From positions 1-61,024 of the forward strand of contig JAAYSV010000049.1 in NCBI GenBank assembly GCA_012518215.1: a DNA stretch of 61,024 nt, written 5' to 3'. A program made the translations under genes and the position numbers. Below, one piece after another: positions 1-61,024 of the stretch; positions within the stretch are counted from its first letter, which is position 1, and each line of letters opens with the position of its first letter. Source of the stretch: Bacillota bacterium. Lineage in GTDB: Bacteria; Bacillota; Dethiobacteria; DTU022; PWGO01. The notes under the pieces are model-generated. The model did not search any database and was not told where the DNA came from. It was given only the letters and a program-made list of their open reading frames with translations.

Positions 1-98
1 ACTATCCGTAGCATAGCAAGCTACGCTACTTCCCGTTCGACTTGCATGTGTTAAGCACGCCGCCAGCGTTCGTCCTGAGCCAGGATCAAACTCTCCAG
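1..98 (-). rRNA. rrs: 16S ribosomal RNA, 5' end (partial)
   Basis: Read on the minus strand this is the start of a bacterial 16S rRNA: the universal 5' segment GAGTTTGATCCTGGCTCAG lies at about 77-95, followed by the usual gacgaacgctggcggcg and the first variable helix. Transcription runs off the left edge of the window, so only about the first 98 nt are present. The exact mature 5' end is set by analogy and may be off by a few bases. A promoter and leader lie upstream (99-250). Confidence 0.97.
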
Positions 99-220
99 TT
101 CAATCCTTGAAATTTTACTCGAAATACGATTCTCTAATCAAAGAACCAAAAACACAAAACATTGACTCGCCCTGTTCAGTTTTCAAAGAACGTTCATTTA
201 TTGCCTTTTTGGCATTGCCT

Positions 221-249
221 ATATTAGCACAGAAAAGCAGCAATGTCAA
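221..249 (-). promoter_or_regulatory. rRNA operon promoter (sigma-A type)
   Basis: On the minus strand TTGACA (244-249), a 17-bp spacer and TAATAT (221-226) form a near-consensus housekeeping promoter about 115 nt upstream of the mature 16S 5' end. The transcribed leader contains ttctttgaaaactgaac (about 172-188), a boxA-like antitermination sequence common in Firmicutes rRNA leaders. The rest of 99-465 holds no convincing gene; the short ORFs there are antisense to the leader. Confidence 0.8.
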
Positions 250-465
250 GCCACGCTGGGCATGTTCGCCCTTGCAAAACGACAGCAAAATGGGAAGCAA
301 GCACCTATCCATCTGCAAGGCAGAAAATATAGAATACTTCAACATCGATCAAATGAATTCCATAACTGATTTGAATTCAATATTGTAGCCCAGGCTCACT
401 GCAAAAATTTATTCATGTTGTTCCAGTTTTTTTCAAAACAAAGAATAAAAATGCATCTTGATTTT

Positions 466-1122
466 CTAGAAAGGAAATTCAATGTTGACCACGGTCTCTG
501 GAACCTCGCCGGGGTAGATAGCGTCAGCTATCGGCACCTGAACGTCAATATGGATGGGCGAGGAAATGAAAGGGATGACGATACGCATCTCGGTGCCAAT
601 TTGCAAATATATCTTGTGCCTTACCTGGTTTATTCCGGCTTCCTCGAATGAATCATGCAATTTGCCATTTACTTTCCCGGGTGAAATCAAGCGTACCGGT
701 ATGCGGGGGCCATATGTGGCCAACAGATAACTGCCCATCACTTCACCCAAAGGAATATCAAAAGCAATCTTTTCGACATTTTTCAACGTATCCAAAGTAA
801 TCAGGACAGTTTCGGAAATGATCCTGTTTGCTTCCGCCGTGTTGAGCTGGGCAAGAACTATTTTACCATTGTCATCTTTCTCGATCAGGATCAGTTCCCG
901 GTAAAAAACATCTCCGGCGATCTTTTCCATGATTGCTTGGTTTACCGTTTCGGTAGCTATATTCTCGGCCCTGACTTCTGCAATAGAAATGATATTGGGG
1001 CGCAATCTGCTTTCAACAAAAATAAACCCCTCTATGATCAAAAACAGGATGAGGGTGATGAAAACAAATGAAATCAATGCTCGCATCTTGCCTTCCGGCA
1101 AAAAACGTCGGTGTCGAAACAT
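466..1122 (-). CDS. yunB: Sporulation protein YunB
   Basis: A 218-residue protein with one N-terminal membrane segment (about residues 12-35), then an extracytoplasmic domain beginning RPNIISIAEVRAENIATE, typical of YunB, a sporulation protein made in the mother cell under SigE in Bacillus subtilis. Its exact biochemical role is unknown in the family. A GGGGGA Shine-Dalgarno lies 9 nt upstream of the ATG. A SigE-like promoter lies just upstream (1147-1174). The gene stands alone between tyrS and the rRNA promoter, all on the minus strand. Length agrees with the family. Identification rests on recalled family sequence. Confidence 0.85.
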   Translation of the reverse strand: MFRHRRFLPEGKMRALISFVFITLILFLIIEGFIFVESRLRPNIISIAEVRAENIATETVNQAIMEKIAGDVFYRELILIEKDDNGKIVLAQLNTAEANRIISETVLITLDTLKNVEKIAFDIPLGEVMGSYLLATYGPRIPVRLISPGKVNGKLHDSFEEAGINQVRHKIYLQIGTEMRIVIPFISSPIHIDVQVPIADAIYPGEVPETVVNIEFPF

Positions 1123-1146
1123 AATATATAATCCCCCTATCTATTG

Positions 1147-1174
1147 ATACTATGGCCGGAAGATTATAATTATG
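1147..1174 (-). promoter_or_regulatory. Candidate SigE-type promoter of yunB
   Basis: On the minus strand CATAATT (1168-1174), 13 bp, then CATAGTAT (1147-1154) resembles the SigE consensus (roughly KMATATT, 13-15 bp, CATACANT). It sits 25 nt before the yunB start codon, and yunB is a SigE gene in Bacillus, which supports the match. The elements are short and could arise by chance. Confidence 0.35.
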
Positions 1175-1195
1175 TCTGCTGTTTCGATTTTAGAT

Positions 1196-2431
1196 TTACT
1201 TGATGAGCACCTTGATGAATTTTCGCTTGCCAATCTGCAGTAAAGTTTCCTCACTTATATCGATGTTTGTTTTCATTTCCTTGATTTTCTTGCCGTTGAC
1301 ACGTACCCCCCCCTGCTGTATGAGCCTGCGTGCCTCACTGTTGCTGCTCACCATTCCCGTATGAGCCAGCAGGCGGATCAGATCTGCAGGTGTCTCCCAG
1401 TTGGAGGAATCAAGGTGTATCAAGGGTATTTCATCAGGCAGTCCCTGTCTCTGAAAAACGCGACGGAACTCCTCCTCGGCTCTGGAAGCCTCTTCCTTCC
1501 CATGATATAGAGCGACTATCTCGTGCCCCAATCTCATCTTGGCATCGCGGGGATGAAGTCTGCCTCGATCCAAATCCCTTCTTATCCCTTCAATTTCCCC
1601 GGGTGAGAGGCGTGTGGCCAGGGAAAAATACTCCAACATCGATTCATCGTTGATGGACATTATCTTTCCGTACATCTCCCCCGGAGGATCTGTTATACCG
1701 ATATAATTGCCCAGGCTTTTGCTCATTTTCTGCAGCCCATCGGTTCCAATCAGAATGGGGGTTGTCAATGTGATCTGGGGTTCCTGACCGTATTCTTTCT
1801 GCAGGAACCTGCCCATGAGCAGATTGAATTTCTGCTCGGTGGCACCCAATTCCACATCCGCGCGAATGGCGACGGAATCATAACCTTGCATCAGCGGATA
1901 GAAAAATTCATGCAGACTGATGGGTACGCCTTCACGGTACCTGCGGCTGAAATCTTCCCTTTCAAGCATTCTGGCCACCGTGATCTTTGAAGACAGCTCT
2001 ATGATCCTGGCAAATTTCAATTCTGCAAGCCAGCTGCTGTTGAAAATCAATTCTGTTTTTGCGGGGTCGAGGATTTTATATACCTGCTCGCGGTAAGTCC
2101 GGGCATTGGCCAGCACTTCTTCCTCGGACATCTGTTTTCTGGCCTCCGCGCGGCCGGTGGGGTCACCGATGCGCCCTGTAAAATCCCCCAGTATGATGAC
2201 CGCTTCGTGGCCAAGATCCTGAAATTCACGTATCTTGTGAAGGACAACCGCATGCCCAAGATGCAAATCCGGGGCCGATGGATCAAAGCCCAGTTTGCAT
2301 TTCAGAGGTATTCCTGTTTCATAGGAATCTTTCAGTTTCCTGTACAGGTCCCCTTCGGGGATAATTTCAACCGTATTTCTTTTTATGATTTCCAATTGTT
2401 CCGCGGGTGTAATTTTTTTCATAACCGCCAA
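1196..2431 (-). CDS. tyrS: Tyrosyl-tRNA synthetase
   Basis: Class I tyrosyl-tRNA synthetase, which attaches tyrosine to tRNA-Tyr in the cytosol. The HIGH motif is HLGH (residues 57-60 from the chosen start), KMSKS is present (235-239), and an S4 RNA-binding domain closes the protein ([20 protein letters not shown]). The sequence resembles the TyrZ-like branch ([14 protein letters not shown]) rather than the main Bacillus TyrS. Start choice: AAGGAGG is 8 nt before a TTG at 2431, while the first ATG (2422) is 17 nt away, so the TTG is preferred; the difference is three residues. I saw no T-box leader (no AGGGTGGNACCGCG-like sequence) in the 230 nt upstream. Confidence 0.96.
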
Positions 2432-2662
2432 ATGATTTTCCTCCTTGCTTGAATCAATAACCAATAGCAACAATCTTCGTTTATTTTAACACATACAGAA
2501 ATAAATGTAGCTTTTTCCTCTCTTTTTGGCTCATTTTACAGGGGAAGAAGCGATTTTTGGCGCCGAAAAAAGCATTCTGCACACCGTAACAATTGCCTGC
2601 CTGAGAAATCATCCTCTGGATAAATATACTCCATGAAAGTGGGTGAATGATCCGGAAAAACA

Positions 2663-3445
2663 TCAAGACTGCAGATAATGTCGTGGATTGATGCAAATAC
2701 CATCGCTGGCGGCAATCACTTTTACTCCGATTTCCTCGGTCAAATTTTCTGCCAACCTGTCGGGGTTATTTGCCAGCATCGTCGTTCCAAAGTGGGTCAA
2801 TACGGCTACAGCCGGTCTGATGTTTCTGATCAATTCCCTGACCCTTACCAGGTCGAGATGCTGAATATGTCGGGCCTGCACCGGTTCGTAAAGAACGACA
2901 TTGATGATCAGCATATCGGCACGGTAATGATCGATCAGTTCGGGAAAATATGCCGTATCGGTGATAAAAGAAATTTTCCCGTATGGAAGTTCAAATTTGA
3001 ACCCGTAATTCTCCACCGGATGCAGGTGGGTTACCGGAGTGGAGAACTTGATGTTACAGAACTCGTACCGGCCACCCTCTTCCAGGATAACCATCCTTTC
3101 CACTGCCGCCTGAAGGTAGCTGAACAATACAGGTTCAAAGTCTACAGCCGATGCAGGCAGGAAAACTGCCCCCCGGCGGTTGTAGGTGCCATTGGTCATG
3201 GCTTCCACCATGATATTAAGGTCGGTTGAATGATCCAGGTGCCTGTGGGAAAGCAAGATCCCGTCCAGGAGATCAGGATCAAGTTTGGGCGTGCTGGCAA
3301 AGCAATTGACCAGGGTACCCGGCCCGGGATCGATCAGAAAATTGGTCCCTCCGAAACGGCACCAGGTACCGGCCGAAGATCGCAGTTGTTGCTTTACCAC
3401 GAAGCGTGCACCCGCGGTACCCATTATTTTTATGAAATCATCCAA
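2663..3445 (-). CDS. MBL-fold metallo-hydrolase (RNase Z / phosphodiesterase-like)
   Basis: A 260-residue metallo-beta-lactamase-fold protein with the metal motif LSHRHLDHS (H67, H69, D71, H72), then further metal ligands in PVTHLHP, FITDTAYF and LTHFGTTM. The pattern is that of the RNase Z/phnP-like branch of the superfamily; the substrate cannot be told from sequence. It starts with TTG, 11 nt after AAGGAG that lies in the last codons of the upstream FlhB-like gene (stop at 3451), so the two are probably co-transcribed and translationally linked. A GT-rich N-terminus (MGTAGARFVVKQQLRSSAGT) replaces a signal peptide, suggesting a cytosolic enzyme. Confidence 0.8.
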   Translation of the reverse strand: MDDFIKIMGTAGARFVVKQQLRSSAGTWCRFGGTNFLIDPGPGTLVNCFASTPKLDPDLLDGILLSHRHLDHSTDLNIMVEAMTNGTYNRRGAVFLPASAVDFEPVLFSYLQAAVERMVILEEGGRYEFCNIKFSTPVTHLHPVENYGFKFELPYGKISFITDTAYFPELIDHYRADMLIINVVLYEPVQARHIQHLDLVRVRELIRNIRPAVAVLTHFGTTMLANNPDRLAENLTEEIGVKVIAASDGICINPRHYLQS

Positions 3446-3450
3446 ATTGA

Positions 3451-3741
3451 TTATTTCTCCTTGTCCAGCTCTCTATCCGCCTTGAATACAAAAGCCAGAA
3501 TTGTGGCCAGAGCCTCGTACAATTCCACGGGAATCTCCTCCCCGAGATCGAGAACCCTGAGACTTTCCACCAGATTTTCATCCTGGAATATCTTGATGCC
3601 ATGGCCGGCAGCGATCTCCATGATCCTCTCCGCAAACCACCCCTGCCCGCTAGCCACGACAACGGGAGCATTGTCTTCGCCCTGGCGATAACGAAGTGCC
3701 ACCGCTTTTCTTATATCGAAATGATCATCTGACCTGGTCAT
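3451..3741 (-). CDS. FlhB-like (YlqH-type) export switch domain protein
   Basis: A 96-residue stand-alone version of the cytoplasmic C-terminal domain of FlhB/YscU, the export-gate specificity switch. It carries AVALRYRQGEDNAPVVVASGQG and a helix with GIKIFQDENLVESL, as in Bacillus YlqH. The NPTH autocleavage loop of true FlhB is not present. It lies 42 nt after the FliK-like gene, the same pairing as ylqG-ylqH in Bacillus. No other flagellar structural genes are in the window. Function of such orphans is unknown. Confidence 0.8.
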   Translation of the reverse strand: MTRSDDHFDIRKAVALRYRQGEDNAPVVVASGQGWFAERIMEIAAGHGIKIFQDENLVESLRVLDLGEEIPVELYEALATILAFVFKADRELDKEK

Positions 3742-3783
3742 GGTTTTTCCCCTTGGATGGTTGTTTTTCGCTCCGGAAACCGA

Positions 3784-4488
3784 TCATACCCGTACATTAA
3801 GATGAATATTTCCCCCGGCAAATTCCCTGGCTATCTCTTCTCTAACCGGATAAACCGCCCATGACAACAACTCTTTGCCGGGAGCAATTTCCCGCCCCTC
3901 CGCTTCGATCAATTTCTTGACTTCTTCCTCCAACCTTCTGCCGGCCTCCCTGGTTTCTACAAGGAAAACACAGCTGAAACCGTCTTTCTTGATTCCTACA
4001 CGAACCATTACCAGGCCCAGATTTCTGGTTTCCACAACCAGTTCCACCATCGGGTTCTCCCTCAGAATCGTGCCACTTTTCTTTTCTCGTTGGGGGTAAT
4101 ATCGGATGAAGACCGGGTAGTTCTGATGCGCAAAAGGTACCAGGAGACTCCACAAGAGGGAATCGGCCAGCGGAAGGCTCAGAGGCGTACCCCTGGTTGG
4201 CGTTTCGGTACGTGCCAATATGCGATACAGCAATTTTTCCCCCCTCTGGGCATAGTACTCCAGAAGGAGAAATTCCCCCTTGTAAACCGGCGTTTCAACC
4301 TTGGCCGGGAAACTGCCTCCTGCCCAGCGCAATATCGCCTGCTCCCCCTTCATGTCGATAACCTTTGCCAGCATACGGGCAATGGTGGTACTGTCTGACC
4401 TTGCTTTGGAGGCCCCTTCAGCAGGATCGATCGCCTTGATCAGGACGTCGTTCAAAGTATTGATAATCCCATCTACCATGGACATCAT
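3784..4488 (-). CDS. FliK-like (YlqG-type) protein
   Basis: A 234-residue protein whose C-terminal half (VELVVETRNLGLVMVRVGIK through FLVETREAGRRLEEEVKKL) resembles the hook-length-control C-terminal domain of FliK; the N-terminal half (KGEQAILRWAGGSFPAKVE) is like Bacillus YlqG. It sits directly before the FlhB-like gene. FliK and FlhB interact to switch flagellar export specificity, so the pair may keep a relic of that interaction. The start is uncertain: two adjacent ATG codons (4488, 4485) and a third at 4479, none with a strong Shine-Dalgarno. Confidence 0.6.
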   Translation of the reverse strand: MMSMVDGIINTLNDVLIKAIDPAEGASKARSDSTTIARMLAKVIDMKGEQAILRWAGGSFPAKVETPVYKGEFLLLEYYAQRGEKLLYRILARTETPTRGTPLSLPLADSLLWSLLVPFAHQNYPVFIRYYPQREKKSGTILRENPMVELVVETRNLGLVMVRVGIKKDGFSCVFLVETREAGRRLEEEVKKLIEAEGREIAPGKELLSWAVYPVREEIAREFAGGNIHLNVRV

Positions 4489-4639
4489 CCAACCCGCAAT
4501 ATGATATAATTATTTTACCATATATTGATGGGGGATGCATGTTTTTCCGCATGAAGCAAAATGAATCTGCCGTCAAAAATAACCGAGCTTGCCTGGCTTG
4601 TTGCCATTTTTACTACATTGAAATTGGGAGGGGTTTATT

Positions 4640-5629
4640 TTGATTCTTGTCACTGGAGGTGCCGGCTATATCGGCAGCCATGTGGTAAATGAACTTATCG
4701 GTAAAAATTTCAGGGTCACGGTGATGGATAATTTAAGCACCGGCCACAGGGCGGCAGTTCCCCCCGCGGCAGAATTTATCGAAGCTGACCTGTTGGATGA
4801 AATGATGACGCGGGAAATTCTTTTGAAAGTCAGGCCGCAGGCAGTGATTCATTTTGCGGCCAAAAGTATCGTTTCCGATTCTGTCGCCAACCCGCTGGCC
4901 ACTTTCAATACCAACGTGGTCGGTACGTTGAACCTTCTCAAAGCGATGCAACTGACCGGAACCAGGTTGCTTGTTTTCTCATCCACCGCTGCAGTTTACG
5001 GTGAACCGCATGAAACACCAATTGAAGAAGGCCATCCCCTGAATCCAACCAATCCATACGGGGAATCAAAATATTTCATTGAAAAGATACTGGCCCGTGT
5101 AGCCGAAACGGGATCACTTGGCTATATTTCCTTGCGGTATTTCAATGCTGCTGGTGCGGATCCCGAGGAAAATATCGGGGAGGATCACTCACCGGAAACA
5201 CACCTTGTCCCCCTTGTCCTGGCAGTGGCTCTGGGGAAAAAAGATAAAGTAGTCATTTTCGGCGATGATTATCCGACCAGGGACGGAACTCCCATCCGTG
5301 ATTATATCCATATCAAGGATCTCTCTTCCGCCCATATACTTTCTCTGAGGGCGCTGCTTGAGAACAGAATTACACGGGCAGTATACAATCTTGGCAACGA
5401 ACGTGGGTACTCGGTCAAAGAAGTTATCGACATGGCGAAAAAAATCACCGGCAAAAACATCAGTTACCAGGTTGGCTCCAGAAGAAAAGGGGACCCCTCG
5501 GTGCTGGTAGCCAGTTCGCGGAAAATCAAAAAAGATCTGGGCTGGACCCCGCTGTTTTCCGATCTGTCCACCATCATCGATACTGCATGGCGTTGGCACA
5601 AAAACAATCCGGAGGGTTTCCGCGACTGA
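4640..5629 (+). CDS. galE: UDP-glucose 4-epimerase
   Basis: Interconverts UDP-galactose and UDP-glucose in the Leloir pathway. An N-terminal Rossmann motif VTGGAGYIGSH (residues 4-14), catalytic S114-S115-T116 and Y140xxxK144 (YGESK), and the family signature RDGTPIRDYIHIKDL are all present; 329 residues is normal. The start is TTG, preceded by GGGAGGGG at 8 nt. It runs divergently from the FliK-like gene and converges on galK, ending 24 nt from it, so the galactose genes form two facing units rather than one operon. Confidence 0.96.
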   Translation: MILVTGGAGYIGSHVVNELIGKNFRVTVMDNLSTGHRAAVPPAAEFIEADLLDEMMTREILLKVRPQAVIHFAAKSIVSDSVANPLATFNTNVVGTLNLLKAMQLTGTRLLVFSSTAAVYGEPHETPIEEGHPLNPTNPYGESKYFIEKILARVAETGSLGYISLRYFNAAGADPEENIGEDHSPETHLVPLVLAVALGKKDKVVIFGDDYPTRDGTPIRDYIHIKDLSSAHILSLRALLENRITRAVYNLGNERGYSVKEVIDMAKKITGKNISYQVGSRRKGDPSVLVASSRKIKKDLGWTPLFSDLSTIIDTAWRWHKNNPEGFRD

Positions 5630-5653
5630 CCATCCGCCAATACCATTTTGCAC

Positions 5654-6775
5654 TCACTTTTCTTCCATCAACCTTGTTGATGAACCGTCGGCCGCCGGAG
5701 TTACGTAAAACAGGGGCTTCCCGGGCAAAACCCTTTTCGTCCCATCCAGGATTTGCCGTTGAAGTCCGGTGACCCGATCTTTTTCAACCAGAGCCACGGC
5801 GCAGCCGCCGAACCCGGCACCTGTCATTCTGGCCCCCATTACCCCATCATAATTTTGCGCGGCATCGACAATGGCATCCAGCTCCCTGCAGCTAACTTCA
5901 AATAGATCGCGCAGGCCGCGGTGGGAGGAGTTCATGAGTCTTCCGAAGGAGAACATATCCTTGTCGATCAGAGCCCTCACCGCATCCTTGACCCTCCCGT
6001 TTTCTTCAAGAACATACAGGCTTCTCCGGAACAGGGTATCCGGCATCATGGGGCGGGCTTCATTCAATTCATCAAGGGTAACATCCCGCAAGGATTCTTT
6101 GGGTCTGGCCGTGATGGCTGCAATCATGGATAAAGCTTCCTCACACTCCTTGCGGCGGCGATTGTATTCAGAATGGGCAAGACTTCTCCTGACACGACTG
6201 TCGATGATCATGAAAGTATATTTGCTCTGATCAACCGGTACCGTTTCAAAATCCCGGCTGCGGCAATCAATAAAAAGAGCGTGACCCGGCGCTGACAGGG
6301 CTGAAGCAAATTGATCCATGATGCCGCACATCACTCCTACATATTCATTTTCCGCTTTCTGACAGATCAAAGCCAATTCTCGCCTGTCAATTTCAATATC
6401 GCTCAGAGATGTAAATGCCGATGCCGCGGCCACCTCCAGCGCTGCCGAGGAACTCAAACCAGCACCTATGGGAATATTTCCCCCGAAGGAAAGGTCGGCT
6501 CCACGGATCTCATACCCCTTTTTCATCAACGCCCAGCAAACCCCTTCAATGTAGCTCCACCACCTTATCTTTTGGCGCGGCTTCAGTTCGGCAAGAGAAA
6601 AAGTATATTTTTCACCTTTATCCAGAGCGTGGGCGTGCACCTCACCATCCTCGCGCCCGGTTGCTACCACCGTGATGCCCATGTTTACAGCCATTGGCAG
6701 AACAAAGCCCAGGTTGTAATCGGTATGTTCCCCGATGAGGTTTACCCTTCCAGGAGCCCTTGCCACGATTTTCAA
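5654..6775 (-). CDS. galK: Galactokinase
   Basis: GHMP-family kinase that makes galactose-1-phosphate from galactose and ATP. The galactokinase signature GRVNLIGEHTDYN is near the N-terminus, the ATP loop PIGAGLSSSAALEVA follows, and the C-terminal GARMTGAGFGGCAVAL motif is intact. Start: an ATG at 6790 begins 2 nt after the galT stop but has no Shine-Dalgarno. GGAGG lies inside that reading frame and is 8 nt before a TTG at 6775, which is therefore the preferred start; the alternative adds five residues. Second gene of a galT-galK operon. Confidence 0.95.
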   Translation of the reverse strand: MKIVARAPGRVNLIGEHTDYNLGFVLPMAVNMGITVVATGREDGEVHAHALDKGEKYTFSLAELKPRQKIRWWSYIEGVCWALMKKGYEIRGADLSFGGNIPIGAGLSSSAALEVAAASAFTSLSDIEIDRRELALICQKAENEYVGVMCGIMDQFASALSAPGHALFIDCRSRDFETVPVDQSKYTFMIIDSRVRRSLAHSEYNRRRKECEEALSMIAAITARPKESLRDVTLDELNEARPMMPDTLFRRSLYVLEENGRVKDAVRALIDKDMFSFGRLMNSSHRGLRDLFEVSCRELDAIVDAAQNYDGVMGARMTGAGFGGCAVALVEKDRVTGLQRQILDGTKRVLPGKPLFYVTPAADGSSTRLMEEK

Positions 6776-6792
6776 TCCAGACACCTCCATCG

Positions 6793-7770
6793 TTAATTTT
6801 GGGGTATTTTTCGTCGAAGCTGCATTGCTTTTTCCTCGGGAATGGAATCGTTGATGAAAGTGCCGGCTCCCTGTTCACATCCGGCCAGGAATTTCAATTT
6901 TCCCATGTCTCTAACAGGTGGAAGAAACTCAAAATGAAGATGATTCAGGCCCCGCTTGCCTTTGACCGGATCCTGGTGCAAGATCATGAGATAGGGAAAG
7001 GAAGTCTCGAATAGCGCATCATATCCGCGCACAACTTTCTGCAGAATGGAAGCAAGATTTTGATCTTCCTCCGCGGTCAGGTCGCTCAAGGAAGAGCGAT
7101 GATGACGGCTATAAATATGCACTTCAAAGGGATATCGGGCGTAAAAAGGAAGAAATGCGGTGAAATCCTTGTTGGAGGCAACAACACGCGAACCTTCAGA
7201 TTCTTCAATCCTCAAAACATCACAAAAGAGACATTTTCCATCATTTTTTTTACGATAATCCCTTGCAGAGGATAGCTCCCGTTCAGGTATCGGAGGGAGG
7301 TAAGGAAAAGCGTAAATCTGACCATGAGGATGATGCAACGTCACCCCGACTTCCTCTCCCTTGTTTTCAAAGATGAGAACATATTCAATTTCCTTTTTAC
7401 GCCCCAGCTCCTCGTAGCGATCTCTCCAGACCCGAATAAGATTTACAATTTGTTCATGCGACAGAGTAGCCATACTTCCATGGTGCTCCGGGGAGTAAAC
7501 GACGACTTCACAGACCCCCCTGGATTCCTTTACCGGGTGAAGATCGATACTCTCCGCCTCTATCTTTGGCGGCGGTATTTTGAAACTGGGAAAACGATTT
7601 TCAAATACCACTATTTCAAAATTCTCACGTGGTATTTCGGTCGTGAAGCCCCCCTTTTTCGTGGGGCATAGTGGACAATATTCCCGGGGAGGCAACAGGG
7701 TACGGTCCATCCTGTGGGTGGCTGTAACGGTCCACTCACGACAGATGGGGTTCCACCTCAGCTCCGACAT
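6793..7770 (-). CDS. galT: Galactose-1-phosphate uridylyltransferase
   Basis: Exchanges UMP between UDP-glucose and galactose-1-phosphate. The active-site HPHGQIYAFP stretch (HxHxQ type with the nucleophilic second His) and an N-terminal zinc pair CPLCP are visible, with more zinc ligands in CLFCDV. Length 325 matches the class I enzyme. GGAGG lies 10 nt before the ATG. The gene overlaps the last codons of a 45-residue ORF upstream (7758-7895) and is followed at once by galK. Confidence 0.95.
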   Translation of the reverse strand: MSELRWNPICREWTVTATHRMDRTLLPPREYCPLCPTKKGGFTTEIPRENFEIVVFENRFPSFKIPPPKIEAESIDLHPVKESRGVCEVVVYSPEHHGSMATLSHEQIVNLIRVWRDRYEELGRKKEIEYVLIFENKGEEVGVTLHHPHGQIYAFPYLPPIPERELSSARDYRKKNDGKCLFCDVLRIEESEGSRVVASNKDFTAFLPFYARYPFEVHIYSRHHRSSLSDLTAEEDQNLASILQKVVRGYDALFETSFPYLMILHQDPVKGKRGLNHLHFEFLPPVRDMGKLKFLAGCEQGAGTFINDSIPEEKAMQLRRKIPQN

Positions 7771-7895
7771 CTATGCTTCTCCTCCCCGCCATTTTTCTCG
7801 TCGTTTCTTTCAGGGGTAAAGGAATAAAATATGAGATAGCGCCCATCGTCCTTGATTATCTTTTCCTTGTTCATCACCCGATGCTTTTCATGCAT
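7758..7895 (-). CDS. Small hypothetical protein before galT
   Basis: A 45-residue ORF (starts MHEKHRVMNKEKIIKDDGR, then YLIFYSF) whose end overlaps the galT start by 13 nt. A GGGGGG run lies 9 nt before the ATG. The core IIKDDGRYLIFYSF looks like a folded-protein fragment rather than random sequence, and I have an impression of similar short proteins next to galT in other Firmicutes, but cannot confirm it. The tail is strongly charged (ERNDEKNGGEEKHR). Function unknown. Confidence 0.45.
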   Translation of the reverse strand: MHEKHRVMNKEKIIKDDGRYLIFYSFTPERNDEKNGGEEKHRCRS

Positions 7896-8141
7896 TTCTG
7901 ATTGCCCCCCGTCCATTTTTTGCTTCTTTCTGTCAAACATTATATCATAACAATACCCGCCACTTCTGCAAGCAATATTCGTTCCACGAACACCCCTTGA
8001 ACAATGTTCAAGTTGAATTTGGCCCTGTTTCACCTTGCCGATTTCAGCAACTTTCATCTATCCTCTATTTCCCCCGGTCATCTATCCGGAGTTACCAGGA
8101 ATATCTGTCGTGAAATCGTGTCATTCCTGCCCGTATATATA

Positions 8142-8173
8142 TCAGGGCACACCATACAAATGATGTGCCCTGA
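8142..8173 (-). terminator. Hairpin at the 3' end of rnpB
   Basis: TCAGGGCACA (8142-8151) pairs perfectly with TGTGCCCTGA (8164-8173), a 10-bp stem with a 12-nt loop, directly after the RNase P RNA on the minus strand. It is followed by alternating TATATATA rather than a pure U-run, so it may terminate weakly or act as a 3' processing or stability element. Confidence 0.6.
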
Positions 8174-8550
8174 TTTATTGAGCAAACCTGTAAGCCGAGT
8201 TCTGTTCCTCGCATAATTCGAGGCGGTAGTCATCTATCTGTGGATGCCAGTCGCCTGACACCTCTTGCGACCATACCCGAGGAATCTGCGCGCAACGTCA
8301 TCTCCCTCCTATTTGGTCTTGCTCCGGGTGGGGTTTACCTAGCCGACTGGTCTCCCAGCCGCTGGTGCGCTCTTACCGCACCGTTGCACCCTTACCCCAT
8401 TCAAGTTTGAAGTGGGGCGGTTTATTTCTGTGGCACTATCCTTGGGGTCACCCCCACTGGGCGTTACCCAGCACCCTGCTCTCTGGAGCTCGGACTTTCC
8501 TCAGGAGAATCTCAAGGTTCCCCTGCGACTACCCGGTTTACTCAATCTGT
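8174..8550 (-). ncRNA. rnpB: RNase P RNA (ancestral type A)
   Basis: Catalytic RNA that removes tRNA 5' leaders. Conserved segments are plain on the minus strand: GAGGAAAGTCCGAGCTC (P4 5' strand, CR I), the AACAGAACTCGGCTTAC 3' strand, and the universal core GTGCAACGGTGCGGTAAGAG. Helix P1 is formed by ATTGAGTAAACC (8535-8546) and GGTTTGCTCAAT (8177-8188), which fixes the ends to a few bases. The layout with P6/P17-like segments fits type A, unlike the type B RNA of Bacillus; many Clostridia have type A. The primary transcript probably begins near 8575. Confidence 0.96.
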
Positions 8551-8582
8551 TAGCTATTTTCTTCTTGACACCCGCTAACAAT

Positions 8583-8611
8583 ATTATAGCGGTAGCAGGC
8601 TCCATTTTCAA
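8583..8611 (-). promoter_or_regulatory. rnpB promoter
   Basis: Minus strand TTGAAA (8606-8611), 17-bp spacer, TATAAT (8583-8588). Transcription would begin near 8575, about 27 nt before the P1 helix of RNase P RNA. Confidence 0.75.
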
Positions 8612-8796
8612 GTCAACAACTTTTATTCTGGAATCCCGATACTCATACAATGCTGTCTTTCGTCTGCCGGAAATCGCCAGCCCACACCCGGCCCGATTTA
8701 CATTGCCGAACAAAAGTGCCGTCATCCCACCGTGACCAAGATCAATCTTTTGAACCGCCATATTTCCCCTGTTCCCGTCCGGTTTGCTTGCAAGAA

Positions 8797-9009
8797 TCAA
8801 GAATGCGGGAATGGTTTCCTTGATGGGCTCCGGGCAATTCTGTTGATGATGAAATAAGACAGGATTCCGCCTCCAAGCAGAAGGAGACCGGTCAAGGTAT
8901 AAAGAGCAGTCCTGCCCTTTCTTCTGGCTATCACATTGTCCCAGGCCCAGAGTGCCAGGCCGCCTATGAACGGAACTATTTCCTTTCCACCCGGTTCATT
9001 CTTTTCCAT
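8797..9009 (-). CDS. Small membrane protein, unknown function
   Basis: A 70-residue ORF with GGAGG 6 nt before its ATG. It has a short hydrophobic stretch (PFIGGLALWAW), a basic patch (ARRKGR), then a clear membrane helix (ALYTLTGLLLLGGGILSYFII) and a basic tail, so it is probably inserted with one or two segments. I do not recognise the family. It lies downstream of ylbL on the same strand, separated by a tandem repeat (9023-9052). Confidence 0.55.
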   Translation of the reverse strand: MEKNEPGGKEIVPFIGGLALWAWDNVIARRKGRTALYTLTGLLLLGGGILSYFIINRIARSPSRKPFPHS

Positions 9010-9022
9010 GTATTGCCTCCAG

Positions 9023-9052
9023 AATATCGATCATCATAATATCGATCATCAT
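9023..9052. repeat. Tandem 15-bp direct repeat
   Basis: Two exact, adjacent copies of aatatcgatcatcat (9023-9037 and 9038-9052), each containing the palindrome ATCGAT, between the ylbL stop and the Shine-Dalgarno of the 70-residue membrane protein gene. It could be an operator or a replication slippage product. Confidence 0.9.
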
Positions 9053-9062
9053 ATTTTATAAC

Positions 9063-10160
9063 TTAGATTGCCCAGTTCTGAAGGCTATATCCGGAATAGT
9101 ACCCTGAAACCTGGATGTTTTCCAGAATGGTCGGGATATCAGCGGAAGAAAACCTGGTTTTGTAGGAGGAAGACATATTTATTTCGGCAAGAAAGGCCAT
9201 CACATCTTGTAAATTTTTAACCGGTACCAGTTCCATCTTTTTGTTAACCTTCATGGCTTCACCGTAATTTTCTTCCGGCAAAATAAAAAATTCAGCTCCT
9301 GCCCTCTCTGCAGCTACCACCTTCTGCCTGACCCCGCCGATTTCCCCGATATCCTCGTAATAGCTGATCGTCCCCGTCCCCGCGATATCATGCCCTCCCG
9401 TCAGGTCCCCGCTCAACAATTGGTTGATGATCTCCAGCACAAACATCATCCCTGCAGATGGCCCTGAAATATTTCCCGTCTTGATATCTATTTCCATGGG
9501 CATGTCAAGTTTCCAATCCCCAAGTGCGGTGATAATTATGCCCAGGGCAGGTTTGCGGGGGTCATCAACATGTGGAACGGTGGGTATCTCGGCATTGAAT
9601 TCTTCCCCATTCCTTTGCAGCGTGAGTTTGACAGATTCCCCGATTTTTCTGTTCTGAACGATGGCCAGGACCTGGTCAGCAAAATGAACATCTTCACCAT
9701 CTATCTTGACAATGACATCATCAGCTTGCAATATGCCTTCTGCGGGACTATTGTTTGCAAATGCACGTATGGCAATGCCCTTGCCTTCGATATCCACAGG
9801 TTTTCCGGCTCTCCTCAACGCAATAAATTTCGCCAATAACTGGCTCTCTTCCATCCACTTTTCCAGAATGTTTATATACTCCTGCTGGCTTATCCCCGAA
9901 GGGATCACCTTGTTTTGATGCAGAACATCGATATAGGGATGAAAAAAACCGTAAATCAACCAGAAGAGGGTTGCCCTCTGTTGCCCCACTGTAACCAGAT
10001 AGAAATTCCCGTCGTTCCGGTGATACCCTCCTTCGACGTCAACAAATTGGCTTAAATTTTCAGCAGTGCCGGGTTTCAAAATCAGGTATGGCGTGGGAAC
10101 AAACGATGCCAGTATCAACAACAGAAAAACAACCAGTGCAACCTTGGTATTTCTTTTCAA
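9063..10160 (-). CDS. ylbL: PDZ-Lon domain membrane protease YlbL
   Basis: A 365-residue secreted or membrane-anchored serine protease of the YlbL/SepM type. It has one N-terminal membrane helix (about residues 5-24), a PDZ domain (IAIRAFANNSPAEGILQADD onward) and a C-terminal Lon protease domain with catalytic Ser in SGPSAGMMF and catalytic Lys in GGVRQKVVAAERAG. The start is a TTG at 10160 with GGGGAGA 3 nt upstream; an in-frame ATG 48 codons earlier has no ribosome site and adds residues unlike the family. In Bacillus ylbL is close to ylbJ and coaD, as here. Confidence 0.9.
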   Translation of the reverse strand: MKRNTKVALVVFLLLILASFVPTPYLILKPGTAENLSQFVDVEGGYHRNDGNFYLVTVGQQRATLFWLIYGFFHPYIDVLHQNKVIPSGISQQEYINILEKWMEESQLLAKFIALRRAGKPVDIEGKGIAIRAFANNSPAEGILQADDVIVKIDGEDVHFADQVLAIVQNRKIGESVKLTLQRNGEEFNAEIPTVPHVDDPRKPALGIIITALGDWKLDMPMEIDIKTGNISGPSAGMMFVLEIINQLLSGDLTGGHDIAGTGTISYYEDIGEIGGVRQKVVAAERAGAEFFILPEENYGEAMKVNKKMELVPVKNLQDVMAFLAEINMSSSYKTRFSSADIPTILENIQVSGYYSGYSLQNWAI

Positions 10161-10497
10161 GTGTCTCCCCTCTTTTCGGTTCAATATATTGTTCCTGGCA
10201 TGAGCGGGTTCGGAAGACGTCGTCCTGGCAAGAAGGAAATGGTTTTCATTGCACGCATCCTGCAATCCGCAAATTTGCACTTGATAATTAGTATTATACA
10301 GCAAAGGGAACCAATTATTAACCGGTCAAAAAATAAAAACCGGATCCATTTTTTATCAGGTGTTCAATGAAGGCAAAAACAACATTTTTTCGCCCGGAAC
10401 CGTTGTCAGCATTATCAAAAGAAGTTCTATATCCAATTTTCGATCCATATATAATAAGCGATGTCCCTTGACAGGATTATGAATAACAGGAGTTATC

Positions 10498-11808
10498 ATG
10501 CCATATTACATCCTTCTGGCTATCGTGCCAGCAGCATATTTCTTCCATAGCTACAGAAAAAATAGAAAAAAGTCGTTCGCCAATCGTGATTTCATGACCC
10601 TTGTGCTGGCCCTCCTTGTCGTTGGCCTGACTGTCTCCGTGATTCTTTTTCCGGAAGACGCCTTCGATGCCTCCGTGAACGGATTGGAGATATGGTGGAA
10701 AATTGTCTTTCCCGCGCTTCTGCCCTTCTTTATCATCTCACATATATTGATCGGCCTGGGCGTGGTACATATGCTGGGTGTCATCCTGGAGCCGATCATG
10801 CGTCCACTCTTCAATGTTCCGGGGGCGGGTTCTTTCGTGCTGGCCATGGGGTTGGCTTCCGGTTTTCCCATCGGGGCTCTTCTGACCACCAGGCTCAGGG
10901 AACAGAATCTCTGCACGGGGGTCGAGGCCGAAAGGCTTTTAAGTTTTACCAATACCGCCGACCCTCTCTTCATGTTTGGAGCTGTCGCCGTGGGAATGAT
11001 CGGACATCCGGAAACAGGTGTCATCATTGCCGTGGCCCATTACCTATCCAGCGTAACCATCGGCCTTCTAATGCGTTTTTACAAACGCGGAGATGGTTCT
11101 TCCCCTCCCGGGAAAACTGGAAACGGCAATCTATTTTCACGTTCGATAAAAGCTTTGCTGGAAGCACGGGAAAAGGACAGTCGCCCGCTGGGACAGCTGC
11201 TCAGCGATGCCATCATGAGTTCAATCAACACTTTGTTGCTCGTCGGAGGATTCATCATTCTTTTTTCGGTTATCATCAGGATCCTTGAAAGAATCGGGGG
11301 AATAGCATTGATGGTTGCCATGCTGGCAAATCTGCTGGAATTTCTGGGTATCTCCGTGCAACTGGCCCCTGCTTTGATCAGCGGACTGTTTGAAATCGAT
11401 CTGGGCTGTAAACTGGCCGGATCGGCATCCGCGCCATTGAAAGATATCGTCATCATCTGCGGTTTCATCATTGCCTGGAGCGGCCTATCTGTTCATGCAC
11501 AGGTAGCCAGCATCATCAGCAAGACTGATATAAAAATAAATTCCTACATCATTTGCCGGGCCCTGCATGCAATTCTGGCTGGCCTTTACTCGGCAATTCT
11601 GGCTGGCCCCGTATTTCCCCTTTTCGCCAAAGTTGCCCTTCCCGCTTTCTACCAGATGACCCCTGCGGGCACTTTTTCCTTCTGGTGGGAGCGAAGCCGA
11701 TTCATGCTTTACCATCTGTTGATTTTTTTGGGAACACTGATGGCCATGGTTCTGATCGGAACATTGATCAAAAAAATAAGAATTGTTTTCCTGAAGATCA
11801 AAACGTAG
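10498..11808 (+). CDS. ylbJ: Sporulation integral membrane protein YlbJ
   Basis: A 436-residue multi-pass membrane protein with two nucleoside-recognition (GATE) domains, as in YlbJ, which is needed for spore cortex formation in Bacillus. Typical segments are WWKIVFPALLPFFIISHILI, ASGFPIGALLTTRL and the C-terminal LIFLGTLMAMVLIGTL. AGGAG lies 6 nt before the ATG. Upstream CATATATA near 10446 resembles a SigE -10 element. Its 3' end overlaps that of the convergent coaD by 11 nt. Confidence 0.9.
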   Translation: MPYYILLAIVPAAYFFHSYRKNRKKSFANRDFMTLVLALLVVGLTVSVILFPEDAFDASVNGLEIWWKIVFPALLPFFIISHILIGLGVVHMLGVILEPIMRPLFNVPGAGSFVLAMGLASGFPIGALLTTRLREQNLCTGVEAERLLSFTNTADPLFMFGAVAVGMIGHPETGVIIAVAHYLSSVTIGLLMRFYKRGDGSSPPGKTGNGNLFSRSIKALLEAREKDSRPLGQLLSDAIMSSINTLLLVGGFIILFSVIIRILERIGGIALMVAMLANLLEFLGISVQLAPALISGLFEIDLGCKLAGSASAPLKDIVIICGFIIAWSGLSVHAQVASIISKTDIKINSYIICRALHAILAGLYSAILAGPVFPLFAKVALPAFYQMTPAGTFSFWWERSRFMLYHLLIFLGTLMAMVLIGTLIKKIRIVFLKIKT

Positions 11809-12286
11809 AGGTGTTGATCTTCTTTATGATGAAGTCGTGGACTTCTTCCGGCACCATGGCACTGATATCGCCACCGAAACAAGCAACCTCTTTAACGATA
11901 CTGGAGCTCAGGTAAGCATACTTGCTGCTGGTCATCATGAACATGGTCTCCAGACGAGGATCCAATTTGTTGTTGATCAAAGCCATCTGGAACTCAAATT
12001 CAAAATCAGAAATGGCTCTCAACCCCTTGATGATTATACAGGCTTCCTTCTGGCGAGCGTAATCAACCAGCAACCCCCTGAAACTATCAATTTCGATGTT
12101 GCGGTAATTCCTGGTTACCGATTTGAGCATTTTCATTCTTTCTTCAAAGGTAAAAAGTCCTTTTTTACGGGGATTGTCCAGCACAGCCACGGTCAGATGA
12201 TCAACCACCTTGCTGGCCCTTCTGATAATATCAATGTGCCCGTTGGTAACGGGATCAAAACTTCCGGGACAGATTGCCCTTCTCAT
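11798..12286 (-). CDS. coaD: Phosphopantetheine adenylyltransferase
   Basis: Catalyses the fourth step of coenzyme A synthesis, adding AMP to 4'-phosphopantetheine. The nucleotidyltransferase motif GSFDPVTNGHIDI (TxGH) is at the N-terminus and the ISSTIVKE-like motif is YLSSSIVKEVA. 162 residues is the usual length. It follows rsmD by 7 nt on the same strand, the classic rsmD-coaD operon. Confidence 0.96.
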   Translation of the reverse strand: MRRAICPGSFDPVTNGHIDIIRRASKVVDHLTVAVLDNPRKKGLFTFEERMKMLKSVTRNYRNIEIDSFRGLLVDYARQKEACIIIKGLRAISDFEFEFQMALINNKLDPRLETMFMMTSSKYAYLSSSIVKEVACFGGDISAMVPEEVHDFIIKKINTSTF

Positions 12287-12293
12287 TTTGGTC

Positions 12294-12857
12294 TTAATAC
12301 CCCCTCTCCGAATCTTTCATCTTCAAGAAACTCAGGGCCGTGTCTCCGTAATATTTCCTGTCGATCATGACCCAGTTTTCCGCATAAATATTTTTCCGCT
12401 TATGATGCTCTACAATAACCATCCCCCCCGGCGGGAGTGGATTGCTGCTTGAAATGGCATTCAGAACCTTGGGTATCAGGTTGCTGTTGTAAGGAGGATC
12501 CAGGTATACAAATGGCATATCCCCTTTTTTCTTGGATATTACTTTTATTGCGGCCAGAACATCGGTTCTCAGAATAGAGGCCCGGGAATCCAGACCAGCA
12601 TTTTTTAAATTTTCAATAATTATTTTAACACACATGAAATTATTTTCAATGAACGTACAGGATTTGGCTCCTCTACTCAGAGCTTCGATACCCACAGCTC
12701 CGCTTCCAGCAAAGATATCGACGAAATTTTGCCCCCGGACCCGTTCCCCCAGGATATCGAACAGAGCCTCCCTGACCATGTCGGGCGTGGGCCTGACCTC
12801 CTTGCGACGCGGGGCTTTTATTCTGATTCCACGGCAAGAACCCCCGATAATTCTCAT
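12294..12857 (-). CDS. rsmD: 16S rRNA (guanine-966 N2) methyltransferase
   Basis: SAM-dependent methyltransferase of 187 residues that modifies G966 of 16S rRNA. Visible motifs are the substrate-side start MRIIGGSCRGIRI, the SAM motif VDIFAGSGAVGIEALSRGA and the catalytic DPPY (YLDPPYNSN). AGGGGTG lies before the ATG. Operon with coaD downstream. TTATAAT at about 12935 could be its -10. Confidence 0.95.
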   Translation of the reverse strand: MRIIGGSCRGIRIKAPRRKEVRPTPDMVREALFDILGERVRGQNFVDIFAGSGAVGIEALSRGAKSCTFIENNFMCVKIIIENLKNAGLDSRASILRTDVLAAIKVISKKKGDMPFVYLDPPYNSNLIPKVLNAISSSNPLPPGGMVIVEHHKRKNIYAENWVMIDRKYYGDTALSFLKMKDSERGY

Positions 12858-13145
12858 GTTGGTGCACCCCTGTACAGGAATTATTTTGCAACAAGAATTT
12901 TCAAGCTTATTTTATCATGCTTCCTCTCCGATTATAAAATAATTTCTTTCGGGGCAGCAGAATGATCCATATCGTTGAAAAACAGGAGCCTGCCGGCTCA
13001 TGGTGAACTTCCTGATCAGGCCCATGATAAGGCGTGCTATTTCGGGTGACATCCTGGACAGTTGCGGATCCATCCTCCCGTGATGAGAAACGGATTATAA
13101 ATATTTTAAAAAGAAGGGAAAAATATTTTATATGAAGGTATAAAA
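12858..13145. other. Intergenic stretch without recognised gene
   Basis: Between rsmD (minus) and the candidate small RNA. No ORF with a ribosome site was found on either strand. The right half (13084-13145) is very A+T-rich and probably holds promoters; TATAAA occurs at about 13139. Confidence 0.5.
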
Positions 13146-13149
13146 CAGG

Positions 13150-13278
13150 ATTCCATGTTAAATAATATCAATGAAGCAACAATGTTCCCCATAAGCTCTT
13201 CCTCCGGTTTCTCCTCTCCCGGTCACCGATCGATATCGGTGGCTTTGCCGCAGGTTTCACCTGCGGCCATTTTTTTAT
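13150..13278 (+). ncRNA. Candidate small RNA with C-rich anti-Shine-Dalgarno loop
   Basis: A strong terminator (13248-13276) on the plus strand has no gene before it: the nearest plus-strand gene ends at 11808. Just upstream are two more hairpins: CCGG (13205-13208) closing over a loop ttctcctctc with CCGG (13220-13223), and CACCGAT/ATCGGTG (13225-13231/13236-13242). The unpaired CTCCTC loop is complementary to Shine-Dalgarno sequences, as in several Firmicutes regulatory RNAs. The 5' end is a guess from TATAAA near 13139. Alternatively it is the leader of the small gene at 13419 with an attenuator. Confidence 0.3.
13248..13276 (+). terminator. Strong intrinsic terminator
   Basis: GCCGCAGGT (13248-13256), loop TTC, ACCTGCGGC (13260-13268), then CATTTTTTT. 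Nine perfect G+C-rich pairs and a U-run on the plus strand. Confidence 0.88.
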
Positions 13279-13418
13279 AGGGCCTTTCTATATCACGACA
13301 ATACACGTTGGCAAAATTTCTTTTCAGCATAATTGGCGAAATTATGAATCACATCCCTGCAAATGCTGAATATAATATAAACCGATCGCAAGTTGTTGTT
13401 TCTATGGAGGTTCAAAAA

Positions 13419-13598
13419 ATGAATTCAAGGAGAAGAAAGTCCTTGATCTTGAGAAAAGGCGGAGGGGTTTTCCTGGCTCTGGGGGGATTGGTCCTCGTTG
13501 TCAAGACGGTGCCTTTCTTTGTGTTGCCACTCTTGCTAGGTTCTTTGCTTGTACTGGCTGGATGGCACATATATTCTTATAATCCGCATTGCTGGTAG
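13419..13598 (+). CDS. Small membrane protein upstream of spoVM
   Basis: A 59-residue protein: basic N-terminus (MNSRRRKSLILRKGGG), two short hydrophobic stretches (VFLALGGLVLVV and FFVLPLLLGSLLVLAGW) and a short tail. Start set at the ATG at 13419 because GGAGG is 8 nt upstream; in-frame codons further upstream have no ribosome site. It is 41 nt from spoVM and probably shares its transcript and terminator, suggesting expression in sporulation. Family not recognised. Confidence 0.65.
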   Translation: MNSRRRKSLILRKGGGVFLALGGLVLVVKTVPFFVLPLLLGSLLVLAGWHIYSYNPHCW

Positions 13599-13642
13599 CA
13601 ATCCCCATGCCCCCGACCCCCTGTGAAAGGAGGATTATCATG

Positions 13643-13729
13643 ATGAAATTTTACGCTGTCAAAGCCCCCGGCCTTGTTGCCGCAATATTGAAGGGAATCA
13701 TTTCCCTGTTCAATAAAAATAGGGGTTGA
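13643..13729 (+). CDS. spoVM: Stage V sporulation protein SpoVM
   Basis: A 28-residue peptide beginning MKFYAVKAPG and ending SLFNKNRG. It matches the known 26-residue SpoVM of Bacillus (begins MKFYTIKLPK): the same MKFY start, a proline near residue 9-10, an amphipathic helix and a basic end. SpoVM recognises the curved forespore membrane and recruits SpoIVA, whose gene is at 54199. AAAGGAGG lies 9 nt before this ATG; an ATG directly before it (13640) would add one Met. Context supports the call: rpmB, its usual neighbour, is at 15510, and a terminator follows 10 nt after the stop. Confidence 0.88.
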   Translation: MKFYAVKAPGLVAAILKGIISLFNKNRG

Positions 13730-13739
13730 CAATTCTCCG

Positions 13740-13776
13740 GCCTGTTGAGAGAGCAGCATGATCAGCAGGCTTTTTT
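13740..13776 (+). terminator. spoVM terminator
   Basis: GCCTGTTGA (13740-13748) pairs with TCAGCAGGC (13762-13770), with one G-U pair, and six T follow. It ends the small-membrane-protein/spoVM unit. The region 13777-13935 after it has no convincing gene. Confidence 0.82.
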
Positions 13777-13935
13777 GTCAAAAGCAGACCCCGGCAAGAT
13801 GTTGTTCCGGAAAATCTGGAGATGATACAGGAAAGGCAGAAGGTGGTTTGTTTCCGGAGGGTGAAACATGGATCTGGGGCAGTTCAAAATTCGGCCAACT
13901 TGCTTTGCTTTACCTGAAGATGAAAAATGAAGGGT

Positions 13936-14847
13936 TCAAGATTGAATGGATGGCGGATGCCGTTCCAGTTCAAACCTGCTGGCCCCACCGCTAAAATTGA
14001 GGGTCATTCTGGAAGATGATACATCTTCCGTAACATAATGATTTCCCTTCCTTGTCAAACCCTGATCCTCGAGATTGGAACTGACCAGGCCACCATCCAG
14101 TTCAATGTCCAGTTCCATTGAATCCGGCACGATTACTTTTACCCTCGAGGCCCCGGCATCGATACTCAACCTCGTCTCCATTCCCCTCTCCCCCAGGCGG
14201 ATGGTGATATTCCCGGCACCGATTTCCAGATCCAGGGATTTCAAATCGATTTCTCTGAAATCCAGATCCGCACCGGTTGCGCCCAGTTCCAGATCGAGAT
14301 CCCATGCAACGCTACGCGGCAATCTGACGTTCCATTCCCCGTTCAATATTTCCGATGAAAAACGGGGGAAAGAGCCGGATGTTTGTTTGACCAGATATTC
14401 AGCCTTGTTTTCCCTGAAATTGGATTTGATTTCAGGCCCGGAGATATCACCGCTGTACATGATCTCCAGTCGCCTTTCATTGTTTCCCCCCATTCTCAAA
14501 CTGCCCGCCCCGAAAGCCAGTTCGAGATTGGCGACATCGATGCCAGTCGGAAGGGCAAGCATTTCTTCACCGCTGATGAAATGTTTCCCCCTTTTTTTGC
14601 AATCATGATTGTCCCAGAGCCAGATGCCCGCAACAACGGTTCCGGCGATGATCAGCAGAACCAACCCCAGGGAGAAACGATTTCTGCCGGAAATGATGAA
14701 GATGCCCAGAGCTATCAACAGCACCGGCCAGAATCGGGGCAGAAAGAAACACCAGAAACCCCATTCTATCACACCAAAACTGCTCAAACCGAGCGTGATA
14801 CCGGCAATGATCAAAAATAAACCCCAGAATATCTTTCTTTCATTCAT
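13936..14847 (-). CDS. LiaF/LiaI-like membrane protein with beta-helical adhesin-like domain
   Basis: A 303-residue protein. The N-terminal third has three to four membrane segments (GLFLIIAGITLGL, FWPVLLIALGIFIIS, LVLLIIAGTVVAG) like the LiaI/DUF5668 module. The C-terminal two thirds is a repetitive acidic beta region (LELAFGAGSLRM, LDLELGATGADLDF, LDLEIGAGNITIRLGERG) like the LiaF/DUF2154 and toast-rack families. Such proteins act with PspC homologues in envelope-stress sensing. The start ATG overlaps the upstream pspC stop in ATGAATGA, indicating translational coupling. Confidence 0.78.
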   Translation of the reverse strand: MNERKIFWGLFLIIAGITLGLSSFGVIEWGFWCFFLPRFWPVLLIALGIFIISGRNRFSLGLVLLIIAGTVVAGIWLWDNHDCKKRGKHFISGEEMLALPTGIDVANLELAFGAGSLRMGGNNERRLEIMYSGDISGPEIKSNFRENKAEYLVKQTSGSFPRFSSEILNGEWNVRLPRSVAWDLDLELGATGADLDFREIDLKSLDLEIGAGNITIRLGERGMETRLSIDAGASRVKVIVPDSMELDIELDGGLVSSNLEDQGLTRKGNHYVTEDVSSSRMTLNFSGGASRFELERHPPSIQS

Positions 14848-15280
14848 CTTTTTTACCCGCAAGTCCGCTCAAAACGATGGCGATGCCCACCAGAATAATG
14901 ATAATGGGCCAGGCATTGTGCCAGGGAAGAAAGGGCATGAATTGCTTCATCAGGAGAAACAGGCCGATAAAAATGGCTATCAGGCCTACAATCAGATACC
15001 CCTTCCTGTTGCTTGATTCAGCATCTTGAGGCAAACTTTCCACCGTTTGCAGTTCCTCTTCCCCGACAGTTGCGTCAGGAATATGCTCATGCAGGTTTTT
15101 TTTCTCCGGAATGATGATCCAGGCAGCGATGTAAACCAGCAACCCCATTCCTCCTGCAAAAAAAGCCAGAACCCACAACAACCTGATCAACACGGGATCG
15201 ACATCAAAATAGTCTGCCAGGCCGCCGCATACCCCGGCGATCATTTTATCCGTAGCGGAACGGTAGATTTTTTTTGCCAT
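14840..15280 (-). CDS. PspC-domain membrane protein
   Basis: A 146-residue protein starting with a PspC domain: IYRSATDKMIAGVCGGLADYF, then DPVLIRLLWVLAFFAGGMGLL and AAWIIIPEKK. A second hydrophobic part (GYLIVGLIAIFIGLFLLM and WPIIIILVGIAIVLSGL) follows an acidic linker, similar to the LiaI module of the next gene. PspC proteins sense membrane stress. It overlaps the LiaF-like gene by 8 nt and is first in the pair. Confidence 0.9.
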   Translation of the reverse strand: MAKKIYRSATDKMIAGVCGGLADYFDVDPVLIRLLWVLAFFAGGMGLLVYIAAWIIIPEKKNLHEHIPDATVGEEELQTVESLPQDAESSNRKGYLIVGLIAIFIGLFLLMKQFMPFLPWHNAWPIIIILVGIAIVLSGLAGKKDE

Positions 15281-15448
15281 TTTGGAAATACTCCTGTTTT
15301 CCAGTCGTGCGATGCTATTTTTAAACCCATGCAGGATCGATTCAAAATATCATCCTGTCCATAACAACTTGCTTGCAACTTCCTTGAAGATGCCTTATTT
15401 ACCGGGGGGCCGAGTCCTGCAAAACAATCTATGCCTGTTTCTACAACC

Positions 15449-15476
15449 AAAAAATGGCCCGTCCAAGCCATGTTTT
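15449..15476 (-). terminator. Probable rpmB terminator
   Basis: On the minus strand ATGGC (15467-15471) pairs with GCCAT (15454-15458), followed by TTTTTT; the other strand also ends in a T-run, so it may work in both directions. It lies 34 nt after the rpmB stop. The stem is only five pairs. Confidence 0.5.
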
Positions 15477-15509
15477 TGACCGCGGCCGCGGCAATATTCA
15501 AGCCAGCCG

Positions 15510-15722
15510 TTATTGTGAAACGGTTTTCCGGATTGCTCTTGTCACCCGGCCCGATTTGATACAGGTGGTGCAAACATTCATTTTACGGTTGCAATCCTTC
15601 TTCAGGGATACACGTATTCTTTGGATGTTTGGTTTCCAGGCCCTCTTGGTCTTCACATGGGAGTGGCTGATAGTGAAACCACTACTCTGTTTTTTGCCGC
15701 ATATCTCACATACTTTGCCCAT
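15510..15722 (-). CDS. rpmB: 50S ribosomal protein L28
   Basis: A 70-residue L28 with the full zinc-binding set: CEIC near the N-terminus (C5, C8) and CTTC near residues 51-54, the C+ form. The signature GFTISHSHVKTKRAWKPN and RIRVSLK match L28. It assembles into the 50S subunit. In Bacillus it neighbours spoVM; here they are 1.8 kb apart and on opposite strands, with the PspC/LiaF-like pair between. Confidence 0.95.
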   Translation of the reverse strand: MGKVCEICGKKQSSGFTISHSHVKTKRAWKPNIQRIRVSLKKDCNRKMNVCTTCIKSGRVTRAIRKTVSQ

Positions 15723-15771
15723 TTTTTTCGAACCCTTTCATTGTTTATAGAAGATGCCTCTACAGGGAAAG

Positions 15772-15857
15772 TGGTGCCGAAGGTGGGAATCGAACCCACA
15801 TGAGCCAAGCCCACGCGATTTTGAGTCGCGCGCGTCTGCCAGTTCCGCCACTTCGGC
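15772..15857 (-). tRNA. tRNA-Leu (anticodon CAA)
   Basis: An 86-nt class II tRNA on the minus strand with encoded CCA. The acceptor arms GCCGAAG (15851-15857) and CTTCGGC (15776-15782) pair fully, discriminator A. The anticodon loop CTCAAAA gives anticodon CAA (decodes UUG). A long variable arm and GGTTCGATTCC T-arm are present, as expected for leucine tRNA. Confidence 0.96.
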
Positions 15858-15944
15858 CCGCAAATGATATATTAGCATATTTGCATCTCACCTGCAACGA
15901 TCAACTTCGCGTAACCTGCAATCGTAACCTGACATCGAGATTCG

Positions 15945-16003
15945 AAAACCGCCGCCTCCTTTTACCCTTTCAAATCCTCATGGCTGACGAAGATGCGGCG
16001 GTT
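15945..16003 (-). terminator. Possible terminator of the LRR gene
   Basis: AACCGCCGC (15947-15955) and GCGGCGGTT (15995-16003) are perfect inverted repeats, nine pairs with a 39-nt loop, just after the LRR stop codon on the minus strand and followed by TTTT. The large loop makes it an imperfect terminator. Confidence 0.4.
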
Positions 16004-16011
16004 CAAAGCAC

Positions 16012-17991
16012 TCATCCATTAGAAAAACCGAACAACTTGTCCACTAGGGGAAAATCATCGATCAGGTCCACGATATAGCGCAGGATCAGAATTGCATCCT
16101 GGACATTGACACCATCTTGCAGATTGACGTCGCCAAACACTTCCTGTTCCGCTGTGAATGATATCAATCCCACGATACCCCTCAATACAACAATGGCATC
16201 CTGCACATCGATTTCATCATTGCCATCAAGATCTCCATAGGGCATGTAGATAACGATTACCCCTTGATCTTCCAGGGAGGAAATAACCCACCTTGCCTTT
16301 TCGCCCGGGGCAAGATTTAGATCTTTGTTGTATCTCAGGTCAACTCCTCTCAGGGCAACAAGACCCCCGAGGCCCGAGATGTCCGTGATTTTATTTTCTT
16401 TCAGGAAAAGATAATATAAATACTTCAATCCCGAAAGCCCTTCGATCCTGGTGATCTGATTCCGACCCAGGTTCAGTTCTTCAAGGTTGGCCAGCTTGTC
16501 AAGCCCCTCGATCTTGGTGATCTGATTCCGACCCAGGTTCAGCTCTTCAAGGTTGGCCAGCTTGTCAAGCCCCTCGATCTTGCTGATCTGATTCCTGGCC
16601 AGGTCCAGATCTTTGAGGTTGGCCAGCTTGTCAAGCCCTTCGATCCTGGTGATCCGATTCTGACCCAGGTTCAGCTCTTCAAGGTTGGCCAGCTTGTCAA
16701 GCCCTTCGATCCTGGTGATCCTGTTACCGGTCAGGTAGAGTGAATAAAGACAACCCAGCTTATCAAGCCCCTCGATCTTGCTGATCTGATTCCTGGCCAG
16801 GTCCAGATCTTTGAGGTTGGCCAGCTTGTCAAGCCCCTCGATCTTGCCGATCTGATTCCAATCCAGGCTCAGGTATCCAAGGTTGGCCAGCTTGTCAAGC
16901 CCCTCGATCCTGGTGATCCTGTTACCGGTCATGTAGAGTGAATAAAGATAACCCAGCTTGTCAAGCCCCTCGATCTTGCCGATCTGATTCCAATCCAGGC
17001 TCAGGTATCCAAGGTTGGCCAGCTTGTCAAGCCCCTCGATCCTGGTGATCCGATTCCTGGCCAGGTCCAGATCTTTGAGGTTGACCAGTGTGTCAAGCCC
17101 CTCGATCCTGCCGATCTGATTCCAATCCAGGCTCAGGCCTTTGAGGTTGACCAGTTTGTCAAGCCCCTCGATCCTGGTGATCCGATTCCTGCCCAGGTCC
17201 AGACCTTCAAGGTTGACCAGTTTGTCAAGCCCTTCGATTTTGCTGATCCCGTTACTGCCCAGGACAAGCCATTCCAGCTCGGTCATGCCCGAAAGTCCCT
17301 CGATCTTGAGAATCTTGTTGTTGTTAATGGATAGGAACAACATTTTGGTCATCTTTTTCAGAGGTGCCATATCGCCGATCATGTTGTTTTCAAGGTGTAA
17401 CTTTTCCATTTTGACCATGTTTTGCAGAGGCGCTATATCTTCGATCAGGTTATTTCCAAGGCGAAGGTATTTCATATCGGTCAGTTTGGCAAGAGCCGAA
17501 ATGTCTGTAACCATATTTCCCGACAGAAGCAGTTCGTGTAATTTGCTCATATTGCGGAGTGAAGTGATGACACTGATCCTGTTTTCAGAAAGTACGAGCC
17601 GTTCCAGGTTGACAAGCTTGTTGAGTGGTGAAATGTCACTGATACGGTTATAACCCAGGAAAAGCCACTCCAGGTTGGTAAGGTTGGCAAGGGGAGAGAG
17701 ATCGCTGATAAGGTTGTGAGACAGATTGAGCGACTTCAACCCGGTCGCATGTTGGAGGCCGGTCAAATCAGCTATCTCCCCATTCGCTAAATTCAAATTG
17801 GTCAATGACTCCATATCCCCAACAGTTATGGGGTCGTTCTGCTTGTTTATCTTAACCCGGATCAACGCTTCCAGTTGCGGGTCCGGTATGTGAACCTCAG
17901 TTGCAAGGGCCACATTGCCGCTCCCGGAAAGCATGGTAAATAGAAATACAGCCAGGCAACAAGACAGAACCTTCAAACTTGTTTTGACCAT
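16012..17991 (-). CDS. Secreted leucine-rich-repeat protein with C-terminal dockerin
   Basis: A 659-residue secreted protein. A signal peptide (VLSCCLAVFLFTMLSGSGNVALA, cleavage near residue 30) is followed by about 22 internalin-like LRR units of 22 residues: eight diverged ones (65-229), then fourteen very regular units starting IEGLDKL (230-537). The C-terminus holds a type I dockerin: two calcium-loop repeats, GDLDGNDEIDVQDA (586-599) and GDVNLQDGVNVQDA (620-633), each followed by a hydrophobic helix. Dockerins bind cohesins; a cohesin protein is at 27122. An adhesive or scaffold-bound role outside the cell is likely, but the partner is unknown. Start: ATG with GGGA upstream. Confidence 0.92.
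   Translation of the reverse strand: MVKTSLKVLSCCLAVFLFTMLSGSGNVALATEVHIPDPQLEALIRVKINKQNDPITVGDMESLTNLNLANGEIADLTGLQHATGLKSLNLSHNLISDLSPLANLTNLEWLFLGYNRISDISPLNKLVNLERLVLSENRISVITSLRNMSKLHELLLSGNMVTDISALAKLTDMKYLRLGNNLIEDIAPLQNMVKMEKLHLENNMIGDMAPLKKMTKMLFLSINNNKILKIEGLSGMTELEWLVLGSNGISKIEGLDKLVNLEGLDLGRNRITRIEGLDKLVNLKGLSLDWNQIGRIEGLDTLVNLKDLDLARNRITRIEGLDKLANLGYLSLDWNQIGKIEGLDKLGYLYSLYMTGNRITRIEGLDKLANLGYLSLDWNQIGKIEGLDKLANLKDLDLARNQISKIEGLDKLGCLYSLYLTGNRITRIEGLDKLANLEELNLGQNRITRIEGLDKLANLKDLDLARNQISKIEGLDKLANLEELNLGRNQITKIEGLDKLANLEELNLGRNQITRIEGLSGLKYLYYLFLKENKITDISGLGGLVALRGVDLRYNKDLNLAPGEKARWVISSLEDQGVIVIYMPYGDLDGNDEIDVQDAIVVLRGIVGLISFTAEQEVFGDVNLQDGVNVQDAILILRYIVDLIDDFPLVDKLFGFSNG
16381..17304 (-). 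repeat. 14 tandem 66-bp LRR repeats
   Basis: Codons 230-537 of the LRR gene are 14 in-register 66-bp units. Several are nearly identical in DNA. Higher-order copies occur: the unit pair with LSLDWNQIGK followed by LGYLYSLYMTGNRITR recurs, and the LKDLDLARNQISK unit appears twice with the same neighbours. The low synonymous divergence implies recent duplication or gene conversion. Confidence 0.95.
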
Positions 17992-18245
17992 CCATCCCGA
18001 CTCCTTTCTTCCTCCCGATTCTTCGTGTGTATTGTTTAAATTACCTATTGTATTCTATTTGATTATCATTTTACCTTCCAGGAAAAGATATTTCTGCCTT
18101 GACTCATTTTGAACACTGTATCATCATTGCCCTCGCCCCGGAAATAGATACGGGGCAGGGCTGCGGAAAGCGTGACAGCCATGCATTATCCCGCAAGTAG
18201 TATTCCGTACGTCTTTCTGAAAATCCCCGCCCGGATTTCCGAAAA
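17992..18245 (-). other. Intergenic region with strong hairpins upstream of the LRR gene
   Basis: About 250 nt between ferredoxin and the LRR start without a gene. It contains GCCCT-c-GCCCCG (18129-18140) facing CGGGGCAGGGC (18151-18161), eleven pairs with one bulged C and a 10-nt loop, and a second hairpin at about 18220-18240. Neither has a U-run. They could be leader structures of the LRR transcript. I recognise no known riboswitch core. Confidence 0.5.
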
Positions 18246-18268
18246 TAAAAAGGGCGTTTACCGCCCTT
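18246..18268 (-). terminator. Ferredoxin gene terminator
   Basis: On the minus strand AAGGGCG (18262-18268) and CGCCCTT (18250-18256) enclose a 5-nt loop and are followed by TTTTA, directly after the ferredoxin stop. Confidence 0.82.
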
Positions 18269-18274
18269 CTGCAG

Positions 18275-18460
18275 CTACTCCTCTATTTCAATGGCATCAC
18301 TGGGACATTGCTCTGCCGCCTCGATACAGCACTTTTCATCTTCTTCATCGATAACTTTTTTCTTTACGAAGGCGAACTCATCCCCGAGGGCGAACACTTC
18401 CGGGCAGAGGTCTTCACAGACCCCACAGAGAATACAATCCTCGTTAACCGCCACTTTCAT
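18275..18460 (-). CDS. [4Fe-4S] ferredoxin
   Basis: A 61-residue acidic ferredoxin. Cluster ligands are C9, C12, C15 (CILCGVCEDLCP) and C52 (QCPSDAI); C19 and C44/C45 are additional cysteines that could form the disulfide known in single-cluster ferredoxins of the Thermotoga type. It is a small soluble electron carrier, likely one of the donors for redox enzymes such as the ferredoxin-thioredoxin reductase at 30193. Monocistronic with its own terminator. Confidence 0.93.
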   Translation of the reverse strand: MKVAVNEDCILCGVCEDLCPEVFALGDEFAFVKKKVIDEEDEKCCIEAAEQCPSDAIEIEE

Positions 18461-18580
18461 ACGGTCACACCCCGTTCAGCAAATAGATATTGGTCTAAAA
18501 CAATCCGGCCATACTAGGTGTGCTCAGGATTCACCGTTTTATGCAGGAAGCGGTCAAATTTCTGTATTCAAACCAAACAA

Positions 18581-19294
18581 TCAGTAAATCATCATTTCTT
18601 CCATGATTTTCTCCACGGCCTGCCGCGGATCGGGGCTCCCGTAAATTGGCCTGCCGATCACCAGGTAATCGGCTCCTGAAGAGATGGCCTCCCCCGGGGT
18701 CACCGCACGTTTGTGTTCATGCAGATCCGTGCCGGAAGGCCTTATGCCCGGAGTAACGGTGATGATCCCGGATCCGAAGGTTTTTTTGATCAAGCCTGCT
18801 TCCCTGCCAGACGTGATGATGCCATCACAGCCGAAGTCGACCGCTTTCTTGACACGGTACATGACCATCTCCTGAAGCGGACATGAAAACCCCAGTTCCT
18901 CCAAATCATCGGCATCCATGCTGGTCAGCACGGTGATGGCCATGAGTTTCAAAGGAGTATTCCCCCGCGCCTTGACTGCCTGTTCGATGATTTTGCTGTT
19001 TCCGTGAATTGTTAGAAAATCCACTCCCGTCCGTGCCACCTGCTCGACCACGCTGGCCACTGTTTCAGGGATATCATAGTATTTCATGTCCAGAAAAACT
19101 TTTTTTCCTTTGTCAAGGAGCCAGGCAATCATTTCCCGCCCCCCAAGAAACTGCATCAACATGCCGACCTTGTAGAAATTAACCGTTTCCCCCAGTTCCT
19201 CCACCAGTCCTCGTGCCCTCGCGGGATCATCAAAATCAAGGGCGCAGATGATCCGATCTTTCAAATCGATCAAATTCTCCCCACTCCTTTCCAA
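18581..19294 (-). CDS. pyrF: Orotidine 5'-phosphate decarboxylase
   Basis: Converts OMP to UMP, the last step of UMP synthesis. The catalytic Lys-Asp array is in FLDMKYYDIPETV (DxKxxD type), the phosphate-binding GRPIY and TPGIRPSG motifs are present, and 237 residues is normal. No other pyr genes are near, so it is separate from any pyr operon. An N-terminal extension before LKDRIICALDFDD is short. Confidence 0.95.
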   Translation of the reverse strand: MERSGENLIDLKDRIICALDFDDPARARGLVEELGETVNFYKVGMLMQFLGGREMIAWLLDKGKKVFLDMKYYDIPETVASVVEQVARTGVDFLTIHGNSKIIEQAVKARGNTPLKLMAITVLTSMDADDLEELGFSCPLQEMVMYRVKKAVDFGCDGIITSGREAGLIKKTFGSGIITVTPGIRPSGTDLHEHKRAVTPGEAISSGADYLVIGRPIYGSPDPRQAVEKIMEEMMIY

Positions 19295-19341
19295 ACAATT
19301 ATTGTTGACCTTGTTCCGTTACAAAGCAATAATCAAACGGT

Positions 19342-19872
19342 CTATTCCGGCAACATCCTGTCCGCTCTTTCCTTCCATTCTTTCAGTGACGTATCTCCCC
19401 ACCCCACTTTTTTATCAACGATCCGGCCCTCGGTGTCGATGAAAAAACCGGTGGGAAACCCCTGGATTCCAAAAGATGTGGCGATGCTGTAATTCGCATC
19501 CGATAAAACTGTTATATCCAGGCCGTTTTTCTCCCAGAACTTCCTGACCTGTTGATCCCTGTCGCCGGCTACGGTTATCACAACAAGACCACGTGATTCA
19601 TATTCTTCAATCAAAGGCTGCAACTGCAGCATCTTCTGACGGCAGGGTGTTCATGTGGTCATGAAGAAATTGAGATAAATATTTTTCCCGCTCCATTCGC
19701 CGGGGAAATTGACCGTCTCTCCCGTCATGACATTCCTGGTACTGAAGATGTTTCCTTCCGCAGTCATGCTGACAGGATCGTCCCCGGTAGAAGATGTTGT
19801 ACAGGATGCCATGTTAAACATTGCCAGGATCATGATGGACACCAGCAGAATGATCCATCTGTTTCTCGACAT
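19342..19872 (-). CDS. TlpA-like thioredoxin-fold lipoprotein, probable selenoprotein (UGA = Sec74)
   Basis: One 176-residue reading frame if the in-frame TGA at 19651-19653 is read as selenocysteine. The N-terminus is a lipoprotein signal (IILLVSIMILAMFNMAS then C24). A TlpA/ResA fold follows: NIYLNFFMTT, then U74-T-P-C77, then RQKMLQLQPL, LVVITVAGDR, and the cis-proline loop GIQGFPTGFFID. The TGA falls exactly where the first Cys of the WCxPC-type motif belongs. Both halves are intact and in frame, so a simple pseudogene is less likely. A candidate SECIS hairpin follows (19613-19636). The start overlaps the NapH-like gene by 59 nt with AAGGAAGG upstream. Probable role: extracytoplasmic thiol/peroxide reduction fed by that protein. 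Ordinary callers would split it in two. Confidence 0.85.
19613..19636 (-). promoter_or_regulatory. Candidate bacterial SECIS element
   Basis: Starting 14 nt after the UGA on the minus strand: GAAG, bulged AU, GCUGC, apical loop AGUU, GCAGC, CUUU. The bulged U on the 5' side and a GU in the apical loop match the features SelB needs in the E. coli fdhF SECIS; the loop is about seven bases further from the UGA than in E. coli, within the range seen in other bacteria. Confidence 0.6.
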
Positions 19873-20725
19873 CGTTATTCCTTCCTTTCAACATTGTTTT
19901 ATTGCTTTGAGGGGCTGCTCCAAAAGTGATCGCTCCCGTAGGGCAGATTTGCATGCAGGATAGGCAGCGGATACACTCGGTTGAATTCAACTGTCCGGGA
20001 AGATCAAGTTCCATCGGGCATACCCGGCGACAACGGTCACAGGAAATACATTTTTCCGTATGATGATGGATTCTGAACAATGCCAGGCGATTGAAGAGGC
20101 CGTAAAAAGCACCAAGCGGACACATTGTTCGGCAAAATGGCCTGTCGATCACTGTCGAGGCACCCAGGATAAAAACCAGCATCCCTGCTTTCAAATAGAA
20201 GATTGTCCCGACCATGTTCCACAGCTCGGGGGCTGCCAGCAGAAGTGGTATCCCGGCCGCAAGAGTACCCTCGGGACAGATATATTTGCAGAAGTAAGGT
20301 GCGCCGAAACCGTCACTGTCAACCCAAAGTATCGGCAGCAGCAGCAACAGGATCAGTAGCAGATACTTGAAAAGGGTAAGCGGATACGGAACGTGCAACT
20401 TCCTCCTTCCGATCTTCCCTATCAGTTCCTGAATCAGGCCGAATGGGCAGAGCCAACCGCAGAACCAGCGGCCTGCCAGCCCCCCGGCTGCCAGCAGAAA
20501 GCCAAAGATGTACATCGGAAATTTGTGATGAGGGGCTGCAACCATACCCTGCAACGCTCCCAGGGGGCACGAACCGGCCGCTGCCGGGCATGAATAGCAA
20601 TTCAGAACAGGAACACAGGCTCCTTTAAGCTGTCCCTGATAAATACGCCCCCGGTAAAAGTTGCCCGGAAAGGGATTGGCAACAAAAAAAGCAATGATTT
20701 GTGCTATTTTTCTTCTGAAGTTCAT
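19814..20725 (-). CDS. NapH/YccM-like membrane polyferredoxin
   Basis: A 303-residue membrane protein with about five hydrophobic segments and NapH-type CxxxCP motifs on the membrane part (WFCGWLCPFG, YFCKYICPEG, PFCRTMCPLG). Two classical [4Fe-4S] sites follow near the C-terminus (CISCDRCRRVCP and CIRCLSCMQICP). An additional NCYSCPAAAGSCPLGA lies after the first segment. Such proteins pass electrons between quinones or ferredoxin and a partner across the membrane. It lies 14 nt after the CXXC peptide gene and overlaps the selenoprotein gene, so the three form an operon. No nap or nos genes are near. The last 30 residues are polar and overlap the next gene's ribosome site. Confidence 0.88.
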   Translation of the reverse strand: MNFRRKIAQIIAFFVANPFPGNFYRGRIYQGQLKGACVPVLNCYSCPAAAGSCPLGALQGMVAAPHHKFPMYIFGFLLAAGGLAGRWFCGWLCPFGLIQELIGKIGRRKLHVPYPLTLFKYLLLILLLLLPILWVDSDGFGAPYFCKYICPEGTLAAGIPLLLAAPELWNMVGTIFYLKAGMLVFILGASTVIDRPFCRTMCPLGAFYGLFNRLALFRIHHHTEKCISCDRCRRVCPMELDLPGQLNSTECIRCLSCMQICPTGAITFGAAPQSNKTMLKGRNNDVEKQMDHSAGVHHDPGNV

Positions 20726-20739
20726 TGGTTACATCCCAA

Positions 20740-20877
20740 CTATCCCAGGCCTATACACTCCAGGCAGATCGCAATCCCCTTCTGCAGGACTGGAAAAAGT
20801 TCTCCGCGCCATAACCCCGCGGCCATCAGTAAAAGGCCCGCAAAAATGATCAATATAGAATTTCTGTTTCCATACAT
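20740..20877 (-). CDS. CD1871A-type CXXC-motif membrane peptide
   Basis: A 45-residue peptide, MYGNRNSILIIFAGLLLMAA then GLWRGELFPVLQKGIA and ending ICLECIGLG. It has one membrane helix and a C-terminal CLEC motif. This closely resembles the small clostridial family named after Clostridioides difficile CD1871A (hydrophobic start, RGE...V.QKA..ICLECIGIG end), as I recall it. AAAGG lies upstream. It sits between larE and the NapH-like gene. The terminal CXXC could exchange electrons or a disulfide with the Sec protein or with the polyferredoxin. Confidence 0.8.
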   Translation of the reverse strand: MYGNRNSILIIFAGLLLMAAGLWRGELFPVLQKGIAICLECIGLG

Positions 20878-20965
20878 CCAGATCTTGCCTTTCTTTATTT
20901 ATTCCCGGGAAACCGCCTGACAAGGGTTTTTTATGGCGAAAAGAGAATTCTTGCAGGAATTCGTC

Positions 20966-21814
20966 TCATCCCTTGTTGTCGGCAATATGCATGTCCATAC
21001 TTCCCGATCTGAATCCCTCCAGATCCAGTGTAACATAATCAAAACCGAGATCCTTCAATTTACTGACCAATTCTTTCCGTTTCTCCAGCAGCCCGGGAAT
21101 CTCCGTCTGCCCGATCTCGATACGGGCCAGTTTCCCGTGCGACCGTACTCTCAAGGTGCCTGCAATGCCCATTTTTCGCAAAACCTGCTCCGCTGCGGCC
21201 ACACGCATGAGCTTTTCGCGATCCAGTTTCTCACCGTAGGGGAAACGGGTTGCCAAACAGGTAGTCGTCGGCTTATTCCAGGTAACAAGGCCATATTTCC
21301 GTGAAAGATAACGTATCTCTTCCTTGGTCAACCGTGCTTCCTTCAGTGGACTTTCCACTCCGGTTTCCGCTGTTGCTTTCAAACCGGGGCGATATTCTTC
21401 CTCATCCTCCGTTATGGTACCGTCCATGACTGTTTTGCTTCCATATTTTCTTGCCAGAGCAACCATTTTCTCATACAATTCTTTCTTGCAATAGTAACAT
21501 CTTTGTGGTGGATTTGCATGAATTTTTTCCAGTCCCAGTTCATCGGTTTCAACTATGATATGCCTTACCTTCAGATTTCCCGCTATCAGACGGGACTGTT
21601 CCATCTCTTCTGATGGGCGGAGAATCGAGGCAGCGGTTACGGCAATCACGTTCTCATTTCCGAGCAGACGCACCGCCTTGAAGAGGAGAAAACTGCTATC
21701 TACACCGCCGGAAAAAGCTATCAGTGCACTACCGGTAGAAAGCAAAATCTGGTTCAATCGGGCTTCCTTGCGTGCTGCCAGTTGTACATCTATTACCGTA
21801 TCATCCGTCCTCAT
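20966..21814 (-). CDS. larE: ATP-dependent sacrificial sulfur transferase LarE
   Basis: A 282-residue PP-loop ATPase: AFSGGVDSSFL is the pyrophosphate loop, CYYCKKELYEKM and NKPTTTCLATRFPYGE are typical of LarE, which gives sulfur to the nickel-pincer cofactor of lactate racemase and related enzymes. No larB, larC or larA is nearby. PTTTC holds the cysteine that serves as sulfur donor in Lactobacillus LarE; other LarE proteins carry a [4Fe-4S] cluster on three cysteines instead. It is the first gene of a same-strand run with the CXXC peptide 88 nt downstream. Confidence 0.9.
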   Translation of the reverse strand: MRTDDTVIDVQLAARKEARLNQILLSTGSALIAFSGGVDSSFLLFKAVRLLGNENVIAVTAASILRPSEEMEQSRLIAGNLKVRHIIVETDELGLEKIHANPPQRCYYCKKELYEKMVALARKYGSKTVMDGTITEDEEEYRPGLKATAETGVESPLKEARLTKEEIRYLSRKYGLVTWNKPTTTCLATRFPYGEKLDREKLMRVAAAEQVLRKMGIAGTLRVRSHGKLARIEIGQTEIPGLLEKRKELVSKLKDLGFDYVTLDLEGFRSGSMDMHIADNKG

Positions 21815-21973
21815 CTGGTGACCGATCGCCTTCCCTGTTAAAACTTTGCTGATTCAATTCTGCAAATCGGGGATAAAACCTTTATTTTATATAATTAAAG
21901 GATTTTGCTGGAATATTGTCAAAATAGAGCTTTAAAAACTGGCAAATCATTACATTTGCAGGAGGATATGGTT

Positions 21974-23518
21974 ATGATCGCAAAGATTATCTCTTGTGCC
22001 GTTCTGGGTATCGACGGTTTTCCGGTCGAGGTAGAGGTAGATATTTCCGGTGTTGGCCTCCCCATCTTCGACCTCATCGGGCTTCCGGACCCTTCGGTAC
22101 GGGAAGCCCGTGAGCGTGTCCGCTCTGCCATCCGGAATAGCGGCTTCGAATTTCCTCTCTCACGCATCACCGTCAATCTTGCTCCTGCTGATCTAAAAAA
22201 AGAGGGCCCTGCCTTTGATCTTGCCATTGCTGTCGGGCTTCTGCTGGCCACCGAACAGATACCCCATGGGGAGATGATCGGCAGATCCATGATGGTTGGT
22301 GAACTTTCTCTTGATGGTACCTTGCGAGGTGTCCCCGGCACCCTGGCCATTGCCTCTTCTCTTGCCAACCTGAATTCCGGGCAGACCGAACTTTTTGTGC
22401 CTTCCGTAAATGCTGCCGAAGCTTCCTTGATCGAAGGTATCAATGTGCGGGGCGTTGATAACCTTGCCGAGCTGGTTTCATTTTTATCAGGGAAAAAGGA
22501 TATTCCCGTAATGGTTCCCGACCTTGAAAATCTGGCTACCACACCGCTGCCCGGGCTGGGAATGGAAGAGGTAAAAGGGCAAGAAAATGCCAAAAGAGCA
22601 CTGGAGGTTGCTGCAGCGGGTTCGCACAATGTAATCTTTTACGGTCCGCCGGGGACGGGAAAAACGATGCTGGCACGCCGCCTGCCTGCCATCCTTCCGG
22701 AACCATCCCTGGAAGAGATGCTCGAGATCACCAGGATCCACAGTGTAGCCGGCAAGCTGTCCCCGGATACCCCCCTGATGACATCGAGGCCTTTTCGCAG
22801 CCCGCATCATAGTTCGTCTGCCGCCGGTATCATCGGCGGAGGCAAGATACCGAGACCCGGTGAAGTGAGCCTGGCGCACCGGGGCGTTCTTTTTCTCGAT
22901 GAGTTGCCGGAATTTACCCGGGAGGTACTTGAGTCATTGCGGCAACCTCTTGAAGACAGGGAAGTCACCATTACAAGAACCGCCGCCACTTTGAAATTTC
23001 CGGCAGATTTTATCTTTACCAGCAGCATGAATCCTTGCCCATGCGGCAATTACGGCGATCCCCGTCATGCTTGCCGCTGTAGCTATCATCAGATCCAACG
23101 CTACCGTTCCCGCCTTTCGGGGCCACTGCTGGACCGTATCGATATACAGATCGAGGTGCCGCGGCTTGATTATACCGTGATCGAAGCCACCGCTGCTCCC
23201 GAAAGCACAGCATCGATCAGAGCAAGGGTCAACAGGGCACGCCAGGCCCAGATCGAAAGGTTCAGAAATCTTGGCATATTGACCAATTCAGAGATGGGTC
23301 CCCGACAGGTAAAAAAATTCTGCACATTGGGGAAAGATGGGCGGGCACTGGCCAAGCAGGCCTTCAACCGCCTCGGACTCTCCATGCGCGCCTATGATCG
23401 TATCCTCAAGGTTTCGCGCACCATAGCGGATCTGGAAGGGTGCGAGAATATCGAAGTGCAGCATCTGGCGGAGGCAATCCAGTACCGCAATCTTGACCGC
23501 GAACTGTTCAGGGAATAA
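21974..23518 (+). CDS. comM: Mg-chelatase-like AAA ATPase (ComM/YifB)
   Basis: A 514-residue AAA+ protein of the ComM/YifB family, a helicase that promotes branch migration of incoming DNA in transformation. An N-terminal Lon-S5-like domain (AVLGIDGFPVEVEVDISG) is followed by the ATPase with Walker A GPPGTGKTMLARRLP, Walker B VLFLDELPEF, zinc-like NPCPCGNYGD and a C-terminal lid. Start: GGAGGA is 8 nt before the ATG at 21974; an ATG six bases earlier is too close to it. Divergent from larE. Confidence 0.93.
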   Translation: MIAKIISCAVLGIDGFPVEVEVDISGVGLPIFDLIGLPDPSVREARERVRSAIRNSGFEFPLSRITVNLAPADLKKEGPAFDLAIAVGLLLATEQIPHGEMIGRSMMVGELSLDGTLRGVPGTLAIASSLANLNSGQTELFVPSVNAAEASLIEGINVRGVDNLAELVSFLSGKKDIPVMVPDLENLATTPLPGLGMEEVKGQENAKRALEVAAAGSHNVIFYGPPGTGKTMLARRLPAILPEPSLEEMLEITRIHSVAGKLSPDTPLMTSRPFRSPHHSSSAAGIIGGGKIPRPGEVSLAHRGVLFLDELPEFTREVLESLRQPLEDREVTITRTAATLKFPADFIFTSSMNPCPCGNYGDPRHACRCSYHQIQRYRSRLSGPLLDRIDIQIEVPRLDYTVIEATAAPESTASIRARVNRARQAQIERFRNLGILTNSEMGPRQVKKFCTLGKDGRALAKQAFNRLGLSMRAYDRILKVSRTIADLEGCENIEVQHLAEAIQYRNLDRELFRE

Positions 23519-23688
23519 CCTTCATTTGCGACTCCGTACTTTTGTATTTTCATTTTTTGCGAGCCACCACCCTGTAAATCAAACTTTCCATCGTTTCTGG
23601 AATAAAATAGGGGCGGTTCCCCGGAAACAACGGCGAATCGCCCCCAAAAACAGCAGACCATAACAGCAGCTACCCGATCGGCCACATT

Positions 23689-25404
23689 CTATTTGCGCGG
23701 CGGTATGTTGGATCGCAAATCCAATTCCTCCTGAGAATAGACGGGCGGGCGGGTTTCGTGATCCAGCTCCCGTTTGTCCTCGGGTTTGAGCATCTCCTCT
23801 GCCAGATCCCGGATCACAGTCTGGAAAGCCCCCAGGGACCACTGCCCGAATACCGTGTGGCCACCTTCATAGGCCTGAACCTGGAATTCTTCATTGGTGG
23901 TAACGTAGCCCATGTAATCGTTCGCATAGGAATTGAATATAACCTGTTCAACCCCCCGTTTCTCCAGGATGGGCGCGGCGGTTTCCACCACCCTCTTCTT
24001 GGATGTATTGGTAAACTCGCCGGGGCAAGCGATGATGGCCACGTTACCAAGGATCAAGATCTGCACGGGGAGGACATAGGCTACCAATCCGTGCTCCTTC
24101 ATGGCCCCCATCTTGTATTGACGTTGAAGTTCCTTGACCATCGGATCGGCAAATCCGGGTACAAGCGGGTGGTCCAATGGTAATCCCAGTACCGCACGCT
24201 GTGTTTTGCCACTTTCAAGGGCAATTTTTTTATTGCCCTGGGCTGCATAGAGGCGTTCATAATATTTTCTTTCTGCAGGTGGGTAATTGTCCAGATTGCG
24301 CAAGCGTTTATTTTTTACACTATCCGCCAGCAATGTAGCTATCTTCCCCAGAAAAACCGGCATGCCCGGGCCATCCACGGGGGTACCGGTAAGAAAGCTC
24401 AATCCCTGGCAAGGTTCAGAGGTGTAAGCATCAGTTTTTCCATTGGCAAACTCCGGATCGACATGAATATCCGAAAAATCAACATAGATCATCTCGCAGT
24501 CAAAGTTGCCGTTGACCTTGACCCGGCCATCGTCAGCGGCAATCTTCAGGGCATGTTCGCTCTGGTATCGGCCGCTCTGCCGGGCGTATTCATATTCAGC
24601 CTCCCCCTTGATTTTTTTGCGGCGGCTTACCTGCCCTGGCCCATGGTAGTGGGGCGAAACATCACCGCACGCTGCCTGTGCAAATATGGCCACCCCTTTT
24701 TCGGGGAGGGCCTCTTCGGTGAAACGGGAAGCATATCCCTTGTTGTCGCCATCCAGACAACAAAGGCGATTCCCCAGACATGTGGCATGTACACCGAACC
24801 AGGTGATCATTGCAACCAGGGTATCATCACGTTCGACAGTGAGTGCTTGCATCTTGCGATCGACGGCCAGATGACATTCATCCTCGGCACGTTTTACAAC
24901 ATCCGGATTCTGGTTGTACGAATTCAAAGTGCGATTCCAGGCCACCGGTATATCCTCGGGAATATCGCCGGCAGTAAAAGATATTTCGCTCGGTTGAGCA
25001 GTTTCGATAGCTTCTCCAAGAGCTTCCATCGTATTCTCTACAATGTTTTCAACCAATCTGGGATGAAAACCAGGGGTAACAACATTGTAGAGCGGCTCAT
25101 GTGCACATCCGCCATAGCCGGAATGAGTATGGGTGCAGGCCATGAGGAGGCAGCGCGGATCGATATGGGGATAACGTTTGGCCAATTCTTTCTCAACACC
25201 TTCACGTATGGCATGGGTTACATACCCCAGATCCAAGCAGACATATACTATTTCCTTCCCGGCTTCATCCCTGAAATAGAACACACGGGTGTAAAGCCGA
25301 TTGCGAGCGCTCTTCTGGCGGTGGAACCACATGCCATAGCCATGCATGGCATACCCTTCGGAAACAACTGTGATGTCTCGTTTTGCAAATCCTACCTGGT
25401 ACAT
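23689..25404 (-). CDS. Neutral/alkaline ceramidase-like hydrolase
   Basis: A 571-residue member of the neutral ceramidase fold. The metal motif CTHTHSGYGG, the nucleophile segment QAACGDVSPHYHG (GDVSP, Ser), the later WFGVHATCLG and FNSYANDYMGY are seen. True ceramidases have a signal peptide and GDVSPN; this one has neither signal peptide nor the Asn, so it likely acts in the cytosol on another substrate. Start at ATG 25404 with GGGGGAGAGG; a GTG six codons earlier has no ribosome site. It stands alone between comM and the phosphoesterase. Confidence 0.83.
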   Translation of the reverse strand: MYQVGFAKRDITVVSEGYAMHGYGMWFHRQKSARNRLYTRVFYFRDEAGKEIVYVCLDLGYVTHAIREGVEKELAKRYPHIDPRCLLMACTHTHSGYGGCAHEPLYNVVTPGFHPRLVENIVENTMEALGEAIETAQPSEISFTAGDIPEDIPVAWNRTLNSYNQNPDVVKRAEDECHLAVDRKMQALTVERDDTLVAMITWFGVHATCLGNRLCCLDGDNKGYASRFTEEALPEKGVAIFAQAACGDVSPHYHGPGQVSRRKKIKGEAEYEYARQSGRYQSEHALKIAADDGRVKVNGNFDCEMIYVDFSDIHVDPEFANGKTDAYTSEPCQGLSFLTGTPVDGPGMPVFLGKIATLLADSVKNKRLRNLDNYPPAERKYYERLYAAQGNKKIALESGKTQRAVLGLPLDHPLVPGFADPMVKELQRQYKMGAMKEHGLVAYVLPVQILILGNVAIIACPGEFTNTSKKRVVETAAPILEKRGVEQVIFNSYANDYMGYVTTNEEFQVQAYEGGHTVFGQWSLGAFQTVIRDLAEEMLKPEDKRELDHETRPPVYSQEELDLRSNIPPRK

Positions 25405-25745
25405 ATCCTCTCCCCCATTCACAGAGTAGTTTGGTAATGTGATATATTTTGATCAATCCCCGTAACCTGTCCGTGGATTGCAACAGATGCTTTCCCGCCA
25501 TGCGCGGGTACCACATTGAAGAAGACCATGGACATAAAAACGGCTGCTGTACAATCATGCTTCTTGTACGGAACAACCGGTAAATCATTTCATGATGTGA
25601 CCTCCTCCGGAAATAATTGATATTCATACATAATCATAATTCAAGTTTTAATTTTATTTTTCCTGCATGAATCATGTTTGCAATCAATGTTTGAAAGGCA
25701 ACTGCAGATTGCCCCGGGGTTACAGTTTCTTTTTTTCGCCGATTT
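25405..25745. other. Intergenic stretch with a lone ribosome-binding site
   Basis: About 340 nt. On the minus strand GGAGGAGG (25595-25602 region) is followed by ATGAAATGA, a two-codon ORF, then by an 80-codon open frame in another register that runs into the hydrolase gene. It could be a decayed gene start or a minimal leader ORF. No promoter is clear. Confidence 0.4.
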
Positions 25746-27020
25746 TTATTTAACCTCTTTGTAATACCAGGGTTTGTTCACGGTCAGATGCGAACCTTCC
25801 TCCGGATCGACGCTGATTTCAAAGTAAGTTCCACCCCGCTTCCCCCTGTCCCACTCGTAAGAAATGTAGATATCCGTTGTTTTCACCACGGATACATAGG
25901 TGATTCCATCATGTTTCACCGCATAACCGTGGGAATGAATGTGACCCGACGTGAACGTTTTGGTACTGCCAAGCTCCTTGACCGTATTGAAAAACTTGTA
26001 ATTCGCGGCGTAATCCTCGTAAGCAGCCTGCAATTCTTCCCGGGTATTGGCATTTTTGAATCGCCCGGGTGTTTCATAGTAATCACTGCCATCCGGATCT
26101 GTATGGTCAGGATTGTACAGGTAATCGGAATCGGATGAAAGTGCCACGGCATAATTGTTGGCCTTGAAAGGTATATGTGAAGCAACCATGGTTTCCACGG
26201 TTACACCGTTATTATGGGCCTTCAGGCCCTCCACAACCCACCTGTACCAGTCCGCCTGCTCATCGGTATACCCGACATCGATGGTAGAAAACTCTCGTTC
26301 GCTTTTGTCCAGATGCATGTCCTTGAAGTGTATTTTGTAGTCATCAATTTTTTGCCAGTCGCCGGTATCCATGGTGATCAGGCTGTAAAAAATTTTTCCG
26401 TCTTCATCCCTGAAGTTGATCAAACTGTTGCCCAGCCCCTGCAAATTGGTAGGGCCAACACGGAACAAGGTGTTGTCTGATGCCTGAATTATATTGCAAA
26501 GCGCGGCTTTGTCAGCACGCCATTCGGCATCATGGTTGCCAAAAGTGATGGACCAGGGGATGTCATAGCTGTCCATGAAATTTCTGAAATCCTCCATGAC
26601 GATGTCGCTTAAAGGATCTGTAAGGATGTCCCCGGTAACCAGGATAAGATCGGGGTCCGCAGTTTTGATCAGTGTGTCGATATGCTTGTAAGCTTTCCTG
26701 ACCATGACATTTTTGTACCAGAAACTATGCGCATAGAGACCGGTTACTTCAAGGTGCGTATCGCTCAACGCCAGAATCTTGATCTTGCCATCCCTGGCCG
26801 TTATGCTGGGGTAATCATCGGCATTGAATGTATCGTCCGCGGACCATTCGTAATTTTCAACACTGCCAATAACTACCTCTTCACCCATCTTGCATTTTTC
26901 ATTGAAAACCACCGAGAATGCAGCAAAATAGAGGCCAGTTCCGATGATAATAACCAGGGCAACAACTACCAGAATCAGGGATATTTTTTTATTTTTTCTG
27001 ATAGAAGTCTTCGGTTGCAT
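25746..27020 (-). CDS. Membrane-anchored calcineurin-like phosphoesterase
   Basis: A 424-residue metallophosphoesterase with one N-terminal membrane helix (SLILVVVALVIIIGTGLYF), so the enzyme domain is outside the cytoplasm. Metal motifs in order: LALSDTHLE, LVTGDILTD, TFGNHDAEW, VASHIPFK, SGHIHSHG. It resembles purple acid phosphatase/PhoD-like Firmicutes proteins; substrate unknown. Start set at ATG 27020 (AGAGGAA 9 nt upstream). It follows the cohesin-dockerin gene by 101 nt on the same strand. Confidence 0.88.
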   Translation of the reverse strand: MQPKTSIRKNKKISLILVVVALVIIIGTGLYFAAFSVVFNEKCKMGEEVVIGSVENYEWSADDTFNADDYPSITARDGKIKILALSDTHLEVTGLYAHSFWYKNVMVRKAYKHIDTLIKTADPDLILVTGDILTDPLSDIVMEDFRNFMDSYDIPWSITFGNHDAEWRADKAALCNIIQASDNTLFRVGPTNLQGLGNSLINFRDEDGKIFYSLITMDTGDWQKIDDYKIHFKDMHLDKSEREFSTIDVGYTDEQADWYRWVVEGLKAHNNGVTVETMVASHIPFKANNYAVALSSDSDYLYNPDHTDPDGSDYYETPGRFKNANTREELQAAYEDYAANYKFFNTVKELGSTKTFTSGHIHSHGYAVKHDGITYVSVVKTTDIYISYEWDRGKRGGTYFEISVDPEEGSHLTVNKPWYYKEVK

Positions 27021-27121
27021 GACAACATTCCTCTTCCATCTTCTTGCGGTTTTGCTGATTTTTTGTCTCAAAGGGGCCTACCAGCATATTACCATAACAG
27101 CTGTTTTTGTCCATCGGCCGA

Positions 27122-27844
27122 TCATTGTTTCAACTCTACCGGAAATCTATCTATCAATTTTACTATGTGGCGCAGGATCAATATCGCATCAGCCACATTT
27201 ATATTGTCGTCTCCATTTACATCGGCGGCGCTTTTTTGATCTTCTGTCAGCTCGATCAGCTTGACGACACTTTTCAACAACAATATAGCATCCTGAACAT
27301 CAATTTCTCCATTGCCCGAAAGATCCCCGTACCGTAGAGGACGAACCAGGATTCTACTGTCTATCAACTCTGCGGGGATATCCTCAAGTTTCTCGTCAAC
27401 CAATTCCAGCACTTTCAATTCAAGAGCAAACTCACCCGCTTTTTTCAGCAAAAAATCTATTTCAACAATTACCCCTTCATCGATGTCCAGAGGGTTTTTT
27501 CCTGCCCAGGCAAACTTCAGGCGTCCCGGGCCGTGTTCCAGGTTTGAATCAAACACCGATTCCTCTTCTTTTCCCAACAGATCGGTCGCCCTGATTTCCT
27601 CCGGTGCAAGCGCATCGGGGTCGAAAGTGATGGTAAAAACGATGCCCGCAACCCCATGCAGATTACGCACAATCACCGGGGCAGTAACCGCGGCACCCAC
27701 GAATCCCTCGGTTCTTCCCATCTCGATGCTGGGTCTTGCCAACGCGCGAATGGTAAAATCGTGGAGAACAAAAAAAAGCATCAGAGCCATGAGCGCAAGC
27801 ATTATCCCGATAATCGTGGCTATTTTCTTTTTCCGACCGGTCAT
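27122..27844 (-). CDS. Membrane-anchored cohesin-dockerin protein
   Basis: A 240-residue protein. A signal anchor (IATIIGIMLALMALMLFFVL, residues 8-27) is followed by a cohesin-like domain (about 38-168): VRNLHGVAGIVFTITFDPDAL, GRLKFAWAG, VIVEIDFLLKKAGEF. A type I dockerin closes it: GDLSGNGEIDVQDAILLL and ADVNGDDNINVADAILIL. The dockerin resembles that of the LRR protein at 16012 (DVQDAI, ILRxIVxLID). Having both partners in one membrane protein implies a chain or receptor for dockerin-bearing proteins. Cohesin assignment is by pattern and less certain than the dockerin. Confidence 0.75.
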   Translation of the reverse strand: MTGRKKKIATIIGIMLALMALMLFFVLHDFTIRALARPSIEMGRTEGFVGAAVTAPVIVRNLHGVAGIVFTITFDPDALAPEEIRATDLLGKEEESVFDSNLEHGPGRLKFAWAGKNPLDIDEGVIVEIDFLLKKAGEFALELKVLELVDEKLEDIPAELIDSRILVRPLRYGDLSGNGEIDVQDAILLLKSVVKLIELTEDQKSAADVNGDDNINVADAILILRHIVKLIDRFPVELKQ

Positions 27845-28284
27845 TTTTTTCTCTCCCTATTACTTTCCTTCGGAATGAAGTGACGATAACTGTCACAAAG
27901 ACTGTTTATTGTCAACATATGCCAGAGGTTTTGCTATATTATTATGTTTATTCCCGAGCGTTGCAATGTGCAATTGTAATCTTTATCTTTATTGTAACTT
28001 AAAAATGAAAATCAAGGTAGCCGGTTCCTGTATAAATAATCCTGTATTCATTTCAAACTATTAAAATTTTAACAGCAATATGTTGTACCGGATGAAGTTA
28101 TCTTGACCGGGATTGCCGCCAGAGAATACATTCCCGAAAAATGCCATGATTTTATTTTCCCGTTCCGGCTTTCACGGCAGGAAATCTGTCGGCAATCTAT
28201 AATTAAGAACGGAAATGAATGGAAAAAGTATATTTCTGTTCAACTGGAAAAATATCGATTTATTTCCGATATGGAGGTTATACA
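27845..28284. other. A+T-rich intergenic region
   Basis: About 440 nt between divergent genes. On the minus strand TTGACA (27909-27914 region) may be a -35 for the cohesin gene, without a good -10. Several A+T-rich runs (tataaataatcctg near 28030) could serve the plus-strand gene. Short ORFs here lack ribosome sites. Confidence 0.4.
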
Positions 28285-29328
28285 GTGACGAAACAAAATA
28301 ACAGTTACATGAAGCCCGAAGGTAATTGCCTGACCACGGCGATGGGTATACTTCCCCATCGTGATGTGGAAAGAGCGCTGGAACTCTCGCTCTCTCTTGA
28401 CATACCTTTCTGGCCCCAACTTCCCCGGCTAAGCTTTTACGAGGATATGTATGTACAGGTGTCGGAACATTTCCCCGGTATAGTGCTGGATCTGGAAAAG
28501 CGGGAAATCAGCTTCTCGCGGGAGAAGTTCAACCGGGAAATTGAAGAGTACCTGGCCCGATGGGATGATGAATCTTATTTCAGCCTCTCTTCACTTTACA
28601 GTGCCGTTTACCGCAGTTTTCTGAAAAATGATCTTTCTGCCTACCCGTATATCCGTGGTCAAAGCATCGGTCCGGTAAGTTTCGGACTGAAGATTCAGGA
28701 CGAAGAAAAGCGCCCCATGATTTACCATGACGATGTACGTGAAATCATCTTTGACTTCGTGGCTCGCAAACTGTGGGCCCAGTACAACGACTTGTCCAGA
28801 ATTCACCCCCGGCCCTTCGTCTGGGTTGATGAGCCCGGCCTGGAGATGCTCTTCATGTCCATGACCGGTTACACCAGCAATAGAGCATCGGCAGATTATC
28901 GCCTATTTCTTGAAAATTTCCCAGGCCCCAGGGGGGTTCATCTTTGTGGCAATCCCGATTGGTCTTTTCTGCTCAACCTGAACCTGGACATTCTCTCCGT
29001 GGATGTGCTCTCCCGCGGCTATATATTTACAAGATACCGGGACGAAATCAAATCTTTTCTTGACAGCGGTGCAATAATTTCGTGGGGAATTACCCCTACC
29101 CTTACCGAGGAATTTATCATTGAAAACACCCGTTCCATGATCGAAACCATAAACAAATTGTGGTCACACCTGGAACAGGGAGGAATTCCGCGCGAACAAC
29201 TGTTGAAGCAGGCATGGTTCGCTCCGGCCCGTTGCTGTCTGATCAACACGGACGGGGAGATAACCGTTGAACATTCCTTTGACATGTTGAAAAAGGTGGC
29301 AGAACATTTTAAAGAAGAATGTGGTTGA
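28285..29328 (+). CDS. MetE/UroD-superfamily methyltransferase-like protein
   Basis: A 347-residue TIM-barrel protein similar to the C-terminal half of cobalamin-independent methionine synthase. Two features recall its zinc site: HLCGNP (HxC) and PARCCL. The start, RPEGxxLTTxxGxLPHRD-like (KPEGNCLTTAMGILPHRD), is typical of stand-alone MetE-like or UroD-like clostridial proteins with unknown methyl donors. GTG start with GGAGG 7 nt upstream. No met genes are near; methyl transfer from a corrinoid or methylthiol is possible. Confidence 0.75.
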   Translation: MTKQNNSYMKPEGNCLTTAMGILPHRDVERALELSLSLDIPFWPQLPRLSFYEDMYVQVSEHFPGIVLDLEKREISFSREKFNREIEEYLARWDDESYFSLSSLYSAVYRSFLKNDLSAYPYIRGQSIGPVSFGLKIQDEEKRPMIYHDDVREIIFDFVARKLWAQYNDLSRIHPRPFVWVDEPGLEMLFMSMTGYTSNRASADYRLFLENFPGPRGVHLCGNPDWSFLLNLNLDILSVDVLSRGYIFTRYRDEIKSFLDSGAIISWGITPTLTEEFIIENTRSMIETINKLWSHLEQGGIPREQLLKQAWFAPARCCLINTDGEITVEHSFDMLKKVAEHFKEECG

Positions 29329-29515
29329 AATATTATTCCACACTTGTGAACCTGTCTACCGGGCCAGGTCGGGAATTGCCTGCATCATCCATCAACGATG
29401 CACGGTTTTTACCGAAATTGCGCCTTCCTGTCGATATTTGAAGGAATAGGCCGATATAAAAACGAATTGATGAATGGCGAAGCCCGCTATTGTTCAGCAA
29501 GGAAAGGGGCCAATT

Positions 29516-30151
29516 ATGGAATTGTACATGATATTTTTTACGGCCATGGGTGTGGGCCTTTCTGGAGCCGTGGTGCCAGGGCCGGTAACAGCGGTGGTGG
29601 CTGAACAGACCATCAAAAGGGGTTTTGTAGCCGCCCCTCTGGTAGTTCTGGGGCACGGTATACTGGAAGTTTCCGTCGTCATCCTGCTTTCAACCGGATG
29701 GGGACACCTTGTTACCGGCGAAACCGCGACAGGAGTCATCGGAATCATCGGTGGGGGAGTTCTGGCCTGGATGGGAGGGGGAATGATGCGCAACGCCCGC
29801 AATGTTTCCCTGAATATACAGAACGCCGGCACTGCTGTTTCCAAAACCGGGCCGGTCGTTGCCGGAATGATCACCACCCTGGCAAACCCTTACTGGTTCC
29901 TATGGTGGGCTACCATAGGAGCAAGCTACGTTGCTTTCTCCCTGGAATATGGAGCAAAGGGAGTGCTCCTCTTTTTCAGCGGACATATCCTTTCCGATCT
30001 GATCTGGCTGTCTTTGCTTGCGTTTGCCCTGGTTTCCGGAAAAAAATTTATCGGTGATCGTGTTTATCGGGGTATTATCTTCTTGCTGGGCCTTTTCCTG
30101 GTCGGGCTGGCCGCTTACTTCATCTGGACCGGGGCCAAATTCCTGATCTAA
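29516..30151 (+). CDS. LysE/RhtB-family exporter
   Basis: A 211-residue, six-helix membrane protein. The family motif at the first helix is VGLSGAVVPGPVTAVV (PGP), followed by GFVAAPLVVLGHGILE and, at the fourth helix, TTLANPYWFLWW. Members export amino acids or related metabolites. Start at ATG 29516 with AAAGGGG upstream. No regulator is adjacent; the convergent gene is the FTR. Confidence 0.88.
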   Translation: MELYMIFFTAMGVGLSGAVVPGPVTAVVAEQTIKRGFVAAPLVVLGHGILEVSVVILLSTGWGHLVTGETATGVIGIIGGGVLAWMGGGMMRNARNVSLNIQNAGTAVSKTGPVVAGMITTLANPYWFLWWATIGASYVAFSLEYGAKGVLLFFSGHILSDLIWLSLLAFALVSGKKFIGDRVYRGIIFLLGLFLVGLAAYFIWTGAKFLI

Positions 30152-30192
30152 CACCGTTTCAAAAAAAAGTGCCGACAGAGCGGCACCGTTCA

Positions 30193-30597
30193 TCATGGCA
30201 ATTCCGCCTTGCAAAAAAGTCCACAGTGGCAACATTTTTCCCTGGTCAACAAGTTCTCACGTGTCTCCTTGCATGGACATACATTGTCAGCATTGTTTTC
30301 CAGGCGGCAGGGGCAGTAAAAATCACCGAAATTCTCGAATTTTTTGATCAGGCCTGCTATGATTCTTTCCTTCCGATCACTGACCTCCAGACCCTTCAAT
30401 CGAGCAAACGTGTCTATACGCCCCCTGATTTCTTCCTCCGGAGGTTGTGGCCAGCGTTTTGCTTCAAGTTGTGAACCGCGGTCCTTCAATTCCAGTTGGC
30501 TGCCGCATGCAGTACAGACAACCCTGTCGGCCGCAAGGGCCCCTTCTTTCAATTCTAGGGTTTCCCTGCAAACGGGGCATTTTATTTTGCCTCTCAT
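30193..30597 (-). CDS. Ferredoxin-thioredoxin reductase catalytic domain with zinc ribbon
   Basis: A 134-residue protein. An N-terminal zinc ribbon (C7, C10, C28, C31) precedes an FTR catalytic domain: YCPCRL (C95, C97), VCPCKE (C107, C109) and CCHCGLFC (C122, C123, C125, C129). FTR uses a [4Fe-4S] cluster next to a disulfide to reduce thioredoxin-like proteins with ferredoxin electrons. The start overlaps the glutaredoxin stop in ATGA, so the two are coupled and the glutaredoxin is the likely substrate. The extra Cys before CHC (C122) is worth noting. Confidence 0.92.
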   Translation of the reverse strand: MRGKIKCPVCRETLELKEGALAADRVVCTACGSQLELKDRGSQLEAKRWPQPPEEEIRGRIDTFARLKGLEVSDRKERIIAGLIKKFENFGDFYCPCRLENNADNVCPCKETRENLLTREKCCHCGLFCKAELP

Positions 30598-30848
30598 CTG
30601 AATTTTTCGATCCCCTTCAGAAGCTTCTGTTCGTCATACCCCAGGATGGTCTGTTCACCGATAACAGTTATGGGGAAAGCCCTTTGACCGGTCAGGCGAT
30701 CGATCTCTTCAAGTGCCTTTGCCTGTTCATCCCCGGAAAGAGAATCTACCTCGATCAATGAATACTCGACCCCTTGCTCATCAAAAAGACTTTTTACCTT
30801 GTCACACCAGAAACAGGTTGTGAGAGAATATAGTTTAATCAAGCGCAC
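30594..30848 (-). CDS. Glutaredoxin-like redoxin
   Basis: An 84-residue thioredoxin-fold protein with CFWC active site (C12-C15), cis-proline in RAFPITVIG and GYDEQKL, as in NrdH/glutaredoxin-like proteins. The CFWC site, rather than CPYC, suggests it does not use glutathione. First gene of a two-gene unit with the FTR. Confidence 0.92.
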   Translation of the reverse strand: MRLIKLYSLTTCFWCDKVKSLFDEQGVEYSLIEVDSLSGDEQAKALEEIDRLTGQRAFPITVIGEQTILGYDEQKLLKGIEKFR

Positions 30849-31252
30849 CTACCCCTTTCGTCATTTTTCTTTCTGCAATAATAGCAGATAAATTATGCAA
30901 GATCAAGAGTTGCAAATCAGAAGAATTACAGACTGTTTTGCTTTATTCCATCATTTTTCAAAAGCCTGCCACCTTTCTTGACAACCCGGATACAAAACAG
31001 CCAATGATATTTATATTGCAGCCTGGTGTGACTGGTATAATTTGGTGGGCAATTAAACTTGCAACTTGCAAAAATAACGGGTAACATCATTGAAGCTTTA
31101 AAAAAATAGCAAACAAAAGTTATGTATTGTGGGGAATCGGAGATTATAATTATTAAATTTTACATTTATTATTCATTTTTGGTTGTATTTCTATTATACT
31201 GAATTAGCTATCCAATTAAGTCTTGAAAATGACTGTAAAGGAGGTGGATGTT
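30849..31252. other. A+T-rich intergenic region
   Basis: About 400 nt between divergent genes. It has an extended -10 (TGGTATAAT, 31032-31040 region) and a second promoter (31172-31200) reading right. No gene or known RNA was seen. Confidence 0.45.
31172..31200 (+). promoter_or_regulatory. Candidate promoter
   Basis: TTCATT (31172-31177), 17 bp, TATACT (31195-31200), 52 nt before the start codon of the following membrane protein gene. The -35 is weak. Confidence 0.35.
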
Positions 31253-31627
31253 TTGGACCAATATAATTCCGGTAACGGACTGGTGCCAGACCCTGAAGAC
31301 GTCCAGAAAAATAAGGCCATGGCTATCCTTGCTTATATCTTGTTTTTTTTACCCATAATAGCCGCAAGGGAATCCAAGTTCGCCATCTATCATGCCAATC
31401 AGGGCCTGATTCTCTTCATCGCCAGTGTAGCTCTCGGGATTGCAATCAGGATCATATCCTCCATTCTATTTTCCCTGTCCCCCTTTGGTTTCTGGGGCCT
31501 GGTCACAACCCTCACATCACTTCTGTCTTTATGTATCCTGGTTCTGGCGATCATCGGCATTGCCAATGCGGCAAATGGCAAAATGCAACCGTTGCCCATT
31601 ATTGGAGGTTTCCAGATCTTGCGTTGA
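31253..31627 (+). CDS. Small multi-pass membrane protein (DUF4870/Tic20-like)
   Basis: A 124-residue protein with three or four membrane helices (MAILAYILFFLPIIA, GLILFIASVALGIAI, LVTTLTSLLSLCILVLAIIGI) and a conserved-looking FAIYHANQGLILF between the first two, as in DUF4870/Tic20-like proteins. TTG start: AAAGGAGGTGG is 7 nt before it; an upstream ATG at 31229 has no ribosome site. Function unknown. Confidence 0.75.
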   Translation: MDQYNSGNGLVPDPEDVQKNKAMAILAYILFFLPIIAARESKFAIYHANQGLILFIASVALGIAIRIISSILFSLSPFGFWGLVTTLTSLLSLCILVLAIIGIANAANGKMQPLPIIGGFQILR

Positions 31628-31697
31628 ATGGGGTGATCCCTGGGTTGGTTCGACCCGCTTTCCTTTCTATATCGTCATCGTAAAAGGAGTGGTGAAA

Positions 31698-32207
31698 ATG
31701 AAAAATGTATTTTTGGTTTTACTCATGATGGGACTGCTGATCGTTTCGGGTTGCAATTCCCCGGTCTCCCTGGACAAGGGCGGGAACGTCGTGATAAAAG
31801 GTGAGCAAGGCGAAGAAATCAAGATCGGGGAAAAGGGCATGGAAATCAAGGGAGAGGATGGTTCAAAATCCGTTTTTTCCACGGGCGATGATGTCAAGTT
31901 GCCGGAAGGATACCCCTCCAATGTTGTTCCCTTGATGAAAGGCGGCAAGATCGACTGGGCGAACAAAACAGTAGAGGATGGCAAGCTATCTTTCTGGATC
32001 GGGGTCAAATACAATCGTAAAAGCGAAGAGGTTTACAAGTTTTATGAGGAACTATTTTCCGGTGTTGCCGGTTTTTCCTTTTCACAATCACAGGGGTACT
32101 ATTCGTTGATTGGCGTAAAGGATGGGTACGATATCATGATCACCATCACTGATGAAGAAGAAAATATCACTTCATTGGGCATAGTGCTCGGTCAACAGGG
32201 TGAATAA
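31698..32207 (+). CDS. Lipoprotein, unknown function
   Basis: A 169-residue lipoprotein: signal peptide VFLVLLMMGLLIVSG with lipobox Cys 19 (VSGC). The mature part has a repetitive Gly/Lys/Glu stretch (GNVVIKGEQGEEIKIGEKG) and then a compact domain (KLSFWIGVKYNRKSEEVYKFYEEL). ATG chosen with AAAGGAG 8 nt upstream. It follows the membrane protein gene by 70 nt and ends at a terminator, so the two form one unit. No recognised family. Confidence 0.8.
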   Translation: MKNVFLVLLMMGLLIVSGCNSPVSLDKGGNVVIKGEQGEEIKIGEKGMEIKGEDGSKSVFSTGDDVKLPEGYPSNVVPLMKGGKIDWANKTVEDGKLSFWIGVKYNRKSEEVYKFYEELFSGVAGFSFSQSQGYYSLIGVKDGYDIMITITDEEENITSLGIVLGQQGE

Positions 32208-32238
32208 TAACAGAAATTCTTTTTCATGTATTACAAAA

Positions 32239-32270
32239 GCGAGGTTGGTACATACCAACCCCGCCTTTTT
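32239..32270 (+). terminator. Terminator after the lipoprotein gene
   Basis: GGTTGGTA (32243-32250) pairs with TACCAACC, flanked by a mismatched GCG/CGC, and followed by CTTTTTATTTT. It also serves as a boundary to the convergent hydrolase gene. Confidence 0.85.
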
Positions 32271-32308
32271 ATTTTGTGGCAAAATCCTTTCCGGACGACA
32301 CAGGGTGC

Positions 32309-33079
32309 CTAATCAGCCCCTCCCCATTGCCTTAAAACAAAATCCCTGATGTATTTGTTAATCTTCCTGGGCTGTTCGAGCATAATCATATGGCCAGCAT
32401 CTTCGAAAACTTGCAACTCTGCATCAGGCAAGTTATCTTTCAAGAATTTACTGTATTTAACAGGAGTGAGCAGATCTTCACGACCAACGAGGATCAATGC
32501 AGGTACCTCTATCGAATGGAGCCTGTCCATCAGGTCAAAACCGTCACAGGCGCTGAAATCGGCATAGAAAATTTCGGGAGAGGTTTCCCTCATCTCTCTG
32601 CGAGCTTCTTCGAGAAGTGAAGGAGCGGCATTTTCGCTATAAATATAAGACAGCATCTCCGGAAACACTTCTTTCTTGCGGAAACGTTCCAGTATGGCTG
32701 GCATCACACGCAAGCGCGCACCCGTGGCGATAAGAATGATCCCCCGGAGATCCCCGGGGTAGAGGCGTGCATAGTCAAGGGCTATCGCTCCGCCCAGGGA
32801 ATGGCCGGCCAGAAACAAGGGCTCCAGGTTCTTCCTTGCAACTAGCGTTTTGAGTACCTCGCGATAAGCAGATACATTGTCCTCGGCTGTTCCCCCCGAC
32901 CGGCCGTGACCCGGCAGATCGACTGCTATGGTTCTCATCTTCTCCGATAATCGTTTCTGGAATCTCCAATGTGATGATCTACCGCCGGAACCATGACAGA
33001 AAAGAATGGGTATTTCTCCACCGGCGTTGTTCTCGCTGAAATATATGTCTACATCTTTTCCCATATCGATAAAAGCCAT
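32309..33079 (-). CDS. Alpha/beta-fold hydrolase
   Basis: A 256-residue hydrolase with oxyanion segment HGSGGRSSHW, nucleophile elbow GHSLGG (Ser), acid in LVGREDLLTP (Asp) and catalytic His in DAGHMIM. No signal peptide, so cytosolic. Substrate not predictable. Start at ATG 33079 behind GGGGGG at 7 nt. Monocistronic. Confidence 0.9.
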   Translation of the reverse strand: MAFIDMGKDVDIYFSENNAGGEIPILFCHGSGGRSSHWRFQKRLSEKMRTIAVDLPGHGRSGGTAEDNVSAYREVLKTLVARKNLEPLFLAGHSLGGAIALDYARLYPGDLRGIILIATGARLRVMPAILERFRKKEVFPEMLSYIYSENAAPSLLEEARREMRETSPEIFYADFSACDGFDLMDRLHSIEVPALILVGREDLLTPVKYSKFLKDNLPDAELQVFEDAGHMIMLEQPRKINKYIRDFVLRQWGGAD

Positions 33080-33197
33080 CAGGGATCCCCCCAAAAAAAT
33101 TATACCTGCACCTATCCAGTATTCATTCTTTTATTTGCTTTTACCTTCAATTCAAAGATAATATTCACATTATTTTCAAGATATTAAACAAAAGCAG

Positions 33198-33226
33198 TTG
33201 ATTAGATATAAATAATCGTATACAAT
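33198..33226 (+). promoter_or_regulatory. Promoter of the NADH module operon
   Basis: TTGATT (33198-33203), 17 bp, TACAAT (33221-33226), with transcription starting near 33233. This is at or after an upstream in-frame ATG (33230), which argues that the real first start is the TTG at 33287. Confidence 0.6.
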
Positions 33227-33286
33227 TTAATGCGGCTAGTTCATCGCAAACAATCTTTTTTCGAGGTCCAAAGGGGTTGTTCACAG

Positions 33287-33841
33287 TTGGAATTGATTGA
33301 AGGGGAAAAGGAACTCATCCTTGAAAGCATTGACGAGATATTCAAAACTAACGACAGGACCAGGGAGAATCTCATACCCATCCTGCAGCAGGCCCAGGAA
33401 AAAATAGGTTATTTGCCCACGCTGGCCATGGAACGTATTTCCGAATTGCTCGGTGTCCCCGCCGTTGATGTTTACAGTCTGGCCACATTTTACAATCAGT
33501 TCCGCCTTACTCCCCCCGGGAAATTTCAGATCAAGGTCTGCATGGGAACTGCTTGTTACATGGTTGGCGGGCAAATTGCTCTCGACTCATTTGAACGCCG
33601 CCTGGAAATTCATGAAGGAGAAACAACCCCTGATCGGGAATACAGCCTGGAGCATGTGGCCTGCGTAGGTTGCTGTACGATGGCCCCGGTTGTGGTCATC
33701 AATGAAAAAGTTGAGGGGAAGGTTACTCCCACAAAGGTGGACGGCATTCTCCTTGCGCTTGAAGAAGAAAGTAAAAAAAATGCTGATGACAATAAAGCAG
33801 ACGAGGAAGACAAGAAAATAAAAAATCCTGAAGATAGCTAG
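33287..33841 (+). CDS. NuoE/HydC-like [2Fe-2S] subunit
   Basis: A 184-residue thioredoxin-like [2Fe-2S] subunit (24-kDa subunit family) of an NADH-oxidising complex. Cluster ligands are in CMGTACYMVG and CVGCCTMAP. An acidic tail (EEESKKNADDNKADEEDKK) ends it. TTG start chosen because AAAGGGG lies 10 nt before it and the promoter places the transcript start near the earlier ATG. First gene of a three-gene operon; gaps of 25 and 2 nt. Confidence 0.9.
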   Translation: MELIEGEKELILESIDEIFKTNDRTRENLIPILQQAQEKIGYLPTLAMERISELLGVPAVDVYSLATFYNQFRLTPPGKFQIKVCMGTACYMVGGQIALDSFERRLEIHEGETTPDREYSLEHVACVGCCTMAPVVVINEKVEGKVTPTKVDGILLALEEESKKNADDNKADEEDKKIKNPEDS

Positions 33842-33866
33842 GCGCCGGAAAGGAGACACATCTTTC

Positions 33867-35771
33867 ATGTGCACCGTTTCTGCCATGGAAAAATACAACG
33901 ACCTGCATGAAAAAGCAGTTGAAAAAGAAAAATATCTTGAAGAAAAAACCGTGATACGTATTGGAACCGCTACCTGCGGAATATCAGCCGGCGCACTTGA
34001 TGTCAAGGCCGCTTTCGAAAAAGAACTATCGGCAAACAGCATCGATGCCGTGGTGGATGAAGTCGGATGTATAGGGCACTGCTATGCCGAACCCCTGGTC
34101 ATGATTTCACGCCCTGGATTCCCCTCCCTTTGTTACGGCAATGTCGATGAAGGGTTGGTTGAACGACTGGTTAAAGACTATCTCCTTGACGATGACCCTT
34201 GCTATGAATATGCTCTGGCAGCGGTCGATCCCAATGACATCTTCCCCACTTTCGATGATTTCCCCCGGGGCGTGATCGAACACAAGATCATCCTCGAACA
34301 ATGCGGTTTTATTGCCCCCGACAATATAGATCAGTATATATCCAAGAATGGATACTCTGCTCTGGCCAAAGCACTGGATATGAGCCCGGAACAGGTTCTG
34401 GAAGAGGTGAAGGAATCCAACCTGCGCGGGCGAGGCGGTGCCGGTTTCCCGGCCGGTACAAAATGGGAGGCCGCAACAAGAAACAAGGAAAATATCCGCT
34501 ATGTTATATGCAATGGTGACGAGGGCGACCCGGGAGCATTCATGGACCGCAGTATACTGGAATCGGATCCACATCAGGTGATAGAAGGACTGATCATCTG
34601 CGCTTATGCTGTAAGCGCCACCAAAGGTTATTTCTATATTCGAGCCGAATACCCTCTTGCAATCCGCCGCGTCAGGCATGCCCTTGAACAGGCCCGGGAA
34701 AAAGGGTTGTTGGGTGAAAACATCCTGGGAAGCAAATTCAGCTTTGACATCGAAGTTTTCCAGGGGTCAGGCGCTTTCGTCTGCGGGGAATCATCGGCAC
34801 TGGTCGAGTCGATGGAAGGCAAAACGGGGATACCGCAGGCAAGGCCTCCCCGCCTGGCTGAATCGGGTTTTCACGGTAAACCAACCGTTTTGAACAATGT
34901 AAAAACTTTGGCCTACGTTCCCCACATCATCTCCAAAGGTGCCGAATGGTTCAAAAACACGGGCACACCCGGCAGCCCGGGAACGGCTATCTTCTCACTG
35001 GTCGGCAAGGTAGAGAATTCGGGTCTCGTGGAAGTTCCGATGGGAACCACCTTGCGCGAACTTATTTTTGAAGTCGGTGGCGGGGTCCCCAATGAAAAAT
35101 CTTTCAAAGCAGTACAGATAGGCGGCCCTTCAGGAGGTTGCCTGCCGGAAAGCAAACTTGACATACCCATTGATTTTGATTCTCTTTCTGAAGCCGGGGC
35201 AATCATGGGTTCCGGTGGTCTGGTAGTCCTTGATGAAGATGACTGCATGGTTTCCATTGCGCGTTACTTCCTGCAATTTACACAGGAAGAATCTTGCGGC
35301 AAGTGCACCTTCTGCCGCCTGGGCACGAAGCATATGCTTGACATACTCACTGACATCTGCGAAGGAAGAGGAGATAAAGAATCCCTGCAGGTTCTGCAAG
35401 ATCTCAGTGAAGATGTGAAGGCAGGTTCGCTTTGCAATCTGGGAGCAACGGCTCCCAACCCGGTTTTGACCACTTTGCGATATTTCAGACATGAATACGA
35501 CATCCATATCGAGGAAAAAAGGTGTCCTTCCCTGTTCTGCCCGGAGCTGATCGTCTACTATATTGAACCAAAAAAGTGCAGCAAGCTGTGCAATGTCTGT
35601 GTGGGTAGTTGCCCCACCGAAGCGATCTACACCCGGGACGACGGGCTTAAAGCCATTGAACAGGAAAAATGTGTGAAATGTGACAATTGCCTTAAAACCT
35701 GTCCGCCGGATTATCACGCAGTGATCAAGCTATCGCCGCCGGAAGAACTGAGCAAGAAGGAAGCAGGATAA
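33867..35771 (+). CDS. NuoF/HydB-like NADH-binding flavoprotein subunit
   Basis: A 634-residue fusion typical of electron-bifurcating HydB. N-terminal thioredoxin-like [2Fe-2S] domain (CGISAG to VGCIGHCYAE), FMN/NADH core (RGRGGAGFPAGTKW, CNGDEGDPGAFMDR), SLBB domain, [4Fe-4S] site ESCGKCTFCRLG with NLG Cys, then a C-terminal 2[4Fe-4S] ferredoxin (CSKLCNVCVGSCP and CVKCDNCLKTCP). The first ferredoxin loop has one extra residue (CxxxCxxC instead of CxxCxxC). The gene needs a catalytic partner to make H2 or formate. Confidence 0.93.
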   Translation: MCTVSAMEKYNDLHEKAVEKEKYLEEKTVIRIGTATCGISAGALDVKAAFEKELSANSIDAVVDEVGCIGHCYAEPLVMISRPGFPSLCYGNVDEGLVERLVKDYLLDDDPCYEYALAAVDPNDIFPTFDDFPRGVIEHKIILEQCGFIAPDNIDQYISKNGYSALAKALDMSPEQVLEEVKESNLRGRGGAGFPAGTKWEAATRNKENIRYVICNGDEGDPGAFMDRSILESDPHQVIEGLIICAYAVSATKGYFYIRAEYPLAIRRVRHALEQAREKGLLGENILGSKFSFDIEVFQGSGAFVCGESSALVESMEGKTGIPQARPPRLAESGFHGKPTVLNNVKTLAYVPHIISKGAEWFKNTGTPGSPGTAIFSLVGKVENSGLVEVPMGTTLRELIFEVGGGVPNEKSFKAVQIGGPSGGCLPESKLDIPIDFDSLSEAGAIMGSGGLVVLDEDDCMVSIARYFLQFTQEESCGKCTFCRLGTKHMLDILTDICEGRGDKESLQVLQDLSEDVKAGSLCNLGATAPNPVLTTLRYFRHEYDIHIEEKRCPSLFCPELIVYYIEPKKCSKLCNVCVGSCPTEAIYTRDDGLKAIEQEKCVKCDNCLKTCPPDYHAVIKLSPPEELSKKEAG

Positions 35772-35773
35772 AG

Positions 35774-36412
35774 ATGAAAAACGTGAATTTAACCATCGAT
35801 GACCGCCCCATAACCGCCAGGGAAGGCGACATATTGTTATGGGTGGCGCTGGAAAACAACATTTACATTCCCAACCTCTGCGCGATCAAGGAAAAGGAAC
35901 GTCCATCGGCAAGCTGCCGGCTCTGTTTCGTGGAAATCGAGGGATATGACCGGCCGGTAACATCCTGTACCCAGCGCGTCAAGGAGGGAATGGTCGTCAG
36001 AACCAGAACCCCGGCCGTGGATCGACTGGTAAAAACTGCTTTTGAACTCCTGCTGTCAGATCATGACCTCAACTGTGCCAAATGCCCGGCAAGGAAAAAT
36101 TGCGCATTGATGACCATTGCACGAGAAAGAAAACTCAAAATGAAGCTAACTCGTTTCAAACCGTTGAATCGGAAGAGGGCCATCGATGATAGCACTTCCC
36201 TTTTTACATTCGACCGCAACCGATGTGTACTGTGCGGTCGATGTGTCTGGGCTGATCGCGAAGAAGCAAAGGTCGGCGCCATTGGATTTTCCAACCGGGG
36301 CCTCGAGCGCATGGTGACCACCTTTCGAAACATACCACTTGCCGATTCACCCTGTACCGAATGCGGGCTTTGCGTGGAAGCTTGCCCGGTCGGGGCGATG
36401 ACCTTCAAATAA
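35774..36412 (+). CDS. NuoG/HydA N-terminal-like iron-sulfur protein
   Basis: A 212-residue protein equal to the front part of HydA/NuoG: [2Fe-2S] (NLCAI...SCRLC...SCTQ), His-Cys [4Fe-4S] (HDLNCAKCPARKNC), then two ferredoxin sites. The second site is complete (CTECGLCVEACP). The first reads CVLCGRCVWADREE, with Asp where the fourth Cys is expected. It stops there and has no H-cluster or molybdopterin domain. It probably links the NuoEF-like pair to a catalytic subunit encoded elsewhere. Confidence 0.88.
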   Translation: MKNVNLTIDDRPITAREGDILLWVALENNIYIPNLCAIKEKERPSASCRLCFVEIEGYDRPVTSCTQRVKEGMVVRTRTPAVDRLVKTAFELLLSDHDLNCAKCPARKNCALMTIARERKLKMKLTRFKPLNRKRAIDDSTSLFTFDRNRCVLCGRCVWADREEAKVGAIGFSNRGLERMVTTFRNIPLADSPCTECGLCVEACPVGAMTFK

Positions 36413-36449
36413 GCTTGCCAATCATTTCTCTCAAGAGGTGCTCAACTTC

Positions 36450-37349
36450 ATGAAGATGACGGAAATAGGAAAAAATATATTTCACATCGAGGGGAACAAG
36501 GCCGGAAGGTATCCATATGCCAACTCGCTGCTGATCAAGGATCACAGGAACGTCCTTATCGATTCCGGAATCGGGCGTGAACACGTCGAGGTTCTGGCCA
36601 GGGAATACAGGATCGACCATATTTTGGTTTCCCACGGCCATGAGGACCACACTGCTGGCAACGATCTTTTTGGCGCTGACACAAAGATTGCCGTTCATAT
36701 CCTGGATGCCCCTGCAGTTAAATCGGTAGACAGGCTTGTAGAACTTTACAACATGCCCGATGAGCATCAGCGCACCATGATGGCCCGTTTTTTGAGAGAA
36801 GTTTTCTTTTTAAAGGATTCAACCGTGGACACTGAATTCACTGATGGTTACACCCTCGATCTTGGAACAATCAAGGTCGAAGCAATTCATACTCCCGGCC
36901 ACTCGGCCGGGCATACCTGTTTTTTCATCCCTTGTGCCAAAATAATATTTCTGGGCGATATCGACCTTTCTTCATTCGGCCCCTGGTACGGTTCACTGGA
37001 TGCGGATATCGACGCTTTTCTTGATTCGATTGAAAAAGTGAAATCGATAGATTTTGATACAGCTGTCAGTAGCCACAAGGAGATAGTTTACGGGAAAAAG
37101 AATATCGATAGAAAACTGGACCGCTACGGAGAAATTTTTCAGGAAAGGGAAGAAAAACTGCTTGCTTTCCTCGCCAGGGATAAAACAGTGGAAGAGATCA
37201 TAGATGAAGCAATCATCTACGGCCGTTACCCGGAACCGACGGAACTTTACAGAAGCATGGAAGGAACAATGATCTGCAAACACCTGCGCCGCCTTGTTGA
37301 CCGGGGACGGATCTATCAGAAGGAAGAAGGACTTTTCCGCGCCGTATAG
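36450..37349 (+). CDS. MBL-fold metallo-hydrolase
   Basis: A 299-residue MBL-fold enzyme: VSHGHEDHTAG (HxHxDH), HTPGHSAGH, GDIDLSS and SSHKE provide ligands. The C-terminal 80 residues form a helical extension ending in a winged-helix-like region (EGTMICKHLRRLVDRGRI), as in glyoxalase II-like proteins with LACTB2-type ends. ATG at 36450 has AAGAGGTG 9 nt upstream. It follows the NADH module by 37 nt and may be co-transcribed; whether it is functionally linked is unknown. Confidence 0.85.
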   Translation: MKMTEIGKNIFHIEGNKAGRYPYANSLLIKDHRNVLIDSGIGREHVEVLAREYRIDHILVSHGHEDHTAGNDLFGADTKIAVHILDAPAVKSVDRLVELYNMPDEHQRTMMARFLREVFFLKDSTVDTEFTDGYTLDLGTIKVEAIHTPGHSAGHTCFFIPCAKIIFLGDIDLSSFGPWYGSLDADIDAFLDSIEKVKSIDFDTAVSSHKEIVYGKKNIDRKLDRYGEIFQEREEKLLAFLARDKTVEEIIDEAIIYGRYPEPTELYRSMEGTMICKHLRRLVDRGRIYQKEEGLFRAV

Positions 37350-37461
37350 AACGAATTTATTTTTTGCCGCGTTGCTCAGCTCGAGCACGGATGATGGCAG
37401 GAATAGCAATCAATCCTGGCGAAATGATTTACCGCTAAACTATTTCTGGCAGGAGGGGCTC

Positions 37462-38439
37462 ATGAATAAAAAAAGATGGATCGCTCTGATAGTATTTTTG
37501 ATCATGCTGATCTCCGTTCTGATCAACCCCCCTTCCCTCTTTACCGGTATCTTTCCCGAAGATAAAAAATGGGAAGAAACGATATACAAAGACGGCGGAA
37601 CCGATCACCTGGCCATGATCGATATCAAAGGGGTCATCCTCGCGCAGGAAGAACAGGACATCTTCTCCTCATCTCAACTGGAATATGATCATGAGATCCT
37701 CCTGGATCAACTGGACAGCGCTTTTGAAGATGAAGCTGTCAAAGGGGTGATCGTCCGTATCAACTCACCCGGCGGGGGGGTGGCTGACTGCGACGAAATC
37801 TTTCAGAAGATAAGACAGCTCAAGAATGAATATACAAAACCCGTGATCGCCTACCTGGAGGATGTGGCAACATCGGGAGCTTACCTGATCTCTGCTGCAT
37901 CCGATAAAATATATGCCAACCGCCATACCCTGACTGGTTCCATAGGAGTAATCATGAGCACATACAATGTTCATGAACTGGCTGAAAAATGGGGTGTCAG
38001 GGATGAAACTTTCAAAAGTGGCCCCTACAAGGACATCTTGAACCCCCTGCGTGAAGTAAGCGAAAGCGAACGCCGTATCATGCAGGAACTGATCGATGAA
38101 AGTTATTTATTCCTTATCGACAGTATCCTTGAAGAAAGAAACATGAAACGGGAAACCCTGCTCACATTATCCGACGGGCGGCTCTACTCCAGTCAGCAGG
38201 CCCGGGACAACGGGCTCATAGACACGATCGGCCTCCTCGACGATGCAATCAATGAGGTGGAAATACTGTCTGGAATAGAAAATGCAACTGTGATTCGTTA
38301 CAAAAAAATTGAACCGTCGCCGATCCGCCTCCTGTTCGAAGGGTTGGGACATTCAATTTCTAGATTCAAAAACCTTTCTCCGGGAATGGACTTCTTCGAT
38401 TCTCGTTACCCATCCCTGATGTACATCTGGAGTTGGTGA
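37462..38439 (+). CDS. sppA: Signal peptide peptidase SppA
   Basis: A 325-residue membrane-anchored serine protease that degrades leftover signal peptides. An N-terminal helix (IALIVFLIMLISVLI) is followed by the S49 domain with substrate segment RINSPGGGV, catalytic Ser in LTGSIGVIMS and catalytic Lys in KSGPYKDIL. AGGAGGGG lies 4 nt before the ATG at 37462; the longer frame upstream is not supported. Its stop overlaps the RDD gene start. Confidence 0.93.
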   Translation: MNKKRWIALIVFLIMLISVLINPPSLFTGIFPEDKKWEETIYKDGGTDHLAMIDIKGVILAQEEQDIFSSSQLEYDHEILLDQLDSAFEDEAVKGVIVRINSPGGGVADCDEIFQKIRQLKNEYTKPVIAYLEDVATSGAYLISAASDKIYANRHTLTGSIGVIMSTYNVHELAEKWGVRDETFKSGPYKDILNPLREVSESERRIMQELIDESYLFLIDSILEERNMKRETLLTLSDGRLYSSQQARDNGLIDTIGLLDDAINEVEILSGIENATVIRYKKIEPSPIRLLFEGLGHSISRFKNLSPGMDFFDSRYPSLMYIWSW

Positions 38440-38978
38440 TTCTGTTGACAGATAATGAAACCGGGTTCCGGGATAGTGGCAAAATGACCGGCGAAACCGT
38501 ATACCGCCCCGCCGGTGTGTCAACAAGGTTGGGGGCATATTTGATCGACCTCATCGTTGTTTTTGCCCTCACCAATCTGTTTATTCCCGGCGCCCTGGGA
38601 AATGGAAAAACATCCGGCAACCTTGCCTTTTGGGGAGTGGGAGCAAGCGCTTTCGGTGTGTTGGCCTCACTGTATTTTCTGCTGATGACCGGATTGTCTG
38701 GACAGACAATCGGCAAGATGATCCTGGGAATCAAGGTAATCGGAATCGATGGCTCTCCCCCCGGCTGGTCAAGCTTGTTTTTTCGGGAAGTAATAGGACG
38801 TTTCATCTCCCAGGCGGCCGGCATCCAGCTGGGTTATATCTGGGCGGTCTTCAATATACACAAACAGGGTTGGCATGATTTTCTGGGCGACACCTACGTG
38901 ATCATCGAACCGGAAATACAGGAAAAACGCGACATTGTCATCAGGAAAGAATATTTCCCGGGCAACCGCAGATCCTGA
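38433..38978 (+). CDS. RDD-family membrane protein
   Basis: A 181-residue protein with the RDD motif region (GVSTRLGAYLIDLIVVFALTN), a TIGKMILGIKV motif and WHDFLGDTYVI at the end; three membrane helices. Often next to proteases and transporters in Firmicutes; function unclear. A GTG at 38433 overlaps the sppA stop by 7 nt; a TTG four codons later is a possible alternative start. Confidence 0.85.
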   Translation: MVILLTDNETGFRDSGKMTGETVYRPAGVSTRLGAYLIDLIVVFALTNLFIPGALGNGKTSGNLAFWGVGASAFGVLASLYFLLMTGLSGQTIGKMILGIKVIGIDGSPPGWSSLFFREVIGRFISQAAGIQLGYIWAVFNIHKQGWHDFLGDTYVIIEPEIQEKRDIVIRKEYFPGNRRS

Positions 38979-39036
38979 CACTTATTTTCGATTTTCAACC
39001 TTGATCTTCCATTTTTTAATAAATAATTGTCGCCTG

Positions 39037-40167
39037 TCAAATATTATAATCGTCCCGGGTTTTATGAGGAACCCCTTTCTCGAAATAAACATTGCGGATG
39101 GGCAAAGCGGTGGAAACACCTTCCCGTTCAAGTATCTCCATGATTCTCAGGTTGACATCTTCTTTGATGGATAGATACTTCCCCCTGCCGGTTTCCAGTG
39201 TAAAGTAAGAAATGCCAATATCAAGGCTGCCCTTGCAAAAATTTTCGAAAGTCACATATATTGATTCCTCGTGGATTTCGGGATGCTCCTCCAACATCTT
39301 TCTTATCTCGCCCACACATTTCTTCAATCTGTCTCCCGGCGTCGTATGAGCAACCTTGAGTTTAAACTTGACTCTTCTCTTCCCCATACGGGTCCAATTG
39401 ACTATAGCTTCGTTTGCCAGAATCTGATTGGGAACCGTTACCAGAGCCTGGTCAAAAGTTCTTACTTTTGTGCTGCGAAAGGAAATTTCTTCAACGGTAC
39501 CCTCGGTCTGGGAGGTGGAAACCCAATCCCCCACCGAAAATGGTTTGTCAAGCAGGATCACAATTCCCCCCAATATGTTGGCGATAGCATCCTTTGCAGC
39601 CAGTGCCACGGCCAGGCCACCAAGACCCAACCCTGCTATAAAACCATTTACATCGTAGCCCCATTCCCCCGCTACCATGACTATGGCCATGACGATGATG
39701 ATGAAACGGAGTACCCTTGAAAGCAGTGGACTGAGAATCTCGTCAAAATCACTATTCAATTTCCGGATAAATATTTTCAAGAAAGAAGAATAGGCAGCCG
39801 TCAGGTTGTAAAAACCCCAGGCCGCAATGATGATCAAGGAGGTGCGGAACAAACGGGCAACGGTTGTCCCCTGTTCAAGGTTCAGCGGGAAATATGTAAT
39901 AGCTCCATACCCCCCCAGAAAAAGCAAGAGGGCTGCCAGAGGCTTTTCAAAAGCGGGAAAATAAATATCAGTGATTTCCTCGCGAGCATTGGGGAAAAGC
40001 CTTACCGCCAACCTGCAAAACGCCCGGGTTAAAAACCCCTTGGAAACCATCACGGCAATTACTATCAGTAAAAATATCGCTACATAGTGCCATATCCCCT
40101 CGTGTAAACAAAATGAAGCAATCCCCTGTTTGAAATAATTGATTATTTCCGCCATCCTGTCCACCAT
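39037..40167 (-). CDS. mscS: Small-conductance mechanosensitive channel (MscS)
   Basis: A 376-residue MscS channel that opens when the membrane is stretched. Four or more N-terminal helices (YVAIFLLIVIAVMVS, PLAALLLFLGGYGAI, TSLIIIAAWGFYNL, FIIIVMAIVMVAGEW) lead to the pore helix GFIAGLGLGGLAVALAAKDAIANILGG and the beta domain (VGDWV, VPNQILANEAIVNW). ATG at 40167 chosen for the AAAAGGAAAA ribosome site; an earlier ATG adds 36 basic residues unlike the family. Confidence 0.94.
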   Translation of the reverse strand: MVDRMAEIINYFKQGIASFCLHEGIWHYVAIFLLIVIAVMVSKGFLTRAFCRLAVRLFPNAREEITDIYFPAFEKPLAALLLFLGGYGAITYFPLNLEQGTTVARLFRTSLIIIAAWGFYNLTAAYSSFLKIFIRKLNSDFDEILSPLLSRVLRFIIIVMAIVMVAGEWGYDVNGFIAGLGLGGLAVALAAKDAIANILGGIVILLDKPFSVGDWVSTSQTEGTVEEISFRSTKVRTFDQALVTVPNQILANEAIVNWTRMGKRRVKFKLKVAHTTPGDRLKKCVGEIRKMLEEHPEIHEESIYVTFENFCKGSLDIGISYFTLETGRGKYLSIKEDVNLRIMEILEREGVSTALPIRNVYFEKGVPHKTRDDYNI

Positions 40168-40374
40168 TTTTCCTTTTCCCTTGCCACCTTTCCGATTCCC
40201 CGCCCTGTGCTTTATGAAACAACAAACGATATTCAAGCTCAGTTTCGACGTTCTCTCGATTTTTCCCTGCACCATTATTTTCCATCGGCTTCCACACCAA
40301 AGAAGGATTAATCAATTATTTATGGAATCAATAAAAAAAAGTGTTGATTTTCTGGAACACCTATTGCCTGGAGG

Positions 40375-41085
40375 TTGATTCATGTCGTGTCAAGGATAGT
40401 AATGTTGTTTCCGGTATTCCAGGTATTGCTTTTTCTGGCAGGATTGCATATTTCCCGCCGCCGGGAACCGGGGCAGACAGATATACGCTTGCCCCTGCCA
40501 ATCAGGATCATTCTCAGTCTGTCCCTTTTGCTCGTCGCCTATCTCATCAACCTGGAACACGAATCTCCCTACACAGCCTGGGTTTTCGGGGGAATGGTCC
40601 TGTCCTTTCTGGGGGATCTGACCATGGCAGAGATCATCAAGGTACCCAACAGACTTATCGGCGGAATGTCAGTTTTCGCCTGTGCCCATGTTCTTTACCT
40701 GGTTGCTTTTATCAAAACACTCAATGCGGAGGGCCACTTCCCATTTGGCATCCTTGCAATGGCATTGGTCATCTATTCGTTGATGATATCGCTCAGCTGG
40801 CGTAAGCTGATACCCGATCCGGGTCAGAAAAAAGCCCTGTATTATGGCGGGCTGTCTTACGGTTTGTGGATCGGGGTCATGGCCTCATTCGCCCTTGCCC
40901 TGGCCGTAACCCTCGGCGGAACATGGTGGATGGTTGCCGCCGGCGCCCTGTTATTTGCGATCTCCGATTCAATTATCGGCGTGACCAAAATAGGCAACAT
41001 CACCCTGAAATATTCGGAAATATGGGTCTGGTTAACCTATGTAGCCGGTCAGGCAGGGATTATTTACGCCGGATGGTTTTATTAG
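40375..41085 (+). CDS. YhhN/TMEM86-family membrane protein (lysoplasmalogenase-like)
   Basis: A 236-residue protein with about eight helices. Family motifs seen: FLGDLTMAE, where an Asp is conserved, and FAISDSIIGVTK near the C-terminus. Some members hydrolyse lysoplasmalogens, which anaerobic Clostridia contain. GGAGG abuts the TTG at 40375, so the true start may be the GTG at 40387, 12 nt from it. Confidence 0.82.
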   Translation: MIHVVSRIVMLFPVFQVLLFLAGLHISRRREPGQTDIRLPLPIRIILSLSLLLVAYLINLEHESPYTAWVFGGMVLSFLGDLTMAEIIKVPNRLIGGMSVFACAHVLYLVAFIKTLNAEGHFPFGILAMALVIYSLMISLSWRKLIPDPGQKKALYYGGLSYGLWIGVMASFALALAVTLGGTWWMVAAGALLFAISDSIIGVTKIGNITLKYSEIWVWLTYVAGQAGIIYAGWFY

Positions 41086-41357
41086 AATGTACAATTTTCA
41101 TGTCCACAAAATCACCTGTTTCCTTTTCTTGCGCAAAGCCAAAGAAGACAATAACAGGATTCTTTGATTTACTTCACCTGCTCATCCTTTCAAAAACAAG
41201 GCCAATCACGATGTCTTTACGTGTGCCATGTTGCCCATGGCTCCGATTCATACATCATTCCCGTCAGCCAAGTCCCTCCAATTTCCCCTTCAATTGATTA
41301 AATTTGCCGTTTTGAGAAATACTAAACTTAAATAATTGTTTGAACAGGGGTGAAAAA

Positions 41358-41807
41358 ATGAACCGTAGTGTAAATCTCTTGATCAAGTATATCTATACTG
41401 CCGTGATAACTTCCGTTTTGCTTACCTATCTGCTTGTACCCTCCATCAGCCTGGTAGCGTCATTGATTGTGGCCGCGTTTGTAACCCTTGCCTCGTATTT
41501 CATCGGTGATCTGTACGTGCTGCCGAGGATGGGCAACCTCGGGGCCGTAGTTGTAAAATTTGCTTTGGCTGCCGTGATATTCGGACTCTCCAATCTGTTC
41601 ATGGCCGAGGTGGTTACCTTCTCCATGGCCGTGGTAACAGCAGTCGTTATTGCCGTAGCAGAATGGTTTTCCCACCGCTATCTGACCATGGACGTCGATA
41701 CTGCCGCTGAAGATGAAGGTAGCCTGTCGCTGTCAGCTTGCAAATACTGCGGTGACATAAATTGCCGTGACGAGAACTGCAGGGGCCGTGACGATAATAA
41801 AGAATGA
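41358..41807 (+). CDS. YndM-like DUF2512 membrane protein
   Basis: A 149-residue protein with four helices (ITSVLLTYLLVPSISL, LIVAAFVTLASYFIGDLYVLP, AVVVKFALAAVIFGLSNLFM, MAVVTAVVIAVAEWF) as in DUF2512, a family of Bacillus spore-former membrane proteins. A C-terminal tail has four closely spaced cysteines (CKYCGDINCRDENC) that could bind a metal; this tail is unusual for the family. AGGGGTG lies before the ATG. Confidence 0.8.
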   Translation: MNRSVNLLIKYIYTAVITSVLLTYLLVPSISLVASLIVAAFVTLASYFIGDLYVLPRMGNLGAVVVKFALAAVIFGLSNLFMAEVVTFSMAVVTAVVIAVAEWFSHRYLTMDVDTAAEDEGSLSLSACKYCGDINCRDENCRGRDDNKE

Positions 41808-41952
41808 TATTCCCATCAAATCGGAGCAGGGAACCCTTGTCTTGAAGGGTTTCCTGTTCAGTTGATTGCGGCAAGGAAATCTGCATGTCACATTCATCAC
41901 CGGCACATTGTTGTTGCATTTTCCTTTTCAGACTTTGAGAGGCGGCACTTTC

Positions 41953-43038
41953 ATGCTTGAAACTGCAAAAAATAATACTTCTTTACCAACTGGTGAAATT
42001 GTATTCTTTTTGACCGCGGTGATTCCCAAAGTATTCAAAGAGCTTCGTCGCTGGAACAGAAAAATTGAAGAATGTCCCGACAGCGATCTTTATTTTCTGG
42101 CAAAAAACAGTTTGCGTCTGAAAAGGTTCCACTCCCAGGGAGGAAGTTATTTCACCCTGAGTGCTCGTAACCATTCCCCGGAATTGATCCGGGCCATCGT
42201 TGCTCTGCAGACGATCAGCGATTATCTTGACAATCTGTGTGATCGCAACAATTGCCACAACGAGGCTGCCTTCCGTTACCTGCACCTGGCCATGAGTGAT
42301 GCACTTTCGCCTGGCCCGGCACGCAAAGAAAGCTATTATCGTTATTATCCCCTGAAAGATGACGGGGGTTATCTCGAAGAGTTGGTAAGTGTTTGCAGAC
42401 AGCAAGTGGCACATTTTTCTTCTTATGAAACGGTAAAAAATGATATTTTGAGGCTGGTTTCATTGTACAACGATCTGCAAACTTACAAACACATGTGTCC
42501 GTCCTTGCGCGGATCTCTTCTTAAACGGTGGTGCCGGACAAAGAACGCTCTTCTCGACTGCAACCCCAACCTTTTCTGGTGGGAATATGCCGCTGCATGT
42601 GGCTCCACCCTGGCAATCTTCGCCTTGCTGGCTCTTTCCACCCGGATAGAAATATCCGCCAACACGGTGAAAGCTATTACCCGCGCCTACTTCCCCTGGG
42701 TATGTGGTTTGCATATCTTGCTCGATTATCTGATCGACCAGGAAGAAGATCTTCTGGCCAATGATTTCAACTTCATCGCTTGCTATCCATCTTCCGTCTC
42801 CATCCCCCATCGGCTGCAGTTGTTTTTCCGCGAGTCCATGAAGAGGGTTTCCATACTACCCCGTGCTCATTTTCATCAGACGATAGTCAAGGGACTGCTC
42901 GCCGTTTATCTTTCTGATCCCAAGGCTCAGAAGCCCGATCTCAAAAAAACCGCCGCCTTGTTGATAGAGAGCGCCGGCCCGGATACCCGGAACATGTTCA
43001 ACTATTGTATATGGCTGCGTCGCCTGGGAATCCTGTAA
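41953..43038 (+). CDS. ytpB: YtpB-like tetraprenyl-beta-curcumene synthase (DUF2600)
   Basis: A 361-residue protein of the large terpene-synthase family that makes sesquarterpenes from C35 polyprenyl diphosphate in Bacillus. The Asp-rich segment DYLDNLCDR, the second DYLIDQEEDLLANDFNF and MCPSLRGSLLKRWC are typical. It likely makes a membrane or spore lipid. It is monocistronic. Start: ATG at 41953 with GAGAGGCGG upstream. Confidence 0.85.
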   Translation: MLETAKNNTSLPTGEIVFFLTAVIPKVFKELRRWNRKIEECPDSDLYFLAKNSLRLKRFHSQGGSYFTLSARNHSPELIRAIVALQTISDYLDNLCDRNNCHNEAAFRYLHLAMSDALSPGPARKESYYRYYPLKDDGGYLEELVSVCRQQVAHFSSYETVKNDILRLVSLYNDLQTYKHMCPSLRGSLLKRWCRTKNALLDCNPNLFWWEYAAACGSTLAIFALLALSTRIEISANTVKAITRAYFPWVCGLHILLDYLIDQEEDLLANDFNFIACYPSSVSIPHRLQLFFRESMKRVSILPRAHFHQTIVKGLLAVYLSDPKAQKPDLKKTAALLIESAGPDTRNMFNYCIWLRRLGIL

Positions 43039-43157
43039 TCTTTCGGTGGACGATGTTTATTATTTCTTGCCCGTACCAGGGATTCAAAAACTGGATTACC
43101 ATCAAATATTCTTGTGGGCCAGGTTGAACGCCCGGGATTACCATGCAGAAAATGCCT

Positions 43158-44534
43158 TTATATTACCAACTCGAGGTTTTTGGATAGTTTCTGCGAGGTT
43201 GTATGGAGCTTTCTGGCCAGTTCGTTCAATTCCATCACCGAAGCGGATTGTTCCTGGGTAATCGCCGCAAGGTTTTCACTGTTTGCTTTCAATGTTTCCA
43301 CTTTACCGGCAATCGTTTCCAGCCGTTCCGTAACCTCACCCACTTCATCGATGATCGCTTTGAAGTTGGCTCCGGTGTTTTCAATGATTCCGGAACTCAT
43401 CCTGATTTTTTCCGCTCCACGCGAAATTTCTTCCCGCGTGATCTCCGATTCTTTTTCGTTCTCCTTTATGATCAAGGTAATTTCCTGCGCCGCAAGCACT
43501 GTCTGTTCCGACAGTTTTCGCACCTCGTCAGCTACAACAGCAAAACCCCTTCCATAGCTGCCTGCCCGGGCTGCCTCGATTGCTGCATTCAGAGCAAGAA
43601 GGTTGGTTTGGTCGGAAATTTCATTGATACTGGCCACCATCTTCCCGATTTTCTTGGTCTTGCCAACAAGATTCTCCACCGATTCCTGAACCTTGGATAT
43701 AACTTCCCAGATAATGTCGATCTGGTTCAAAGTATCTTCAACATCTCCGCCCCCCTTCAGGGCATGGTCAGCGGCCTGCCGCCCCATCTCCGCCATCTCC
43801 TGCGAGGCCTGTGAAAGATACATGACATTCATGGCAAATTCATTGGTAGTTGTGGCAATTTCCTCAACGGAAGCACTGATGCTTTCCGTTGACTCCGAAA
43901 GAGCCTCGCTAGCAGAAGAAGCATCCCCGGCAGCCTCCTGGGAATTATCAAGTATGGTGGCAATATCATTCTTCATTTTTTTGGCATCCTTTTCGGATTG
44001 CAATACAAGATTCAACATTTTCTTTCCTTCCATGACAGTGAAAACAATACATGCAAAAGCAATTATCAACGTGGCCGGCTGGCCCATTACAAACCCTGCT
44101 GGCAGTTCCTCCAACCCGGGCCCGGGCATGAGAATGATTAAAATCAGATTGGCCGCATATGACATTACAGTGGCAAATATAATCAATGGAATATGGAAGT
44201 ACATCGAGGCCAGCACCACAACACTGAACCACAGCGGGGAAAGGGAAAATGCCTCGTGGCTCAAGACAATGATCACAGATACAAGCAGGATCGCTGCCAG
44301 TACAAGAACGTATTTGGTGTGGGCCTGTTCACGAAAATAATGCCATAGAACAGTAACAAGAAGCATCAAAACCAGCCCGGCAACAAAACCAAAAAATCGT
44401 GCGCCTTCCCTTGTATCGGCTATACCGAACAGGTTCTTGGCATACGAGACCGAAAAGCCCAAAATAAAAGCTGTCCATAAAAGCTTGATAACCAATAAAT
44501 TGATCTTTTTTTCGTTCTGTTCAAGAAACTCCAT
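43158..44534 (-). CDS. Methyl-accepting chemotaxis protein
   Basis: A 458-residue chemoreceptor-like protein with about six N-terminal helices (residues 12-180), no periplasmic sensor loop of note and no clear HAMP domain, then a cytoplasmic signalling coiled coil with the tip [19 protein letters not shown] and [14 protein letters not shown]. The membrane part itself may be the sensor. No che or flagellar operon is nearby. Start at ATG 44534; GGGGGGAA precedes it. Confidence 0.92.
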
Positions 44535-44959
44535 GATTGTATTCCCCCCCATGCGTTATTTTAACACAATTTTTTTACTGAATAAAATGATAAAATTATA
44601 TGGAAGGTCAAATCTGCTCTCCCTGCTTGCTTTTCCTCCATTGATTTTTGCCAGCAATGGCTAACATTTTCCGCCACGATTTGCATTTTCTTCGCTCTTC
44701 GGGCAGGGATTTCCATCACCGCTGTTGAAAAAAATAATGGATATGGTCATCGGAAGGAGATAGAAAACTGCAGGGTAAAAACGACCTGGGCAATGTCCTT
44801 GCAACCTATTCAAGCTCATTATCTTGTTTTGTACAGGTTGTTCTCAACCAAGCCATTAAAATAAAATGCATCAATACCACATATAGATATTAAACCAAAC
44901 CCTGATTGCACAAAATTGCCTGCCAGAAAATAAAACTACACATTTTAAGGAGGATTACC
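44535..44959. other. Intergenic region between the chemoreceptor and the first GT4 gene
   Basis: About 425 nt. TATAAT occurs on the minus strand near 44596, upstream of the chemoreceptor, without a matching -35. On the plus strand I saw no clear promoter, riboswitch or ORF. Confidence 0.4.
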
Positions 44960-46150
44960 ATGGAAAATCTTGTGTCGACCGGTATCAGAACAGCCATCGT
45001 AACCAGCTATTTACCGCGACAGTGCGGTATTGCCACATTTTCCTCGGATCTGCTCACCAGCTTGAAACCAAACTACAATATCAATCACTTCAACACCAGC
45101 TACCTTCAGGTTGTTGCCATAGAAAATTTGACTCCTGCTCACGAATACCCCAATGAGGTAACTTTCATCATCAGGGAGCAGATTCTTGACGATTATATTC
45201 AAGCAGCCGGTTTCATCAATACCAGGTCCATCGATGTTGTCTCCCTTCAACATGAATTCAACCTCTTCGGCGGTGAGGATGGGAATTATATAACTCAATT
45301 CCTGAACAGACTTAAAAAACCGGTGGTTACCACCTTGCACACCATTCCCATCGAAGCCAGCCCCACCCAGAAAAAAAGTCTTGAAGATGTCTGCAATCTT
45401 TCCACCTTCATCGTGGTGATTTCAGAAAAATCAAAGTGGATTCTTCGTGAGCATTACCATATCCCCGATGATCGGGTGATCGTCATCCACCATGGTGTGC
45501 ACGATGTTCCTTTTGCCAACCCCGCAGAGTACAAAAAAAAGATAAACATGGAAGACAGGGATATTATTCTAACCTTTGGCCTTCTTGATCAGTTCAAAGG
45601 AATGGAATATGTCATCGAGGCCATGAAAAAAGTGGTCATCCGTCATCCACAAGCCACTTTCATCATCCTTGGAAAGACCCACCCCGCCATTCTGAAGCTC
45701 CATGGTGAGGAATACCGTGAATCACTGAAAAAGATGATCAAAGAAAACAAATTGGATAACAATATTTTCTTCCGCAATGAATTCGTCACCCTGGAAGAAC
45801 TGATCGATTACCTGATGGCAGCCGATATCTATATAACACCCTATCTGAATAAAGAACGCGTATCCTCGGGGACGCTGGCCTATGCACTGGCCTGTGGCAA
45901 GGCGATCATATCAACACCCTATTACTATGCCCAGGAACTGTTGAACGACCAGCGAGGGCGGATCGTTCCTTTCGAGGACAGCGAGGCCATCGCCCGTGAA
46001 CTGTTGCTGCTTCTGGGAGATGACGATCTACGCAACGAGATACGCAGGAAAGCATACCGTTTCGGACGCAAGATGCTCTGGACCGAGGCCGGAAAATCCT
46101 ATTACAGAACATTTGCAGAAGCTATCAAGAAAGAAAAATCCTCCAATTGA
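44960..46150 (+). CDS. GT4 glycosyltransferase
   Basis: A 396-residue GT-B fold glycosyltransferase. It starts TAIVTSYLPRQCGIATFSSD, has the sugar-nucleotide loop (ILTFGLLDQFKGMEYVIEAM), HHGVHDVPF and the C-terminal EX7E-like region (ADIYITPYLNKERVSSGTLAYALACGKAIISTPY). It is close in sequence to the N-terminal 400 residues of the protein at 50123. Its donor and acceptor are unknown, but GH130 at 52985 suggests mannose. GGAGG precedes the ATG at 44960; the longer frame is not supported. Confidence 0.92.
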   Translation: MENLVSTGIRTAIVTSYLPRQCGIATFSSDLLTSLKPNYNINHFNTSYLQVVAIENLTPAHEYPNEVTFIIREQILDDYIQAAGFINTRSIDVVSLQHEFNLFGGEDGNYITQFLNRLKKPVVTTLHTIPIEASPTQKKSLEDVCNLSTFIVVISEKSKWILREHYHIPDDRVIVIHHGVHDVPFANPAEYKKKINMEDRDIILTFGLLDQFKGMEYVIEAMKKVVIRHPQATFIILGKTHPAILKLHGEEYRESLKKMIKENKLDNNIFFRNEFVTLEELIDYLMAADIYITPYLNKERVSSGTLAYALACGKAIISTPYYYAQELLNDQRGRIVPFEDSEAIARELLLLLGDDDLRNEIRRKAYRFGRKMLWTEAGKSYYRTFAEAIKKEKSSN

Positions 46151-46291
46151 ACCACATTGGTCGGAGACAGGCAGATCTTTTAAATTTTCTGTGGGGTGGT
46201 GAGGCGGAATTTCTCGCCCCCTCTTTTCTTTTTCACTGGCTGGCGGAATAGATCGACGCCATCCTCGGTCAGGACAAAGCAGCTTGATTGT

Positions 46292-46334
46292 AGCAGGCCC
46301 CGGGAAAGATTCCTGCTTCCCCGGGGCTTTTTTT
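46292..46334 (+). terminator. Strong terminator with pseudoknot potential
   Basis: GCCCCGGG (46297-46304) pairs with CCCGGGGC (46320-46327), followed by seven T. AGCAGG (46292-46297) could pair with CCTGCT (46312-46317) inside the loop, an H-type pseudoknot arrangement. It lies 150 nt after the GT4 stop. The region 46151-46433 has no other gene. Confidence 0.85.
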
Positions 46335-46433
46335 ACCGGGTTTACAGATTGATGTCATTCTGTAGTGTGTCAAATGTTTGTCAAATGTCTTATTTTTGCC
46401 CCGCTCAAAAACCTACAAACCCTTATAGATCAA

Positions 46434-46510
46434 TGGTCGGAGCGACAGGATTTGAACCTGCGACCTCTTGACCCCCAGTCAAGCGCGCTACCAAACTGCG
46501 CCACGCCCCG
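46434..46510 (-). tRNA. tRNA-Pro (anticodon GGG)
   Basis: A 77-nt tRNA with encoded CCA on the minus strand. Acceptor CGGGGCG/CGCTCCG, anticodon stem CTTGA/TCAAG with loop CTGGGGG (anticodon GGG, decodes CCC/CCU) and T-loop GGTTCAAATCC. Confidence 0.96.
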
Positions 46511-46714
46511 CTGACATCGACATTATATATTATATATTTCTGAAATGCAATTCGCATCTACCAACATGTTTGGGATGATTTTTCTTTGATTTGTTTCTCT
46601 GTGTCAGGTTCACCCATTTGCAAGGTTTTCGAGCAGTTCTCTTTCTGTTTTTTTTCAATTGATGATAATATATAATCAATTCATGTTTTCATAACTTTAC
46701 AGGTAAGGCGGAAA

Positions 46715-47740
46715 ATGGCCAACAGACTTTATTTGCTTACCGGGGCAACGGGGCTTCTGGGCGGAAATATACTGCGACAATTGATTGCGAACGGAGAACG
46801 TGTCCGTGCACTGGCATTGCCGGGTGATCCCGCAATCCGGAATTTGCCGGCGAGCACGGAAATCGTGGAAGGCGACCTTCTTGACGATACCGCACTGGAA
46901 CAGTTTTTTACCACCACGGGAAACACCGACTTGATCGTGATACATGCTGCAAGCATCGTGACGGTTGACCCCCGTCCCAACGGGAAAGTGCATGCAGTAA
47001 ACGTGGATGGCACTGGAAATATCGTGGATAAATGCTTGCGGCACAAAGTCAAAAAACTTGTCTATATAAGTTCGATAGGCGCAATCCCCGAACTTCCCCA
47101 TGGACAGGTTATACGCGAGGTTGAAAAACATGATCCCGAGCAGGTGATCGGCTATTACGCAAAAACCAAGGCCATGGCAACCGATCTTGTTCTGGATGCA
47201 GCGCGCGAACATGATCTTGATGCATCGGTCGTCTATCCAAGTGGAATTTTTGGTCCCAACGATTACGGCTTCGGAATGATTACAAGTTGCCTGAAAATGG
47301 TAGCGGAAGGCAAGCTGCGTATCTCCATAGGCGGTACCTTCAATTCGGTAGATGCCAGGGACCTGGCCTCCGGGATCATTGCCTGTGCGGAAAAAGGGGG
47401 CAGAGGTGAATCCTATATCATGGCCAGCCGCTGTTATACATTCGCCCAACTGATAGAAACTGTATGCAAGGAATCCGGAGCAAAAGGGCACCTGTTCACA
47501 GTTCCGCTGTGGCTGGTTCGTCCATTTGCCGGCATTGGCACGCTGTATGGCAGATTGACCAATCGGCCCGCGTGGTTCAGTAGCTATACAGTCTACAATC
47601 TCATGAGGAATAACGATTATTCTACCGAGAAAGCAGAAAGGGAGCTGGGGTTTCATTCCCGCTCACTTGACGAGACCATAGTGGACACGATCGATTGGTT
47701 AAGACAGATCGGAAAAATCGGTCCTATCAAAAAGGGCTGA
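46715..47740 (+). CDS. NAD-dependent epimerase/dehydratase-like reductase
   Basis: A 341-residue extended SDR. N-terminal LLTGATGLLGGNI (GxxGxxG), YYAKTK (catalytic YxxxK), VVYPSGIFGPND and a C-terminal TVDTIDW. It resembles dihydroflavonol 4-reductase-like proteins of unknown substrate. The C-terminal SSYTVYNLMRNNDYST and ELGF help define the family. Not linked to neighbours. Confidence 0.88.
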   Translation: MANRLYLLTGATGLLGGNILRQLIANGERVRALALPGDPAIRNLPASTEIVEGDLLDDTALEQFFTTTGNTDLIVIHAASIVTVDPRPNGKVHAVNVDGTGNIVDKCLRHKVKKLVYISSIGAIPELPHGQVIREVEKHDPEQVIGYYAKTKAMATDLVLDAAREHDLDASVVYPSGIFGPNDYGFGMITSCLKMVAEGKLRISIGGTFNSVDARDLASGIIACAEKGGRGESYIMASRCYTFAQLIETVCKESGAKGHLFTVPLWLVRPFAGIGTLYGRLTNRPAWFSSYTVYNLMRNNDYSTEKAERELGFHSRSLDETIVDTIDWLRQIGKIGPIKKG

Positions 47741-47960
47741 CTGGAAGATGAAATGACGCTTGAAAATGTCATAAAAGCATACAACCGCCATGGACTTGTG
47801 GAAATTGGTTTGTTATCCACCCCTGGGTCAGATGTTTTGCCAGGGATTTGGTTGCCTGCCCCCTGTCAGGTAGGGTTGTCCCGTGGCCCGGTTGTTTGGT
47901 GCAGAAACCTTCCATCATGGTGCAAACTGCCTTCAGTTTTCCCGGGAACAATCATTCAAG

Positions 47961-48590
47961 TTATTTTATCTTGTCCAGAACCAGTTTGAGGGTCTCATCT
48001 GCAATGCGGGAGCCGTCTTCAAGCAAATGGTTCATCTCCTCGTTGACTTTCTTGACATAGTCACTATCTTTGATTGCCCCCAGGTTGATGATCACATTGA
48101 GGGATCCGCTGATCAGCGCTGCCTTGAGGAAAGCCACGCCGCACCCCACATCGGAGATCGCAATCCTGGTTCCTATCTGCCCCATACGTTCGTGGACCTT
48201 GATCCCCTCGTATGATTTTCTCATTATTTCTATCGGCACTGAACATGCCACCTTTGAACACCTTTCCAGTTCTTCTTCCTTGAATCTGGCTTCTTCCGGC
48301 GTATCCTTCGGTAACCCGTACGCTTTCGACAGCGGCTCGAAAACTTCTGCATCTTTATCGACAAGCGCCTTCAGTTCGTCAATGATCCGATATCCTTTTT
48401 CCAGAAGTTCTTTTACTTCATCTTCAACGTCGGCATATCTTTTTTTACCCACGGTCAGGTTCCCGACCATATTTGAAAGAGCCATCCCTATTGCCCCGCC
48501 CAATGCCGCTGCCCCCCCTCCCCCCGGCACCGGGGCCTTTGAAGCCAGCGCTGCAAGGAATTCACCCGAAGTTTTTTCTACCATGGACAT
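47961..48590 (-). CDS. fchA: Methenyltetrahydrofolate cyclohydrolase / cyclodeaminase family (FchA-like)
   Basis: A 209-residue protein of the formiminotransferase-cyclodeaminase family: VPGGGGAAALGGAIGMALSNMVGNLT at the N-terminus and NVIINLGAIKD. In acetogens and purine fermenters, FchA converts methenyl-THF to formyl-THF or removes ammonia from formimino-THF. ATG at 48590 with GGAGG 9 nt upstream. Stand-alone; no formiminotransferase is near. Confidence 0.85.
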   Translation of the reverse strand: MSMVEKTSGEFLAALASKAPVPGGGGAAALGGAIGMALSNMVGNLTVGKKRYADVEDEVKELLEKGYRIIDELKALVDKDAEVFEPLSKAYGLPKDTPEEARFKEEELERCSKVACSVPIEIMRKSYEGIKVHERMGQIGTRIAISDVGCGVAFLKAALISGSLNVIINLGAIKDSDYVKKVNEEMNHLLEDGSRIADETLKLVLDKIK

Positions 48591-48846
48591 TATCAATTAC
48601 CTCCTGTTTATCGCCAAGTAATCGCAAAGATCTGGCAGTAAATTTTGTATATTAGATATATTTCTCCATCTGTTCAACAATACCTGCAAAATGAATGCTC
48701 GATGGGGCGCTATTCTCATAGATTCAAGAGGATAAATAACCGGAAAGACCAATCAAAAAGGTGAACAGGGGGTCACTTTCTCATTATTGCATACGCCGGG
48801 TCTGATTTCCGGGAGCTGTCCCTTGCCGTGCAAGAGCCATGTGCTT

Positions 48847-49869
48847 TTATCCCGTAATGTTCTTGTATGATCGTACCCGGCAAGAGGGTAATTCCTCGAA
48901 GATGTCATCCATCAACTCCTCGTAACGCTCCTTCAACAGATTCCACAAGACAGAACTTTCTTCGACAAGGGATTTGAATTTCTTCGATTGAAAATAAAAA
49001 CTGTAAGCCTGCTCGTTGGCATCCCACCACGACCGATAAAAGAATGCAAAGTCAGTTACTGCTCTATCCTCGCGGATTTGAGATGGCATTTCTCTTATCA
49101 AGTTTTCCATGGTCTCATGGGCAACCCCATAAATGAAAGCAATGGCCCTGTTCATGTGGGCAACAAATTTGATATAGGCATTGATACTGTCAAACAATTT
49201 TTCAAATCTCTGCCGATCTGGCTCTATCGGGGAATAAACACTTTTTCCGGGGCCGTTACCGTTCATGTACCGGGCCCGGTACCATAGCTGCAAAAAGGAC
49301 TTGTATGCCTCGCGGTCTCCACACAGCGCACGGGAATATTTCTTTTTCATCTCCCCCGATAATTGGTACCACGGGCTGAAATATTTTGAGAGTGTCCATT
49401 CATAAACCGCAGCCATCTTCACAGGCGCAGCAATCCACTCCTGAACATGAAGAGGCAGCCTTGCCTGCAGGTATTTTTCGATCACTTCGCCGTAGTTTTG
49501 CATGCAATTGAAGGGATATTGTTTTGCCTTCTCCATGTTGCTACAGATCGGGGACAGGAAAAAGATGGTCTCCTGCCAGCAAGCAAGTAACGCCGTATAA
49601 AGTTCGGAATTGGCATTTGCCCGTATCTGCCATTTTTGCACCGGAAAGAGAGGCGTCTCCTCCCGTAGACGGTTGATATTCCTGGTACATGCTTCTAGGA
49701 GTTGACGGTAGCCTACCCCGTTTTTTATCGGAAAGCTATATTTGCCATCAAATATTGCAAAGCCAGGTGCAATGCTTTGTTCCGCCTGAAGAGTTTCGTT
49801 ATCCCAGGCACCAAACAAATCGGATGTTTCCCGGTAAGGGTCAAAACTGATACCCGCTTCTTTGGTCAT
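48847..49869 (-). CDS. PhaE-like protein (tentative)
   Basis: A 340-residue, mostly helical, Trp/Tyr-rich soluble protein. The C-terminal half (TDFAFFYRSWWDANEQAYSF and KKFKSLVEESSVLWNLLKERYEELMDDIFEELP) resembles PhaE, the partner of PhaC in polyhydroxyalkanoate synthase. No phaC or other pha gene is in the window and the N-terminal half is not clearly PhaE. It could be a diverged or unrelated protein. ATG at 49869 chosen over TTG at 49878; neither has a strong ribosome site. Confidence 0.45.
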   Translation of the reverse strand: MTKEAGISFDPYRETSDLFGAWDNETLQAEQSIAPGFAIFDGKYSFPIKNGVGYRQLLEACTRNINRLREETPLFPVQKWQIRANANSELYTALLACWQETIFFLSPICSNMEKAKQYPFNCMQNYGEVIEKYLQARLPLHVQEWIAAPVKMAAVYEWTLSKYFSPWYQLSGEMKKKYSRALCGDREAYKSFLQLWYRARYMNGNGPGKSVYSPIEPDRQRFEKLFDSINAYIKFVAHMNRAIAFIYGVAHETMENLIREMPSQIREDRAVTDFAFFYRSWWDANEQAYSFYFQSKKFKSLVEESSVLWNLLKERYEELMDDIFEELPSCRVRSYKNITG

Positions 49870-50057
49870 ACCGCCCAAAAGGATCCCGTCCTTGGATTTT
49901 ATGTTCTTTGCCAGATTGTTATTGTTTTATATAGGGTCGGTCTTTGAAATGATTGCCACGGTGTTTTTTCCGTTTTAACCGCACTATATATTCTATGATC
50001 GGAAAAATAAATTTAGACCACCAGAATGAATTATTCATCATCAGACATATTTTGAAT

Positions 50058-50089
50058 GACAGGAGGCGGGGTTTCCCCCGCCTCCTGTC
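50058..50089 (-). terminator. Long hairpin after the GT4 fusion gene
   Basis: GACAGGAGGCGGGG (50058-50071) and its complement up to 50089 form a 14-bp perfect stem with a short loop 34 nt after the stop codon. No U-run follows on the minus strand, so it may be a stability element; the stem also hides AGGAGG. Confidence 0.55.
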
Positions 50090-50122
50090 TGCACACAATC
50101 AATTTCAAATTAGCAACCGATA

Positions 50123-52489
50123 TCAACTTCGGCTTTCTTCCAATTCTACTGTTTCTTCCTCTTCCTTCTCCTCCTTCTCTTTTCTTTCCCGGGATTCATT
50201 CAGTGCATGTTGATGCGCCAGTTGATGCATCCGATGCAATGATAGCAGGAATGACACTACCGACTCTCCCCCCTGGTTTTCATTGATACCCGCTGGCTGC
50301 AGCCCATCGAAACATCCGCCGGTAGAAAAATCATACAGTGGCTGGCGCACATCGTTGTTGCCAAAATACCAGTTGAAAGCCCACTCCATCCGCTCGCGCC
50401 AAACGGAATCGCCGGTCGTCAGATAGGCCTGATGGCAGGCGCCGATTATTGCTGAAGCCTCAAGCGGCCTCTGGTCAAAACGCGATTTTTCCTTTCCATT
50501 CATGTACCATTCCTGATCTCCGATAAATGAAGGATGACCGCCCACTTTATCTGTCTGTATTTCGATCAGCCATTCCAGAGTTTCCAATCCGCGATCGATC
50601 ATCTCCTGTTTGTCAAGATATTGGCCGGCAGCGATCAAAGCTTCGGGCAGGCGGGGATTGTCATAGGTTACGGTATTTTCGCACCAGGGCCATTCCTCAC
50701 TGGCTTTCTTGGAGAATTGATTGAAAAGCCGGCGGCTGAACCTGGTAACTGCCTTGTGCATCTGGGTCTCCCCTCCAAAACGTTCCAGATATCTCAAAGC
50801 GCCGATTATGATGTAGGACCATGCGCGGGGCGATTTGAATTTATGCGTTGATTCGATTAGCTGTTTGAATAGCCGTACGCTGAAACCTAACACCGCCTCC
50901 GTCGGCGGATAGGCAACTGCGTGACCCAGAGCCCATATCGCTCTGCCATGGGTCTCTTCAGACGTTCTTTCTTCAGACCATTCCCGGTTAAAAGATAGAT
51001 GGCTTCTGATATTCCCCGTTTCAGGATCGAAAGCATTGTTGAGAAAACTTAAGTAGTTATTTAGCAAAGGCAGGATCGCCTCATCCCGGAATAGATTCCA
51101 GTTCATAACGGCAACTGCCAGAGCGCGGGCATTGTCATCCGTGCTATAACCATGCGAACGATCCGGGATGGTATAAACAGCATGATGGAAGAGTCCGGTA
51201 TCGTCGGTAAGCATCTGCAACTGCCTCAGGTTAACCTCCGGTAGCACTATAGGCTCGGATAGAAAATTTGCTTCGGCAGGGTCTACAACCATCAAATCCC
51301 CGTAATCGTACAAAGCCTGCTCGAAAGCATTCATGTAAGCATTGGCCACCTCGCCCCAGACCATCTGTCGCCCGTATTCATACGCGTTTTTCCGAAGCCT
51401 GTTTCGCAAATTATCGTCTTCTATCAGCAATATCAATTTTTCCGCGATGGCCTTGCTGTCCTCGAAGGGGACCAGAATCCCCCGTTCATCACCGAGCAGA
51501 TCATTTGCATAATGGTAGGGTGTGGAGATTATTGCCTTCCCCGCCGAGAGGGCAAAAGCCAGGGTACCGGAAGAAATCTGCTCTTTCCCCAGGTAAGGTG
51601 TTATATAGATATCGGCAGCTACCAGAAACTGTTTCAATTGTTCCAGGGAAACAAAGTGATTATGAAAAACAACATTGCGAGAAATTTTGTAGTCGCTGAC
51701 CATCTTCTGCAGTGAATGACGGTACTTCTCCCCATATTTCTTTTTTATTTCAGGATGGGTAGCTCCCAGAATAATGAATATCACGTCGGGAAATTTCTCC
51801 ACTACTCCCGGCAGGGCTTCTATGACATATTCAAGCCCCTTGTTGGCATGAAGGAGGCCGAAAGTCAAGATAACGGGCCGCCCCTCGGCATTGAACTGCC
51901 CCTTGTAATAAAACGGATCAAGAAATGGTACATCATGTACCCCATGATGGATCATCTCGATCTTCTGTTCAGGTACACCATAGACATCCTGCAGGATCTG
52001 CACTGCCTTGTCTGCCAGTACGATCAGCTTGGTCGAATAGGAACACACTTTTTGCAAGGTTTTCTTGTAAGAAGGAAGGGGATTCTCTGTAATGGTATGC
52101 AATGTTGTCACTACCGGTTTCTTGAGTTTCCCGAGTAAGTACAGAATGTAGCTTCCTTCCTCGCCTCCGCCGAATATACCATATTCATGCTGAAGATTCA
52201 CTACATCTATCGGTGATAGATTTATGTAGTCGGCAGCACGACGATAATCTTCACGGTACCGCTCCCTGATGGCAAACGAAACCTCCTTGCTGTAGGGATA
52301 CCCCTCAGGCACATTGTTCAAAGCTATCACTTGAAGCTCATTGTCCGGCTGATTCAAATCCTCGTTGCCGTTTATATTTTTGATGCTTTTATAAAGATCG
52401 GAGGTGAAAGTTGCTATGCCACATTTACGAGGGGGAAAAGTAGAAACGAAAGCTACCTTCAACGGTTTGTTCATTTCATTCATGGTCAT
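50123..52489 (-). CDS. GT4 glycosyltransferase with C-terminal six-hairpin-like extension
   Basis: A 788-residue protein. Residues 1-410 are a GT4 glycosyltransferase very like the one at 44960 (VAFVSTFPPRKCGIATFTSD, IHHGVHDVPF, ADIYITPYLGKEQISSGTLAFAL). Residues about 430-770 are a helical alpha/alpha-barrel-like domain (YTIPDRSHGYSTDDNARAL, ETHGRAIWALGHAV, WPWCENTVTYDNPRLPEALI) resembling glycoside hydrolase-type hairpin barrels. The tail is very Glu/Lys-rich. Start at ATG 52489 with AAAGGAGA. Such fusions may couple chain synthesis to trimming or binding. Next gene upstream is GH130. Confidence 0.88.
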   Translation of the reverse strand: MTMNEMNKPLKVAFVSTFPPRKCGIATFTSDLYKSIKNINGNEDLNQPDNELQVIALNNVPEGYPYSKEVSFAIRERYREDYRRAADYINLSPIDVVNLQHEYGIFGGGEEGSYILYLLGKLKKPVVTTLHTITENPLPSYKKTLQKVCSYSTKLIVLADKAVQILQDVYGVPEQKIEMIHHGVHDVPFLDPFYYKGQFNAEGRPVILTFGLLHANKGLEYVIEALPGVVEKFPDVIFIILGATHPEIKKKYGEKYRHSLQKMVSDYKISRNVVFHNHFVSLEQLKQFLVAADIYITPYLGKEQISSGTLAFALSAGKAIISTPYHYANDLLGDERGILVPFEDSKAIAEKLILLIEDDNLRNRLRKNAYEYGRQMVWGEVANAYMNAFEQALYDYGDLMVVDPAEANFLSEPIVLPEVNLRQLQMLTDDTGLFHHAVYTIPDRSHGYSTDDNARALAVAVMNWNLFRDEAILPLLNNYLSFLNNAFDPETGNIRSHLSFNREWSEERTSEETHGRAIWALGHAVAYPPTEAVLGFSVRLFKQLIESTHKFKSPRAWSYIIIGALRYLERFGGETQMHKAVTRFSRRLFNQFSKKASEEWPWCENTVTYDNPRLPEALIAAGQYLDKQEMIDRGLETLEWLIEIQTDKVGGHPSFIGDQEWYMNGKEKSRFDQRPLEASAIIGACHQAYLTTGDSVWRERMEWAFNWYFGNNDVRQPLYDFSTGGCFDGLQPAGINENQGGESVVSFLLSLHRMHQLAHQHALNESRERKEKEEKEEEETVELEESRS

Positions 52490-52880
52490 CACAACATTTC
52501 TCCTTTCATTTAATATTTGGATACACCTGTACCGATGCTTGTCCCGCAAGACAATTTTCCCGTGGCCCGTCTGTTGTCTGATATATTATTGGATTACAAT
52601 GTGGATTCAAAAATAAAATTTTTGATGTGGTCTTCATATAGATTAACATAGACAGGCTCCTTTTTCAACACCTCGCAGCAAAGATAAAATGTGATCAAAA
52701 TATAGTCCATTTCACGTAACATCGGTCATGAATAGATATTCATGGCCATATTATCCCACTTTGTAACTCTCCTGGTGATCAGTATATATCCATATTTTAA
52801 GATACCCTTCAAAAGATATTTAATGCCTGATGGCACGGTTTTGCTGACCCGGTTTCTGTGCAAATTGCAAAATGGAATAT
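52490..52880. other. Intergenic region upstream of the GT4 fusion gene
   Basis: About 390 nt between the GT4 fusion start and the GH130 terminator. It is A+T-rich with many TATA-like runs; I see no ORF with a ribosome site and no known RNA structure. The GT4 fusion gene therefore likely has its own promoter here. Confidence 0.4.
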
Positions 52881-52906
52881 AAAAAGGGGCCTTGTCAAAA
52901 GGCCCC
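52881..52906 (-). terminator. GH130 gene terminator
   Basis: Minus strand: GGGGCCTT (52899-52906 side) pairs with AAGGCCCC (52886-52893 side), 5-nt loop, then TTTTTATA. It separates GH130 from the GT4 fusion gene. Confidence 0.86.
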
Positions 52907-52984
52907 CTCCATGCGGAAGAGTCATTCATTCAATTTATTTGAATCGAAGTTTATCGACCACTTTATATCGAATCAATCTTCACT

Positions 52985-53932
52985 TCAGGATTTGCTGGTA
53001 AGCAGAACATCGACCAGATCGTTTATATTTGCCGTGGCTACGCAGACAGTTGTATCGGCCGCACCGTAATACATCTTCAGATCCCCGGTCTGTTTGTCTA
53101 CAATAACCCCGGTGGGAAATGTCACGCCGGGTACATCCCCCACGCGTTCGTAAGGCTCACGCGGTCCGAACACCCATTCATCAAGCCGACGGATGATTCT
53201 CCACGGTTCATCCAGATCCAGTAGCGCCAATCCGACACGGTAGAGATTGCCCGATGCGGTCGCACGAACACCATGATAGATGATAAGCCATCCCTCGGGC
53301 GTTTCGATTGGAGGCGGCCCCAACCCGACCTTGGAACAATCCCACCATCCCGGACGGACATCGAGCAAGATTTTATGATGGCCCCAACTTATCAGGTCAG
53401 GAGAGAATGCTATCCAGGCATGCGCTTCTCCCCTGATAATGGGACGGTGTATCAATACATAGTGGCCATTGATCAGGCGGGGAAAGAGCGAAGCATCTTT
53501 GTCTTCGGGGGGTAGCATGGTCCCCATGCGCCTGAAGTCCTTGAAATCCTTGGTCATGGCCAGAGAAACAACAGGGCCATCGGGTGAAAAAGAAACGTAG
53601 GTGATGGCAAATTCTTCACGTTCTTTTATCCAGACAATACGGGGATCCTCAACCCCCCATTGTTCCTCGTTGTGTTTTGGCTCCGGTTTGAGTGCAGGTA
53701 GATCATCAATGACCCAATTCGTAAGACCGTCCTTGCTGCGAGCTATGGTCAGATGCGAGAAGCCACGCATATCCTCAACTCTGACCAGTAGTAATGTTTC
53801 TCCATTGTACTGTATCGCTCCCGGATTGAATGTGGAATTGGCACAGTAGGGCCATTTTTCCGGGGTGAGGATGGGATTTTTGTCTGATCTTACGAAATAG
53901 TACTCGGGTTTTTGATGGACATAAGGGTTCAT
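52985..53932 (-). CDS. GH130 family phosphorylase
   Basis: A 315-residue five-bladed beta-propeller of family GH130 (beta-mannoside phosphorylases). Family features: SDKNPIL at the start, FNPGAIQYNGETLLLVRVED, WGVEDPRIVW (catalytic Asp in EDPR), SLFPRLINGHYVLIHRP, GLGPPPIETPEGWLIIYHG. It phosphorolyses beta-mannosides (beta-1,4 or beta-1,2), releasing mannose-1-phosphate. No signal peptide; cytosolic. Linked to two GT4 genes nearby. Confidence 0.92.
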   Translation of the reverse strand: MNPYVHQKPEYYFVRSDKNPILTPEKWPYCANSTFNPGAIQYNGETLLLVRVEDMRGFSHLTIARSKDGLTNWVIDDLPALKPEPKHNEEQWGVEDPRIVWIKEREEFAITYVSFSPDGPVVSLAMTKDFKDFRRMGTMLPPEDKDASLFPRLINGHYVLIHRPIIRGEAHAWIAFSPDLISWGHHKILLDVRPGWWDCSKVGLGPPPIETPEGWLIIYHGVRATASGNLYRVGLALLDLDEPWRIIRRLDEWVFGPREPYERVGDVPGVTFPTGVIVDKQTGDLKMYYGAADTTVCVATANINDLVDVLLTSKS

Positions 53933-54144
53933 TTTTATCCTCCCGTTATATTACTAATAGCATTTATATAATTACAGGTATTATTCGTTTTCCCCTTCCA
54001 AAACACAAATATAATTTTCTTCACAATTGTTTTGAAACATTACCATATGCCATTGTTTTTCCAATATATGATTTCTTTCTGAAATGGTGTCCTTGAGTAA
54101 AACAGCAAGTACGCGCAAGACAGAATGAATGGCTCTACAATACC

Positions 54145-54171
54145 AAAAAGGGGGATCTTCACAGATCCCCC
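54145..54171 (-). terminator. spoIVA terminator
   Basis: Minus strand: GGGGGATCT (54163-54171 side) and AGATCCCCC (54150-54158 side), 4-nt loop, then TTTTT. It lies 28 nt after the spoIVA stop. Confidence 0.88.
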
Positions 54172-54198
54172 CGCTCCATCTACATTTGTGAGAACAGT

Positions 54199-55674
54199 TT
54201 AGAGAATTATGGCGATCAATCCGCCGCTACCTTCATTGACGATCTTCTCCAGGGTTTGTTGCAATTTTTCCTGGGCATTGGGTGGCATATTGCCCAATTT
54301 GGAAGTTATGCCGTCCTTTACCAGGTCGTGTAGCGATTTTCCGAATATCTCCGATTCCCACAATTTTTCCGGGTTCTCCTCGAACTCCGAAACGAGGTAG
54401 TTGACCAGATCTTCACTCTGCCTTTCGGAGCCCACCACCGGTGCTACTTCTGATTTGACGTCTACCCTGATCATATGCACGGAAGGAGCACTGGCTTTCA
54501 ATCTAACCCCAAATCTTCCGCCATGCCTTATGATTTCTGGTTGATCAAGGGTCATTTCCTCGGCTACCGGAGGAACTACCCCGTAACCGATCTGCCTGAC
54601 CTGGTCGAGAGCATCCTTCATCTTGTCATACTCTCTTTTGGCAAAGGAATAATCCCTGACGACATGCAGGATATCGGCATCGCCAACGATTTCTTCATCT
54701 GCATATTCGGACAAGATCTTCTGGAAAAGGCCCGGAACAATTTCTACATTGATCGTCGCCTCGCCCATTCCCAGATCCAGATCGGAAAGCGACGATTTTT
54801 CAATATAAACAAATTCCTCCAGGTTCCTGGCGATGTTCTCCACCTCTCTGACCTTGGTTACCGCTTCAAGGCTTTCCTGGATACAATCATCAAGGTTCTT
54901 CTTCAGCCAATGATCCACTTCCAGCACCTCAACCCAATCCGGCAATTGTACAAATACGTCCCTGACCGGGAATTCATAGAGTACCTCTTCGAGGATAACA
55001 TTGATATCATTTTCCTTGAGGTACAACAGATTCAGTGCAATGACCGGTACCTCATATCTTTCAGCCAGTTCGTCCCTGAGCAGTTGTGCTTCCTCGCTCT
55101 GTGGCAGGGTGCAGTTCAGCAATATCACGAACGGTTTTCCGATTTCTTTGAGTTCGTTGATTACCCGCTCTTCCGCCTCCAGATAATTTTCACGCGGTAT
55201 CTCGGCAATGCTTCCATCGGTGGTCACTACTATACCGATCGTGGAATGCTCGGTAACAACTTTTCGGGTTCCCAGTTCCGAAGCTTCCTCGAAAGGAATA
55301 TCGTAATCAAACCACGGAGTGGAAACCATGCGCGGCCCCTCTTCATCTTCGTAACCCACCGCTCCCGGTACGGCATAACCTACACAATCGACAAAGCGAA
55401 ATCTCATGAACAGATTCTCTTTGATTTCGATTTCCACCGCTTCATCCGGTACAAATTTTGGCTCTGTAGTCATGATCGTTTTTCCTGCACTTCCCTGGGG
55501 AAGTTCATCTCTAACGCGCTCAAGCTCATTGATATCTTCAATGTTTGGAAGGACAAATAACTCCATCGACTTGCGGATAAATGTAGATTTGCCGGTGCGC
55601 ACCGGTCCCACTACCCCCAAATAAATGTCGCCTCCGGTTCGCCCAATAATGTCTCTGTAAAGATCATACTCCAA
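54199..55674 (-). CDS. spoIVA: Stage IV sporulation protein A
   Basis: A 491-residue ATPase that polymerises on the forespore surface to form the coat basement layer, recruited by SpoVM (13643). The start YDLYRDIIGRTGGDIYLGVVG and Walker A GPVRTGKST (residues 23-31), PNIEDINELERVRDELPQ and VTTDGSIAEIPRENYLEAEE match Bacillus SpoIVA (492 residues). Start: a TTG at 55674 with GGAGG 9 nt upstream; the longer frame adds residues not in the family. Terminator follows. Confidence 0.96.
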   Translation of the reverse strand: MEYDLYRDIIGRTGGDIYLGVVGPVRTGKSTFIRKSMELFVLPNIEDINELERVRDELPQGSAGKTIMTTEPKFVPDEAVEIEIKENLFMRFRFVDCVGYAVPGAVGYEDEEGPRMVSTPWFDYDIPFEEASELGTRKVVTEHSTIGIVVTTDGSIAEIPRENYLEAEERVINELKEIGKPFVILLNCTLPQSEEAQLLRDELAERYEVPVIALNLLYLKENDINVILEEVLYEFPVRDVFVQLPDWVEVLEVDHWLKKNLDDCIQESLEAVTKVREVENIARNLEEFVYIEKSSLSDLDLGMGEATINVEIVPGLFQKILSEYADEEIVGDADILHVVRDYSFAKREYDKMKDALDQVRQIGYGVVPPVAEEMTLDQPEIIRHGGRFGVRLKASAPSVHMIRVDVKSEVAPVVGSERQSEDLVNYLVSEFEENPEKLWESEIFGKSLHDLVKDGITSKLGNMPPNAQEKLQQTLEKIVNEGSGGLIAIIL

Positions 55675-55728
55675 GATTTTATCCCTCCTTTTTACTGTTT
55701 TTGTAACCCAGGCATGGCCTAACAATAC

Positions 55729-55757
55729 ATTATATGAATATCTGTAAATTATATTTC
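55729..55757 (-). promoter_or_regulatory. Candidate SigE-type promoter of spoIVA
   Basis: Minus strand GAAATATAA (55749-55757), then CATATAAT (55729-55736), spaced near the SigE optimum and matching CATAnnnT. spoIVA is SigE-dependent in Bacillus. Confidence 0.45.
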
Positions 55758-55859
55758 TACTTTTACCAAATACGTATTGTTCTCCCCTTCCCGGGGACAG
55801 GCTACTTTTTAAAATAGATATGCAGGGAGTAGTACCATTTATGATAACTTTTTGGTATT

Positions 55860-56840
55860 TCAGGAAGCAATTATGTTAAATATTTTTTCGGGGCTTTCTC
55901 CTTCGAAGAGAATATGGAAGAGAATGTCTGTCACGGGGCTCTCAAGTTTCGCCTGGCGAAACAAGGCAAAAAGCGATCTGAGCGTTGAAACCCCTTCAAA
56001 GATAGTCTTTCTTCCGGATCTTATATCGGCAAGGGTTCTCCCTTTTCCCAATTCCTTGCCCAGAAAGCGATGGCGGCTGTAGGGGCTGCAACAATTGGCA
56101 AAAATATCCCCCAGGCAGGATCGGCCCGCAAAAGTCGCTGCCCGGGCCCCCATCGATCTGCCCAAAGAAACCGTCTCCCTGTACAGGGCGGCAAGAACAT
56201 TCCCCCGGAGACTGTCTCCCAGATCCACTCCTTCGATGACCCCACTTGCCAGAGCTGCCACACTGGATACAGCCCCACCCAGTTCCATACCTATCATGTC
56301 CGGTTCGTGTTTGAGCCTGAAATCTTCGGTAACAAGAGATTCCTGGACCGCTTTCACCACCGGGGTATGGGTGGAGGAGATATTGAGAACCATGGGAACA
56401 AAATTTGCCAATTCCTCGGCATGCCCCGGGCCGGTGATGATAGCTGTTCCTTTTTTTGAATATGTTGGCAGCTCATCTTCAAGGACCACCGACAGTCGAA
56501 GGTGGGTCTCCGGTTCGAGGCTTTTTGAAGTGGAGACCACAAAAGTCCCGGGATCGAGATGGGGACGGATTTCGCGGATTATTCCCCTTGTGAATGCAGA
56601 GGGCACGGCGAGAATGATCATTTCTTTGCCTTTCACAGCTTCCTTCAGGCTCATGGTCGGCAATACCGATGAAGGTATCCTGACTTCCGGCAGATAGACC
56701 TCATTGCAGCGTTTCAAAACAATCGCCTCATAGGTTGCATCGGATCTCACCCAGAGAGCGATGGGGAAATTTTTTTTGGCGGAAAGAGCTACTGCAAGGG
56801 CCGTGCCCCAGCTTCCTGCTCCGATAATGCCAACACTCAT
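55860..56840 (-). CDS. gpsA: Glycerol-3-phosphate dehydrogenase [NAD(P)+]
   Basis: A 326-residue enzyme that makes sn-glycerol-3-phosphate for phospholipid synthesis. IIGAGSWGTALAVAL is the nucleotide fold; LVPxIVNx-type and KxN-type segments follow (ITGPGHAEEL; LGGAVSSVAALASGVIEG). It is 17 nt after plsY and upstream of spoIVA. Confidence 0.96.
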   Translation of the reverse strand: MSVGIIGAGSWGTALAVALSAKKNFPIALWVRSDATYEAIVLKRCNEVYLPEVRIPSSVLPTMSLKEAVKGKEMIILAVPSAFTRGIIREIRPHLDPGTFVVSTSKSLEPETHLRLSVVLEDELPTYSKKGTAIITGPGHAEELANFVPMVLNISSTHTPVVKAVQESLVTEDFRLKHEPDMIGMELGGAVSSVAALASGVIEGVDLGDSLRGNVLAALYRETVSLGRSMGARAATFAGRSCLGDIFANCCSPYSRHRFLGKELGKGRTLADIRSGRKTIFEGVSTLRSLFALFRQAKLESPVTDILFHILFEGESPEKIFNIIAS

Positions 56841-56857
56841 CTTTTCAAAACATCCCC

Positions 56858-57481
56858 TTACGGGGACTTCTGTTTATCCCCGATCCTTGATTCGGTGCCG
56901 CTCACCAGCCGTTGGATGTTTTCCCGATGTTTGAAGACGACAATGGCAGCGATCCCTGTACCGAAAATGATATGCGCCATGAAAAAATTTGATGAATCGG
57001 TAAGATAGAGGATGAGAAAGGAAAGCGGAACCAGCAATGCACTGGCAATTGAACCCAACGAAACATAACGGGTGACCCCCACGATGATCACAAAAAATGC
57101 AAGGACAGCCAACGTGGGCAGAAAAAAACCGGGTACAGCCAGCAACACCCCCAGAGAGGTGGCCACCCCCTTTCCCCCTTTGAAACCTAGAAATACAGGG
57201 AAACAATGACCCACGATGACCAGGAAACCGGCCAGCAACATGACCGTTGTGCCCACCTTCAGGTGCTGCGCGGCCAGTACTGCCAGTGCCCCTTTACCGG
57301 TGTCCAGAAGCAGAACCAGAACGGCATAACGAGCACCCATCTTCCGGAGCACATTTGTGGCCCCGATATTGCCGCTGCCGAATCTCCGTATATCGATATT
57401 TTTGAACATCTTGCTGACGACCAGGCCAAAAGGAATGGAACCCAGTACATATGCCGATATCAATAGTAAAGCTTCGACCAT
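56858..57481 (-). CDS. plsY: Acyl-phosphate:glycerol-3-phosphate acyltransferase
   Basis: A 207-residue, five-helix membrane enzyme that starts phospholipid synthesis. Typical YVLGSIPFGLVVS, GSGNIGATNVLRK and GFKGGKGVATSLGVLL are all present. Its product-substrate neighbour gpsA follows directly. Length fits. Confidence 0.96.
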   Translation of the reverse strand: MVEALLLISAYVLGSIPFGLVVSKMFKNIDIRRFGSGNIGATNVLRKMGARYAVLVLLLDTGKGALAVLAAQHLKVGTTVMLLAGFLVIVGHCFPVFLGFKGGKGVATSLGVLLAVPGFFLPTLAVLAFFVIIVGVTRYVSLGSIASALLVPLSFLILYLTDSSNFFMAHIIFGTGIAAIVVFKHRENIQRLVSGTESRIGDKQKSP

Positions 57482-57582
57482 TTTCCTTCACTCCATTCTA
57501 ATTTACACCCACCACCGGGTGTGTCCCGCGCAAACTCACGCTTATTCGCTTGACCGCATCTGCTCGTTGCTCACCGTGTTAT

Positions 57583-58923
57583 CTACCGGCCGCCATCTAT
57601 TGCCTTTTTTGCTTTTACCATGAGCCGCAGGGGAACCCCCTCGAAACCAAAGGCTTCCCTCAGGCGATTTTCAATATAACGCAAGTATGAGTAATGCAGC
57701 AACCTGGCCTCGTTGACAAAGATTATGAATGTGGGAGGTTTTGTTTCCGGCTGGGTCATGTAAAGTATCCTGGCTTTCCGCCCTTTCCGGGTCGGCGGAG
57801 GGTTTACAAGCAGAACATCCTGAAGAAAATCATTGAGAATTGCGGTGGAAATTCTTTTCCTGCTCTCATCGTCAACCTTCACGATCATCTCGAAAAGTTT
57901 GCCGATACCACGTCCGGTTAGAACCGAAGTAAATTGGATCGGTGCATAATGGGCAAATGCAAACTCCCGATGAACTGTATCAATATATCGGCGCGCCATG
58001 CCCTTTTCGGCAGTCTTGACAAGATCCCATTTATTGAGGAGAAAGATGATCCCCTTTCCTGCCTCGTGTGCCATTCCAGCAATCCTCTGATCCTGTTCGG
58101 CAAACCCCTCGGATGCATCGAGCATTACGAGCACCACATCAGCCCGCCTTATCGCCTTTATCGAACGCAATACACTGTAATATTCCACATCTTCCTTGAC
58201 CTTTGAGGGCCGTCGCAATCCGGCGGTGTCCACCAGCAAGAACTTCTTGCCCCCATGATCAACAAAAACGTCGATGGCATCGCGCGTCGTTCCCGGCTGC
58301 GGGGTAACGATCACCCTTTCCTCACCCAGGAGGGTGTTGATGAGGGAAGATTTCCCCACGTTGGGCCTTCCCACCACCGCCACCTTGATCAGGTTCTCCA
58401 CTTCATCAATCTCCGCAAAATCTTCCGGTGGCAATTCTTCAAATATATGTTCCAGAAGATCCCCCGTCCCCAGGCCGTGAATCGCTGACACGGGAAACGG
58501 GTCGCCCAATCCCAGCTCGTAAAGCGGATAGCAACCCCATTCCCTATCCCCATGATCAACCTTGTTTGCCACCAGCAGTATTTTTTTCTTCGTTTTTCTC
58601 AGATAGGCAGCAATCTCGTGATCCAGTGAAGTCAGACCCTCGACAACATCGACAACAAAAACAATCAGGGATGCTTCTTCGATGGCTAGCTCGACCTGTC
58701 GGTGTACCTCTGTCTCGATGGAAGAACCATCAGCAAAAGTAACCCCGCCCGTATCGATGATGGTAATATTCCTTCCCAGCCAGTTTACCGTTCCATAAAG
58801 CCGATCTCTCGTCACCCCGGGCATCTGATCCTCGATGGCCGTACGCCGCCCGGTAAAACGATTGAACAATGTTGATTTACCGACGTTGGGCCTTCCCACG
58901 ATAGCAACAACCGGTTCAAGCAT
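57583..58923 (-). CDS. der: Ribosome-assembly GTPase Der (EngA)
   Basis: A 446-residue GTPase with two G domains (GRPNVGKSTLFNRFTG near residue 9 and GRPNVGKSSLINTLLG near 185), G3 DTGG/DTAGL and G4 NKVD/NKWD motifs and the C-terminal KH-like domain. It acts in 50S assembly. ATG at 58923 overlaps the stop of the upstream DUF512 gene by 8 nt (ATGCTTGA), indicating coupling. Downstream gene is plsY. Confidence 0.97.
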   Translation of the reverse strand: MLEPVVAIVGRPNVGKSTLFNRFTGRRTAIEDQMPGVTRDRLYGTVNWLGRNITIIDTGGVTFADGSSIETEVHRQVELAIEEASLIVFVVDVVEGLTSLDHEIAAYLRKTKKKILLVANKVDHGDREWGCYPLYELGLGDPFPVSAIHGLGTGDLLEHIFEELPPEDFAEIDEVENLIKVAVVGRPNVGKSSLINTLLGEERVIVTPQPGTTRDAIDVFVDHGGKKFLLVDTAGLRRPSKVKEDVEYYSVLRSIKAIRRADVVLVMLDASEGFAEQDQRIAGMAHEAGKGIIFLLNKWDLVKTAEKGMARRYIDTVHREFAFAHYAPIQFTSVLTGRGIGKLFEMIVKVDDESRKRISTAILNDFLQDVLLVNPPPTRKGRKARILYMTQPETKPPTFIIFVNEARLLHYSYLRYIENRLREAFGFEGVPLRLMVKAKKAIDGGR

Positions 58924-60289
58924 GATCGGCCTTCCCCCTCCCGGCAAGCGCATTGATCACTTCCGACAGATTCTTCAACCCTGAAACAGGGATCAATTCC
59001 ATGTCCAGTACAGCAGCCACATCCCGGAGGGAGCGATTGTCCAGAAAAACATCCTCATCATCTTTCAACATCACTCCGGGAAAGATAACCACCCTGTCCC
59101 GGTCCTGGCCCCGCAAGGTTTCGATCAGATCAAAGCCGGTCAGCAAGCCGGTAACGGTTACCATGGGACCAAAAAAACGGTTTTTGATTACCTCCAACCT
59201 TGTATCGAGGTTTGGTATCGTTTTCAAAATAGAAACCGGTAAAAGTATGGCATCCCTGGCTGCCACGCCGGTTAATAACGTAATTTTTAATTCATGGGAG
59301 AGGCGCAAATCCGGTCCCGAAGCAGACCATTCCTCGTATTCTTCCAGAAAGAGGCGCATCAACCCCACCCCGTTGTCGAGCTGTGGATAATCCTCGTATT
59401 CCGCATCGGAAGGAACAGGCATCCCGGCCAGCAGGTAAAATTCGTCAGCAAGAAAGACAAACCTTCTCCCCCTCTTCTTCAGGAAACGATCCTGCATGCC
59501 ATGCACGAGCGACACAATTTCACGGGCCGCAGCCGCGGACATTGGCACCAGCGGAGTCAGCCTTTCCCGATATGCAGTCAAGCCCACGGGAACGACGGCC
59601 ACGCTCTCCATGGCCGGCCCCAGCGAGGCCAGGTCATCGATTGTCTTCTTCAGTTCCGGCCCATCATTCCATGCCGGACAGACCACGATCTGCCCATGCA
59701 GATGGATTCCCGCCTCCGTGAGAATGCGCATCGTCTTCAGGCCTTCTCTTGCCTGCCGACTGCGCATCATCCTCTCTCTTAGATCGGGGGTGGTGGCATG
59801 AACGGAAACAAAGAGAGGTGAAATACGGTCACGAATGATCCTGCTGATATCCGTTGCAGCAAGGTTGTTCAGGGTGGTATAGTTGCCTTCAAGAAATGAA
59901 AGCCGGTAATCGTCGTCCTTGAAATTTACCGTCTTTCTCATTCCGGGAGGATTCTGATCGATGAAGCAGAAAATGCATTTGTTGTTGCATCTTCTGACCG
60001 CATCGATGGTCGGGGATGAAAACCCCAATCCCAGAGGCTCTCCGATATCCTTCTCGATCTTCAGTGACCATACCTGGCCATTCTCCTTCAAAATTTCAAG
60101 ATCCAGTTCTTCGTGGGAGGCGGCAATCCGGTAATCGATGATATCATGCGGTGGACGGCCGTTGATGGCGATAAGGCGATCGCCAGGTACAACCCCCATT
60201 TCATCGGCCACGGACCCGGGTTGGACATGATTGATCAGAATTTCCTTTTCTTTTCCCTCACAAGAAACAACCATCCTGTTCTTCCCCAT
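58916..60289 (-). CDS. DUF512 radical-SAM-like protein with PDZ domain
   Basis: A 457-residue protein: PDZ-like N-terminus (VQPGSVADEMGVVPGDRL), then a radical SAM-like Cys cluster CNNKCIFCFIDQ, and the DUF512 region (GVGLMRLFLEEYEEW; GPMVTVTGLLTGFDLIE). Very common directly before der in Clostridia; its reaction is unknown. First gene of the der-plsY-gpsA-spoIVA run. Confidence 0.93.
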   Translation of the reverse strand: MGKNRMVVSCEGKEKEILINHVQPGSVADEMGVVPGDRLIAINGRPPHDIIDYRIAASHEELDLEILKENGQVWSLKIEKDIGEPLGLGFSSPTIDAVRRCNNKCIFCFIDQNPPGMRKTVNFKDDDYRLSFLEGNYTTLNNLAATDISRIIRDRISPLFVSVHATTPDLRERMMRSRQAREGLKTMRILTEAGIHLHGQIVVCPAWNDGPELKKTIDDLASLGPAMESVAVVPVGLTAYRERLTPLVPMSAAAAREIVSLVHGMQDRFLKKRGRRFVFLADEFYLLAGMPVPSDAEYEDYPQLDNGVGLMRLFLEEYEEWSASGPDLRLSHELKITLLTGVAARDAILLPVSILKTIPNLDTRLEVIKNRFFGPMVTVTGLLTGFDLIETLRGQDRDRVVIFPGVMLKDDEDVFLDNRSLRDVAAVLDMELIPVSGLKNLSEVINALAGRGKADHA

Positions 60290-60453
60290 TCATTATGCCC
60301 TCTGCAATTGTTGGTTTTTCCAGAGCCTCTTTTTCCCTTCTCTTGATTATAGTTATTTTCTATATGCGCTGCAAATTCAGGAAGGGCCTAGATTTTCTAT
60401 CGTTCCAGGGAAATGGCAGCCAACGCTATCACTCCCATGAAAGTTTCCATACG

Positions 60454-60477
60454 AAAAGGCGGGGCCAGAACCCCGCC
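60454..60477 (-). terminator. Terminator of the methyltransferase gene
   Basis: Minus strand GGCGGGG (60471-60477), 6-nt loop, CCCCGCC (60458-60464), then TTTTCG. It lies about 70 nt after the stop of the gene at 60548. Confidence 0.85.
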
Positions 60478-60547
60478 CAGACAACCCGTTGAGCGTATAT
60501 ACAATACCCGGGGCCATTTCCTCCGCCCTGGGCTGAACATCTTTCCC

Positions 60548-61024
60548 CTATCCCCGCTGCCCCTTCGTTTCCTGACGGTAATGCCTGATATAATTCATGG
60601 CGTAATGATCCCGGCCACCGATGAGGTCAGCGCTCTTGACCGTGGCCATGGCTCCCTTCTGCCGCGGGTTGATGATGGGCAGATTCACTCCGGCAAAAAC
60701 CGCCAACGCCAGAAAACTGTTGTTGAGCACCTCACGCATGGGTAGTCCGAAGGAAACATTGCTGGCACCCAGGGTCAAGTTGGAACCCCATTCCCGGCAA
60801 ATCATCTCTATCGTGTCCAGGGTTACCAGTGCCGCCCCGGATTCTGCCCCCAGCGTGGTGACCAGGGGATCGAAGATGATGTCGTCCGGGTTCACACCTG
60901 CTTCCTGTCCGGCCTGAAGAATTTGCTCGGCCACCGAGAACCTTTCCTCGGCAATCATGGATATACCCTGTGAACCGAAACACAGAGCAATCACCGGTAC
61001 ATCATATTTGGCCGCCAAAGGTAG
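60548..61024 (-). CDS. Pterin-binding methyltransferase, AcsE/DHPS-like (3' part)
   Basis: The last 158 codons of a gene entering from the right edge; the start is outside the window. The sequence VIALCFGSQGI, DPLVTTLGAESGAALVTLDTIEMI, LTLGASNVSFGLPMREVLNNSFLALAVFAGVNLPIINP is that of the pterin-binding domain in methyltetrahydrofolate:corrinoid methyltransferases (AcsE, or MetH-like). It would transfer the methyl group of methyl-THF to a corrinoid protein, part of the Wood-Ljungdahl or methylation pathway. It is followed by its own terminator. Confidence 0.82.
   Translation of the reverse strand, partial: LPLAAKYDVPVIALCFGSQGISMIAEERFSVAEQILQAGQEAGVNPDDIIFDPLVTTLGAESGAALVTLDTIEMICREWGSNLTLGASNVSFGLPMREVLNNSFLALAVFAGVNLPIINPRQKGAMATVKSADLIGGRDHYAMNYIRHYRQETKGQRG

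Follow-up and report, generated by a model that had tools for sequence, protein, structure and literature searches.

ResA is a maturation reductase that keeps apocytochrome c reduced, and CcdA is the membrane partner of the Etrx lipoproteins; to our knowledge, the bacterial routes that deliver reducing power to extracytoplasmic thioredoxins are thiol relays (CcdA, DsbD, and ScsB). Thioredoxin-fold selenoproteins with a UxxC motif are already known as a kind. In the part of its text that was available, a survey of 2006 includes, for Syntrophomonas wolfei, a 'distant Prx-like thiol:disulfide oxidoreductase' (PMC1794560), and the available parts of two reviews (2022 and 2026) list Prx-like, Redoxin, and TlpA-like selenocysteine (Sec) families (PMC9312934, PMC13188914). 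As described in these parts of the three sources, the UxxC 'Prx-like' and 'Redoxin family' proteins are, like the family reported here, predicted thioredoxin-fold selenoproteins, and the S. wolfei protein of the 2006 survey, compared by name and motif, probably belongs to this family. The lipid anchor, the NapH-like partner, and the frozen hairpin described below are absent from the same parts of the three sources (PMC1794560, PMC9312934, PMC13188914).

The locus analysed here lies in the window, by which we mean the whole stretch of 61,024 nt that was analysed, and has the following features (positions are those of the window).

19342..19872, minus strand: gene for the predicted ResA/TlpA-like lipoprotein with Sec (176 aa when translated with TGA as U; start codon ATG at 19872, stop codon 19344..19342)
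19880..19885, minus strand: Shine-Dalgarno-like GGAAGG just upstream of the Sec gene, from the sequence
19801..19803, minus strand: Cys24, putative lipidation site of the lipobox MASC, from the sequence (a lipobox-like N-terminus was found in 18 of 20 members read by eye)
19651..19653, minus strand: TGA codon for the predicted Sec74, first position of UTPC (the same codon is TGA in 35/35 Sec-family genes)
19642..19644, minus strand: codon of Cys77, putative resolving Cys of UxxC, invariant in the family alignment
19617..19630, minus strand: predicted SECIS apical hairpin GCUGC-AGUU-GCAGC, encoding part of LQLQP (frozen codons; pairing in all 35)
19453..19455, minus strand: Pro140, the cis-Pro position, invariant in the family alignment (the cis bond itself not seen)
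19814..20725, minus strand: gene for a NapH-like membrane protein carrying two 4Fe-4S motifs of the ferredoxin type (Pfam Fer4_5/Fer4); it precedes the Sec gene and overlaps its start by 59 nt

The single in-frame TGA of the Sec gene is codon 74, in the context NFFMTT-U-TPC-RQKMLQLQP (translation of the minus strand, 19872..19342), and a signal peptide with a lipobox was found in the sequence at the N-terminus. The earlier note on this DNA, which gave no strand, had described two in-frame halves of one protein split by a TGA at the first position of CxxC, with a lipobox before it and a cis-Pro after it; this is true of the minus strand, with U74 and C77 numbered in the 176-aa frame, and both the lipobox (MASC, C24) and the invariant Pro140 were found. 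The lipidated TlpA/ResA-like fold that it had proposed is borne out by the lipobox, by the AlphaFold2 model (pLDDT 85), in which Sec lies directly before the helix 75-92, and by the PDB matches of the model, in which ResA structures rank at the top and Etrx lipoproteins are also close fold matches. The window protein thus has the thioredoxin fold, the motif at the N-terminus of a helix, the cis-Pro position, and the export signal of the ResA/TlpA type. From the comparisons given below, we regard U74 of the lipoprotein as almost certainly selenocysteine.

Homologues were collected by a family search in 60 relatives, which gave three homologues with one TGA each, and by profile searches of the phylum and classes, which added many. 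The resulting Sec set consisted of 35 distinct loci (window included), drawn from several classes of the phylum and from many of its families, with 24-40% identity of family members to the window protein; the carriers include Syntrophomonadaceae bacterium B1Sed10_75 (G002) and Bacillota bacterium AS09scLD_241 (G032). The signal peptide was absent in one member (L012), and the lipobox was poor in another (L011). The tree comprised 94 redoxins and had rows for 34 of the 35 Sec loci (the 35th, L144, which has the same TGA and a variant of the hairpin, was not a separate row), and these 34 formed one clade together with a single Cys member (L111:1483-1986, genome G409) with support of 100/99. The Cys member was nested, with support of 100/97, among the Sec members of the family to which it belongs. 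As to whether homologues carry U or Cys at this site, a check that the earlier note had put forward, the codon was TGA in the 35 loci and Cys in one, and the motif was CxxC in the ResA relatives. From its position in the tree, the Cys of L111 is best read as a reversal in which Cys took the place of Sec. A lost Sec machinery was rejected as the cause, and the reversal was thus not forced in this way, because genome G409 retains SelB. By these sequence data, the group is a phylum-wide family of predicted surface thioredoxins of anaerobic bacteria, nearly all of which have Sec. Note that the Sec rows L026-L031 fell outside the clade in the tree and were left out of the counts. L026-L030 (genomes G038, G046, G012, G028, and G020) form a second Sec redoxin family of the same order, with the motif RGFVUP(F/Y)C; L026 scored 64.9 bits against SelL_rel_redox (cut-off, 120), and a GC-AGTT-GC or similar loop was found downstream of the TGA in this second family (e.g., L026, L027, and L030). 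Another locus, L045 (JAGUZX010000042.1, genome G030), is labelled Desulfovibrio sp. yet falls in the order of the window, and the genome is probably a mislabelled MAG.

The hairpin core starts 20 nt downstream of the TGA in the window; in the predicted fold, the outer pairs begin at a distance of approximately 14 nt from the TGA, and the core is preceded by an A-U bulge, which agrees with a hairpin with a bulged U and a GU loop about 14 nt downstream, as had been proposed from the letters. The core, GCTGCAGTTGCAGC, was found once in the 61-kb window when both strands were searched, and GCTGCAGTTGCAGCC or a close variant was present at a constant distance after the TGA in 35/35 Sec loci, the 14-nt core being identical in 29 of them. 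The folding energy of the window hairpin alone was not significant (z = -1.43) and does not in itself prove a SECIS; therefore, the freezing of codons was compared among the loci. Leu84 was encoded by TTG in all 33 rows with Leu at this position (the other two rows had GTG, Val), and TTG made up 14% of the Leu codons elsewhere in these genes. Likewise, Gln83 was CAG in 35/35 and Gln85 in 34/35, with CAG at 63% elsewhere. The codons beside the hairpin were free: Cys77 was TGC in 20 loci and TGT in 15, and Pro86 used all four codons. The five stem pairs were intact in every Sec sequence, with three U-G changes and one compensatory U-A pair (L137), and the RNAalifold consensus was exactly this five-pair stem. 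Covariation was weak (one of the five pairs; 66 of 500 shuffles gave a value as high), and the case for an RNA signal rests mainly on the codon freezing because the hairpin varies too little for covariation. In L139 and L144, the loop was changed from AGTT to AGGT and the protein from LQLQP to LQVQP, a change that the RNA signal apparently imposed. In the Cys member, LIALRD replaced LQLQP, and the hairpin was lost too. Because the codons are frozen, the variants keep the stem, and the Cys member has LIALRD, the constraint acts on the RNA and the peptide follows from it; LQLQP is nearly invariant because the hairpin dictates it. We interpret the hairpin after the TGA as a bacterial SECIS that is written into the protein.

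The Sec family resembles ResA, StoA, and Etrx in the thioredoxin fold, the signal or lipid anchor, and the cis-Pro, and C74/C77 of ResA correspond to U74/C77 of the Sec protein; it differs from them in having Sec for the first Cys and a NapH-like protein, not CcdA, next door. The nearest NCBIfam models to the window protein were ResA (NF002854; 74.3 bits, cut-off 170) and StoA (NF041202; 52.9 bits, cut-off 210), and its scores were far below both cut-offs. The NCBIfam Sec redoxins WAxxUGC_long, SelL_rel_redox, TUGYCR, and SaoT, which resemble the family as Sec-containing or Sec-related thioredoxin-fold proteins, were rejected, since the matches were far below the cut-offs and SaoT (NF040730) gave none, either for the window protein (E <= 0.001) or for six other family members (E <= 1). 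Neither the window protein nor any of the six further members tested, which include the Cys member, was covered by an NCBIfam model; thus, such genes are likely annotated as two broken halves.

The gene neighbourhoods were counted in loci with flanks of about 1.5 kb, in which NapH-like proteins and CcdA were recognised by motif, and the counts are therefore approximate. Of the 35 clade rows (Cys reversal L111 included), 29 had a NapH-like gene next door, and CcdA was adjacent in none of the 35 within the same flanks and by the same recognition, whereas among the Cys-type TlpA/ResA relatives CcdA was adjacent in 25/53 and a NapH-like gene in 0/53. Three of the six clade loci in which no NapH-like gene was seen (L107, L109, and L143) are short at contig ends. 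The gene order varied (NapH-TlpA or TlpA-NapH), and no third conserved neighbour was common to the four larger loci. The NapH-like neighbour named by the earlier note was therefore confirmed, by the Pfam matches (Fer4_5/Fer4) and by the adjacency; that this protein feeds the lipoprotein, as the same note had it, is still inferred, with the contrast between CcdA beside Cys-type and NapH-like beside Sec proteins in its favour. As for the other genes of the window, a LarE sulfur transferase gene (20966..21814, minus strand) lies upstream of the NapH-like gene, and 16012..17991 (minus strand) encodes a leucine-rich-repeat protein with internalin-like repeats (NCBIfam matches far below the cut-off) and an apparent dockerin-type tail.

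Like NapH/MauN, the NapH-like protein has membrane CxxxCP motifs and, after them, two 4Fe-4S ferredoxin motifs, but the protein of the window fits the profile only from residue 83 and has an additional N-terminal CX5CX2CX6C and, in total, three CxxxC pairs. Its score against NCBIfam NapH (TIGR02163) was 72.6 bits, far below the cut-off of 213. Eighteen Cys were shared without exception by the 30 NapH-like proteins of the alignment; eight of these Cys lie within the two ferredoxin motifs, and the other ten form CX5CX2CX6C and the three CxxxC pairs. Hydropathy and charge weakly suggest an outward-facing position for the N-terminal Cys group and for one CxxxC pair; the AlphaFold2 model of this protein was unusable (pLDDT 38).

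On these data, the following mechanism is proposed. SelB would bind the hairpin and bring Sec-tRNA to the UGA, as extrapolated from established Sec biology. The product would be a lipid-anchored extracytoplasmic oxidoreductase of the ResA/StoA/Etrx type, in which U74 attacks and Cys77 resolves, and which may reduce a target disulfide or an oxidant outside the cell, with formation of the selenenylsulfide U74-C77. The NapH-like protein may then re-reduce U74-C77, a step suggested by the gene neighbourhood, and would pass electrons from the cytoplasm or the quinol pool through its Fe-S clusters and extracytoplasmic cysteines; that electrons would pass in this direction, into the Sec lipoprotein, is deduced from the adjacency of the genes. 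The NapH-like protein would thereby stand in for CcdA, the thiol-based partner beside the Cys-type relatives. The full mechanism, a Sec reductase recharged by a NapH-like protein that replaces CcdA, seems to us somewhat favoured, and we give even weight for and against the more specific proposal of a two-gene transmembrane relay in which an Fe-S NapH-like protein recharges a surface selenol thioredoxin as an alternative to CcdA/DsbD.

Alternatively, the Sec lipoprotein may act upstream of the NapH-like protein and keep its extra Cys reduced for the building of Fe-S clusters. The two-gene pairing is compatible with such a role, as are the 18 invariant Cys of the 30 NapH-like proteins, ten of which are outside the ferredoxin motifs, and the closest solved fold is that of ResA, a maturation reductase; however, the reductase would be left without a recharging partner nearby, since CcdA is in no clade locus (it may be encoded elsewhere), and we consider this role unlikely. 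We judge slightly less probable than the maturation role a further possibility, in which the protein would work outside the cytoplasm as a peroxidase or peroxiredoxin and destroy peroxides by means of Sec. The Pfam matches to Redoxin (1.5e-21) and AhpC-TSA (2e-17) point in this direction, and the probable relative in the 2006 survey was named 'distant Prx-like' in the text available (PMC1794560); against this, Sec occupies the N-terminal residue of UxxC, a position of the thioredoxin type, whereas the known Sec peroxiredoxins have TxxU in the available part of the 2026 review (PMC13188914), and the best sequence and fold matches of the Sec family are ResA/StoA and not peroxiredoxins. Membership in the peroxiredoxins was rejected on the grounds of the motif (UxxC, not TxxC/TxxU) and the ResA-like fold. 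The literature library that was searched yielded no report of a pairing of NapH with a Sec thioredoxin.

The assignment of U74 as Sec was further compared with the content of the genome. The four genes selA, selB, selC, and selD, for which a search had been suggested, were all present in the window genome: selD, selB, and selA are adjacent on one contig (C8:177000-181301; 365, 403, and 589 bits, respectively), and tRNA-Sec was found at C8:188570-188661 (73 bits). The selD of this genome (G000:C8:177000-177920) has one in-frame TGA, as it does in the other eight genomes compared, and SelB was present in 22/22 genomes tested, most of which carry the TGA gene. An in-frame TGA by itself does not discriminate Sec from a genome-wide reading of TGA as another amino acid (e.g., Trp), but TGA is an ordinary stop in the window, where it ends 20 of the 44 frames with an open length of at least 220 codons (shadow frames included), the Sec machinery is complete, and the hairpin accompanies the TGA and is gone in the Cys member, so that the probability of such recoding is negligible. 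Equally negligible is a pseudogene or a sequencing error from TGC or TGT, for which the draft state of the genome (61 contigs) and the single base between TGC and TGA might speak, because independent genomes share TGA at the same codon, with the downstream halves intact in 35 loci of different genomes and the codons of the hairpin frozen.

As for the reading that we prefer, in which the NapH-like protein recharges the Sec lipoprotein, a surface protein that is almost always a Sec protein, next to which there is usually an Fe-S membrane protein and in no case CcdA, points to a reducing route different from the thiol relays. The hairpin is also a clear example of protein sequence dictated by an RNA signal, in which LQLQP is kept with Sec and lost with Sec. 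If the relay is true, it would link the use of selenium with Fe-S electron transfer in the extracytoplasmic redox control of strict anaerobes.
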